Source: a virus. From it: a DNA stretch of 29,571 nt. Each line of letters starts with the position of its first letter. Positions within the stretch are counted from its first letter, which is position 1. A program made the translations under genes and the position numbers. Shown piece by piece: positions 1-29,571 of the stretch. Below the pieces are notes generated by a model. The model did no database searches. It was not told the DNA's origin and saw nothing but the letters and a program-made list of their open reading frames with translations. The DNA is taken from positions 1 to 29,571 of the IMG/VR virus record IMGVR_UViG_3300043803_001411. One strand, 5' to 3'.

Positions 1-1958
1 TTTGCTCCTGAAATACCTGCTGAAATTGATGACGCTGAGCCATTTGTTCCAACAATTCCGTATTCAGTGATTGCAATGTTATCTGAAGAGTCAAGTGTCA
101 AAAGGACCTTTGATATTTCAGTATGTGTTCCGTAGGCAACCTTTACAAGGTATTCTGCTGAACGGTAGTCAGCCTTTGCGAAGGCGTGTGCTACTTGAAT
201 TCCTGCTGTTGGTGCTGAAAGTGTTGCTGCGACCTGCTTAGCAACTGAGTTTAACTCAACTGAAGTAAATGAACGATCTGTTCCATCTACCGCAGTACGA
301 GCACGAGCATCTGTGAAGTACTTGTTTGTTGTACCTTCTACAAGGTCATCAGTATCAGAATCTGCTACACCGTTTTCTGCGGTAATAGTAAGTCCTGCAC
401 CTGTGCCTGTGATTGTAATATTTGTTAGTGCTGCACCAGTTAAAAGTTGTGCTGCTGAAGTCTTAGCACGAGAATCTGTGAAGTAAAGGTTTGTTGAACC
501 CTCTTCAATGTCATCTGTGTCAAGTTCATCAATTGCATCACCGATTGTTCCACCTACAGCGTCAATTGCTCGCTGGTTTGTGAAGTAAAGGTTTGTGCCT
601 TCTTCGATGTCTGTTGTACTAAGAGCGTCAACTGCGGTTGTAATTGCAGAGTTTCTGTCAATTACTTCCTGGCCAATTGCTGCGTTGATCGCAGAGTTAC
701 GGTTTGTAACCTCTGTATCAATTGCTGAAGAAATTGCAGAGTTACGGTCTGCCACTTCTTGTGTAATCTTTCCATCAGTGTAGATATTTGCATCTGACTC
801 TGCTGCATTAGCCTTAGATGTTGCATCTAGTGCGGCAGTTGCTTCTGCTGCTGCTTGTGCAGCATTTGCTTTTGAAGTTGCATCTGCTGATGCAGTTGCT
901 TCTGCTGCTGTTTGGGCTGCTGATGCATATCCCTGTGCTGCTGTATCAAGATCAGAGATCTCTCCATCTACATAGGCTGTGTCAGCCTTTGTTGCAACCA
1001 AGTTAGCAACATCTGTTGCATAGTTTGGATTGTCAGCGATTGCTGCTGCCAACTCGTTAAGAGTGTCAAGAAGTTCTGGTGCTTGACCTACAAGTGCAGC
1101 AACTTCTGCATCTGTGTAAGCATTAGCAGATAAAATTGCTTCAGACTTTGCTGTAGCAATATCTCCAGTTACTGTTGTATAGAGTGATGAGTTTGCATTT
1201 GATGCAGTTAACTCTGCTGCTGCTTGTGCAGCATTTGCTTTTGAAGTTGCATCTGCTGATGCAGTTGCTTCTGCTGCTGCTTGTGCAGCGTTAGCCTTTG
1301 AGGTTGCGTCTGCTGATGCAGTTGCAATAGCATCTGTTTCAGCCTGGTCTGCATAAGCCTTTAGCGAAAGATCAAGTGATCCAATTTCGTCATCTGTGTA
1401 AGAATTTGCTGATGCAAGTGCTGCATCTGCCTTGGTTGTAGCATCTGCTGCTGCTGCAGAAATAGCATCTGCTTCTGCTGTATCAGCATATGACTGGTAA
1501 GCAGTTGTAATTGCTGTCTCACGGCCATCTGTGTATTCTTCTGCTGCAGTTATTGCTTCGCTTTTTGCTGTAGAAACTTCTGCATCTGTTGCAAAAGATC
1601 CACCAAGTGTTGTTGAGATTTGTACGTTTGCTGTACCATCAAAAGATACAGAACCTGTTACGTCTCCTGTAAGTTCAATTGTACGAGATGTCTCAAGTGC
1701 TGTTGCTGTGTCTGCATTACCAGTTAAGTTACCAGTTACATTTGCTGTAATTGTTCCTGCAGCAAAGTCACCATTAGCATCACGCTTTACAACCTTATTT
1801 GCTTCGTTAGCAGATGTTGCTGTTCCACCAATAAGATTGACGATGTATGTTTGGTCTGCTGTCTTCTTTGTAAGAACGTCAAAACCGTTAACTGTCGCTG
1901 TTGTACCCTCAACGATTAAACCACTCTTAATTTTAAAATCTTTATTTACTGTTGCCAT
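1..1958 (-). CDS. Tail fibre / tail-associated structural protein (C-terminus off the edge)
   Basis: The frame opens at ATG 1956-1958, behind AGGAGAT, and runs off the left edge; about 652 codons are visible. After a short N-terminal segment (MATVNKDFKIKSG) come repeated Ala-rich stretches of the type ASADATSKANAAQAAAEAT, which look like a long coiled coil, most likely trimeric. Near the visible end are three copies of a NLYFTNQRA / NLYFTDSRA / NKYFTDARA motif seen in many phage tail-fibre and virion proteins. The last visible residues (AEYLVKV... ITEYGIVGTNG) match a module that makes up the neighbouring protein at 1977-2423. The role as an elongated host-recognition fibre is inferred from this layout. 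The receptor-binding tip would be outside the window. Confidence 0.85.
   Translation of the reverse strand, partial: MATVNKDFKIKSGLIVEGTTATVNGFDVLTKKTADQTYIVNLIGGTATSANEANKVVKRDANGDFAAGTITANVTGNLTGNADTATALETSRTIELTGDVTGSVSFDGTANVQISTTLGGSFATDAEVSTAKSEAITAAEEYTDGRETAITTAYQSYADTAEADAISAAAADATTKADAALASANSYTDDEIGSLDLSLKAYADQAETDAIATASADATSKANAAQAAAEATASADATSKANAAQAAAELTASNANSSLYTTVTGDIATAKSEAILSANAYTDAEVAALVGQAPELLDTLNELAAAIADNPNYATDVANLVATKADTAYVDGEISDLDTAAQGYASAAQTAAEATASADATSKANAAQAAAEATAALDATSKANAAESDANIYTDGKITQEVADRNSAISSAIDTEVTNRNSAINAAIGQEVIDRNSAITTAVDALSTTDIEEGTNLYFTNQRAIDAVGGTIGDAIDELDTDDIEEGSTNLYFTDSRAKTSAAQLLTGAALTNITITGTGAGLTITAENGVADSDTDDLVEGTTNKYFTDARARTAVDGTDRSFTSVELNSVAKQVAATLSAPTAGIQVAHAFAKADYRSAEYLVKVAYGTHTEISKVLLTLDSSDNIAITEYGIVGTNGSASSISAGISGA
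844..910. repeat. 67-bp direct repeat in the tail-fibre gene, copy 1
   Basis: Identical over 67 bp to 1213-1279, with a diverged partial third copy following at about 1276-1323. It encodes the Ala-rich coiled-coil repeat. Recombination between copies would delete or add in-frame coiled-coil length (offset 369 bp, a multiple of 3). Confidence 0.85.
1213..1279. repeat. 67-bp direct repeat in the tail-fibre gene, copy 2
   Basis: Perfect copy of 844-910, in the same reading frame. Confidence 0.85.
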
Positions 1959-1976
1959 TTTTTATATCTCCTTTTA

Positions 1977-2423
1977 TTATGCCTTAAGTCCCATACGTGC
2001 GTAACGTACAGTGACTGGCTTGATCGCAGGATCTGGAGTGACTGTAATAGCCACGGTATTTCCAGTGCGAGAGACATTAATGGTGCCAATATTCCCATCA
2101 TTGTCGATTGTTCCATACTCGCTGACTGATACATTTGTACCGTCAACAAGAATTGTCATTTCAGTTGCGTAGAACTTGTTGTCCCCTGCTGAAGTCTTTG
2201 ATATTGAAATAATATACTTCACCATACGCCAAACTGTAGCGTCAAAGTTATCAATAACAGTTAAGTTCTCAATACCATTGATTGTGTTTTCATTGTTACC
2301 TGATGAACCCAGATCGGTTGACTGAGCAGAAAGGGTATCGATTAAATCTACATAATTTTCTTGAGTAGGTCTATCTCCTGTTTGGAATAGGCCCTTAACT
2401 CCTGAAATTGATATCTTTGCCAT
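1977..2423 (-). CDS. Small virion protein with EYG-type beta module
   Basis: 148 aa, starting MAKISISGVKGLFQTGDRPTQ. The C-terminal half (WRMVKYIISI...TEMTILVDGTNVSVSEYGTI) resembles the end of the tail-fibre protein at 1-1958 (YRSAEYLVKV...SKVLLTLDSSDNIAITEYGI). Both therefore seem to carry the same beta-rich virion module found in structural proteins of large phages. No signal peptide or membrane segment is seen. There is no good Shine-Dalgarno; instead an extended -10 (TGA-TATAAT) ends 6 nt before the ATG, so the mRNA may be leaderless. A tail or neck-fibre role is inferred from neighbours. Confidence 0.75.
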   Translation of the reverse strand: MAKISISGVKGLFQTGDRPTQENYVDLIDTLSAQSTDLGSSGNNENTINGIENLTVIDNFDATVWRMVKYIISISKTSAGDNKFYATEMTILVDGTNVSVSEYGTIDNDGNIGTINVSRTGNTVAITVTPDPAIKPVTVRYARMGLKA

Positions 2424-2429
2424 GCCGTA

Positions 2430-2435
2430 ATTATA
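2430..2435 (-). promoter_or_regulatory. Extended -10 of a leaderless late promoter (for 1977-2423)
   Basis: Minus strand TGA-TATAAT, 6 nt from the ATG at 2423, with no -35 hexamer 16-18 bp upstream. Same layout as the boxes at 3098, 3651, 12668, 13404, 13893 and 17052. Confidence 0.6.
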
Positions 2436-2456
2436 TCATCCCTTTTAATAGTACTA

Positions 2457-2681
2457 TTAAAGAATATAGTTGCTATAGCCAATAACCTGAAGAGGAATGC
2501 CTGGTGTATTTCCTAAACCAATAGCCTGTATTTGAATGGCCGTAAACTTAACTCTAAATGGCAAAACCTCAGTAATTATTGTTTTTCTTGTAAAATTTTC
2601 TATCTGAACTTCAGGATAGTCTATTGGGAATATTCTTTCTGTCTTTCCTTGCAGCGTATCAAGTAGTTTTGCTGTTGCCAT
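2457..2681 (-). CDS. Small virion-region protein, unknown
   Basis: 74 aa, MATAKLLDTLQGKTERIFPI..., probably beta-rich, no motif recognised. Its ATG overlaps the stop of 2681-3091 by one base (TAATG), so it should be translationally coupled to that gene. Its place among fibre and baseplate-type genes suggests a structural or assembly role. Confidence 0.65.
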   Translation of the reverse strand: MATAKLLDTLQGKTERIFPIDYPEVQIENFTRKTIITEVLPFRVKFTAIQIQAIGLGNTPGIPLQVIGYSNYIL

Positions 2682-3091
2682 TAATCTGTTACATCTTCAA
2701 GGATAATCATGCTACCCTGGCAAACTGTCCAAACTCTTGAAGGATCACTAACCTGAATATCAAAGATGTCTCCTGTCTGCAAAACATTAGATTCCTCTGC
2801 GGTAAGCCAAACTGTAAACTCTCCAACTAAGTCATCTTCGTCTGCAACTGGATGCAATGCCATAATTGTTGTAGCATTGTCTGTAATAATTCCAGGGGTT
2901 GATGTTGGTCTTTTAATCTTCATAGCAATATCCCATTCAGACCCTGCGCCTTTTAGAATCAAAGGCTCTTTTGCATCATCTGTTACATAAACCTTGAAAC
3001 CAGAAGTATCTCCACGAACAACAGTCCAAATAACTGTAGGTGGCTTATTGCCAATATCGTATGATGTTTGAGAACCTCTTAAATTTGCCAT
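2681..3091 (-). CDS. Baseplate-adaptor-like protein, RGDT module
   Basis: 136 aa. After a short tail the protein carries VIWTVVRGDTSGFKVYVTDD, then a beta-rich stretch, LQTGDIFDIQV, and ends near W..CQGSMIILEDVTD. The same order (W..VRGDTS, DD, FD.QV, W..GTI..LGDVTG) occurs in 13504-13884 and, more distantly, at the N-terminus of 11348-12661 ([13 protein letters not shown] ... YVYDVEVRK ... [11 protein letters not shown]). This resembles an N-terminal Ig-like module of baseplate upper proteins that docks fibres; that link is inferred from the pattern. An extended -10 (TGA-TATAAT) sits 6 nt before the ATG and there is no Shine-Dalgarno. Confidence 0.75.
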   Translation of the reverse strand: MANLRGSQTSYDIGNKPPTVIWTVVRGDTSGFKVYVTDDAKEPLILKGAGSEWDIAMKIKRPTSTPGIITDNATTIMALHPVADEDDLVGEFTVWLTAEESNVLQTGDIFDIQVSDPSRVWTVCQGSMIILEDVTD

Positions 3092-3097
3092 AATGTT

Positions 3098-3103
3098 ATT
3101 ATA
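3098..3103 (-). promoter_or_regulatory. Extended -10 of a leaderless late promoter (for 2681-3091)
   Basis: TGA-TATAAT, 6 nt before the ATG at 3091. The TGA of the extended element is also the stop codon of the upstream gene 3104-3643. Confidence 0.6.
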
Positions 3104-3643
3104 TCACGACAAACCGTCTTTGAGTGCACCCCAAGTACCGTTTCCTTTTGCTTGAACAATTAACAAACCTTGTGCACCCAAAACTGCAGCAACAGCAACA
3201 TATCTTGCTGGCCCAGTTGCTGGACGACCTTCAACTAAGTTTCCATGACTATTAACATATATTTTTGCTCCTACAGTATAGGCTATTCCTGTTAGGTTCA
3301 TTTGTAAAACTCCAGAAACAACTACGACACCCTCTGCATTGTTTGCTATAGTGCTTTGTACTATTCCAAGAATTGGAACATCTGGGTTATGTGTAGGGCT
3401 TGATGGATTATATTTTTCTACCGTTGGCAAACCAGAAATGCTTCCAGAAATAAAAACGGGAGTTCCAGCAATTAAAGACACCCCAGAGTTATTTTTAACT
3501 TTAGAAGAAACACTTGTCATTCCTAATGGTGGCAAAATATTATTTAAAGCATCAACTAAAACTTTAAAGTCTCCGTGTACATTAACGGGATCTGATGCTT
3601 CAGGATACTTCATGCTAGGATAATTAGATGATGATATAGCCAT
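3104..3643 (-). CDS. Virion structural protein, repeat-like beta protein
   Basis: 179 aa. The body has the pattern VKNNSGVSLIAGTPVFISGS ... ILGIVQSTIANNAEGVVVVS ... YTVGAKIYVNSHGNLV ... VGxVLGAQGLL-type strands. This is common in phage head- or tail-fibre proteins and cyanophage-type structural proteins, where 'N.SG..I..G.PVY', 'GI', 'G.V...G' and 'G..LY.' recur. It is likely an all-beta virion decoration or fibre component; the exact role is not assignable. An extended -10 TGG-TATAAT lies 7 nt before the ATG. Confidence 0.75.
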   Translation of the reverse strand: MAISSSNYPSMKYPEASDPVNVHGDFKVLVDALNNILPPLGMTSVSSKVKNNSGVSLIAGTPVFISGSISGLPTVEKYNPSSPTHNPDVPILGIVQSTIANNAEGVVVVSGVLQMNLTGIAYTVGAKIYVNSHGNLVEGRPATGPARYVAVAAVLGAQGLLIVQAKGNGTWGALKDGLS

Positions 3644-3650
3644 AATATTT

Positions 3651-3656
3651 ATTATA
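3651..3656 (-). promoter_or_regulatory. Extended -10 of a leaderless late promoter (for 3104-3643)
   Basis: TGG-TATAAT, 7 nt before the ATG at 3643, with no -35. It faces the plus-strand promoter at 3670-3699, so this short gap is divergent. Confidence 0.6.
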
Positions 3657-3669
3657 CCACCCTATAAAG

Positions 3670-3699
3670 TTGACTTTTGACATAATTTTATGTTATACT
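3670..3699 (+). promoter_or_regulatory. Promoter of the lysozyme-like gene
   Basis: TTGACT (3670-3675), 18-bp spacer, extended -10 TGT-TATACT (3694-3699). A second TTGACA (3677-3682) lies exactly 11 bp from the -10, the spacing used by the TGTCAG boxes of the early region. The leader then has a small inverted repeat, AACACC (3707-3712) / GGTGTT (3719-3724), before the ribosome binding site AAGGAGG. Confidence 0.75.
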
Positions 3700-3746
3700 T
3701 GGTAGTAACACCTACCAGGGTGTTATTGTTTTCTAAGGAGGAAACT

Positions 3747-4310
3747 ATGATTAAATTTATCGAAAGAAACAAAGAGATCATTAGCACACTCAGTATCGTG
3801 GCACTTGTCAGTGTATTTTCTAATGCTGCTAATGCTACACCAGAACTAAGTACAAAGAACAACCTTAGCCTTGAACAGGCTCAGACAGTAGACACAACCT
3901 CGAAAGAGGTTTTTTTGGTTTCTAAGGAAAAAATGTTGGAGAGTTTTGCAAACAAGACATCTCTTACTGACTTAGAACTAAAGAAAATGCTATCCCTGGT
4001 TGGATTTAAGGGCCAGAACCTTGTTGAGGCTTGGGCTGTAGCAAAGAAAGAGTCTAATGGTCGCCCATTGGCTTTTAACGGAAATGAAAGCACTGGAGAC
4101 TCCTCATACGGAATATTCCAGATAAATATGATTGACTCGCTTGGCCCTGATCGTAGAGACAAGTTTGAGTTATCTGCAAATGCTGAACTTTTTAACCCAG
4201 TTTTAAATGCACAAATTGCACACCACATGAGCAACGGTGGAGAAAACTGGACTGCCTGGAAAGGCATGACCCCAAGAACTAAGTTCTGGATGTCTAAATT
4301 CCCTAAGTAG
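3747..4310 (+). CDS. Secreted lysozyme-like / lytic transglycosylase protein
   Basis: 187 aa from the ATG behind AAGGAGG; a longer in-frame extension upstream covers the promoter and is rejected. Residues 1-30 form a signal peptide (Lys/Arg start, hydrophobic STLSIVALVSVFSNAANA, likely cut after ANA). The C-terminal domain has AVAKKESNGRPLAFNGN, DSSYGIFQIN and LFNPVLNAQIAHHMSNGG, which is the SLT/goose-lysozyme pattern with a catalytic Glu in KKESNG. It should cut peptidoglycan glycan strands in the envelope. It is the only plus-strand gene in the late block and meets the epimerase gene tail to tail with a 1-bp gap. It could be a signal-arrest-type endolysin or a secreted superinfection/lysis factor. 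Confidence 0.85.
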   Translation: MIKFIERNKEIISTLSIVALVSVFSNAANATPELSTKNNLSLEQAQTVDTTSKEVFLVSKEKMLESFANKTSLTDLELKKMLSLVGFKGQNLVEAWAVAKKESNGRPLAFNGNESTGDSSYGIFQINMIDSLGPDRRDKFELSANAELFNPVLNAQIAHHMSNGGENWTAWKGMTPRTKFWMSKFPK

Positions 4311-4311
4311 G

Positions 4312-5343
4312 TTAGTGCTGGGGCTTTTCTATTTGATCTTTAATCCAAAGATAGGTATTTTTAATTCCTTCTTTTAAGGTCATAGAATAGTCCCAGCCTA
4401 ATTCTTTTCTAACCAAGTCATTATTGGAATTTCTTCCTCTAACACCTAGTGGGCCAGGAATATGGTTCTTATCTAAAACCTTACCCTCTATGCTACAAGC
4501 AATGTCAACCAACTGATTGATAGTAACCATCTCTTCAGATCCAATATTGACTGGACCCTTAAAGTCAGACTGCATAAGTCTTCTTGTTGCCTCTATGCAT
4601 TCATCTATGTATAAGAATGAACGAGTCTGTTCTCCGTCCCCCCAGATTTCTATAGAATCATCTGCTTTTATAACTTTTCGACACATTGCAGCAGGTGCTT
4701 TCTCTTTTCCACCGTCCCAAGTTCCTTCTGGGCCATATATGTTGTGGTATCTAGCAATTGCTACTGGTATCTTGTTATTTTTATTAAATGCCAAAAACAT
4801 TCTTTCACTAAATAACTTTTCCCATCCATACTCGCTATCAGGATCTGCAGGGTATGCATCAGATTCTTTAAGTCCAGGGTTATTAACATCTAACTGTTTG
4901 TAGTCTGGATACATGCAGGCAGAACTTGAATAAAATATTTTGGTCTTATTGATTTCATATTTTTCGTTAAGTCTTGACTGCGCTCTAAGAAGATTAAGAT
5001 TAATTAAAGCAGAGTTTTCCATAATTTGAGAATCGTTGTCTCCAGTAAAGATATATCCAGCACCACCCATATCTGCTGCAAATTGATAAATCTCGTCAAA
5101 CCCCGTAATTAACTTATATGGAATTTCATTGTAGAAGTTTCCCTGATATCCCTTAAACTGAATAGCCTTTTCAACATTTTCATAAACAGACAAATCTCTT
5201 TCGATAAACTCATCTGCCTGTGTTTCTGAAAAATCTGGATGCTTTAAATCAACACCTCTAACCCAGTATCCTTCTGACTTTAACCTATTTACCATGTGGC
5301 TACCTATAAAGCCACCTGCTCCTAGAACTAATGCTGTCTTCAT
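4312..5343 (-). CDS. gme: GDP-mannose 3,5-epimerase-like SDR enzyme
   Basis: 343 aa extended SDR protein. The NAD-binding GAGGFIG is at residues 8-14 and the catalytic Tyr/Lys pair (YGWEK) at 172/176. Family-specific motifs match plant-type GDP-mannose 3,5-epimerase closely: ADMGGAGYIF, SSACMYP with the acid/base Cys at 143, RYHNIYGPEGTW, GGKEKAPAAMCRK with the second catalytic Lys, WGDGEQTRSFLYIDE and HIPGPLGVRGRNS. The known family converts GDP-D-mannose to GDP-L-galactose (and GDP-L-gulose). Length is near the family norm minus the plant N-terminal extension, so it looks intact. GAGGAATAA precedes the ATG. It is the last gene of the modification cassette, and a nucleotide-sugar supply role fits the glycosyltransferase-like gene at 6407-7438. 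Confidence 0.9.
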   Translation of the reverse strand: MKTALVLGAGGFIGSHMVNRLKSEGYWVRGVDLKHPDFSETQADEFIERDLSVYENVEKAIQFKGYQGNFYNEIPYKLITGFDEIYQFAADMGGAGYIFTGDNDSQIMENSALINLNLLRAQSRLNEKYEINKTKIFYSSSACMYPDYKQLDVNNPGLKESDAYPADPDSEYGWEKLFSERMFLAFNKNNKIPVAIARYHNIYGPEGTWDGGKEKAPAAMCRKVIKADDSIEIWGDGEQTRSFLYIDECIEATRRLMQSDFKGPVNIGSEEMVTINQLVDIACSIEGKVLDKNHIPGPLGVRGRNSNNDLVRKELGWDYSMTLKEGIKNTYLWIKDQIEKPQH

Positions 5344-5385
5344 TTATTCCTCACAATTCTCTTAATCAAAGTATATAGCAATATT

Positions 5386-6336
5386 TTAAAGTATTGGCGA
5401 TATCTGTTTTTCCCAAAACTCCGATATATGCAGGTGCTTATGAAGCCCAGGGTGTGGCCAATGTGCGCCAGGCCCTTTACCAGATCTTCCATAATCATAT
5501 GCAATTTTGTGGTAATCGTAAGCATAATCAAATATTTCTGGATACTGATCCTTGTACTCTTTATGGCATCCCTGCCAGTTTATCATCTCATAATGAGGAG
5601 GCAAAGCATCAATATTTTTTGGATTAACAAGAAACTCAAAGTGTGGGGCAAACTCTTTTTTTGTTGTATCTGGAACATAGTGTCTAAAGTTATTTTTTAG
5701 AAACTCTTCTTGATCATCAGTCAGACCATTTGACCAACACGACCAGTATAGTTTTATGTTGTTTGATTCGCAAAATGCTTCTAACATTTTTATATGATCA
5801 AGGTTTTGATAGTAAACCCACTCATACGGGAGTATCTCTTCATAGTCCCAAGGGGCAGAAACTTTTGTCTTTTTTGGCTTATGATTAATAAACCACTCCT
5901 GCATTCTGTCTCCATCTGGCGAAACAAAATAAAATCTTTCGAAATTAGCAAAATGAGCAATAACAATTTCTGGCTTATATTGATATTGATGAATCATTCC
6001 AAAAAAACTTGAAACAAGTTTATTCGCAGCAGCACCCGAATAAGATATATTACCTATAGGAACCTCAATGCGAGAAGAGAGTAAGTCTGTCCACCTAAGA
6101 TCCTGTGGCATGCCTTGCCCAAGCGTTATAGAGCAGCCTAGAGCAACGATTGGTGGTTTTGTAGAAAACTCTATAGACCTTAAGTCATCACTGTTCCATT
6201 TATAGTCATATTCTGGCCTTGGTATTTCAGCATGAACTGCTAACACTTCTGTTGTGTGAGAATAGTCTTTTTTGGGATTGTTCTTATCAATTAGGTGATT
6301 TGGAATTACTCTTGGATTGAACATGTCAAATAGCAT
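5386..6336 (-). CDS. SGNH-hydrolase-like protein (cassette copy)
   Basis: 316 aa. Block I is IVALGCSITLGQGM with the presumed nucleophile Ser69, followed by W..LLSSRI and a Gly block (NISYSGAAANK). The block V region near the C-terminus is GAHWPHPGLHKHLH, which supplies candidate His residues. This pattern matches the SGNH/GDSL-type proteins found in phage structural or glycan-modification loci, which include esterases and O-acetyl transferases or hydrolases acting on sugars. Substrate is unknown. There is no signal peptide, so it would act in the cytoplasm, perhaps on fibre glycans. No strong ribosome binding site is seen; an internal start at Met5 is possible. A second, diverged member lies at 14154-15041. 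Confidence 0.75.
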   Translation of the reverse strand: MLFDMFNPRVIPNHLIDKNNPKKDYSHTTEVLAVHAEIPRPEYDYKWNSDDLRSIEFSTKPPIVALGCSITLGQGMPQDLRWTDLLSSRIEVPIGNISYSGAAANKLVSSFFGMIHQYQYKPEIVIAHFANFERFYFVSPDGDRMQEWFINHKPKKTKVSAPWDYEEILPYEWVYYQNLDHIKMLEAFCESNNIKLYWSCWSNGLTDDQEEFLKNNFRHYVPDTTKKEFAPHFEFLVNPKNIDALPPHYEMINWQGCHKEYKDQYPEIFDYAYDYHKIAYDYGRSGKGPGAHWPHPGLHKHLHISEFWEKQISPIL

Positions 6337-6406
6337 TAGTAGATAACATGCCCTTTCTTTATTTTTCTATATTTTCTCCACATTTTAAATTTATATACCA
6401 TTCTTT

Positions 6407-7438
6407 TTAACATATTGACTCTGGCCATTCTCTCCACCACATCTTTTTTCCGTTGTCAATAGGATATTCATTCCAAGAGTATGGCTTTCCAATTGCTTTT
6501 TTAGAATTATCAAAGAAATCCCATGTTTCAATTCCTTTTTGATGTCTATTTCTGTGTATATAGGCAGTATATGTGCTTCCAGGAGTTCCAACAAAATTTG
6601 TTGCATTATGCATTACTAAATTACAAATAAGTCCAAAAACTACCTCATCCTGGAATGGAAGTGCCATAAATTCATCTCTAAAATTGTTTACAATATATTC
6701 ATCTAGTAATATAAACCTATGCTTGTTTTCTTGAACCATCTGGTGACCTGGCTGGCATGTTGAAACAACTATTGGAAGGTTATTTTGTGCAAACCTATCT
6801 AGCCACGATTCAAACATTTCTTGCTTGGTTTCAAACATGTGAACATGATCCGACAACCTTAAATGCATGCCTTGAAATTGTCCAATAGAATAATATATCT
6901 TGTTTGCTAAGTCCACGTATTCTTTTTTAAACTTAACTGATGATATTGCCTTGTCAAGACTTTTGCTTCTGTCATAAAAAAATCTTGAGTACCATCCTAA
7001 AGTTAGTTTTAGATGAAGCGTTTTATCTAGAGGAAGTCTTTTTCTTCCTTCTGCAAAAAACTTTTCATCATCAGAAATTTCTGGCTTGTTACTATAATAA
7101 AAATTATTTAAAATATCATCAATTACAAATTCTTCCTGCTTAAAACTATCTATTTTTTCATCAATAAATATTAGATTTTCGTTAAAGTCTAGAAGGTCTA
7201 AAAGATGAGGATACTGCTCTGGATCTGTAAATCCTTCTCTTTGCTTGTTATAAAATCTACTTGGAGTAAAAATAGGAATAGTTTTAGTGTTATAAAGTTT
7301 TGGGTCTGCACCATACCTTGCGTAATGAACTATTGCTGGAGCGTTTAATTCATGAGAAAGACCAGATGCCAGTTCAAGGCTCATAACTTGATTAATTAAG
7401 CCTGTTGGATTATATAGTTGAAAAAATAACTTATTCAT
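6407..7438 (-). CDS. O-fucosyltransferase-like glycosyltransferase
   Basis: 343 aa. The N-terminal NPTGLINQVMSLELASGL (residues 10-27) resembles the 'G.fNQ...le.A...A' opening of GT-B fucosyltransferases. GQFQGMHLRLSDH (186-198) resembles the 'yigvHlR.gD' donor-site motif, and ATNFVGTPGSTYTAYIHRNR (279-298) the 'A..FiG...StFs..I...R' C-terminal motif of the GDP-fucose O-fucosyltransferase group. I therefore infer use of a GDP-sugar. The epimerase next door makes GDP-L-galactose, which differs from GDP-L-fucose by one hydroxyl, so a GDP-L-galactose donor is plausible. The ATG follows the stop of the oxygenase gene directly (TAG-ATG). Acceptor unknown. Confidence 0.7.
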   Translation of the reverse strand: MNKLFFQLYNPTGLINQVMSLELASGLSHELNAPAIVHYARYGADPKLYNTKTIPIFTPSRFYNKQREGFTDPEQYPHLLDLLDFNENLIFIDEKIDSFKQEEFVIDDILNNFYYSNKPEISDDEKFFAEGRKRLPLDKTLHLKLTLGWYSRFFYDRSKSLDKAISSVKFKKEYVDLANKIYYSIGQFQGMHLRLSDHVHMFETKQEMFESWLDRFAQNNLPIVVSTCQPGHQMVQENKHRFILLDEYIVNNFRDEFMALPFQDEVVFGLICNLVMHNATNFVGTPGSTYTAYIHRNRHQKGIETWDFFDNSKKAIGKPYSWNEYPIDNGKKMWWREWPESIC

Positions 7439-8029
7439 CTACATCATTTCTTGTTTTGGCTCTTCAGTGGTAATCGTTTTACGAATATCTGTGTATAGAT
7501 ATTGAGGTCCATGCTTAAAGAACCAATGGTCTGGTTCTGTATAAAAGAAAAATGCATTTGCTACTAAATTATTTTCTGGATTTGGAAACTCTTCTCTCCA
7601 GTGCTGTTGATCATTACCATATGAAAAAACTGCATCATTTTCTTCAGGCTGAAACTTTTCGCCCTCAACATAAAAATCCCAAGGAGTCTTATGAAAAATT
7701 GTATAGTTGATATGATATGTACAGGCGTTATCGTCAACATGTTTCCAGAGTCTTGCCTGATCTGTTTCATAAATACTAAGAAGACACCAAGAAGGAACTA
7801 GTGTGTTTGATTCAAACTCTTCTCTTGCTAAAGGAAGTAGCATTTCATGAAACCTTCTTAGGGGTTCAATGTTTTCTCCATGCGTTCCGTCCCATATTGC
7901 CCACTGGTGTCTTCCAAATCCTGGCTCAAATGTGTTTTTTTGTGTTGCCCACAAATGCATTGCTAAATTTTGCAAGTTTGTATGTTCGTGCTTTGGAAAT
8001 ATATTTTTTAATAAAAAAGCATCTTTCAT
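7439..8029 (-). CDS. 2OG-Fe(II) oxygenase, prolyl-hydroxylase-like
   Basis: 196 aa from ATG 8029, two bases after the stop of the upstream gene; an alternative ATG at 8053 adds eight residues. The iron-binding facial triad is visible as LWKHVDDNACTYH (His-x-Asp) and, 44 residues after that Asp, QQHWREEF (distal His, with an Arg two residues later that may help hold 2-oxoglutarate). The strands around it (DFYVEGEKFQPEENDAVFSY) match the double-stranded beta-helix of phage and P4H-type oxygenases. The family hydroxylates side chains such as proline using O2 and 2-oxoglutarate. Nearby genes encode Pro-rich and collagen-like fibres, so a fibre proline is a plausible substrate; this is inference. 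Confidence 0.8.
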   Translation of the reverse strand: MKDAFLLKNIFPKHEHTNLQNLAMHLWATQKNTFEPGFGRHQWAIWDGTHGENIEPLRRFHEMLLPLAREEFESNTLVPSWCLLSIYETDQARLWKHVDDNACTYHINYTIFHKTPWDFYVEGEKFQPEENDAVFSYGNDQQHWREEFPNPENNLVANAFFFYTEPDHWFFKHGPQYLYTDIRKTITTEEPKQEMM

Positions 8030-8031
8030 TT

Positions 8032-8259
8032 TTACCACTTCCCAATCGGACATGTTGCTGCTTCTAGTTTAGTCTTTAAGTGCATTAGGCATCCACACTT
8101 TTTGCACTGTTTAGTTAATTTTATTAGTTCTGGACAAGCCCTGCATATTGCCATTCTAGAAGATGCTAACTCCTCATTCTCTACATATTTGTTTGGGTCA
8201 AGCATGTGCCATGGCTTAGTCTCGCCTTGGGCTTGCTTCCATTCTTCCCACTTTGACAT
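8032..8259 (-). CDS. Small zinc-motif protein
   Basis: 75 aa from ATG 8259, chosen because AAGGAGAT lies just upstream; an in-frame start at 8316 is rejected. Sequence core: ICRACPELIKLTKQCKKCGC followed by KTKL..ATCPIGKW. The Cys pattern CxxC ... CxxCxC ... C is that of a small metal-binding protein known from many phage structural or modification loci. Function is unknown. It ends two bases before the preferred start of the oxygenase gene, so the two are likely co-translated. Confidence 0.8.
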   Translation of the reverse strand: MSKWEEWKQAQGETKPWHMLDPNKYVENEELASSRMAICRACPELIKLTKQCKKCGCLMHLKTKLEAATCPIGKW

Positions 8260-8272
8260 GTTCTGTATCTCC

Positions 8273-8686
8273 TTATATGTTAATAATGTTTGTACCGTTC
8301 CAAATATCACCGACATTTGCTGTCTGGCCTTCTGGAACTTTTATAAGTGTTGTTTCACTTTCGAATATTGATATTAGTTGTTCATTTTTTTCAGTATTTG
8401 GCTGTCCTATAATTGTAAGGATTATCATGTCGTCACAAATATACGAATACTGTCCTCTTATCGATCCCTCTGTAATTGATGTAGGATCTCCTCCGTTAAA
8501 CTTTGTACCGTCCCAAATAGCGCCACTTCTAACAGATGAGCCAAAGTCTGTTAAATTTTTGCCAACAATAGGGAGTCCACTTTCTAGTGCAAAATCAACT
8601 CTTTCTTTTTTTGCATCAGGAATATCTGTAAACACGCTAAATACATCCCAGGTGTCTTGACTATTTTTAACTATGCATGCGTACAT
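8273..8686 (-). CDS. Unknown protein, first gene of the modification cassette
   Basis: 137 aa with AAGGAG before the ATG. It carries two copies of an 'IW(D/N)GT' motif: GAIWDGTKFNGG in the middle and VGDIWNGTNIINI at the end. This motif often closes tail-fibre proteins, so the protein may be a fibre-tip or fibre-assembly partner. A -10-like TATACT lies about 30 bp upstream. Function not assignable. Confidence 0.65.
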   Translation of the reverse strand: MYACIVKNSQDTWDVFSVFTDIPDAKKERVDFALESGLPIVGKNLTDFGSSVRSGAIWDGTKFNGGDPTSITEGSIRGQYSYICDDMIILTIIGQPNTEKNEQLISIFESETTLIKVPEGQTANVGDIWNGTNIINI

Positions 8687-8719
8687 TTTTTCTCCTTATT
8701 GTTATATAAGTATATCATG

Positions 8720-10738
8720 CTACTCGTAGCAGTCTCCTGTTGAACAGTCACCAAATTCTCCACCGCATGTAGCGTCACCGCACACATAACCAGAAGATGC
8801 TGTAGGTGTTGGTGCTGTAGGTGTTGGTGCTGCAGGAACTGGTGTTGCAGGAACTGGTGTTGCAGGAACTGGTGTTGCAGGAACTGGTGTTGCAGGAACT
8901 GGCGACTCAGGGCATGTAAATGATTCATTTCCACAAGAGTCAACGTAAATAGTTACAGATCTTCCACAAGATGCACGATATTCAGTATAACTAGAAACAT
9001 TTGGTGTACATGCTACAGGTGTCACAGGTACAGGTGTTGGTGATGCAGGTACAGGTGTTGGTGATACAGGTACAGGTGTTGGTGATGCAGGTACAGGTGT
9101 TGGTGATGCAGGTACAGGTGTTGGTGAAGGACATGTGAATGTCTCATTTCCACAAGAGTCTACATAAATTGTAACTGGTCCACCACAAGATGCACGATAT
9201 TCAGTATAACTAGAAACATTTGGTGTACATGCTACTGGAGTTACAGGAACTGGGACTGGAACTGGTATTGGTGTTGGTGAAGGACATGTGAATGTCTCGT
9301 TTCCACAAGAGTCTACGTAAATTGTAACTGGTCCACCACAAGATGCTCTGTATTCTGTGTAGTTAGAAACATTTGGTGTACATGCTACAGGTGTTGCAGG
9401 TACAGGAGTAGGTGCTACAGGATTAGGACATTCAAATGTTTCATTTCCACAAGAGTCAACGTAAATTGTAACAACTGCATTACAAGATGCACGGTATTCA
9501 GTGTAACTGTCAACGTTTGGTGTACAAGCAACTGGGGTTGCAGGAACTGGTGTTGGTGTTGTAGGGACTGCAGGACAATTACTTGGCGCAGAAGGCATTG
9601 AAGTAGTTGAGCAAGAGTAATTTGTTCCGCCTCCGCCTGGAAGTCCAGAAACTACAGCAGCATATGCAGAACATGCGTTTCCAATGTCAGTAGTTACAAC
9701 ATTGTTTGCGTCAACTGTAAATTGTTCCTGTACTGGAGATCCTTGGTAACAATACGAAATGTATGCTGTTCCTGTTGTTGCTATTGGTGCGACAGGTGCG
9801 ACAGGTGTAGTAGGAGTTGGTCCTACAGGAGCAACTGGTGTTACAGGAACTGGTGTTGGTCCAACTGGTGTTGTAGGAATTGGTGTAGGTGCAACGGGTG
9901 CAACAGGTGTTGGTGTTGGTGATGTAGGAATAGGGGTTGGAGCAACTGGTACTGGTGTAGGTGCAGCAGGCACTGGTGTAGGTGCTACAGGAGTTGGAGT
10001 TGCAATATTTTCATAAACATCTCCATAAAAAACCCAAGCATCTGTTCCAACCTTTAACAAGGTTCCTTTACTATATTGTCCATCAAGATACATTCTTGCA
10101 CTTTTGCTATTAACTGTAACTCCGATTTCTGGAGTAATAGTTGTTGTTCCTGTTCCGTACTCAATTAAATCAATTTTATATCCAACCTGAAGCGCTGTTG
10201 TAGAATTTTTGGGGACTGTAAGTGTAATTGCTGATGACGTAGAAAGTAGTTGTGTGCTTCCTGCATATGATGGCAATAAAGAAAAATTAGATGTTTGTTC
10301 TAATACCGTTGATAAATAGTTAAGGTCAAACCTTTCATCTACAATGTTCCAGTCAATTCCGTCTCCAGCAAGTTCATTATAACCGCCTACTGCTCCAGCA
10401 ATAGCATTTGCAATACCTGAGTCTACATAAGACGTTGTTGCAAGTAGTGCTGTGTTTGGTATTCCGTGGACATCTAGAGTATCTGCATTATGTGTAGCAA
10501 TAGCAGCATTTCTATTTACTACCTCTTCTGCATCTGCATCTACAAGGTTCTGAAGGTGCTTTGCAATTGAGTCTTCCAAAAGAAGTGATGTGTTTGTATT
10601 TGCACCATCATAGGTGTAAGATCCATAGTGATAAAGTCTTAAGGCTGCCTGAATATCTGCTGCATCTGAAAGGCCAGGGATTTTGGTATTGAAAAGTCCA
10701 TCACCGTTAGGCGTGTTATCAATATTCTCTGCTGCCAC
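8720..10738 (-). CDS. Tail fibre with Pro-rich linkers and four Cys-rich modules
   Basis: 672 aa from GTG 10738 (AGAGGTGAT upstream). The N-terminal ~240 residues include LSDAADIQAALRLYHYGS, typical of attachment regions of myovirus-like fibres. Residues about 244-319 form a Pro-rich stalk (TPVPAPTPVP style). Then come four near-identical Cys modules at about 402-438, 450-487, 501-538 and 573-611, each of the form ACTPNVSSYTEYRASC - VTIYVDSCGNETFTCP, joined by Pro-rich linkers. The C-terminus is a short Cys-rich tip (CGDATCGGEFGDCSTGDCYE). Four Cys per module suggest disulphides that form after release, or metal binding. The linkers resemble Hyp-rich glycoprotein sequences of plants, which is why the neighbouring oxygenase and sugar genes are of interest. 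Confidence 0.85.
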   Translation of the reverse strand: MAAENIDNTPNGDGLFNTKIPGLSDAADIQAALRLYHYGSYTYDGANTNTSLLLEDSIAKHLQNLVDADAEEVVNRNAAIATHNADTLDVHGIPNTALLATTSYVDSGIANAIAGAVGGYNELAGDGIDWNIVDERFDLNYLSTVLEQTSNFSLLPSYAGSTQLLSTSSAITLTVPKNSTTALQVGYKIDLIEYGTGTTTITPEIGVTVNSKSARMYLDGQYSKGTLLKVGTDAWVFYGDVYENIATPTPVAPTPVPAAPTPVPVAPTPIPTSPTPTPVAPVAPTPIPTTPVGPTPVPVTPVAPVGPTPTTPVAPVAPIATTGTAYISYCYQGSPVQEQFTVDANNVVTTDIGNACSAYAAVVSGLPGGGGTNYSCSTTSMPSAPSNCPAVPTTPTPVPATPVACTPNVDSYTEYRASCNAVVTIYVDSCGNETFECPNPVAPTPVPATPVACTPNVSNYTEYRASCGGPVTIYVDSCGNETFTCPSPTPIPVPVPVPVTPVACTPNVSSYTEYRASCGGPVTIYVDSCGNETFTCPSPTPVPASPTPVPASPTPVPVSPTPVPASPTPVPVTPVACTPNVSSYTEYRASCGRSVTIYVDSCGNESFTCPESPVPATPVPATPVPATPVPATPVPAAPTPTAPTPTASSGYVCGDATCGGEFGDCSTGDCYE
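8830..8898. repeat. 15-bp tandem repeat coding TPVPA
   Basis: About 4-5 units of GGAACTGGTGTTGCA on the plus strand (minus strand TPVPA). Unit length keeps the frame, so slippage would change only stalk length. Confidence 0.8.
8906..9531. repeat. Four Cys-module repeats with Pro linkers
   Basis: Modules at about 8906-9018, 9124-9236, 9277-9389 and 9424-9531, each about 110 bp and highly similar. A roughly 21-bp repeat (plus strand GGTACAGGTGTTGGTGATGCA-like) fills about 9027-9124 between modules 3 and 4. Confidence 0.8.
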
Positions 10739-10757
10739 TATAAATCACCTCTTGCCA

Positions 10758-11348
10758 TTATACCACTGTAATAAATAAATGAACACGCTTTGGGCCAGCC
10801 ATGGGCACCCAGGTTGTTCCATTATATTCTACACCCTTTATTTCAAGTGGTAATGCTCTGATTGGATCGTCTATTACAGTATTAACTACAAGGCTAGTTG
10901 AAACAGGGCCCCCAGTTGGTGATGAAATAGAATACTGAATACTAAAGTTTGCAGATGTAAGGTTTACATCACTTGCAATTTCTGTTATATTAATTGGAGG
11001 TATTACAAGTGTACCGTTTGCTGCAGTAACATCCTTTACAGAAGAATAAAAGTTTGTTTTTAAACTAAGCATTTCTGTCCACTGTGTTCCATTTGGAGTT
11101 GCTATTTTTTGAAATACTGTTTTATATGTTGGTGAATATGGGTTGTAATCAATTGCAATATCTAGTGCCTGTATGCCAGTTGGCTGACTCATTATTGCAG
11201 CATTAACATTTGTATCTTGTGGATTTCCGTTTGACCCTACAATAATACTTCCACGATCACCTTGTGGTCCTATATCTAGGTCTAGACTTATGCTTTCTGG
11301 TCCACCAAAAACTGTTAGATCTTCATTGGATAAAAGTATATCTGCCAC
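10758..11348 (-). CDS. Virion protein with short Gly-rich motif, unknown
   Basis: 196 aa from GTG 11348, which overlaps the stop of the upstream gene by one base (TAGTG). The N-terminus holds LDIGPQGDRGS, a very short collagen-like piece, followed by a beta-rich body ending in HLFITVV. A similar C-terminal strand ends the collagen-like protein at 12669-13397 (IYVSVV). Probably a tail or baseplate component. Its own stop (TAA) overlaps a six-codon frame (ATG 10758 to TAG 10738) that in turn overlaps the GTG of the fibre gene, so ribosomes could be handed on. Confidence 0.7.
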   Translation of the reverse strand: MADILLSNEDLTVFGGPESISLDLDIGPQGDRGSIIVGSNGNPQDTNVNAAIMSQPTGIQALDIAIDYNPYSPTYKTVFQKIATPNGTQWTEMLSLKTNFYSSVKDVTAANGTLVIPPINITEIASDVNLTSANFSIQYSISSPTGGPVSTSLVVNTVIDDPIRALPLEIKGVEYNGTTWVPMAGPKRVHLFITVV

Positions 11349-12661
11349 TATTCTGCTCCAAATGGTGTTGGAGTTGGTGAAGGTGTTGGTGATGGCTCAG
11401 CAATTGGAGAGGCAGTTGGAGTTTCCCCTATTGGTGTTGGTGATGGAGTTGGAATTGCAATAGGTGCTGGTACTGGTGTTGGAGATGCAATAGGTGCTGG
11501 TACTGGTGTTGGAGATGCAATAGGTGCTGGTACTGGTGTTGGTGCTATTGGGGCAGGAGCAACAGGAGTTGGTCCTGGTGTTGATGTTTGAGGAAATACT
11601 GCAGTAACAATTCCTGAGTGAGCAGAGTGTGTAACTTCTTCTGCTCCTTGAACTGTAAAGAAATTTGCAGAAACTCCATACAAAGTATAATCTTTAGACT
11701 CTGGGTCTTCGTTGTCCTTAAGTCTTGGAGCAAGGGTTATTGTTGCCACATATGTAACTCCTGGCTGAAAGTTTCCAGTAAATGTTGTGTCTTTTCCATT
11801 AACTCTTTTTTTCCAAACAGTTGATCCAGAGAATTGAGTATTTGTTTCAACACTTGAGTCTGGCACTAATCCTGAAACTGGAATTGTTACTCCAGAAATT
11901 GATGCGTTGCTTATTGTTGTTGCCGTTACTGGAAATGTTGCAGTAACAACTCCTGAGTTTGCAGTATTTGTAGAGTCAGCATTTTCTACTGAGAAAAAAT
12001 TTGATGGAATGCCATTTAGAGTGTATCCGCTAGACTGCCTTGGTGTTACATTTATTGTTGCTATGTAGACTGTATTTGAAGCAAATCTTGATGGGCTTCC
12101 AGACCAAGTGACTGTTCCAGAGTATTCTGGTGTATCTATAATTGTGGCTACTGGAACTGCGCCTGTTACTGGTCTTGTTAATACAAGTCTTCCATTTGAC
12201 AAAGGTGTTATTGGGCTTGTTGAGGCTGTTGCACCAGTAACCTGATCTGTTATTGTTATTTTTCCTGTTAAAAGAGTTTGAACTGTCTCATAATTGTTAA
12301 GCGATCCAGGTACAGTAGATGGTTTTCTAACTTCTACATCATAAACATACTCTGTTCCAGCAACCAAGGTTGTAGAGTCTGAAGGCCTTATAGCACAAAC
12401 AACATGAGTTCCATCGTCAGACACACGAGCATAACCTTTGATAGGAACTCCAGAAGAGCCACGAACTGTTGAAATTGTAAACTGAGCACTATCATACAAA
12501 GCGGATGACTCTGTAAAATAATCATCAACATTTGCAAAATTTGTTGGAATTTGGTATTGGCTTAAGTCAAAAACCGTTCCATCGTTCTTTTTCGGGTAGA
12601 TACGAAATTCAAAGGTGTCACCCTTATAGTAATTGAAGTCATATATTGATGGAAATGCCAT
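11348..12661 (-). CDS. Pro-rich adhesin-like virion protein with two Ig-like repeats
   Basis: 437 aa. The N-terminal ~140 residues carry the KGDT version of the baseplate-adaptor module ([20 protein letters not shown] ... [10 protein letters not shown] ... [14 protein letters not shown]). Two tandem Ig-like beta repeats follow. The first has TVTWSGSP ... YIATINVTP ... [17 protein letters not shown] ... SGVVTATFP; the second has STVWKKRV ... [10 protein letters not shown] ... [17 protein letters not shown] ... SGIVTAVFP. This matches bacterial surface-protein repeats of the 'YTL.GV..NFFTV.GA' type. The last ~75 residues are Pro-rich ([10 protein letters not shown] repeats). An extended -10, TGG-TATAAT, lies 6 nt before the ATG, and the TAA of the upstream collagen-like gene is embedded in it. 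Confidence 0.8.
11461..11540. repeat. 30-bp tandem repeat coding [10 protein letters not shown]
   Basis: Two full and one partial copy of a 30-bp unit beginning TAGGTGCTGGTACTGGTGTT on the plus strand. In frame, at the Pro-rich C-terminus of the 437-aa protein. Confidence 0.85.
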
Positions 12662-12667
12662 GGTTTT

Positions 12668-12673
12668 ATTATA
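12668..12673 (-). promoter_or_regulatory. Extended -10 of a leaderless late promoter (for 11348-12661)
   Basis: TGG-TATAAT, 6 nt before the ATG at 12661; no -35. The stop codon TAA of 12669-13397 lies inside the hexamer. Confidence 0.6.
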
Positions 12674-13397
12674 CCACGCTGACGTATATAGATTTCATAA
12701 TTACTGATGCATCAAAGTCTGTACGTATTTGAGGCACTGCCCCACTACCCCAAATTTTTTGATTTTCTATAAAGATTTGCTGAGTAACTGTTATTGGATA
12801 TGTGTGCTGATACTTTAGAGACCCTATAAACTGAGAAACATCTAGATCACCGTTAGTAGAGTAGGTTCTAACCCAAACCTCGGTGTTGCTGCTATGCGTT
12901 GTTAGTTCAAAACTATAGGTTATGAATACTTGAGCACCCTCTTGAAGTCCCCTGAAATTAAATGCTCTTGCATGGTCATTCCATAATGAAGTACAGCCCT
13001 TTGGTAAATATTTTTCATTTGATCTTCCTTCAGATAACAAGAAAGTGCTAACCCAACCATCTTCTCCTTCTGAGATGCCAAGTTTAAAAGGTTTCTCAAC
13101 TTTGTTATGATAAGAAGCCCATCCTGCTTGCTGTCCTGAAGAGGATAGAGAACTTAGACCGTCTTTGCCTGGCGATCCTTGTGCTCCTTTTGGTCCCGAT
13201 TTTCCTTCTGGGCCTTGAGGTCCTTCTTTTCCATCTTTACCGTCTCTACCTGCGGGTCCCTGTGGTCCAACTGGGCCAGGGACTGGAAGAAATGAAAGAG
13301 AATTATCTGTAGAATGAGATGCCTGACTTTGTTCTACTTGTGCAGCATAAGAAGATTTTTTTACACCAGGAAAATCCATAGATTTAGAAGCAGCCAT
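12669..13397 (-). CDS. Collagen-like tail fibre protein
   Basis: 242 aa. Residues 41-80 are thirteen Gly-X-Y triplets ([20 protein letters not shown], then [20 protein letters not shown]), a collagen-like triple helix. A Ser-rich hinge and a beta-rich C-terminal domain of about 155 residues follow. That domain probably trimerises and may bind the receptor or contribute to the baseplate. Phage collagen-like segments usually form trimeric stalks. Pro occurs in both X and Y positions, so it is a possible substrate for the 2OG oxygenase at 7439-8029. A TGA-GATAAT box lies 6 nt before the ATG and there is no Shine-Dalgarno. Confidence 0.85.
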
Positions 13398-13403
13398 GAA
13401 GAT

Positions 13404-13409
13404 ATTATC
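13404..13409 (-). promoter_or_regulatory. Extended -10 (GATAAT) before the collagen-like gene
   Basis: TGA-GATAAT, 6 nt before the ATG at 13397; one mismatch from the late consensus in this window. Confidence 0.45.
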
Positions 13410-13417
13410 TCATGATA

Positions 13418-13504
13418 TTATTTATTTACTTTAAAAGTTTTATCTTTAATCTTAACTATTGGGGACAACTCTGGTCTTGGAGTTGATATTTTTACTACTG
13501 CCAT
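13418..13504 (-). CDS. 28-aa unknown protein, coupled to 13504-13884
   Basis: MAVVKISTPRPELSPIVKIK followed by DKTFKVNK. Its ATG overlaps the stop of the upstream gene (TAATG), so it would be translated by re-initiation. It is basic, with no known motif, and could be a small virion or chaperone peptide. Confidence 0.5.
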   Translation of the reverse strand: MAVVKISTPRPELSPIVKIKDKTFKVNK

Positions 13505-13884
13505 TATAGACTTCCTGTAACATCACCAAGAACAGAAATAGTTCCAATCAAAGGTGTCCAGATTGTTTCTGAATCAATAGTTACCTGTAGATCAAATGTT
13601 AACTCTGTTACAACTGATTTAAAACCAGTTCCCCATAGTGACGTAATTGATGATGGAGCCATAATGTCTACATATCCTATTCCAGGTGTAACTTCCAGGG
13701 AATCAAGAAAGTCAGACTGAGGATCATAAGAAGTAGCCTCATACGTCCAATCAGATGTATCAAAATATGTTGTTTCGTCATCCTGTAAAAATTCCACACG
13801 GAGCGGAGATGTGTCTCCTCTAACTATTTGCCATTTAATACGAGCAGGATCTGCTCCAAATACTTCAGGTCCGTGGGTAGCCAT
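13504..13884 (-). CDS. Baseplate-adaptor-like protein, RGDT module (second copy)
   Basis: 126 aa. IKWQIVRGDTSPLRVEFLQDD near the N-terminus, then WTYEATSYDP, LTFDLQVTIDSETIWTPLIG and TISVLGDVTGSL. It is a diverged paralogue of 2681-3091 over nearly its whole length. Its position at the head of the late minus-strand block suggests it is among the first fibre-docking proteins expressed. An extended -10, TGG-TATAAT, lies 8 nt before the ATG. Confidence 0.75.
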   Translation of the reverse strand: MATHGPEVFGADPARIKWQIVRGDTSPLRVEFLQDDETTYFDTSDWTYEATSYDPQSDFLDSLEVTPGIGYVDIMAPSSITSLWGTGFKSVVTELTFDLQVTIDSETIWTPLIGTISVLGDVTGSL

Positions 13885-13892
13885 AATAATTG

Positions 13893-13898
13893 ATTATA
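13893..13898 (-). promoter_or_regulatory. Extended -10 of a leaderless late promoter (for 13504-13884)
   Basis: TGG-TATAAT, 8 nt before the ATG at 13884. The palindrome at 13912-13954 covers the place where a -35 would be. Confidence 0.6.
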
Positions 13899-13911
13899 CC
13901 ATAAAAATTGA

Positions 13912-13954
13912 CTAATACCAAGGTTGGTGGGTATAGGACAAACCAAGGTATTAG
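13912..13954. promoter_or_regulatory. Palindromic operator candidate at the late/middle divergence
   Basis: CTAATACC (13912-13919) is inverted as GGTATTAG (13947-13954), with the pairing extendable inward (AAGGTT / AACCAAGG) apart from a short mismatch. It lies between two divergent gene starts, so an operator is more likely than a terminator. Confidence 0.5.
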
Positions 13955-13981
13955 CCAATAATAAATTATACCATAAAGGAC

Positions 13982-14037
13982 AAAACGGACATGATATTTA
14001 AAGTTATCAAATTGTTATAATAGCCAATGTCCGATTT
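13982..14037. promoter_or_regulatory. Inverted AAAACGGACAT pair around a -10
   Basis: AAAACGGACAT at 13982-13992 and its inverted form AATGTCCGATTT at 14026-14037 bracket TATAAT 14016-14021. The same motif recurs at 18381-18393 (inverted) and twice in tandem at 26186-26206. A second possible -10, TATACT, lies at 14075-14080. Together they suggest a repressor-controlled rightward promoter for 14154-15041. Confidence 0.5.
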
Positions 14038-14153
14038 GTTACTTTTAGAACCATATGCCAAGATTGGGATAGTGTATACTTTTAAATATATAAGAGAAAA
14101 GAGTATCTTTATAGTTTTAAAAGATATCTTATATATAGTATATAGGAGAGTTT

Positions 14154-15041
14154 ATGAGTAAAGTTTATCATGAATATCTTTCTGGCAATCTTATTGGCCC
14201 AACAATAAGTATGAACATGGATATAAATAAAAACACGACCTATTTGCAAGTATGTCCAGACTGCTCCCACGATGAGTGCCTACCAGAAAGAGGTCGATCA
14301 AATGAAAAATCAAAAAGTACAAATTCTTTAGATCCAAAAATTTCTTACAGGATAAACAACTTCGGTTATAGGTCTGATGATTTTGATATAAGAGATTCTG
14401 AATCTAATTTTTTATATAGCGGTTGCTCTAATACTTTTGGTATAGGGGTACCGCTTGAATCTATATGGGCCCATCAATTAAACTCTTTCTTAGGTGGAGA
14501 AAAATTTATAAGTTTGGGAATTAACAGTGGGTCTTACAAAACAATTGTTTATGATGTTTTTAATTACATAAGAAACTTCGGAAAACCAAAAGGTGTATTT
14601 TTACTTTTTCCAAACATTGAAAGACAAATAGTTTTTCTTGGCAATAACGATAAAAATGTTAATATTTTTGTGCAAGTTTACAGAAATACTTCTTCAAAAA
14701 TTTCAGAGGTCATTACAGAAAAATCAAATATGTTTGAGTTTTATAACACAGTCAAAATGCTAGAAGACTATCTTTTTGAATTAGGTATACCACTTGTATG
14801 GACAACATGGGATATGGCGCTAGATAAGAAGATATCATTGACCAAGGGATTTAATAACTATGCCAGCCTTGACAATTTTGATATTTATAACAAAACACAA
14901 AACGCCCCTATACCAGAAAAACTAGATAACGAGTATTGGAATGTAGCAAGAGACTCTTCGCACTTAGGATCAAAATATCATTTGTACTATGCGTCAATAC
15001 TTTATGAAGAATGGAAAAGAAAATATGAAAAAAATAATTAA
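14154..15041 (+). CDS. SGNH-hydrolase-like protein (second copy)
   Basis: 295 aa with AGGAG before the ATG. Block I: FLYSGCSNTFGIGV with candidate nucleophile Ser92. A Gly block follows (ISLGINSGSYKTI), and block V is ARDSSHLGSKYH with the expected Asp267-x-x-His270. The N-terminal third includes CPDCSHDEC (34-42), a possible metal site absent from the other copy. Order and spacing of blocks match 5386-6336, but the two proteins share little else. Function could be a glycan esterase or acyltransferase; substrate unknown. Confidence 0.75.
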   Translation: MSKVYHEYLSGNLIGPTISMNMDINKNTTYLQVCPDCSHDECLPERGRSNEKSKSTNSLDPKISYRINNFGYRSDDFDIRDSESNFLYSGCSNTFGIGVPLESIWAHQLNSFLGGEKFISLGINSGSYKTIVYDVFNYIRNFGKPKGVFLLFPNIERQIVFLGNNDKNVNIFVQVYRNTSSKISEVITEKSNMFEFYNTVKMLEDYLFELGIPLVWTTWDMALDKKISLTKGFNNYASLDNFDIYNKTQNAPIPEKLDNEYWNVARDSSHLGSKYHLYYASILYEEWKRKYEKNN

Positions 15042-15099
15042 CAAAATTAAATTTTATTTTTTTAAAAGAAAAAACAAAAACAAAGACTATCTTTATTAA
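15025..15099 (+). CDS. Possible 24-aa basic peptide
   Basis: ATG 15025 overlaps the end of the SGNH gene in another frame and codes MKKIINKIKFYFFKRKNKNK plus DYLY. It is Lys-rich with aromatic residues. AT-rich sequence makes such frames likely by chance; support is weak. Confidence 0.2.
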   Translation: MKKIINKIKFYFFKRKNKNKDYLY

Positions 15100-15101
15100 A
15101 A

Positions 15102-15371
15102 TTACTTTTTTTCAACTTTTGCAATATGTTCAATTAAAATCTTATACATCTCGTCGAGTTTGTTTTCTTGTCGCAATCTTGACTTCTCTGAGGCAATCCT
15201 TTGCTCATCTAGTGCGGTTTCAAGTCTATTAACCTGGTCTTTTAGCGATGAGCCAGAATTCGGCTTAAGTTCGCTGAGATAATGTTTTACAAGCCACTTG
15301 ATTGCAAGTCCAAGTGATGATACAATTGTAAGTATGGCTACGATTAGCGAAGCCCAGTCCTGGATTGTCAT
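15102..15371 (-). CDS. Putative holin: one membrane segment plus coiled coil
   Basis: 89 aa. Residues about 5-28 (DWASLIVAILTIVSSLGLAI) form one membrane helix, followed by KWLVKHYLSELKPN and a charged coiled coil to the C-terminus (heptads around LKDQVNRLETAL). This layout is common in actinophage holin or lysis-accessory proteins. It is alone on the minus strand, convergent with the SGNH gene and divergent from 15404. TATAAT at 15381-15386 (minus) ends 9 nt before the ATG and no Shine-Dalgarno is seen. The lysis role is inferred from topology; a membrane scaffold is the alternative. Confidence 0.65.
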   Translation of the reverse strand: MTIQDWASLIVAILTIVSSLGLAIKWLVKHYLSELKPNSGSSLKDQVNRLETALDEQRIASEKSRLRQENKLDEMYKILIEHIAKVEKK

Positions 15372-15403
15372 AACTAGATTATTATAAGGGGTATTTTACA
15401 AAA

Positions 15404-16174
15404 ATGAAAACAGACATACTTAACACACTAGAGTATTCTAAGAATTTAATTATATCCCCTGACATGGATGGTTTTATGACCGCAAAATTATTGGAGCGTT
15501 TTAACGGTTCGAAAATAGTGGGTTCGTATGACAAAAATATTTTATGTCTCGCCGACGGGATCAATCCAGAAGAATGCTTGTTCGTCGACTGCGATATGAA
15601 TCGTCAAGAGTATGTATCTCTCGGCAACCATATGCGACTCTTAGAAGATAATATGTCAGTCGAGTCGTTTAATCCGAATGTGCACTTCGGCGTTTCGACA
15701 TATAGCGACAAGTTTCCTTTCGCAACCGCTTTTTTGATTTCGTTCGCAATAGAGGCTGACCTATCCGAACAAGACCTTATACGCATGGCTTTCGCTGACT
15801 CAACTCTCAAGAACATGGAGAAATACAGCGATAACATGCGAAACTGGTCTACACGGATGGATCATCATGCAACAAGGTACATAATAGACAATTCGGACAT
15901 TGCAAAAAGAAATGATGCACAAGCAAGGTTTGATTATGTTGATCAATCATTTACATCAAAACGTTATGGCAAGACTCGTTACATAGATACCCTAAATAAC
16001 GCCCTAGCAGGGCAGGAGATGAAGTTTGAGCCATTAGTCCAGGGTATGAAGTATGTATGTGACAAAGTTGGCATAGAAACGCTTATAAGGTATAATAGAG
16101 ATATCATCTCTTATGCAGAAATATTCACAGGAGAATATTCTGTTACATATGACCAAGAAAAGGAATGGGTATGA
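15404..16174 (+). CDS. DHH-like phosphoesterase candidate
   Basis: 256 aa. The N-terminus IISPDMDGFMTAKLLERFNG resembles the 'hvDaDGi.aa.ll' opening of DHH phosphoesterases. A second acidic motif is LFVDCDM (60-65), then GNHM (74-77) and RMDHHATRY (151-159), where DHH itself sits. The family binds Mn2+ and cleaves phosphodiesters (nanoRNA, cyclic dinucleotides). The order here is atypical, so this may be a divergent relative; it could degrade signalling dinucleotides or oligonucleotides. The 5' half (about 15480-15880) is unusually rich in CG dinucleotides and in TCG/CTC/GTC codons compared with the 3' half, suggesting mosaic origin. The next gene overlaps by 4 nt. Confidence 0.6.
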   Translation: MKTDILNTLEYSKNLIISPDMDGFMTAKLLERFNGSKIVGSYDKNILCLADGINPEECLFVDCDMNRQEYVSLGNHMRLLEDNMSVESFNPNVHFGVSTYSDKFPFATAFLISFAIEADLSEQDLIRMAFADSTLKNMEKYSDNMRNWSTRMDHHATRYIIDNSDIAKRNDAQARFDYVDQSFTSKRYGKTRYIDTLNNALAGQEMKFEPLVQGMKYVCDKVGIETLIRYNRDIISYAEIFTGEYSVTYDQEKEWV

Positions 16175-16356
16175 CAAAAGAACAAATTTTAGAAATAATG
16201 ATCGATACGGTAAATGAGCATAACTTTAATTTAATGCTCCAATCAGGAATGGACAATGAAAAGATTCTAGAAACTCTTTCGGGCCAGCGTCCAGCATTGG
16301 AACATATGTTTGGTATGATTTATTCAAAACTTGAAGATGCAAAGGTTTTTGAGTAA
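16171..16356 (+). CDS. 61-aa unknown protein
   Basis: Start chosen at ATG 16171, which overlaps the stop of the DHH-like gene (ATGA) and has AAGGA at the right distance; an ATG six bases upstream is less likely. Helical, acidic, MTKEQILEIMIDTVNEHNFN..., no motif. Co-transcribed with the upstream gene. Confidence 0.7.
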   Translation: MTKEQILEIMIDTVNEHNFNLMLQSGMDNEKILETLSGQRPALEHMFGMIYSKLEDAKVFE

Positions 16357-16369
16357 AATCTGAAAAATT

Positions 16370-16639
16370 TTATTTGCCACAACTACAGTTCGTGCAGCAA
16401 GTTTCTGAAAATAATTTTACAGCCAAGGATGTCTCTTCTGGTCTGCCCAAATCTTCCCAAAATACTTCTCTTCCCATGTTGTCTGTTACTGGGAATGGAC
16501 TTGATTCGAATTTAGGGTTTTGTGGTTCTGGGCGTACTTCTATGTCCCAGGAGTTTTCTAGATTATCTAATATGCCCATACCGTCAATTATACACCAAAC
16601 CTGAAAATTATTTTTTGTTTGATACTGGAAAAGTCCCAT
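16370..16639 (-). CDS. 89-aa protein with C-terminal Cys cluster, unknown
   Basis: MGLFQYQTKNNFQVWCIIDG..., ending TSLAVKLFSETCCTNCSCGK. Four Cys within seven residues suggest metal binding. Its 5' end overlaps the 3' end of the HNH gene by 32 nt in another frame, and there is only a weak AGAG before the ATG. It may have been disturbed by insertion of the HNH gene; translation is plausible but not certain. Confidence 0.5.
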   Translation of the reverse strand: MGLFQYQTKNNFQVWCIIDGMGILDNLENSWDIEVRPEPQNPKFESSPFPVTDNMGREVFWEDLGRPEETSLAVKLFSETCCTNCSCGK

Positions 16640-17045
16640 TTCTCTGAGCGTCCAAGATATTTGACCTGTGTGTGTCGTATCTAAGGTTTTCTAGTCGATT
16701 GTCGGTTTTGATATCGTTATAGTGACAAATTATCAAACCTTTTTCTGGAAAACCTAAAAATGTTTGAGCCACGACGACATGTATACGAATGTTATGTCTT
16801 TTCTTGTTTATGTCAGATAAGCATAATTGCATATACCCTGCAGGATCAGGACGACCAGTTATAAGGGTTGGTGTTTTTCTTAATGGTCTATTCAAACCAG
16901 ATTCAGTTAAAGACTTAGATACCTTACCGTATTTTTGTTTATATGTCCGTACCCTGCCAAAGTTGGATACTTCATATCCCTCGAATTTTAAGATCTCATT
17001 TTTCTTTTTAATTTCTGTTATTGGTTTCCAAATTTCATTTTTCAT
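16608..17045 (-). CDS. HNH homing-type endonuclease (NUMOD4-HNH)
   Basis: 145 aa from ATG 17045; an in-frame start six codons upstream is rejected because the promoter overlaps it. The N-terminal IWKPI ... YEVSNFGRVR is a NUMOD4 DNA-binding motif. Then GYMQLCLSD, IRIHVVVAQTFLG, LIICHYNDIKTDNRLENLRY and DTHRSNILDAQRNG form the HNH nuclease with metal-binding His and Asn. Such enzymes nick or cut DNA and spread as free-standing mobile genes. Its insertion overlaps the end of 16370-16639. TTGTCT, a 16-bp spacer and TGC-TATAAT (17052-17057) lie 6 nt before the ATG. Confidence 0.9.
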   Translation of the reverse strand: MKNEIWKPITEIKKKNEILKFEGYEVSNFGRVRTYKQKYGKVSKSLTESGLNRPLRKTPTLITGRPDPAGYMQLCLSDINKKRHNIRIHVVVAQTFLGFPEKGLIICHYNDIKTDNRLENLRYDTHRSNILDAQRNGTFPVSNKK

Positions 17046-17051
17046 ATAATA

Positions 17052-17079
17052 ATTATAGCACACTATCCGATTTAGACAA
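17052..17079 (-). promoter_or_regulatory. Leaderless promoter of the HNH gene
   Basis: TTGTCT (minus strand, 17079-17074), 16-bp spacer, extended -10 TGC-TATAAT (17057-17052), ATG 6 nt further on. Confidence 0.6.
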
Positions 17080-17125
17080 AATTGGAATATTTTATCCAGA
17101 TGTATGATACGTATAATTTACAAGA

Positions 17126-17212
17126 ATGTACACAAATAATAGTGTGCCCTTATCAGGCAAGATCAAAACCTCAAACCCTATCGCTACCTATTGCAATGCC
17201 AATGGGCACTAG
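17126..17212 (+). CDS. Possible 28-aa peptide
   Basis: ATG 17126, MYTNNSVPLSGKIKTSNPIA followed by TYCNANGH and TAG. TATAAT (17112-17117) ends 8 nt upstream. It fills part of the gap between the HNH gene and the leftward small-gene operon. It may be a gene remnant; no other support. Confidence 0.2.
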   Translation: MYTNNSVPLSGKIKTSNPIATYCNANGH

Positions 17213-17240
17213 TACCATGGTTTAGTTTAGTACTAGTACC
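17208..17240. repeat. ACTAGTACC pair
   Basis: ACTAGTACC at 17208-17216 and 17232-17240, 24 bp apart; because the core is self-complementary the pair also forms an inverted repeat (ACTAGTAC / GTACTAGT). It lies beyond the end of the leftward operon and may be a protein site or a weak hairpin terminator. Confidence 0.4.
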
Positions 17241-17250
17241 CGCAAATTAT

Positions 17251-17349
17251 CTAACATTTGCAAGGGTCTATGCGGGTCTCTTTCTCACTAAAAATGATGA
17301 TACCTGTATCCCCGCAAAACTCGCAGGTGTGTGCGTACATAGCGTTCAT
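17251..17349 (-). CDS. 32-aa zinc-finger-like protein
   Basis: MNAMYAHTCEFCGDTGIIIF then SEKETRIDPCKC. The CxxCG...PCxC pattern is a minimal treble-clef or ribbon metal site. Its ATG overlaps the TAA of 17349-17540 by one base, so translation is coupled. Last gene of the leftward early operon. A role in host takeover through protein or nucleic acid binding is conceivable but unproven. Confidence 0.65.
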   Translation of the reverse strand: MNAMYAHTCEFCGDTGIIIFSEKETRIDPCKC

Positions 17350-17540
17350 TAGTTGTCCTCGTTTTCTGTTACTGCATCTTGGAAGTCTAACAATGCCTCA
17401 TTGTAGGCAATAGGGTCACACTCTTTTAGAATCTGTGACGGATAGAAAGTTAATTGACCCATAGTAATAACAGGATAGGATTCATCTAACATCTCATCAA
17501 ATAATTGCTTAGTAGCAAACGCAATCTCAAAGTCTAACAC
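17349..17540 (-). CDS. 63-aa unknown protein, GTG start
   Basis: Start assigned to GTG 17540, which overlaps the TAG of the previous gene (TAGTG); a longer in-frame ATG start would run through that gene and is rejected. Sequence LDFEIAFATKQLFDEMLDES ... VITMGQLTFYPSQILKECDP. Acidic, mixed alpha/beta, no known domain. Confidence 0.75.
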   Translation of the reverse strand: MLDFEIAFATKQLFDEMLDESYPVITMGQLTFYPSQILKECDPIAYNEALLDFQDAVTENEDN

Positions 17541-17701
17541 TATGCGACCTCTTTCTCTTTTAGTATTCCTAGAATTAACTGTAACTGTTCTGTTGTGAGT
17601 AGGGCTGTTGCACAACCCCATGACCATGCAAGTGCCATGTCATCATAGTGTGTCTTAGCAAGAGAGTTAATCTCTGCAATTACTTCATTGTTACTTATCA
17701 T
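17540..17701 (-). CDS. 53-aa unknown protein
   Basis: MISNNEVIAEINSLAKTHYD..., with a hydrophobic middle (MALAWSWGCATALLTT) and a Lys/Glu-rich end. The ATG follows the TAA of the upstream gene directly. Probably helical; no domain recognised. Confidence 0.7.
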   Translation of the reverse strand: MISNNEVIAEINSLAKTHYDDMALAWSWGCATALLTTEQLQLILGILKEKEVA

Positions 17702-17848
17702 TTAGTTTTCTACTTTCTTTAATTCGTAATCGTTATTTAGTGGGCGAGCATTGTTAGAGAACATAGCCTCTATCTTAGCCTTATTAGCCTCACGCTCTTT
17801 AGCGTAGCGAGCCTGTTGCTCTGCTCTTATTCTGTCATAGGTACTCAT
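17702..17848 (-). CDS. 48-aa charged helical protein
   Basis: MSTYDRIRAEQQARYAKERE, then ANKAKIEAMFSNNARPLNND and a short tail. Strongly charged, likely one long helix. Overlaps the upstream gene by four bases (ATGA). Confidence 0.7.
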   Translation of the reverse strand: MSTYDRIRAEQQARYAKEREANKAKIEAMFSNNARPLNNDYELKKVEN

Positions 17849-17940
17849 TTATCTGAGCCTTTCTTTAGTAGGGTTAGGGCTTGCGCTAGGCTTTCCTTGC
17901 GCTGGGCTTCTACATAAGCCTTGTATTCATCTAGTGTCAT
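17845..17940 (-). CDS. 31-aa helical peptide
   Basis: MTLDEYKAYVEAQRKESLAQ then ALTLLKKGSDK. GAAAGG precedes the ATG. Its end and the end of the preceding leader share TCAGATAAATGA, suggesting a local duplication of the start region. Function unknown. Confidence 0.65.
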   Translation of the reverse strand: MTLDEYKAYVEAQRKESLAQALTLLKKGSDK

Positions 17941-18048
17941 TTATCTGACCTTTCTTTATTTAATCTCTATACCTAGTATTCTAGCACCTACCACTGACAA
18001 ATTAGCCTGTTTTTCGGGCGTGTCGGGAAAGTATTTTTGTGATTTACA

Positions 18049-18165
18049 TCACCCTCCAAGGGTAAAGGCTAGGATAAGGGCTATTCCTAGGCCTACAAAG
18101 GCTCCGATAGGGCCAGCGTATTCGTATTCGTCTAGTAGGTCGATTAGGGCTGTAAATGGGTTCAT
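18049..18165 (-). CDS. 38-aa membrane protein, frame continues past a TGA
   Basis: MNPFTALIDLLDEYEYAGPI then GAFVGLGIALILAFTLGG and TGA. Residues about 18-38 are a membrane helix. GAAAGG lies before the ATG and the promoter is at 18215-18243. The same frame stays open for 30 more codons after the TGA (18048 to TAA at 17956), giving CKSQKYFPDTPEKQANLSVV then GARILGIEIK. That tail reads like protein, so this may be a stop-interrupted 69-codon gene or a leaky stop. Confidence 0.65.
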   Translation of the reverse strand: MNPFTALIDLLDEYEYAGPIGAFVGLGIALILAFTLGG

Positions 18166-18214
18166 GTTAGTGACCTTTCGTTTAGTAGTTATATTTTAAC
18201 TATCTAATACTGGA

Positions 18215-18243
18215 AGTATAACATAGATACCGCCAAAAGTCAA
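18215..18243 (-). promoter_or_regulatory. Leftward early promoter
   Basis: Minus strand TTGACT (18243-18238), 17-bp spacer, extended -10 TGT-TATACT (18220-18215). Drives the small-gene operon 18165 to 17251. CRP-like and GCGACACGCC sites lie directly upstream. Confidence 0.8.
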
Positions 18244-18320
18244 GGCGACACGCCGTATAGATAATGTGATCCTCATCACACGGGCCGGCACGTTTTTGTC
18301 AAGTCGACACGCTGATAAAA

Positions 18321-18344
18321 ATGGTCATTATTACTTATGACCAT
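18321..18344. promoter_or_regulatory. ATGGTCAT palindrome
   Basis: Perfect 8-bp inverted repeat (18321-18328, 18337-18344) with an 8-bp centre, between the divergent promoters. Operator candidate. Confidence 0.5.
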
Positions 18345-18349
18345 ACAAA

Positions 18350-18381
18350 TGTGACCCTTATCACTTGTGATACACCTCACA
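18350..18381. promoter_or_regulatory. Two abutting CRP/GlxR-like dyads
   Basis: TGTGACCCTTATCACT (18350-18365) and TGTGATACACCTCACA (18366-18381), with no gap between them. The half-sites match the CRP and actinobacterial GlxR consensus TGTGA-N6-TCACA. Confidence 0.55.
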
Positions 18382-18407
18382 ATGTCCGTTTTGATACCAT
18401 TTTGGGT

Positions 18408-18437
18408 TTGCAATTTGTCAGACCCCCATGCTACACT
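18408..18437 (+). promoter_or_regulatory. Rightward early promoter with TGTCAG box
   Basis: TTGCAA (18408-18413), 18-bp spacer, TGC-TACACT (18432-18437). TTGTCA (18415-18420) followed by GACCCCC sits 11 bp from the -10. Confidence 0.65.
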
Positions 18438-18491
18438 TGTAGGTATACAAGGTCGAAAAAGAAGTAAGCCCCTTAAAGAAAGGAAGTCAAA

Positions 18492-18668
18492 ATGACTTCA
18501 CTAAACACACTATGTAAAGAGCATAACCCTATGCTATCCGCTATCTCCGAAATTGGAGATGACCAATTTACTTTCTGCCAAGATTGTGAGCAGAACATTG
18601 AGCGTTGGTATAACGATACCGACCCTGAGCGTTTACCTATGTGGACAGATTGGAAGGTATCTAAGTGA
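18492..18668 (+). CDS. 58-aa zinc-motif protein
   Basis: ATG 18492 behind AAAGGAAG. MTSLNTLCKEHNPMLSAISE ... FTFCQDCEQNIERWY. CxxH plus CxxC can bind zinc; such small proteins lead many actinophage early operons. Overlaps the next gene by four bases (GTGA). Confidence 0.75.
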   Translation: MTSLNTLCKEHNPMLSAISEIGDDQFTFCQDCEQNIERWYNDTDPERLPMWTDWKVSK

Positions 18669-18865
18669 ATAGTACCGATAAATACTTAGACACTATGCAA
18701 TTCATAGATGAGCAAGGCTTATGCGCTATGGATAACATTTGCGCTTTTTGCATAACGCTATTTGACGGGTGGAATAGATTTTGCCCAGCGTGTAAAGACT
18801 ATAAGGGCGTTATGTCTCTCCCTGATTTTATCAACACTTATGGAAAGGAAGGACTTACAAGATGA
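18665..18865 (+). CDS. 66-aa zinc-ribbon-like protein, GTG start
   Basis: GTG 18665 overlaps the stop of the previous gene. The core ICAFCITLFDGWNRFCPACK has two CxxC pairs about 13 residues apart, the spacing of a compact zinc ribbon. Overlaps the next gene by ATGA. Function unknown. Confidence 0.75.
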   Translation: MNSTDKYLDTMQFIDEQGLCAMDNICAFCITLFDGWNRFCPACKDYKGVMSLPDFINTYGKEGLTR

Positions 18866-19026
18866 GTACCTTTGTTAATCTCCCCTCAGTTTGTGGGGCT
18901 ACATCTGCAAGCGTAGATGTCTATGACTTAGACCTTAACCCTCATGGGGTTATCTGTTGTGACAATTGCAAATCAATTGTGTTATGCCGTAAGGCTTGGG
19001 ACTATCTATACAAGGAGGCTAACTAA
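18862..19026 (+). CDS. 54-aa Cys-rich protein
   Basis: MSTFVNLPSVCGATSASVDV ... HGVICCDNCKSIVLCRK. CCxxC plus further Cys suggests a metal site. Four-base overlap upstream and one-base TAATG overlap downstream. Confidence 0.7.
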   Translation: MSTFVNLPSVCGATSASVDVYDLDLNPHGVICCDNCKSIVLCRKAWDYLYKEAN

Positions 19027-19166
19027 TGCCAGTTTTTAATTTTGAGTTATTCGTTGATGTCGAAGCAGATGATTTTGAGTCTGCCTATTCATGGCTAAAG
19101 GCTATGCCCCTTGAGAGACAATTAGACTTTCATGTCATTGACTATCGAGAGGTTGAGGTTGAGTAA
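19026..19166 (+). CDS. 46-aa unknown protein
   Basis: MPVFNFELFVDVEADDFESA YSWLKAMP..., a beta-alpha-beta pattern rich in acidic residues, with no known motif. Coupled on both sides by TAATG. Confidence 0.65.
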   Translation: MPVFNFELFVDVEADDFESAYSWLKAMPLERQLDFHVIDYREVEVE

Positions 19167-19258
19167 TGAAAACACTTCAAGAAAAACTTGACGCAGTTGC
19201 GTTAGAGTTAGAGCCAATACTTTGGGATTTACTAAATGAAATTGAGGAAAATAAATGA
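19166..19258 (+). CDS. 30-aa acidic helical peptide
   Basis: MKTLQEKLDAVALELEPILW then DLLNEIEENK. Amphipathic helix. Start overlaps the upstream stop (TAATG); end overlaps the next ATG (ATGA). Confidence 0.55.
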   Translation: MKTLQEKLDAVALELEPILWDLLNEIEENK

Positions 19259-19344
19259 GTAACTTTTTTATAAGTGGAAACGCATTGTTTTGGTTTTCTT
19301 TTATTTGTTTATTTTATGGATTTTATTTATTTGCAAAAGAATAA
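19255..19344 (+). CDS. 29-aa membrane peptide
   Basis: MSNFFISGNALFWFSFICLF then YGFYLFAKE. A single membrane helix with a Lys-Glu end. Last gene of the operon, directly before the terminator at 19356-19386. Confidence 0.55.
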   Translation: MSNFFISGNALFWFSFICLFYGFYLFAKE

Positions 19345-19355
19345 AATAAAAAAGG

Positions 19356-19386
19356 ATCGCAGAAATAAAAACTCTGCGATTTTTTT
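19356..19386 (+). terminator. Rho-independent terminator
   Basis: Stem ATCGCAGA (19356-19363) / TCTGCGAT (19373-19380), 9-nt loop, then a run of T to 19386. Ends the operon 18492-19344. Confidence 0.9.
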
Positions 19387-19402
19387 GCCGGCCCCTAAAA
19401 AG

Positions 19403-19411
19403 TTATCCACA
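19403..19411 (+). other. DnaA box
   Basis: TTATCCACA, a perfect consensus DnaA box in an intergenic gap; compare 20483 and 29266. Confidence 0.6.
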
Positions 19412-19474
19412 GGGTGTGCATAAGTAATGTGATAAGAAACACACTTTTATTTCCCCAAATTACGGCGTGTCGAT

Positions 19475-19503
19475 TTGCTTTTTTGAGATTTCTTTGCTAT
19501 ACT
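19475..19503 (+). promoter_or_regulatory. Promoter upstream of the CRP-like dyad
   Basis: TTGCTT (19475-19480), 17-bp spacer, extended -10 TGC-TATACT (19498-19503). Confidence 0.7.
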
Positions 19504-19540
19504 TCTAGGTATAACAATTAAATAATGACTAATTAAGCAA

Positions 19541-19595
19541 TGAGCCTTAGCAAATAAATGTGACCAGTATCACAGTGAGCCTAAGCAAATAAGTG
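19541..19595. repeat. 20-bp direct repeat flanking a CRP-like dyad
   Basis: TGAGCCTTAGCAAATAAATG (19541-19560) and TGAGCCTAAGCAAATAAGTG (19576-19595), 18 of 20 identical. TGTGACCAGTATCACA (19559-19574) fills the space between them. Direct repeats around an activator site suggest two protein-binding sites on one face of DNA. Confidence 0.65.
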
Positions 19596-19601
19596 CCCAA
19601 T

Positions 19602-19624
19602 TTGTCAGTGCCCCCTGTTATACT
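19602..19624 (+). promoter_or_regulatory. TGTCAG-type promoter
   Basis: TTGTCA (19602-19607), 11 bp containing GTGCCCCC, then TGT-TATACT (19619-19624). No good -35 at the usual distance. Confidence 0.65.
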
Positions 19625-19655
19625 TACTTATACAAACAAACGAAAGGTAGTCAAA

Positions 19656-19853
19656 ATGACTTACACTGTAAAACTAGAAACCTTTAATGGTTCTACCAAA
19701 AAAATCAACCTTGCCTCAAAAGGTGCGGTTGCTCAATTCATCTCAACCTACCCAACACAATTACCTGTTGGCGTGTCTGTTAAAGTCGCTTGCGACACTC
19801 TCGGAATTAGTGGTGTCCTTCGTGGCACTCTTACACTTACAAACCCAAACTAA
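19656..19853 (+). CDS. 65-aa unknown protein
   Basis: Start at ATG 19656 behind CGAAAGG; an upstream in-frame start would overlap the promoter. MTYTVKLETFNGSTKKINLA ... GVLRGTLTLTN. Beta-rich with Thr-rich strands; no family recognised. Confidence 0.7.
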   Translation: MTYTVKLETFNGSTKKINLASKGAVAQFISTYPTQLPVGVSVKVACDTLGISGVLRGTLTLTNPN

Positions 19854-19870
19854 GAATAGGAAAACTAACA

Positions 19871-20077
19871 ATGGTACAAATCGAACACAATCTAAAGTTT
19901 ATCACTGAGGTAGACGAAACTCATCCAGTAGGAATGCGCCTGCTTGCACTAGAAAAAGAAATGCAAATTGCAATGCTTGAGGGAATGCTAAAAGAATTAG
20001 TAGGTAGTAAACTCGGTCCTGTCCTTGATGAAATAAATGCGGGTGGGTCCTATGCAATTCTAAAGGTGGCCGAATAA
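19871..20077 (+). CDS. 68-aa helical protein
   Basis: MVQIEHNLKFITEVDETHPV, then a helix (MRLLALEKEMQIAMLEGMLK) and a Gly-containing end. AGGA upstream. No known function. One-base overlap with the next gene. Confidence 0.7.
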   Translation: MVQIEHNLKFITEVDETHPVGMRLLALEKEMQIAMLEGMLKELVGSKLGPVLDEINAGGSYAILKVAE

Positions 20078-20229
20078 TGAACGGGGTAAAACTTTCGGTC
20101 CGTAACATTAGCGGACAAATTTCTTATCCTGCTTATGAGGCTCACTCAATTGAAAAGGTTATTGAAATTGTAAATAGTACATGGCGTTTAGATAATGTCG
20201 CAGATGTAGAGAAAGTAGAAATTTACTAA
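20077..20229 (+). CDS. 50-aa unknown protein
   Basis: MNGVKLSVRNISGQISYPAY ... VIEIVNSTWRLDNVADVEKV. ATG overlaps the upstream stop (TAATG). Ferredoxin-like alternation of strands and helix; function unknown. Confidence 0.65.
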   Translation: MNGVKLSVRNISGQISYPAYEAHSIEKVIEIVNSTWRLDNVADVEKVEIY

Positions 20230-20412
20230 ATGATGACTCGTAAAGACTACATTGAAACTGCAAAAATTTTAAATAAATTTGCAGACACAATCGACTCACA
20301 CACTTTTCAAGATTTAATTTTTGAATTTAGTGAATGGTTCGCTTCAGACAATCCAAGATTTGACGAAAATAAATTTTGGGATGCTTGCGTTAAAGAATTA
20401 GCAAACGCATAA
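20230..20412 (+). CDS. 60-aa helical protein
   Basis: Starts immediately after the upstream stop with ATG ATG (either may be used). TRKDYIETAKILNKFADTID ... FDENKFWDACVKELANA. The 'DNPRFD..KF..AC' pattern recurs in small phage proteins of unknown role. Followed by the first copy of the hairpin repeat. Confidence 0.75.
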   Translation: MMTRKDYIETAKILNKFADTIDSHTFQDLIFEFSEWFASDNPRFDENKFWDACVKELANA

Positions 20413-20420
20413 AATAAAAT

Positions 20421-20444
20421 CCTGAGCAAGATCTAAAACTGCTC
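20421..20444 (+). repeat. CCTGAGCA-N11-TGCTC hairpin element, copy 1
   Basis: GAGCA / TGCTC stem with an 11-nt loop AGATCTAAAAC. Nine bases after a stop codon. Four more copies at 23521, 24303, 24833 and 26063. Confidence 0.8.
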
Positions 20445-20461
20445 AAAGATTTGCCGGCCCG

Positions 20462-20491
20462 TTTTCCACAGGTCAGACCAGGTTATCCACA
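20462..20491 (+). other. DnaA box and half-match
   Basis: TTTTCCACA (20462-20470, one mismatch) and TTATCCACA (20483-20491, perfect). Each is followed by GGTCA, so the unit TCCACAGGTCA is repeated 21 bp apart. Confidence 0.55.
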
Positions 20492-20560
20492 GGTCATTTA
20501 AGATGTGAGATTAAACACACCTATTGAGCGTCTCACTATTTAAGATTACTCAGAAGTAAC

Positions 20561-20589
20561 TTGAGATTTTTTGTCTAATAGGCTAGACT
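20561..20589 (+). promoter_or_regulatory. Candidate promoter
   Basis: TTGAGA (20561-20566), 17-bp spacer, TAGACT (20584-20589). Upstream lie GCCGGC (20453-20458) and a TGTGA-N6-ACACA site (20504-20519). Confidence 0.5.
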
Positions 20590-20650
20590 TACATAGTAAG
20601 AAAAAATAAATAAAAGAAAGTCTATTCGCTTACGGCGTGTCTAACCGAAA

Positions 20651-20673
20651 ATGTCAGACCCCCATGATAGGAT
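20651..20673 (+). promoter_or_regulatory. TGTCAG-type promoter
   Basis: ATGTCA (20651-20656), 11 bp containing GACCCCC, TGA-TAGGAT (20668-20673). GGCGTGTC lies at 20634-20641. An alternative -10 is TAGAAT 20673-20678. Confidence 0.55.
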
Positions 20674-20705
20674 AGAATTATCAACAAAAAGAAAGAGGTT
20701 GGCAA

Positions 20706-20915
20706 ATGTCAGCAAATGTCTATACAATAGAAAACCTACTTGTAGGAAAAACTTATAAGTCCCGTACACTTACGGGAGAAATTATCTCAGCAGAAAAGTC
20801 TGATGTATGGTACGCAGATTGTGAGTCTTATCGTGTTCAGGTACGCCCTCACTACTCAGCACCACTTAACCTAAAAGATACATACCGCATACTTGCAGTA
20901 AAGATTGGAGACTAA
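20706..20915 (+). CDS. 69-aa beta-rich unknown protein
   Basis: AGAGG before ATG 20706. MSANVYTIENLLVGKTYKSR TLTGEII... DVWYADCESYRVQVRP. The 'N.LVG.TY.S....GEI..AE' opening suggests a small SH3-like barrel. Function unknown. Confidence 0.75.
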   Translation: MSANVYTIENLLVGKTYKSRTLTGEIISAEKSDVWYADCESYRVQVRPHYSAPLNLKDTYRILAVKIGD

Positions 20916-20918
20916 TAA

Positions 20919-21095
20919 ATGAATAATTGGAATTGCTATGATTGCTATGACGAAGGCGTACTCTTTTGGGGTAATGGTCATGGAGAATTTGACTCAGAAT
21001 TTTGTGAGTGCAACAAGGGCGTGTCCCTTGAAAATGAATACTCAACATGGTATGCTGAAACAGTAATGAACGAATTTTATAAGGAGAATGCATAA
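20919..21095 (+). CDS. 58-aa Cys-motif protein
   Basis: MNNWNCYDCYDEGVLFWGNG ... SEFCECNKG. CxxC plus CxC may bind zinc. One-base overlap with the next gene. Confidence 0.7.
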   Translation: MNNWNCYDCYDEGVLFWGNGHGEFDSEFCECNKGVSLENEYSTWYAETVMNEFYKENA

Positions 21096-21313
21096 TGAAC
21101 GAATACCTATACTCAGTTACTAGCACTAACGATAGTGAGACTAAGCCTAATTGGATTGGTAGATTTAGTGATGCTTTATCTGCCGTGAAAAGTTTTGAGT
21201 CTTTTGTAGACCACGGATTTGCTAACGAATACCGAACAGTTAATCTATCAGAGCCGTCAGGTAAAATGCATACAAAAGTTTTGTATCGCTCAGGAATTGT
21301 AGGGGGTAAGTAA
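21095..21313 (+). CDS. 72-aa unknown protein
   Basis: MNEYLYSVTSTNDSETKPNW IGRFSDALSAVKSFESFVDHGFA. A strand-helix pattern with a conserved-looking 'W.G.F.dA..A...F..' core. Preceded by AAGGAG inside the previous gene. Confidence 0.75.
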   Translation: MNEYLYSVTSTNDSETKPNWIGRFSDALSAVKSFESFVDHGFANEYRTVNLSEPSGKMHTKVLYRSGIVGGK

Positions 21314-21637
21314 ATGGGAAGTAATTTTGCACAAGACTTAGCAGAAAACATTGACATAAGCCTTGAACAGGCTATCGGTTATCACTTACAAGGTAATCAC
21401 TATCCACCAGTACCACTAAGCATGGTTAAGCCTTGCATCGAAGCACTAGATGCGGCTCGTGAATTAGATGCAATGCGCCAGATTGAGATGCCTGAAGGCG
21501 TATTCTATAAAGGAAAGACCACTGCACCCGCTTGGGCTATCATTGAGCAACACCACTTAGATGCATGGTTGCCACAAGATGAAAACGAATACTATGGTGA
21601 AGATGCAGGCTACGAACTAGGGTTAGGATTAGAATAA
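21314..21637 (+). CDS. 107-aa unknown protein
   Basis: MGSNFAQDLAENIDISLEQA IGYHLQGN..., with an acidic C-terminus (ENEYYGEDAGYELGLGLE). Mainly helical. Start directly follows the previous stop. No domain recognised. Confidence 0.75.
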   Translation: MGSNFAQDLAENIDISLEQAIGYHLQGNHYPPVPLSMVKPCIEALDAARELDAMRQIEMPEGVFYKGKTTAPAWAIIEQHHLDAWLPQDENEYYGEDAGYELGLGLE

Positions 21638-21876
21638 TGTCTGATACAATGATAAGCATGGAATTGATAAACGCAGATAACTTAACACCAGATCAATTAA
21701 TGATTGGTGATTTAATCAAGATTGATAATGACATTGTTGAAGTTATTTTTATTGAAAGCGATTCAACAGGAGATAACTATGACATACAAACACAAAATGA
21801 ATTTGGTGAAAAAGAATTTACTCAGTATGCTTATACTGATTTGATTCCATTGTATGTTTTTATTCAAGAAGAATAA
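21637..21876 (+). CDS. 79-aa acidic beta protein
   Basis: MSDTMISMELINADNLTPDQ LMIGDLIKIDNDIVEVIFIES. The 'L..GD.I...N.IV.V..I' core looks like a small beta barrel. One-base overlap upstream (TAATG). Unknown function. Confidence 0.75.
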   Translation: MSDTMISMELINADNLTPDQLMIGDLIKIDNDIVEVIFIESDSTGDNYDIQTQNEFGEKEFTQYAYTDLIPLYVFIQEE

Positions 21877-21884
21877 CTAAAAGT

Positions 21885-21912
21885 ATTTTTATGCACTTCC
21901 CCGCATAAAAAT
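21885..21912 (+). terminator. Hairpin ATTTTTATGC / GCATAAAAAT
   Basis: Perfect 10-bp inverted repeat (21885-21894, 21903-21912) with an 8-nt loop, directly after a stop codon. There is no T-run after it, so it may be a bidirectional weak terminator or an RNA-stability hairpin. A similar hairpin is at about 24859-24890. Confidence 0.5.
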
Positions 21913-21926
21913 GCCGGCGTGTCGAT

Positions 21927-21956
21927 TTGACATTTTTATACCATTTATGCTAAGAT
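21927..21956 (+). promoter_or_regulatory. Leaderless promoter after GCCGGCGTGTCGA
   Basis: TTGACA (21927-21932), 18-bp spacer, TGC-TAAGAT (21951-21956), ATG 6 nt later. GCCGGC (21913-21918) and GGCGTGTCGATTTG overlap the upstream part. Confidence 0.7.
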
Positions 21957-21962
21957 TAGTTT

Positions 21963-22112
21963 ATGAAGAAATCAAAAGAGGAATTAAGACGGCTAATGGA
22001 ATTACGCCGTAGCAATGCAGCCTCTGCCGTACCCAATAAAAAGAAATATAACAGAAAAAAATGTCAGTCCCTTATGTTAGAATTAAAGAAAGAAAGAGGC
22101 CCTAATGACTAA
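21963..22112 (+). CDS. 49-aa basic protein, leaderless
   Basis: MKKSKEELRRLMELRRSNAA, SAVPNKKKYNRKKCQSLMLE, LKKERGPND. Very Lys/Arg-rich, probably nucleic-acid binding. The ATG is 6 nt after the -10, with no ribosome binding site. Its 3' part contains a TGTCAG promoter (22061-22083), and its last eight bases overlap the GP88-like gene. Confidence 0.7.
   Translation: MKKSKEELRRLMELRRSNAASAVPNKKKYNRKKCQSLMLELKKERGPND
22061..22083 (+). promoter_or_regulatory. TGTCAG-type promoter inside a small gene
   Basis: ATGTCA (22061-22066), 11 bp (GTCCCTTATGT), TGT-TAGAAT (22078-22083). It would give separate expression of the GP88-like gene. Confidence 0.55.
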
Positions 22113-22827
22113 ACTACTACGCTCTAAAGATAGAAAGGTGGCTAACCTTGTCACACCCAACGGAAAGCAAGCAAGCATTGCCAATACATTCGGATTACCC
22201 GCAGGAAAGGCTTATTCATGTCCTGGCGCAACGACTGTCTGCGAGAGTGTTTGCTACGCAGGCAAATTGGAAAAGGTCTTTCCAACAGTAAAGAAAAACC
22301 TATTGCACAATTGGTCATTGCTTAAAGACGCAGACGGTGAAACCATGGTTCGTCTACTTAATGAAATGATCACAGAATTCAAGAGTGATTGTGTAAAGCG
22401 TAATGCCCCTATGCTATTCCGTATTCATTGGGACGGAGACTTCTTTAACGATACTTATGCATATGCATGGAAAGTAGTTATTGATAAGCATGAGGATGTT
22501 CAATTTTGGGTATACACTCGTGTAAAGTCTGCAGCGCTTATTCTTAAGGATGTATCTAATTTATCATTGTATTTTTCTGCTGATAGTGAGAATGTTAAAA
22601 CTGCCGTTGATCTAAAAATTAACAGTGGCGTACGCATGGCATACCTTGCTAAGAATTTTGCTATTGGTCAAGCCGATGTAAAAGAAATGATCGGACGACC
22701 TGCTGCTAAGTGTCCTGAAAATAATAAACAAATTCCACTTATCTCAACAAATGGAAGCGCTTGCGTTTCTTGCTCACTTTGTGTATACTCTAAGAGTGAC
22801 ATAATTTTTTCTGCAACCAAGAAATGA
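22105..22827 (+). CDS. GP88-family protein
   Basis: 240 aa. N-terminal GLPAGKAYSCPGATTVCESV with CYAG (Cys39, 46, 50), central MLFRIHWDGDFFNDTYAYAW (103-122) and FWVYTR, and a C-terminal KCPENNK ... CVSCSLCVYS cluster. This is the pattern of the mycobacteriophage gene-product-88 family. Seven or more Cys in two clusters suggest an Fe-S or zinc centre; the barrel-like core recalls radical-SAM-type enzymes, but no classical CxxxCxxC is seen. Molecular role is not established. AAAGAGG lies upstream; the start overlaps the previous gene by eight bases. Confidence 0.85.
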   Translation: MTKLLRSKDRKVANLVTPNGKQASIANTFGLPAGKAYSCPGATTVCESVCYAGKLEKVFPTVKKNLLHNWSLLKDADGETMVRLLNEMITEFKSDCVKRNAPMLFRIHWDGDFFNDTYAYAWKVVIDKHEDVQFWVYTRVKSAALILKDVSNLSLYFSADSENVKTAVDLKINSGVRMAYLAKNFAIGQADVKEMIGRPAAKCPENNKQIPLISTNGSACVSCSLCVYSKSDIIFSATKK

Positions 22828-22833
22828 GATGAG

Positions 22834-22896
22834 ATGAGTTCAACACAAATCATATTTTTATTTTTATTTCTTACTCTTGTATTTTTCTATCAATGA
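22834..22896 (+). CDS. Possible 20-aa membrane peptide
   Basis: MSSTQIIFLFLFLTLVFFYQ, a single hydrophobic helix starting six bases after the GP88-like gene. The ribosome binding site (GAGATGAG) is poor. It resembles the 29-aa membrane peptide at 19255 in position (operon end). Confidence 0.35.
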   Translation: MSSTQIIFLFLFLTLVFFYQ

Positions 22897-22954
22897 AAAA
22901 TGCAGGGGCCGGCGCAAAATATTTGATTTGTCAAGTTGCAACACGCCTTTAAGA

Positions 22955-23025
22955 TGTGATTAAGGACACACCACAAAAACCCCGCAGGATTAGGATTTAT
23001 GACATTTTTATGCTAAAATTATACT
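22955..23025 (+). promoter_or_regulatory. Control region for 23063: CRP-like half-dyad and weak promoter
   Basis: TGTGATTAAGGACACA (22955-22970) is TGTGA-N6-ACACA like 19428 and 20504. A -10 TATACT lies at 23020-23025 with ATGACA 15 bp upstream. GCCGGC is at 22908-22913. Confidence 0.45.
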
Positions 23026-23062
23026 ATAAGCAATTAACCCCCACAACGAAAGGCAAGACCCA

Positions 23063-23233
23063 ATGACACTACATGGATACACTTACCAAATTGGTGATTT
23101 ATTCACAACAAGCAAAACAGGCGTTACAGGTCGTATCGCAGGTTTCTCACCAATCAGTAATAAGGTTACTAGAGTTAGCCTAGTCCTAGCAAACGGCTCT
23201 CGTCGCTTGGCTATGGTTAAGACCTCTAAGTAA
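23063..23233 (+). CDS. 56-aa small beta protein, paralogue of 23342-23506
   Basis: MTLHGYTYQIGDLFTTSKTG VTGRIAGFSP ... VSLVLANGSRRLAMVKTSK. The 'Y.(I/V)GD.FTT.K..VTG.I' opening and basic C-terminus match the next gene. An SH3- or KOW-like barrel is plausible, so nucleic-acid binding is possible. CGAAAGG upstream. Confidence 0.75.
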   Translation: MTLHGYTYQIGDLFTTSKTGVTGRIAGFSPISNKVTRVSLVLANGSRRLAMVKTSK

Positions 23234-23264
23234 TCTCACATTGTGAGAAATGTCAGGTTTCGAT

Positions 23265-23294
23265 TTGACATTTTTATCCCCAAAATGTTATACT
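23265..23294 (+). promoter_or_regulatory. Promoter for 23342
   Basis: TTGACA (23265-23270), 18-bp spacer, TGT-TATACT (23289-23294). Upstream is the palindrome CTCACATTGTGAG at about 23235-23247. The stretch CGATTTGACATTTTTAT is shared with 21924-21940. Confidence 0.75.
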
Positions 23295-23341
23295 TAGGTA
23301 TAACGAAATAACAACCCTCTAACAGAAAAGGAAATAAACAA

Positions 23342-23506
23342 ATGGCAGTAGCAACAGCAACATACAAAGTAGGCGACACTTTCACAACACAGAAGTCAAA
23401 GGTCACAGGAGTAATCACAGAGATTAACCCACAGGCTAATGGTAATGTTCGTGTAAAGTTAGATGTCAATGGACAGGCTCGCTATACAACTTGGACGGCT
23501 AAGTAA
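23342..23506 (+). CDS. 54-aa small beta protein, paralogue of 23063-23233
   Basis: MAVATATYKVGDTFTTQKSK VTGVITEINPQ ... VRVKLDVNGQARYTTWTAK. Same fold pattern and ending as its neighbour, so a tandem duplication with divergence. AAAGGA upstream, own promoter. Confidence 0.75.
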   Translation: MAVATATYKVGDTFTTQKSKVTGVITEINPQANGNVRVKLDVNGQARYTTWTAK

Positions 23507-23520
23507 TCTAATTAGTAATT

Positions 23521-23544
23521 CCTGAGCATGAATACAAACTGCTC
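23521..23544 (+). repeat. CCTGAGCA-N11-TGCTC hairpin element, copy 2
   Basis: Loop TGAATACAAAC. Lies 14 bases after a stop codon and 35 bp before ATG 23579, so it is in the leader of the next gene. Confidence 0.8.
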
Positions 23545-23578
23545 AAACCAACCCCCTAACAGTAAAGGAACAGACCCA

Positions 23579-24001
23579 ATGGCACGACAAAAAGCAATCT
23601 CAGTAAAAATCGCAACACCAAAGGTAATCAAGGCACTTGAGCAAGCACTTGCTAAGTTAGAACTTGACTACACATCACAAGAAGCAAACGAAGCAAAGTA
23701 TCAGAAGCAATACGAAAAGTATAAGAAGGAACTTATTGACTATGCGGTAGCAAACATCAAGAAGGCAGAAAACTTCCGCACCAACTTCCGTTCATGGAAC
23801 AATCAACTAAACATTGACTTCGACCTAACAGTTTCAGACAAGGACTTGCCTAAAGAGCCTGAGAAGGATTTTGAGTCAATGTCTGTCTATAACTATCGTG
23901 AGCAGAAAGAGGAAATCTCTAACGCTATTCGTATTCTAAAGATGACAGATGAGGAAACAGTTTCCACATCAACCTATCAAGCGGTTGCTCGTTATCTCTA
24001 A
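23579..24001 (+). CDS. 140-aa coiled-coil protein
   Basis: Start at ATG 23579 behind AAAGGA; a longer frame from 23528 would begin inside the hairpin element. MARQKAISVKIATPKVIKAL EQALAKLELDY... is a long charged helix, followed by NFRTNFRSWNNQLNIDFDLT and a helical end. No enzyme motif. Possibly a scaffold or inhibitor protein; unknown. Confidence 0.75.
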   Translation: MARQKAISVKIATPKVIKALEQALAKLELDYTSQEANEAKYQKQYEKYKKELIDYAVANIKKAENFRTNFRSWNNQLNIDFDLTVSDKDLPKEPEKDFESMSVYNYREQKEEISNAIRILKMTDEETVSTSTYQAVARYL

Positions 24002-24013
24002 TTAGATAAAGAT

Positions 24014-24054
24014 GGGGGAGGGTATTTGACTCCCCCGTCAAAATCTAGTACAAT
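24014..24054 (+). promoter_or_regulatory. Terminator-promoter hybrid
   Basis: Hairpin GGGGGAG (24014-24020) / CTCCCCC (24030-24036) follows a stop codon. The -35 TTGACT (24026-24031) sits in its loop and right arm, then a 17-bp spacer and TACAAT (24049-24054). Upstream transcripts could be stopped where the next begins. Confidence 0.65.
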
Positions 24055-24093
24055 TAAATAATACACCAAACCACCAAACAGAAAGAGAAAACA

Positions 24094-24246
24094 ATGTATA
24101 ACTTTACTATCAAGCAGGGCAAGAAAACAATTCTACAATTTGCAGACAAGAATGCGGTTAAGGCTCATTCACTAGTTACAACTGCAAATGGCTTGGCTAA
24201 GTACAAGACTCAGCAACTGTCTTATTCATATACTTATTCAAAGTAA
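24094..24246 (+). CDS. 50-aa basic protein
   Basis: MYNFTIKQGKKTILQFADKN AVKAHSLVTTANGLAKYKTQ QLSYSYTYSK. Lys- and Tyr-rich; GAAAGAG upstream. Unknown function. Confidence 0.7.
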   Translation: MYNFTIKQGKKTILQFADKNAVKAHSLVTTANGLAKYKTQQLSYSYTYSK

Positions 24247-24302
24247 CTTTCGCCTCTGCTAAGCCCCAGGCCATGATGCGTGGGTATGCCTGAGACGATG
24301 AT

Positions 24303-24326
24303 CCTGAGTAAGATTTTAAACTGCTC
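24303..24326 (+). repeat. Hairpin element, copy 3 (wobble variant)
   Basis: CCTGAGTA-N11-TGCTC. The C-to-T change in the left arm turns a C-G pair into a U-G pair, so the stem still forms. Confidence 0.8.
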
Positions 24327-24339
24327 CCCGCAAGGGTCC

Positions 24340-24369
24340 TTGACAATTGTCAGTGGCCAGTAGTACAAT
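24340..24369 (+). promoter_or_regulatory. Promoter with both -35 and TGTCAG box
   Basis: TTGACA (24340-24345), 18-bp spacer, TACAAT (24364-24369). TTGTCA (24347-24352) sits 11 bp from the -10 within the spacer. Confidence 0.75.
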
Positions 24370-24400
24370 TAATACAAACAACTAACAGAAAGAGGCCCCC

Positions 24401-24814
24401 ATGGACCAAATCGTAGACAATCACTACATGACAAGAGAATTCCTAGAAACCACTCTCGTGGCCAACAAGGAACGTATCAAGCAACTTGAAGAGCACATCG
24501 CAACAGTAACTCAGCGCTCATATGGTGAGGCTGCAGAGCGTAACCGTATGCGTAACGAAATGCAAGACTGGACCTTAGAACAACTTAGCGACGGTACCAT
24601 TTCAGAAGATACTGCAGAAGAAATTGCAAACATTTGCGGTTTTGAATTAACAAAAGAATTTGAATTAGAAGTTACAGTTCAATATTCAATTACAGTCAAT
24701 GCACGTGATGAAGAATCAGCAATGAATTTAATTCATGATATTGATTTTGATTCAGTGTCAGAACCACAAGGTGTAACGTATCTATCATCCACTGTTGACA
24801 GAATAGATATTTAG
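24401..24814 (+). CDS. 137-aa protein: coiled coil plus small C-terminal domain
   Basis: AAAGAGG before ATG 24401. Residues 1-60 form a coiled coil (KERIKQLEEHIATVTQRSYG). The C-terminal part, ELTKEFELEVTVQYSITVNA RDEESAMNLI... TYLSSTVDRIDI, is a small alpha/beta domain ('V.Y.I.V.A.de..A...i') shared by many small actinophage proteins. No catalytic motif. Confidence 0.8.
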   Translation: MDQIVDNHYMTREFLETTLVANKERIKQLEEHIATVTQRSYGEAAERNRMRNEMQDWTLEQLSDGTISEDTAEEIANICGFELTKEFELEVTVQYSITVNARDEESAMNLIHDIDFDSVSEPQGVTYLSSTVDRIDI

Positions 24815-24832
24815 TAGGGGGCTACTAATGGA

Positions 24833-24856
24833 CCTGAGCATGTCTTTAAACTGCTC
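24833..24856 (+). repeat. Hairpin element, copy 4
   Basis: CCTGAGCA-N11-TGCTC, loop TGTCTTTAAAC, 18 bases after a stop codon. Confidence 0.8.
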
Positions 24857-24858
24857 CT

Positions 24859-24890
24859 AATTTTTATTCATGCCGTTGCATAAAAATGCG
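24859..24890 (+). terminator. AT-rich hairpin with GCATAAAAATGC arm
   Basis: TTTTTATTCATGC pairs imperfectly with GCATAAAAA. Same right arm as 21903-21912. Possible terminator of the preceding gene. Confidence 0.4.
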
Positions 24891-24899
24891 GCTCGGGCC

Positions 24900-25004
24900 T
24901 GTGACTTAGATCACACTGTGAATTACGACACATTAAAAAAATGTCCATATTGTCCAGATTCTTAACTATCCTGATTTGCATTTGTCAGCCCCATAGTGTA
25001 TGAT
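24900..25004 (+). promoter_or_regulatory. CRP-like dyad and TGTCAG promoter of the DUF932 gene
   Basis: TGTGACTTAGATCACA (24900-24915) is a perfect TGTGA-N6-TCACA. The promoter is TTGTCA (24982-24987), 11 bp with GCCCCAT, TATGAT (24999-25004). TTGTCCAGATTCT in between recurs, as TTTTCCAGATTCT, at 28571 and 28606. Confidence 0.65.
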
Positions 25005-25037
25005 TAAAAGTATCAACAAACAAAAAGGAGAAAACTC

Positions 25038-26054
25038 ATGGCACATGAACTAGAAACACAAAATGGCGTAGCAAGTTTTGCATCATTTCGTGAACCTGCT
25101 TGGCATGGATTGGGTACCGTATTTACAGAAGAAAAAACAACAAAAGAAATGTTAGATTTGGCTAATCTTTCTAATTGGAATGTTCGTCTGGAAGATTTGG
25201 AAACCCCATCACATTTAACAAGTGACAAAAACTATCAGTACGTTTTGCGTACTAACCCAACAGACAATTCACAGACAGACATTCTTGGTGTCGTAGGTGA
25301 GCGTTACCATGTTATGCAGAATGAAGATTTATTTTCATTTGGTGATAACATTCTAGATGGTGGCGGACGATGGGAAACCGCTGGCTCAATCAAGGGCGGA
25401 CGTGTTGTATTTGGTGCATTAGCACTAGAGCGTGAAACTGTTCTTGACCCTAACGGCGTTGCAGATAAGGTAAAGACTTATTTGCTCATCAACACATCAC
25501 ACGATGGCTCAATCGCTATTCAAGCAAGCATTACACCTGTTCGTGTTGTGTGCGCTAACACTCTCAATCTTGCACTTAACACTACTAAGAAAAAGAATGG
25601 CGTTAAGCAATCATTCAAGATTCGTCACACACAGACAGCAAGTGGCAAGGTTGCCGTTGCTCGTGAGACTCTTGGCATGGCTCATAAGTACATGGATTCT
25701 TTTGACCTCATGGCTAAGGCTATGATTGAAACAGAAATCAGTGCTAAGCAATTTAACGACATCATTCTTGCTGCATACCCAAAGCCTGAAGCAGATTCTA
25801 AAGGTGCTTTCAAGAAGTGGGAAAACAAGGTAGATGTTATCAATGACATTTACACAGGCGAGTTTAACGGAATGATTGCTGGTAATGCGTGGGGTGCTTT
25901 CAATGCACTAACTGAACGCCTTGATTGGTATCGTTCTGCTCGTGGTGGTAATAACGAATCTATTCTTGCAAGTGCAAGCGGATTTGACCCTTCAATTAAC
26001 GCAGAGAAAAATCGTCTGCTAAAAGTTGTGCAAAATGTAATGCAGATTGCATAA
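25038..26054 (+). CDS. DUF932 (phage/plasmid-like) protein
   Basis: 338 aa with AAGGAG before the ATG. Family features: SFREPAWHGLGTVFTEE near the N-terminus, LGVVGERYHVMQNEDLFSFG, GGRWETAGSIKGGRVVFGAL, TYLLINTSHDGSIAIQASIT and PVRVVCANTLNLAL with FKIRHT. This is the DUF932 / TIGR03299 group found in phages and plasmids. A replication- or recombination-linked role has been suggested for relatives but is not settled. Length is typical and the frame is intact. A hairpin element and a tRNA follow. Confidence 0.9.
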   Translation: MAHELETQNGVASFASFREPAWHGLGTVFTEEKTTKEMLDLANLSNWNVRLEDLETPSHLTSDKNYQYVLRTNPTDNSQTDILGVVGERYHVMQNEDLFSFGDNILDGGGRWETAGSIKGGRVVFGALALERETVLDPNGVADKVKTYLLINTSHDGSIAIQASITPVRVVCANTLNLALNTTKKKNGVKQSFKIRHTQTASGKVAVARETLGMAHKYMDSFDLMAKAMIETEISAKQFNDIILAAYPKPEADSKGAFKKWENKVDVINDIYTGEFNGMIAGNAWGAFNALTERLDWYRSARGGNNESILASASGFDPSINAEKNRLLKVVQNVMQIA

Positions 26055-26062
26055 ATAAAAAT

Positions 26063-26086
26063 CCTGAGCATGATGTAAAACTGCTC
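26063..26086 (+). repeat. Hairpin element, copy 5
   Basis: CCTGAGCA-N11-TGCTC, loop TGATGTAAAAC, eight bases after the DUF932 stop and five before the tRNA. It could help separate the tRNA from the mRNA. Confidence 0.8.
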
Positions 26087-26091
26087 CGCAA

Positions 26092-26168
26092 GGTTCCATA
26101 GATCAATTGGTTAGATCGCTACCCTGTCACGGTAGAGGCTACGGGTTCAAGTCCCGTTGGAATCGCCA
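26092..26168 (+). tRNA. trnD: tRNA-Asp (anticodon GUC), CCA encoded
   Basis: Full cloverleaf: acceptor GGTTCCA / TGGAATC (one G-T pair), D stem GATC / GATC, anticodon stem CTACC / GGTAG with loop CTGTCAC giving GTC, T stem ACGGG / CCCGT with loop TTCAAGT. Discriminator G73 fits tRNA-Asp and CCA is encoded at 26166-26168. It sits just after the DUF932 gene and may be processed from its transcript, since no promoter is seen in the 37-bp gap. Confidence 0.95.
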
Positions 26169-26185
26169 AGAAAATGCCCCCGAGT

Positions 26186-26206
26186 AAAACGGACAAAACG
26201 GACATT
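26186..26206. promoter_or_regulatory. Tandem AAAACGGACA motif
   Basis: Two head-to-tail copies (26186-26195 and 26195-26206) downstream of the tRNA. Also seen at 13982, 14026 (inverted) and 18381 (inverted). Confidence 0.5.
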
Positions 26207-26254
26207 ACTATTAAGTAACTATATAACATTTCATAAAATCTTTATTAAGAGGAC

Positions 26255-26283
26255 TTGCTTTTTTTCCCACATTCCTGTAAAAT
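26255..26283 (+). promoter_or_regulatory. Near-leaderless promoter for 26291
   Basis: TTGCTT (26255-26260), 17-bp spacer, TAAAAT (26278-26283); ATG 7 nt later. Confidence 0.6.
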
Positions 26284-26290
26284 TAATATC

Positions 26291-26449
26291 ATGACTACCA
26301 CATACAAACCCTACACAATAGATGAATTACTTACCACAATTTACGAGGATAATTTCTCACACTTTGAACTAATAGAAAATATGAATAGTGGAGACTGTGA
26401 TTGTTTCCTACATCAGGCTATGGCATTGGTGGTTTCTTATGTGGACTAA
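26291..26449 (+). CDS. 52-aa unknown protein
   Basis: MTTTYKPYTIDELLTTIYED NFSHFELIENMNSGDCDCFL, then a helix. An upstream in-frame start would overlap the promoter. CDC could contribute to metal binding. Overlaps the next gene by 11 nt. Confidence 0.65.
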   Translation: MTTTYKPYTIDELLTTIYEDNFSHFELIENMNSGDCDCFLHQAMALVVSYVD

Positions 26450-26630
26450 GTATAGTTATGTTTGTACTAACTGTGATGCTCTTATTGAGATAACTACCCT
26501 GGTTGATCCCCAGGAAAATGCTTCTTGTACCTGTATGCGTGGGGCTTGGGTAACTCGTACCAATGTGGAGACTGTGGCGGAAGTCACACCTCGTCCACTT
26601 GTAAAAATCAACTCAAACCCCTATAATTAA
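26439..26630 (+). CDS. 63-aa zinc-ribbon-like protein
   Basis: Start at ATG 26439. MWTKYSYVCTNCDALIEITT, then ENASCTCMRGAWV. CxxC and CxC about 20 residues apart form a typical small zinc ribbon. Function unknown. Confidence 0.7.
   Translation: MWTKYSYVCTNCDALIEITTLVDPQENASCTCMRGAWVTRTNVETVAEVTPRPLVKINSNPYN
26599..26627 (+). promoter_or_regulatory. Leaderless promoter for 26634
   Basis: TTGTAA (26599-26604), 17-bp spacer, TATAAT (26622-26627), ATG 6 nt later. Lies inside the end of the preceding gene. Confidence 0.6.
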
Positions 26631-26633
26631 TAT

Positions 26634-26783
26634 ATGGACCTAAACACATTCAAAGAATATATAAACCTACACCTAATAAGTCTTGAACAAGACCTTGAAG
26701 AAAACCCTGCTTCTATCCATGTGGTAGACATTGAGGGACAAATCTATGCTACTAAACATTTAATTGAGGTGCTTAATGGATAA
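26634..26783 (+). CDS. 49-aa unknown protein, leaderless
   Basis: MDLNTFKEYINLHLISLEQD LEENPASIHVVDIEGQIYAT. Acidic, alpha/beta. No ribosome binding site; the -10 is 6 nt from the ATG. Overlaps the next gene by eight bases (ATGGATAA). Confidence 0.65.
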   Translation: MDLNTFKEYINLHLISLEQDLEENPASIHVVDIEGQIYATKHLIEVLNG

Positions 26784-27003
26784 TAGACTGCAAAGATTAG
26801 TAGACATTGGGGAGTCAGGAACTGATATCCTACATGGTGAACTAAAGAACCTAATGCTTGAAGCAGAGATTAAGTTAGAGCGCTGTGACCAAGACGATGA
26901 GCGAGAGTGGCTTGACGGATATATGCAAGCACTAACAGACATTTATAAACTAACTTATGATTTATCATTTGCTATAGCAGATAGGATAAAGACTCATGGA
27001 TAA
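26776..27003 (+). CDS. 75-aa helical protein
   Basis: ATG 26776 is preferred to an upstream TTG. MDNRLQRLVDIGESGTDILH ... ELKNLMLEAEIKLERCDQDD EREWLDGYMQALTDIYKLTY. Helical and acidic. Ends with the same eight-base overlap (ATGGATAA) into the next gene. Confidence 0.75.
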   Translation: MDNRLQRLVDIGESGTDILHGELKNLMLEAEIKLERCDQDDEREWLDGYMQALTDIYKLTYDLSFAIADRIKTHG

Positions 27004-27379
27004 CTTTATTGAGATGACAATGGAAGAGTGGGAAGCCACCTACAAGCCTATATATAATCATATAGACAGTAATGCCTCCTTTCAAGATGAGACTGGTCAA
27101 GGCATTATGTTTGAGACATATGGTGATGAGGTAGAGTTTGTTAAGTCTCAATCCCCTGCCAATATCTGGATGTATGGTTCTGGAGATGATGGAGGAACTT
27201 ATATCTGGAATGGCTGGGGATTTGTAAATAGACTAGGATACTTCATCACTGAGGTGCCCTGCCCAGATGGTCTGACCATTCAGGTACAGGTAGGAGAGCC
27301 AGACTTGACATGTGATTTCTGCGGTGATATACTTGATGAAGAACTAGACCACGACCCACTATGCGAAGGAATACAATAA
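26996..27379 (+). CDS. 127-aa protein with C-terminal Cys motif
   Basis: MDNFIEMTMEEWEATYKPIY ... TGQGIMFETYGDEVEFVKSQ ... GGTYIWNGWGFVNRLGYFIT ... CDFCGDILDEELDHDPLC. CxxC with His/Cys about 15 residues later can form a zinc site. The N-terminal region is common in actinophage proteins of unknown role. Coupled on both sides. Confidence 0.8.
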   Translation: MDNFIEMTMEEWEATYKPIYNHIDSNASFQDETGQGIMFETYGDEVEFVKSQSPANIWMYGSGDDGGTYIWNGWGFVNRLGYFITEVPCPDGLTIQVQVGEPDLTCDFCGDILDEELDHDPLCEGIQ

Positions 27380-27564
27380 TGCCACTATACACAATAATCG
27401 CCAAAAGAGAAACTCTCTATGAGTTTAATTTTGAGGCGGAAGATGAAGCCTCTGCGATTGCTGAGATTAATCGTATTGAACTAACTGAAGATGTTGAAGA
27501 ATATGCCTATGATTGGTATCCACTAGAAGTAACAGAGATAGAAGAAATTGAGGACATGGACTAA
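27379..27564 (+). CDS. 61-aa acidic protein
   Basis: ATG 27379 overlaps the upstream stop (TAATG) and is preferred to an in-frame upstream start. MPLYTIIAKRETLYEFNFEA EDEASAIAEINRIE... matches the small 'Y.i.....Y.f.veAe.E..A...I' domain seen at the end of 24401-24814. Confidence 0.75.
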   Translation: MPLYTIIAKRETLYEFNFEAEDEASAIAEINRIELTEDVEEYAYDWYPLEVTEIEEIEDMD

Positions 27565-27914
27565 TGGGAGCACGTTGCACATTTGTATTTAAACAATCAG
27601 AGGACCTAGCAGTTGCCTTATACAGCCATTGGGGTGAAGACTCTATGCACCAAGACCTAGCACTAGCGCTGCAGCATGCAGAGCCAAGACTAGGAGATTA
27701 CTCATATGGTACACGTATGGCCATCAGTCATCTACTTAAAGATAGCATTCTAGATGAAACAGGATATGGAATCTATGCATGCAACCCTAATGACCTAGGA
27801 TTCATGGACCATCCAATTGTTATTAATCTAATTAATAATACTGTTGAAGATGACAGTGGAATTCATTCTATTAGTGATTTTGTTAACTATCACGTAGGTG
27901 CCCTAACAGTATAA
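27564..27914 (+). CDS. 116-aa unknown protein
   Basis: MGARCTFVFKQSEDLAVALY SHWGEDSMHQDLALALQHA ... DYSYGTRMAISHLLKDSILD ETGYGIYA. Conserved-looking His and Asp in SHWGEDS could be functional, but no enzyme family is recognised. One-base overlap upstream. Confidence 0.8.
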   Translation: MGARCTFVFKQSEDLAVALYSHWGEDSMHQDLALALQHAEPRLGDYSYGTRMAISHLLKDSILDETGYGIYACNPNDLGFMDHPIVINLINNTVEDDSGIHSISDFVNYHVGALTV

Positions 27915-27928
27915 GTTTACAATGAGCA

Positions 27929-28002
27929 GGCATAGATCTAGGGTCAGACTATGCCATGGGTGGAGGCAGTTTGTGGTGGACTTGCCTCCCCCATTATTTT
28001 TT
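27929..28002 (+). terminator. Two hairpins, the second a terminator
   Basis: GGCATAG / CTATGCC (27929-27935, 27949-27955), then GGAGGCA / TGCCTCC (27962-27968, 27983-27989) followed by a T-rich run to 28002. Ends the operon 26634-27914. Confidence 0.8.
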
Positions 28003-28010
28003 GGTACAAT
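27982..28010 (+). promoter_or_regulatory. Promoter overlapping the terminator
   Basis: TTGCCT (27982-27987) inside the right arm of the terminator, 17-bp spacer, TACAAT (28005-28010). Same design as 24014-24054. Confidence 0.6.
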
Positions 28011-28030
28011 GGAATAGAAGGGGGACTATC

Positions 28031-28252
28031 ATGCCACAGAGAATAACCACGGCAGAAAGAATAGCAATATCTTTATCTAAGTTACTAGTAGACTTCCATG
28101 TAGATTTAGACATGATTGGATACTACATCTATCGCACAATGCCCCCATTGGTGTATAATAGATTTCAAGACATTGCACATTCAGCAGAGCACGAAAAACA
28201 AATGCACGAAAATAAAGAGTACAGAGAGGCGATGCACAAAATTGGACTTTAA
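28031..28252 (+). CDS. 73-aa helical protein
   Basis: ATG 28031 behind AAGGGGG; a longer frame would run through the terminator. MPQRITTAERIAISLSKLLV DFHVDLDMIGYYIYRTMPPL, then a charged helix. Unknown function. Confidence 0.75.
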   Translation: MPQRITTAERIAISLSKLLVDFHVDLDMIGYYIYRTMPPLVYNRFQDIAHSAEHEKQMHENKEYREAMHKIGL

Positions 28253-28505
28253 AATAAAATGTGAGATACTTAATCAACTATGGTCAGACTATAGGTATGA
28301 TGAGGACTTTGAGGATTTTGTAGAATACAATGACATTGGGCTACCTCTTGCATCTTTTATAGATGAGGGCTTAGTAGACACAACTCCAAGAGCAGAGATT
28401 TACATTGGCGAAACATTTGATTTATTAGTTGCCGCTCTTGACATTGAGGACAAGGACTATGATTCATTAGAGGCGATGTTCTTTGAGGCAGGTAGGGTAG
28501 ACTAA
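28242..28505 (+). CDS. 87-aa acidic protein, probable TTG start
   Basis: TTG 28242 overlaps the end of the previous gene and gives LDFKIKCEILNQLWSDYRYD EDFEDFVEYNDIGLPLASFI. Upstream in-frame starts lie inside the previous gene and code poor sequence. Very acidic; could mimic DNA, but there is no specific evidence. Confidence 0.65.
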   Translation: MDFKIKCEILNQLWSDYRYDEDFEDFVEYNDIGLPLASFIDEGLVDTTPRAEIYIGETFDLLVAALDIEDKDYDSLEAMFFEAGRVD

Positions 28506-28570
28506 CTATCCTATTTTTGCCCCCCGAGTTATAAAACCATCAAACAATTGTATTACGAAGAACTAAAAAA

Positions 28571-28618
28571 TTTTCCAGATTCTGGGGATTACGAAATTTA
28601 AAATATTTTCCAGATTCT
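28571..28618. repeat. TTTTCCAGATTCT direct repeat
   Basis: Copies at 28571-28583 and 28606-28618, 35 bp apart, upstream of the 28662 promoter. A related TTGTCCAGATTCT lies at about 24950-24962 upstream of the DUF932 promoter. Confidence 0.6.
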
Positions 28619-28626
28619 ACCATCAC

Positions 28627-28655
28627 TTGATTTATTTGTCAAATAGGTGTATAAT
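28627..28655 (+). promoter_or_regulatory. Leaderless promoter for 28662
   Basis: TTGATT (28627-28632), 17-bp spacer, TATAAT (28650-28655), ATG 6 nt later. TTGTCAAATAGGTG here recurs as TTGACAAATAGGTG at 29099. Confidence 0.7.
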
Positions 28656-28661
28656 GAATAT

Positions 28662-28856
28662 ATGGGAAGAAACTATTTCTCCAAACATGGAGGACCTTAT
28701 TTTATTAATAGTGGTTTCTCCCAACATGATCATAGCCATGATACACCAGGTGTTCATAAAGATATCCAAACAAACAAGAATCTTTTCTATTTTATATCTA
28801 TAGGGTTTGTTAGTGTATTAGTTACTATAGGTATTGTTTTAACTGTTCTTCATTAA
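28662..28856 (+). CDS. 64-aa His-rich membrane protein, leaderless
   Basis: ATG 28662. MGRNYFSKHGGPYFINSGFS, then QHDHSHDTPGVHKDIQTNKN with six His in total, then a membrane helix (LFYFISIGFVSVLVTIGIVL) and a short C-terminal end. Topology suggests a cytoplasmic His-rich head that could bind metal. Function unknown. Confidence 0.7.
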   Translation: MGRNYFSKHGGPYFINSGFSQHDHSHDTPGVHKDIQTNKNLFYFISIGFVSVLVTIGIVLTVLH

Positions 28857-29098
28857 GTCCCCCGCTTCGGGCGCATTTGCCAATCCTATTAGACATTACG
28901 ACGGGCCAAAAAAATTTCCCCGAAATTCCAGGGGACAAAAGAGATACCAAATCCCCTAGTATAACAACAAATACCTATGTAAAATAGACAAACAATTTTA
29001 TCTTGGTTTTCTTTATTTTATTAAAAAATATCAAACAATTATATTATTTTATTGGCAAATTTGTCCAATTTTGTCATAATTATTTGTGTCAAATATAC

Positions 29099-29127
29099 TT
29101 GACAAATAGGTGGTTTGACGCTATAAT
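29099..29127 (+). promoter_or_regulatory. Strong sigma-70-type promoter without a clear gene
   Basis: TTGACA (29099-29104), 17-bp spacer, TATAAT (29122-29127): a full consensus. The transcript would start near 29134 and enter a stretch with repeated TCCACT and then the DnaA boxes, so it may be a non-coding or primer RNA. Confidence 0.75.
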
Positions 29128-29265
29128 CCATAGCCAGAATATGGGGATAGGAAGGTTTGATGGTTTGGCATTACGACCGCCATCGTTAAAAGCGCTCTAT
29201 ACTCCACTATCCTCCACTTCACTCCACTTCTAGGACAGATAATAAAAATATCAGTAAGATCTAAT

Positions 29266-29339
29266 TGTGGATAAACATGTGGATAACTATTAAGTAAAGG
29301 CTTATTTTCTTAAGTAAAGGCTAAGAAACCTGTGGATAT
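29266..29339. other. DnaA boxes and 13-bp iterons (origin-like)
   Basis: TGTGGATAA at 29266-29274 and 29278-29286 (both perfect inverted DnaA boxes), TGTGGATAT at 29331-29339, and TTAAGTAAAGGCT twice (29290-29302, 29310-29322) 20 bp apart. Confidence 0.6.
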
Positions 29340-29433
29340 CTTGCATAAGACGCAAGTCATAACTATCCCAAAACACTAATTTACCCTATCCAAATTAGCG
29401 TTACACATCTATATTCATTTGCGTATAGAAGTG

Positions 29434-29489
29434 TCAAACCTCATATCCTTGTTAGGTTTTATATCAAACCTCACATCCAAACCTCACAT
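29434..29489. repeat. TCAAACCTCACATCC iterons
   Basis: TCAAACCTCATATCC (29434-29448), TCAAACCTCACATCC (29464-29478) and CAAACCTCACAT (29478-29489). They lie directly upstream of the gene starting at 29506 and could serve replication initiation or its autoregulation. Confidence 0.7.
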
Positions 29490-29505
29490 ATGATATGATA
29501 GATAT

Positions 29506-29571
29506 ATGGACATTTTAGAAACAAACCTTGAAGACAAGTGTCACTATTGTCAAAATAAGGCCAAGTATACT
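29506..29571 (+). CDS. Partial gene with N-terminal CxxC (right edge)
   Basis: 22 codons visible: MDILETNLEDKCHYCQNKAK YT. CxxC suggests a zinc finger. TATGAT (29494-29499) ends 6 nt before the ATG, so it is a possible leaderless gene. Lying next to iterons, it might encode a DNA-binding or replication protein, but only its start is visible. Confidence 0.6.
   Translation, partial: MDILETNLEDKCHYCQNKAKYT

Follow-up and report, generated by a model that had tools for sequence, protein, structure and literature searches.

Can a phage hydroxylate the prolines of its own fibres and then decorate them with sugar? The question is raised by a 29,571-bp IMG/VR virus record (IMGVR_UViG_3300043803_001411), called the window here at its full length, whose open reading frames were called mechanically. 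A minus-strand run at 4312-13397 comprises three fibre or Pro-rich genes, two genes named U196 and U137, and genes for a zinc-ribbon protein, an oxygenase, a transferase, an SGNH-like protein and an epimerase. A preliminary description had read this run as a cassette for fibre hydroxylation and glycosylation surrounded by fibre genes. The enzyme and fibre genes that it named all lie in one minus-strand run, as follows.

12669..13397, minus strand: collagen-like (Gly-X-Y) fibre protein, 242 aa (PF01391, E=1.2e-7; tail-fibre PHROGs)
11348..12661, minus strand: virion-type protein, 437 aa, with a Pro-rich C-terminus (PTPVPAPIA...); 51 Pro, 24 of them within 60 aa; phrog_1084
10758..11348, minus strand: U196, conserved tail-region protein, 196 aa, kept in relatives
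8720..10738, minus strand: Pro-rich fibre, 672 aa; 97 Pro, 43 overlapping xPxP; tail/virion PHROGs (E 1e-7 to 2e-10)
8273..8686, minus strand: U137, 137 aa, no assigned function; weak match to phrog_14370; recurs in the slot
8032..8316, minus strand: zinc-ribbon protein (DUF6171-like), 94 aa (PF19668, E=1.5e-5; phrog_13558)
7439..8053, minus strand: 2OG-Fe(II) oxygenase with a PHD/P4H-like fold (invariant HxD...H; Foldseek)
6407..7438, minus strand: O-fucosyltransferase-fold glycosyltransferase, FUT (AF2 model; POFUT2/NodZ/POFUT1/FUT8 matches)
5386..6336, minus strand: SGNH-like protein (GCSxT and H-P-G-x-H invariant; weak PDB profile matches to SGNH esterases)
4312..5343, minus strand: GDP-mannose 3,5-epimerase, GME (2c59, E=3.7e-96)
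3690..4310, plus strand: lysozyme/transglycosylase-like gene, a conserved boundary gene

The enzyme genes do adjoin the fibre genes but are not enclosed by them: fibre genes lie upstream only, and downstream the plus-strand lysozyme-like gene is followed by further tail genes. Two extra genes, for U137 and the zinc ribbon, stand between fibre and oxygenase. U196 and the lysozyme-like gene were taken as the left and right boundaries of a variable slot.

The fibre encoded at 8720-10738, which we propose as the substrate of the enzymes, has an N-terminal tail/virion domain followed by (TPVPA)-type xP spacers that alternate with Cys-containing beads of about 45 aa. Its prolines, mostly in TP, VP and AP, are located in the spacers between the beads. 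The 437-aa Pro-rich protein is a possible second substrate. The collagen-like fibre, also counted among the cassette's partners in the preliminary description, was rejected as a linked partner because its gene is present with or without an oxygenase: it accompanies 46 of 46 loci with a 2OG or P4H oxygenase and 22 of 23 with neither.

Identity of the enzymes

The oxygenase belongs to the 2OG-Fe(II) oxygenase superfamily by both its triad and its fold. H105-x-D107 and H151 are invariant in 27 aligned sequences, and the predicted model (pLDDT 89) matches PHD2 (3oui, E=1.4e-7) in Foldseek, with further matches to Dictyostelium PHD, bacterial P4H (4j25), chlorovirus vCPH (5c5u) and AlkB; AlkB-type folds fit this predicted model about as well as prolyl hydroxylases. 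Membership of a P4H or PHD family fails at the sequence level, with no Pfam match under the thresholds used and no direct sequence match of the profile in the PDB; one relative matches PF13532 weakly. The protein falls in phage family phrog_2954, labelled 'ferrochelatase' in PHROGs. This label looks wrong, since the predicted fold is prolyl hydroxylase/AlkB-like and the family member from cyanophage S-SM1 is a fold neighbour too. That member is a distant relative (28% identity) whose surroundings contain no Pro-rich fibre. We propose that the window enzyme is a putative fibre prolyl hydroxylase.

FUT matched no Pfam family, and its profile matches POFUT2 at E=0.003 in a PDB profile search. The top 40 fold matches of its AF2 model (pLDDT 86.5) are POFUT2, NodZ, POFUT1 and FUT8 (best E=9e-8, probability 1.00), and plant FUT1 is also among the matches; all of these are GDP-fucose enzymes. 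With an invariant H192-x-R194, the protein fits the O-fucosyltransferase superfamily (GT23/GT65/GT68, GT-B fold), a membership that holds at the level of fold. We propose that it is a putative glycosyltransferase acting on the fibre. GTDB bacterial genomes contained no confirmed relatives of either the oxygenase or FUT.

The identity of the epimerase as GME is secure from its sequence. It is homologous over its whole length to the plant (Arabidopsis-type) enzyme 2c59 in a phmmer search of the PDB, and the active-site segments SSAC, YGxEK, EKAPAA and VRGRNS align. Its predicted product is a GDP-L-galactose or L-gulose donor. Because GDP-L-galactose differs from GDP-L-fucose only by a 6-hydroxyl, a fucosyl-type transferase would be a reasonable user of it, and we think it somewhat probable that the sugar is of the L-galactose type.

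The SGNH assignment in the preliminary description stands in part: the GxS block (GCSxT) and the His block (H-P-G-x-H) are invariant, but the block-III Asn varies, so that the protein is only a probable SGNH hydrolase, possibly acting as a sugar esterase or acyltransferase. The zinc-ribbon protein is a nearly constant companion of the module and is fused to GT60 in three loci (L197, L243, L245); the GT60 fusion found nothing useful in the PDB. A zinc ribbon by itself does not mark the module: Pro-rich neighbours are absent from the Rhizobium, Xanthomonas and S-IOM18 records that contain one or a GT60.

The module recurs with exchangeable sugar enzymes

Scans of viral contigs recovered 63 loci with the oxygenase, 48 with FUT and 80 with the SGNH protein. 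The conserved order is Pro-rich fibre, zinc ribbon, oxygenase, FUT, SGNH, GME and lysozyme-like gene, and its recurrence in dozens of distinct contigs means that the run at 4312-13397 is a module beyond chance. It also occurs among other structural genes: in L135 and its kin the module follows a 924-aa ORF and a 430-aa phrog_5313 protein, and in L164 it lies near a terminase gene. All full-module relatives are uncultivated contigs. DNA comparison found no cultured near relatives, and a tblastn search of 50,697 phage records returned no match for FUT or SGNH.

The glycosyltransferases are swappable while the oxygenase persists. GT60, absent from the window and present in relatives such as L038 (PF11397, E=4e-22) and L218, takes the place of FUT and GME beside the same oxygenase family in L038; elsewhere the sugar part is replaced by a carbamoyltransferase, a sulfotransferase, GT61, HtrL/YibB, an FkbM methyltransferase or a nucleotidyltransferase. 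The oxygenase is retained whether the sugar enzymes are FUT and GME, GT60, or a 259-aa ORF with a nucleotidyltransferase, and related loci frequently contain a further oxygenase of canonical P4H type (PF13640, E=2e-17). This survival speaks against the reading that what the oxygenase oxidises is the sugar, or its nucleotide, and not a protein residue; its position next to sugar enzymes and the permissive 2OG fold would suit that reading, which we regard as highly improbable. Proline is probably the residue that is hydroxylated.

The enzymes covary with the repeat type of the fibre

So as not to condition on the cassette, further relatives were taken from the listed matches to U148 and to the lysozyme-like gene, both neutral genes of the backbone. 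The comparison covered those listed loci that are distinct and have a complete slot, 86 in all, with fibres of xP (47), (A)VTP (14), FTP (9), low-Pro (10) and other Pro-rich (6) types. Among these listed loci the 2OG family was present in 40 of 47 with xP repeats versus 1 of 39 others (Fisher p=4e-16), a contrast stable for thresholds 5 to 30. The 55 listed loci fetched by backbone genes alone gave 16/22 versus 0/33 (p=2.5e-9). A recognised or likely glycosyltransferase was found in all 47 listed xP loci versus 8 of the 39 others, some of the likely ones being recognised by size class and neighbours only. The co-occurrence search thus bears out the suggested link between enzymes and Pro-rich fibre: oxygenase and transferases track the adjacent fibre across related phages.

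The association between simple Pro-richness and a P4H-type gene alone was not significant; the signal lies in repeat type, not in simple Pro content. No oxygenase accompanies the nine listed FTP-repeat fibres; phages with this repeat type have FUT and GME at another place among the tail genes. The (A)VTP-repeat fibres mostly come with a P4H oxygenase and a cupin-like protein, without a recognised transferase. GME occurs in 34 of 35 listed loci with a fucosyl-type transferase versus 2 of 51 without (p=2e-20), accompanying FUT in 31/31 and GT60 in 2/14 of the listed cases, as expected if GME makes the donor for fucosyl-type transferases.

Because fibre and enzymes adjoin, this covariation could partly be linkage, inflated by exchange of the slot as a block. 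The slot gene set changed 63 times among 82 loci on one tree, frequently relative to backbone genes, and a hypervariable slot exchanged as a block could hold enzymes that target another virion protein or the host surface. Maximal sets of independent pairs were drawn on each of four neighbouring-gene trees; more xP was found on the 2OG side in 24/28, 21/22, 20/21 and 18/20 pairs. The match persists over many enzyme combinations, backbones and structural backgrounds, and linkage leaves unexplained why the oxygenase is absent beside FTP and low-Pro fibres. The independent contrasts, together with the Ser/Thr-poor repeats described below, argue for function over block exchange, and we consider linkage alone improbable.

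A role as auxiliary metabolic genes, altering host polysaccharide or nucleotide-sugar pools for receptor masking or energy and unrelated to the virion, is suggested by cyanophages such as S-SM2, where GME, common in cyanophages outside the module, lies among sugar-metabolism genes. Here, however, the genes are embedded among tail genes and their presence follows the fibre repeats, which makes such a role decidedly improbable. Relatives of the cassette in phages lacking Pro-rich fibres, named beforehand as evidence against a fibre-directed cassette, were found in part, at long range: GME in cyanophages and the distant oxygenase of S-SM1. We hold it very likely that the enzymes are directed at the fibre.

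Sugar on hydroxyproline or on threonine

Threonine occupies about half of the xP positions in most loci, which makes Thr-O-glycosylation a real rival: FUT or GT60 would glycosylate the Thr of TP repeats, and the oxygenase, acting on Pro or another residue, would only stiffen the stalk or tune the acceptor. Models for this include the POFUTs, T. cruzi GT60 enzymes and actinobacterial PT-linker glycosylation. POFUT1/2, among the fold relatives of FUT, act on Ser/Thr. GT60 is the family of the Skp1 hydroxyproline GlcNAc-transferase (PMC6939170), and its enzymes can act on Thr too (PMC9472816). Only three glycosyltransferase loci have no oxygenase, all of them GT60 loci (L197, L243, L245), and in these 92-96% of the residues before Pro are Ser/Thr. 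Together with the (A)VTP fibres that mostly have an oxygenase but no recognised transferase, these loci show that hydroxylation and glycosylation are separable.

Repeats nearly free of Ser/Thr speak for Hyp. In L137 (6658-7239) 27 xP units follow one another with neither Ser nor Thr, and the whole repeat has 13 Ser+Thr over 193 aa; the L133 repeat is similar, and both loci have two oxygenases, FUT and GME; L135 and L122, with comparable repeats, likewise have oxygenase(s), FUT and GME. The oxygenase is moreover kept in most xP loci whatever the transferase. Since repeats almost without Ser/Thr keep the oxygenase, FUT and GME, and the oxygenase-free transferase loci are rich in Ser/Thr, we slightly favour hydroxyproline as the residue that carries the sugar. 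Thr glycosylation is a serious rival, to which we assign a minor share of the probability.

Relation to known systems

Hyp-linked protein glycosylation is familiar from plants and protists. The Skp1 pathway of Dictyostelium and Toxoplasma (PhyA and the GT60 enzyme Gnt1) likewise pairs a cytosolic 2OG prolyl hydroxylase with a Hyp transferase; GT60 replaces FUT in phage relatives, and Dictyostelium PHD is among the top oxygenase fold matches. That pathway, however, modifies a single Pro of a eukaryotic regulatory protein and not long phage fibre repeats, and the window has no GT60 but an O-fucosyltransferase-fold enzyme with GME. Plant AGPs and extensins share xP repeats (AP, TP, VP), PPII-type rods and a P4H-fold enzyme, whereas plants use the secretory pathway and plant-type transferases. 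Plant GME resembles the window epimerase over its whole length and in its active-site segments but serves ascorbate and cell-wall synthesis. A viral prolyl hydroxylase is already known from PBCV-1, whose vCPH is among the oxygenase fold matches; we know of no comparable set of transferase genes coupled to it next to a fibre gene.

Mimivirus, as cited in PMC8968730, hydroxylates and glucosylates its own collagen with a lysyl hydroxylase/glucosyltransferase. Like the proposed module, this viral enzyme hydroxylates and glycosylates a structural protein of the virus itself; the differences are that it acts on Lys in collagen, that it is one bifunctional enzyme and that its virus is a eukaryotic giant virus. 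Mycobacteriophage virions are glycosylated by phage glycosyltransferases (Freeman 2023, cited in PMC12619734). There actinophage glycosyltransferases modify virion proteins, a role for which the evidence in our case is gene context; the targets in that cited account are capsid and tail-tube C-termini, and it describes neither a proline hydroxylase nor a Pro-rich fibre.

PHD-like genes have been reported in marine phages (PMC12774648), and a 2022 survey states that viral use of prolyl 4-hydroxylase 'remains cryptic' (PMC9301287). In the open-access journal literature we found no phage system in which a transferase and a Pro-rich fibre are joined with a prolyl-hydroxylase-like enzyme. As far as we know, this is the first phage predicted both to hydroxylate and to glycosylate structural proteins with enzymes of its own.

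A proposed pathway and its meaning

The window virus is probably an actinophage, because WhiB genes occur in 12 of 13 large related contigs, none of the 13 has a psbA-type (photosystem reaction-centre) gene, and a DUF932-type gene is nearest to Streptomyces phages. The first two counts speak against a cyanophage origin, and we infer a freshwater host.

We favour, with some reserve, reading the run as a fibre-modification module in which fibre prolines are hydroxylated and FUT then adds the epimerase-made sugar. The oxygenase would hydroxylate prolines in the extended xP repeats of the fibre at 8720-10738 and perhaps of the protein at 11348-12661. GME would make GDP-L-galactose or GDP-L-gulose from host GDP-mannose, FUT would move this sugar onto hydroxyproline, and acylation or trimming by the SGNH protein may follow. 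The product would be a stiff, sugar-coated stalk, resembling plant glycoproteins, between Cys-containing beads, plausibly serving reach, stability, shielding or receptor contact. In relatives the oxygenase would stay matched to repeat type, and the sugar chemistry would change through GT60, GT61 and carbamoyl-, sulfo- and methyl-transferases. For phages more widely, we see about even chances that repeat type dictates the oxygenase and interchangeable transferases add different sugars to Hyp, giving AGP/extensin-like PPII stalks.

Prolyl-hydroxylase-like genes are abundant in aquatic phages, and by naming a concrete candidate substrate, the adjacent xP-repeat fibre, this locus makes their use testable. 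If Hyp carries the sugar, Hyp-linked glycosylation extends to viruses of bacteria. Sugar-coated PPII stalks would then evolve as a host-range or shielding device, and the related phages would offer a natural collection of repeats matched to their oxygenases and transferases, on which glycoprotein tools could draw.

Enzyme and fibre combinations in related loci

In three related viral loci, a GT60 glycosyltransferase is joined in one protein to the small zinc ribbon that is otherwise encoded ahead of the oxygenase:

L197, 7397-8605: zinc ribbon and GT60 glycosyltransferase fusion
L243, 6153-7355: zinc ribbon and GT60 glycosyltransferase fusion
L245, 1480-2676: zinc ribbon and GT60 glycosyltransferase fusion

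These fusions suggest that the zinc ribbon is a recruitment domain for modifying enzymes.

In L174, L181, L190, L200, L215, L216 and L294 the fibre repeats are of the (AVTP)n or (VTP)n type, and the fibre is accompanied by a P4H-type oxygenase and by a cupin-like protein in which an HxD...H-like motif is present; in most cases no transferase is recognised. This is a distinct pairing of repeat and enzymes. Phages with FTP-repeat fibres (L204, L205, L221-L223 and L271) have no oxygenase, and their O-fucosyltransferase-fold enzyme and GDP-mannose 3,5-epimerase are encoded between U179 and U136. Because this is another spot in the tail region, the two enzymes may target another fibre in these phages. 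Several consecutive P4H-like oxygenase genes follow a second Pro-rich protein, with PFFPPFFPP repeats, in L178 (5097-11786); comparable arrays occur in L198, L199, L231 and L312.

Cyanophage proteins of phrog_2954 labelled 'ferrochelatase' (S-SM1, L334:7265-8381) appear to be 2OG oxygenases akin to the one in the window. The S-SM1 gene belongs to an array with other oxygenases, one of them called leprecan. The isolated Synechococcus phage ACG-2014f (L326) is a possible culturable analogue: its collagen-repeat gene lies near genes for a group-1 glycosyltransferase and a P4H-like protein.

Further features of the fibres and modification slots

Some Pro-rich fibres have C-termini that, read by eye, resemble Hint (intein/hedgehog) autoprocessing domains (L047:30-1931, L115:70-1482). 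In one phage the modification slot, the variable interval holding fibre and enzymes, contains a radical-SAM-like protein (L233:3456-4310; CxxxCxxC, also read by eye). The window carries a further gene upstream of the tail run:

14154-15041, plus strand: second SGNH-like gene

NodU-type carbamoyltransferases (L124:10933-12375 and other carbamoyltransferase loci) and sulfotransferases are present in some slots, which suggests that the sugar there receives further decoration.

Follow-up and report, generated by a model that had tools for sequence, protein, structure and literature searches.

A gene-free block of approximately 250 bp near the right end of the window, which comprises a whole linear virus record of IMG/VR (29,571 bases), is probably the replication origin of a family of virulent phages and would depend on the DnaA protein of the host. 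From left to right, the block consists of a sigma-70 promoter, three CTCCACT repeats, the element ATCAGTAA, a pair of DnaA boxes separated by 2–3 bp, and a phased third box, and the place and orientation of these elements are fixed in more than 100 relatives. The block is noncoding, yet it shows the highest conservation of its region, far above that of its flanks in comparisons of 55–107 relatives, and the longest stretch conserved among relatives is the noncoding segment 29142–29290. In the columns of a 55-sequence alignment, ATTACG (within the conserved CATTACG at 29169–29175, plus strand) is invariant and ATCAGTAA invariant or nearly so, and ATCAGTAAGAT has a mean column identity of 0.97; the mean column identity falls to 0.20–0.42 in the DNA separating boxes 2 and 3 and beyond box 3. 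An ORF at 29003–29233 that spans part of the block was rejected as a gene, because indels interrupt the alignment and what is conserved there is a series of DNA motifs. The AT-rich DNA that the initial annotation had noted beside the block is real; it lies approximately 200–300 bp to the left, with a mean AT content of 0.77 in 92 relatives. The origin-like reading given there is supported by the paired boxes, the trio-like motif, the 10-bp repeats, and the recurrence in more than 100 relatives, but not by GC skew or by the repeats that had been chosen as iterons.

The window, at 29.6 kb, represents part of a freshwater phage genome of approximately 105–114 kb. Tail genes occupy its minus strand, and early genes, including a gp88-like gene and a DUF932 gene, its plus strand; a tRNA-Asp (GTC) gene is located in the early arm at 26092–26168. 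Relatives were drawn from IMG/VR, where no fewer than 299 stretches carry a gene for the DUF932 protein. Two relatives are probably complete genomes: they measure 105,135 and 111,870 bases and carry end repeats of 127 and 99 bases, respectively. The gene set of one relative, G002, comprises a terminase, a portal protein, a DnaE polymerase, RecA/UvsX, a DnaB-like helicase, a DnaG-like primase, SSB, and a Cas4-type exonuclease, and another, G003, encodes a WhiB protein. Because WhiB occurs in the family and the polymerase places Streptomyces phages of the Stanwilliamsviridae closest among named phages, the host is probably an actinobacterium. The family encodes its own helicase, primase, polymerase, and SSB. 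A search for DnaA domains (Bac_DnaA or Bac_DnaA_C) that included positive controls detected none in 11 phage records, and a phage-encoded alternative DnaA was rejected on that basis.

Boxes 1 and 2, both exact copies of TTATCCACA on the minus strand, lie 12 bp apart at 29266–29274 and 29278–29286 (column identities 0.92 and 0.97), and box 3, ATATCCACA at 29331–29339 on the same strand (column identity 0.85), has one mismatch to TTATCCACA, which is the consensus in relatives; the two exact boxes and the third near match reported initially were thus all recovered. Boxes were scored against the DnaA consensus TTATCCACA, from which the box of the host's own DnaA may differ. The box pair in the window is not a chance occurrence. 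Four exact boxes are present where a first-order Markov simulation predicts 0.4, a number reached in 1 of 2000 runs, and no run produced a pair within 30 bp. At least two exact boxes per block are found in 73 of 78 relatives and at least three in 55 of 78. In most of these relatives boxes 1 and 2 are spaced by 11 or 12 bp start to start (a gap of 2–3 bp), and box 3 follows box 2 at phased distances of 33–34, 43–44, or 53–56 bp; spacing by whole helical turns indicates a protein–DNA complex. All but one of the 194 boxes counted in the blocks of relatives (193/194) lie on one strand, and the pair thereby shows the same orientation and the separation of no more than 3 bp that characterize the basal unwinding system of bacterial oriC. 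A few relatives (G005/L067, L060, and L075) keep ATCAGTAA and have no exact boxes.

In the unwinding core of oriC, a single box, or two boxes separated by no more than 3 bp, is followed after a spacer of up to 16 bp by three or more triplets whose middle base is fixed (PMC8287927); the triplets sit downstream of the DnaA box and have the complementary consensus YTR/YTD (PMC8235120). Read on the minus strand from box 1, the block contains 5 nt and then a DnaA-trio-like run of seven NTN triplets at 29240–29260 (ATC TTA CTG ATA TTT TTA TTA), of which the invariant ATCAGTAA forms the core, so that at least three NAN/NTN triplets lie within 16 bp on the 3' side of TTATCCACA. The spacer to box 1 is exactly 5 nt in 87 of 88 cases and is not GC-rich. 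At variable positions the middle T is retained in 93%, 80%, and 68% of sequences, and the neighboring bases are mostly A/T mixtures, with one neighbor position being a fixed T. The stricter YTR/YTD consensus is matched by TTA and CTG and mismatched by the first (ATC) and fourth (ATA/ATT) triplets; the divergent relatives L256, L262, and L266, with TTA CTG TTA TTT, fit it better. In E. coli, the DNA opened in the arrangement of R1 and the unwinding element is likewise 3' of TTATCCACA, in the same orientation as in the block.

Relatives share ancestry and counts among them are not independent trials; the contrast between box clusters inside the same genomes is therefore the stronger evidence. 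Runs of at least four NTN triplets accompany 39 of 41 box pairs of the block (mean 6.3 triplets) and none of 28 box pairs of other clusters in the same phages, compared with 17% in shuffled DNA; they also occur in 9 of 10 further entries, which comprised loci fetched by pattern and the window's own copy (L001). Two such other clusters lie in the early arm of the window: an intergenic one at 19403–19423 (TTATCCACA on the plus and TTATGCACA on the minus strand), which lacks a DnaA-trio, and one between operons at 20462–20491 (TTTTCCACA and TTATCCACA, plus strand), both assigned to a putative regulatory class. Further concentrations of DnaA boxes occur at −7 to −3.5 kb and directly upstream of the DUF932 gene, and coding DNA is nearly free of them. 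With boxes at other early-arm intergenic sites, boxes alone do not identify an origin, and their use as a unique origin marker was rejected. The boxes of the other clusters occur on either strand, near TGTGAN6TCACA palindromes (5–9 per approximately 110-kb genome versus 0.1 expected) and promoters, and these clusters look regulatory. What sets the block apart from them is its run of triplets, the single orientation of its boxes, and the additional invariant elements. The CRP/FNR-like TGTGAN6TCACA motif and CGACACGCC both far exceed expectation (window 18000–20700 and 24900; relatives G001–G005) and are nearly confined to the early rightward arm, near DnaA boxes and promoters.

Three sets of repeats are found in and around the block. 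The CTCCACT direct repeats at 29202, 29212, and 29222 (29202–29228, plus strand; column identity 0.84) have a 10-bp period, and three exact copies at spacings of 10 and 10 bp are present in 36 of 78 relatives, at least two copies in 60 of 78. Between boxes 2 and 3, a pair of TTAAGTAAAGGCT repeats spaced by 20 bp (29290–29302 and 29310–29322, plus strand) constitutes a lineage-specific insert; found in 10 of 78 relatives, and as a pair in 15 IMG/VR stretches, TTAAGTAAAGGCT is by its distribution a minor variant and not a general feature. Three CAAACCTCA(C/T)AT repeats start at 29435, 29465, and 29478 on the minus strand (29435–29489), the third without the flanking TC/CC. Their reverse complement, AGGTTTG, is arrayed to the left of the core in relatives, and AGGTTTG/CAAACCT occurs approximately 2.5- to 5-fold above expectation, with a peak density near the block. 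The initial annotation had proposed the TTAAGTAAAGGCT and CAAACCTCA sets as origin iterons. Both sets exist as described, but they are the least conserved, and the conserved CTCCACT triplication and ATCAGTAA had not been listed.

Promoter elements were identified on both sides. A scan for TTGACA-N16-18-TATAAT, scored over 12 positions, revealed a perfect 12/12 sigma-70 promoter (TTGACA-N17-TATAAT, 29099–29127, plus strand) reading into the block. Among 104 relatives, 74 have a 12/12 promoter, and 98 one scoring at least 11/12, at 150–250 bp upstream of ATCAGTAA; the control stretch contained a 12/12 promoter in 0 of 104. To the right, the −10 hexamer TATGAT (29494–29499, plus strand) belongs to a predicted leaderless promoter and is located 6 nt before a start codon. 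Such a −10-like hexamer follows the last box just before an ORF in 76 of 107 relatives, in 62 at exactly 6 nt, a spacing that fits leaderless transcription. The gene that begins there (MDILETNLEDKCHYCQNKAKYT, 29506–29571, plus strand) runs off the contig; its 22-residue fragment contains one CxxC and the product is possibly zinc binding. Contrary to the earlier description, the start of this gene does not overlap the repeats but lies 16 bp past the last one, with the −10 hexamer between. Downstream genes vary among relatives and change while the block persists, and the block is therefore not tied to one gene. In relatives, gene content switches completely to the right of the block, the cassettes often carrying TATACT-N6-ATG. 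Eight of the 25 contigs ending within 10 kb to the right of the DUF932 gene stop 3–4 kb past it, near the start of the block.

From this arrangement we infer a course of initiation. Host DnaA would bind the paired boxes 1 and 2, with box 3 adding a phased site, and the DnaA oligomer would extend leftward onto a single strand of the triplet run at 29240–29260, opening the AT-rich DNA there. The phage DnaB-type helicase, primase, SSB, and DnaE polymerase would then take over. Beyond the opened segment, the CTCCACT repeats probably bind a second, phage-encoded factor, and transcription from the strong promoter at the left would aid opening or priming.

An unlikely alternative is that the block is an early regulatory region, at which host DnaA regulates transcription from nearby promoters, with replication starting elsewhere. 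Boxes do occur upstream of other early operons, near the CRP-like palindromes and promoters; the last box is often 17, 27, or 38 bp from the −10 hexamer; and a near-perfect promoter lies upstream of the block. The block is also unmarked by GC skew, the check that had been suggested initially. The skew signal is weak and follows gene orientation. After correction for strand, the side coefficient at the block has the wrong sign in the two complete genomes (−0.045 and −0.063), and the skew maxima lie at 104 kb (G002) and 67 kb (G003), with the optimum across the circle from the block in both, and skew was rejected as an origin locator. A GC-skew switch is common in origins but is not defining for phages. 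Against a purely regulatory role, the triplet run with its fixed 5-nt spacer is confined to the block, the boxes there share one orientation, the downstream genes are not conserved, and a promoter would not need the extra invariant elements. The strict spacing and orientation, the triplet run, and the CTCCACT repeats would be unnecessary if the boxes were a sponge that titrates host DnaA and halts host replication; some genomes do contain up to 13 exact boxes where approximately 1.5 are expected, but at 4–13 boxes per genome such a role is highly improbable.

Slightly less probable still is that the promoter yields a functional noncoding RNA or primer, the boxes being secondary. The strong promoter, the lack of a conserved ORF, and the precedent of RNA-based origins in some mycobacterial prophages (PMC7157519) would agree with it. 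However, the block showed no consensus RNA structure, no conserved covarying secondary structure, no greater folding stability than shuffled sequences (mean z +0.45), and no Rfam match, and a structured RNA was rejected; the promoter-to-core distance also has no fixed length. An equally slim chance attaches to an origin whose TTATCCACA-like sites are recognized by a phage protein instead of host DnaA. The presence of CTCCACT and AGGTTTG repeats points to one or more additional DNA-binding proteins, and a 243-aa gene without known function (phrog_7084) lies in the helicase–primase cluster; yet the sites are exact DnaA consensus followed by DnaA-trio-like triplets, and an alternative initiator was not recognized among the proteins searched.

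A host-DnaA-dependent origin of this design can be compared with several known systems. The iteron-type origins of plasmids and plasmid prophages that include DnaA boxes (P1 oriR, pSC101, and F) combine direct repeats of helical period with AT-rich DNA and a few DnaA boxes. The block resembles them in all three features but differs in its DnaA-trio-like run and in belonging to a phage of virulent type that encodes a polymerase, a helicase, and a primase of its own, and no RepA-type or other linked initiator gene was recognized among the proteins searched. As in oriC of Bacillus subtilis and Helicobacter pylori (PMC8287927, PMC8235120), same-strand tandem boxes no more than 3 bp apart are followed by a short spacer, by triplets with a conserved middle base 3' of TTATCCACA, and then by AT-rich DNA. 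Unlike bacterial oriC, the block belongs to a phage, has phage repeats and a strong promoter as neighbors, and has no dnaA gene nearby; its spacer is not GC-rich, and only TTA and CTG obey strict YTR. The lambda origin, described in part in PMC3985674, has O-protein iterons inside gene O and is activated by transcription from pR. Repeats beside AT-rich DNA and a strong promoter reading through are common to both, but the block is outside any gene and its conserved sites are DnaA boxes; no O homolog was found.

The exact core pattern is present in at least 119 IMG/VR contigs. A search with stricter triplets retrieved 21 contigs, some of them divergent family members (such as L266, which has a DUF932 gene), and nine share a different, near-identical sequence, TTATCCACAGGTTATCCACAACTTACTACTATTAGCTATT; no DnaA gene was found in the six records checked from this search. 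The nine belong to a second phage group, unrelated to the family of the window, and their core is likewise canonical. The group (L251–L253, L257–L259, L263, L267, and L268; for example, L268:10007–10040) carries a near-identical canonical DnaA box pair with CTTACTACTATTA triplets in noncoding DNA, and the L268 core adjoins a ferredoxin-like gene, a terminase, and a portal gene. A scan of bacterial genomes for the core gave one match, on a 22.9-kb contig in a Chitinophagaceae MAG; the gene downstream of it is similar to the one at phage locus L086, and the contig is therefore probably phage DNA in the bin. The literature, covered in part, yielded no phage with a DnaA-trio module.

The choice of origin in large virulent phages is known for few. 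If the reading is correct, a module shared by well over 100 contigs of freshwater phages, and present in a second phage group, would predict host-DnaA-dependent origins and allow origin unwinding to be tested readily outside chromosomes, and the success of infection would be tied to the DnaA state of the host. More tentatively, and less probably than not, virulent phages with their own replisome may have taken on the bacterial oriC unwinding core at least twice, and boxes at early promoters may let DnaA couple early transcription and replication to the initiation state of the host.

DnaA boxes in gene-free early regions are also seen in other phages. In the early region of T5-like Salmonella phage GEC_vB_N3 (NC_103212.1, approximately 5,350–5,870), a gene-free stretch of 530 bases contains three TTATCCACA boxes; it has only the boxes in common with the block, without triplets. 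The Stanwilliamsviridae Streptomyces phages Annadreamy, Sham, Faust, and Moab, whose polymerase is related to that of the family (53–55% identity), contain a pair of TTATCCACA boxes spaced by 12 bp within a gene-free early-arm stretch of 1.4–1.6 kb, a candidate origin that differs from the block in lacking the triplet run and CTCCACT and in having other repeats. In NC_048719.1 (118,437–119,920; equivalents in Sham, Faust, and Moab), a third box follows approximately 255 bp on, together with GTTGAAC/TTGTAGCAATACAA palindromic repeats.
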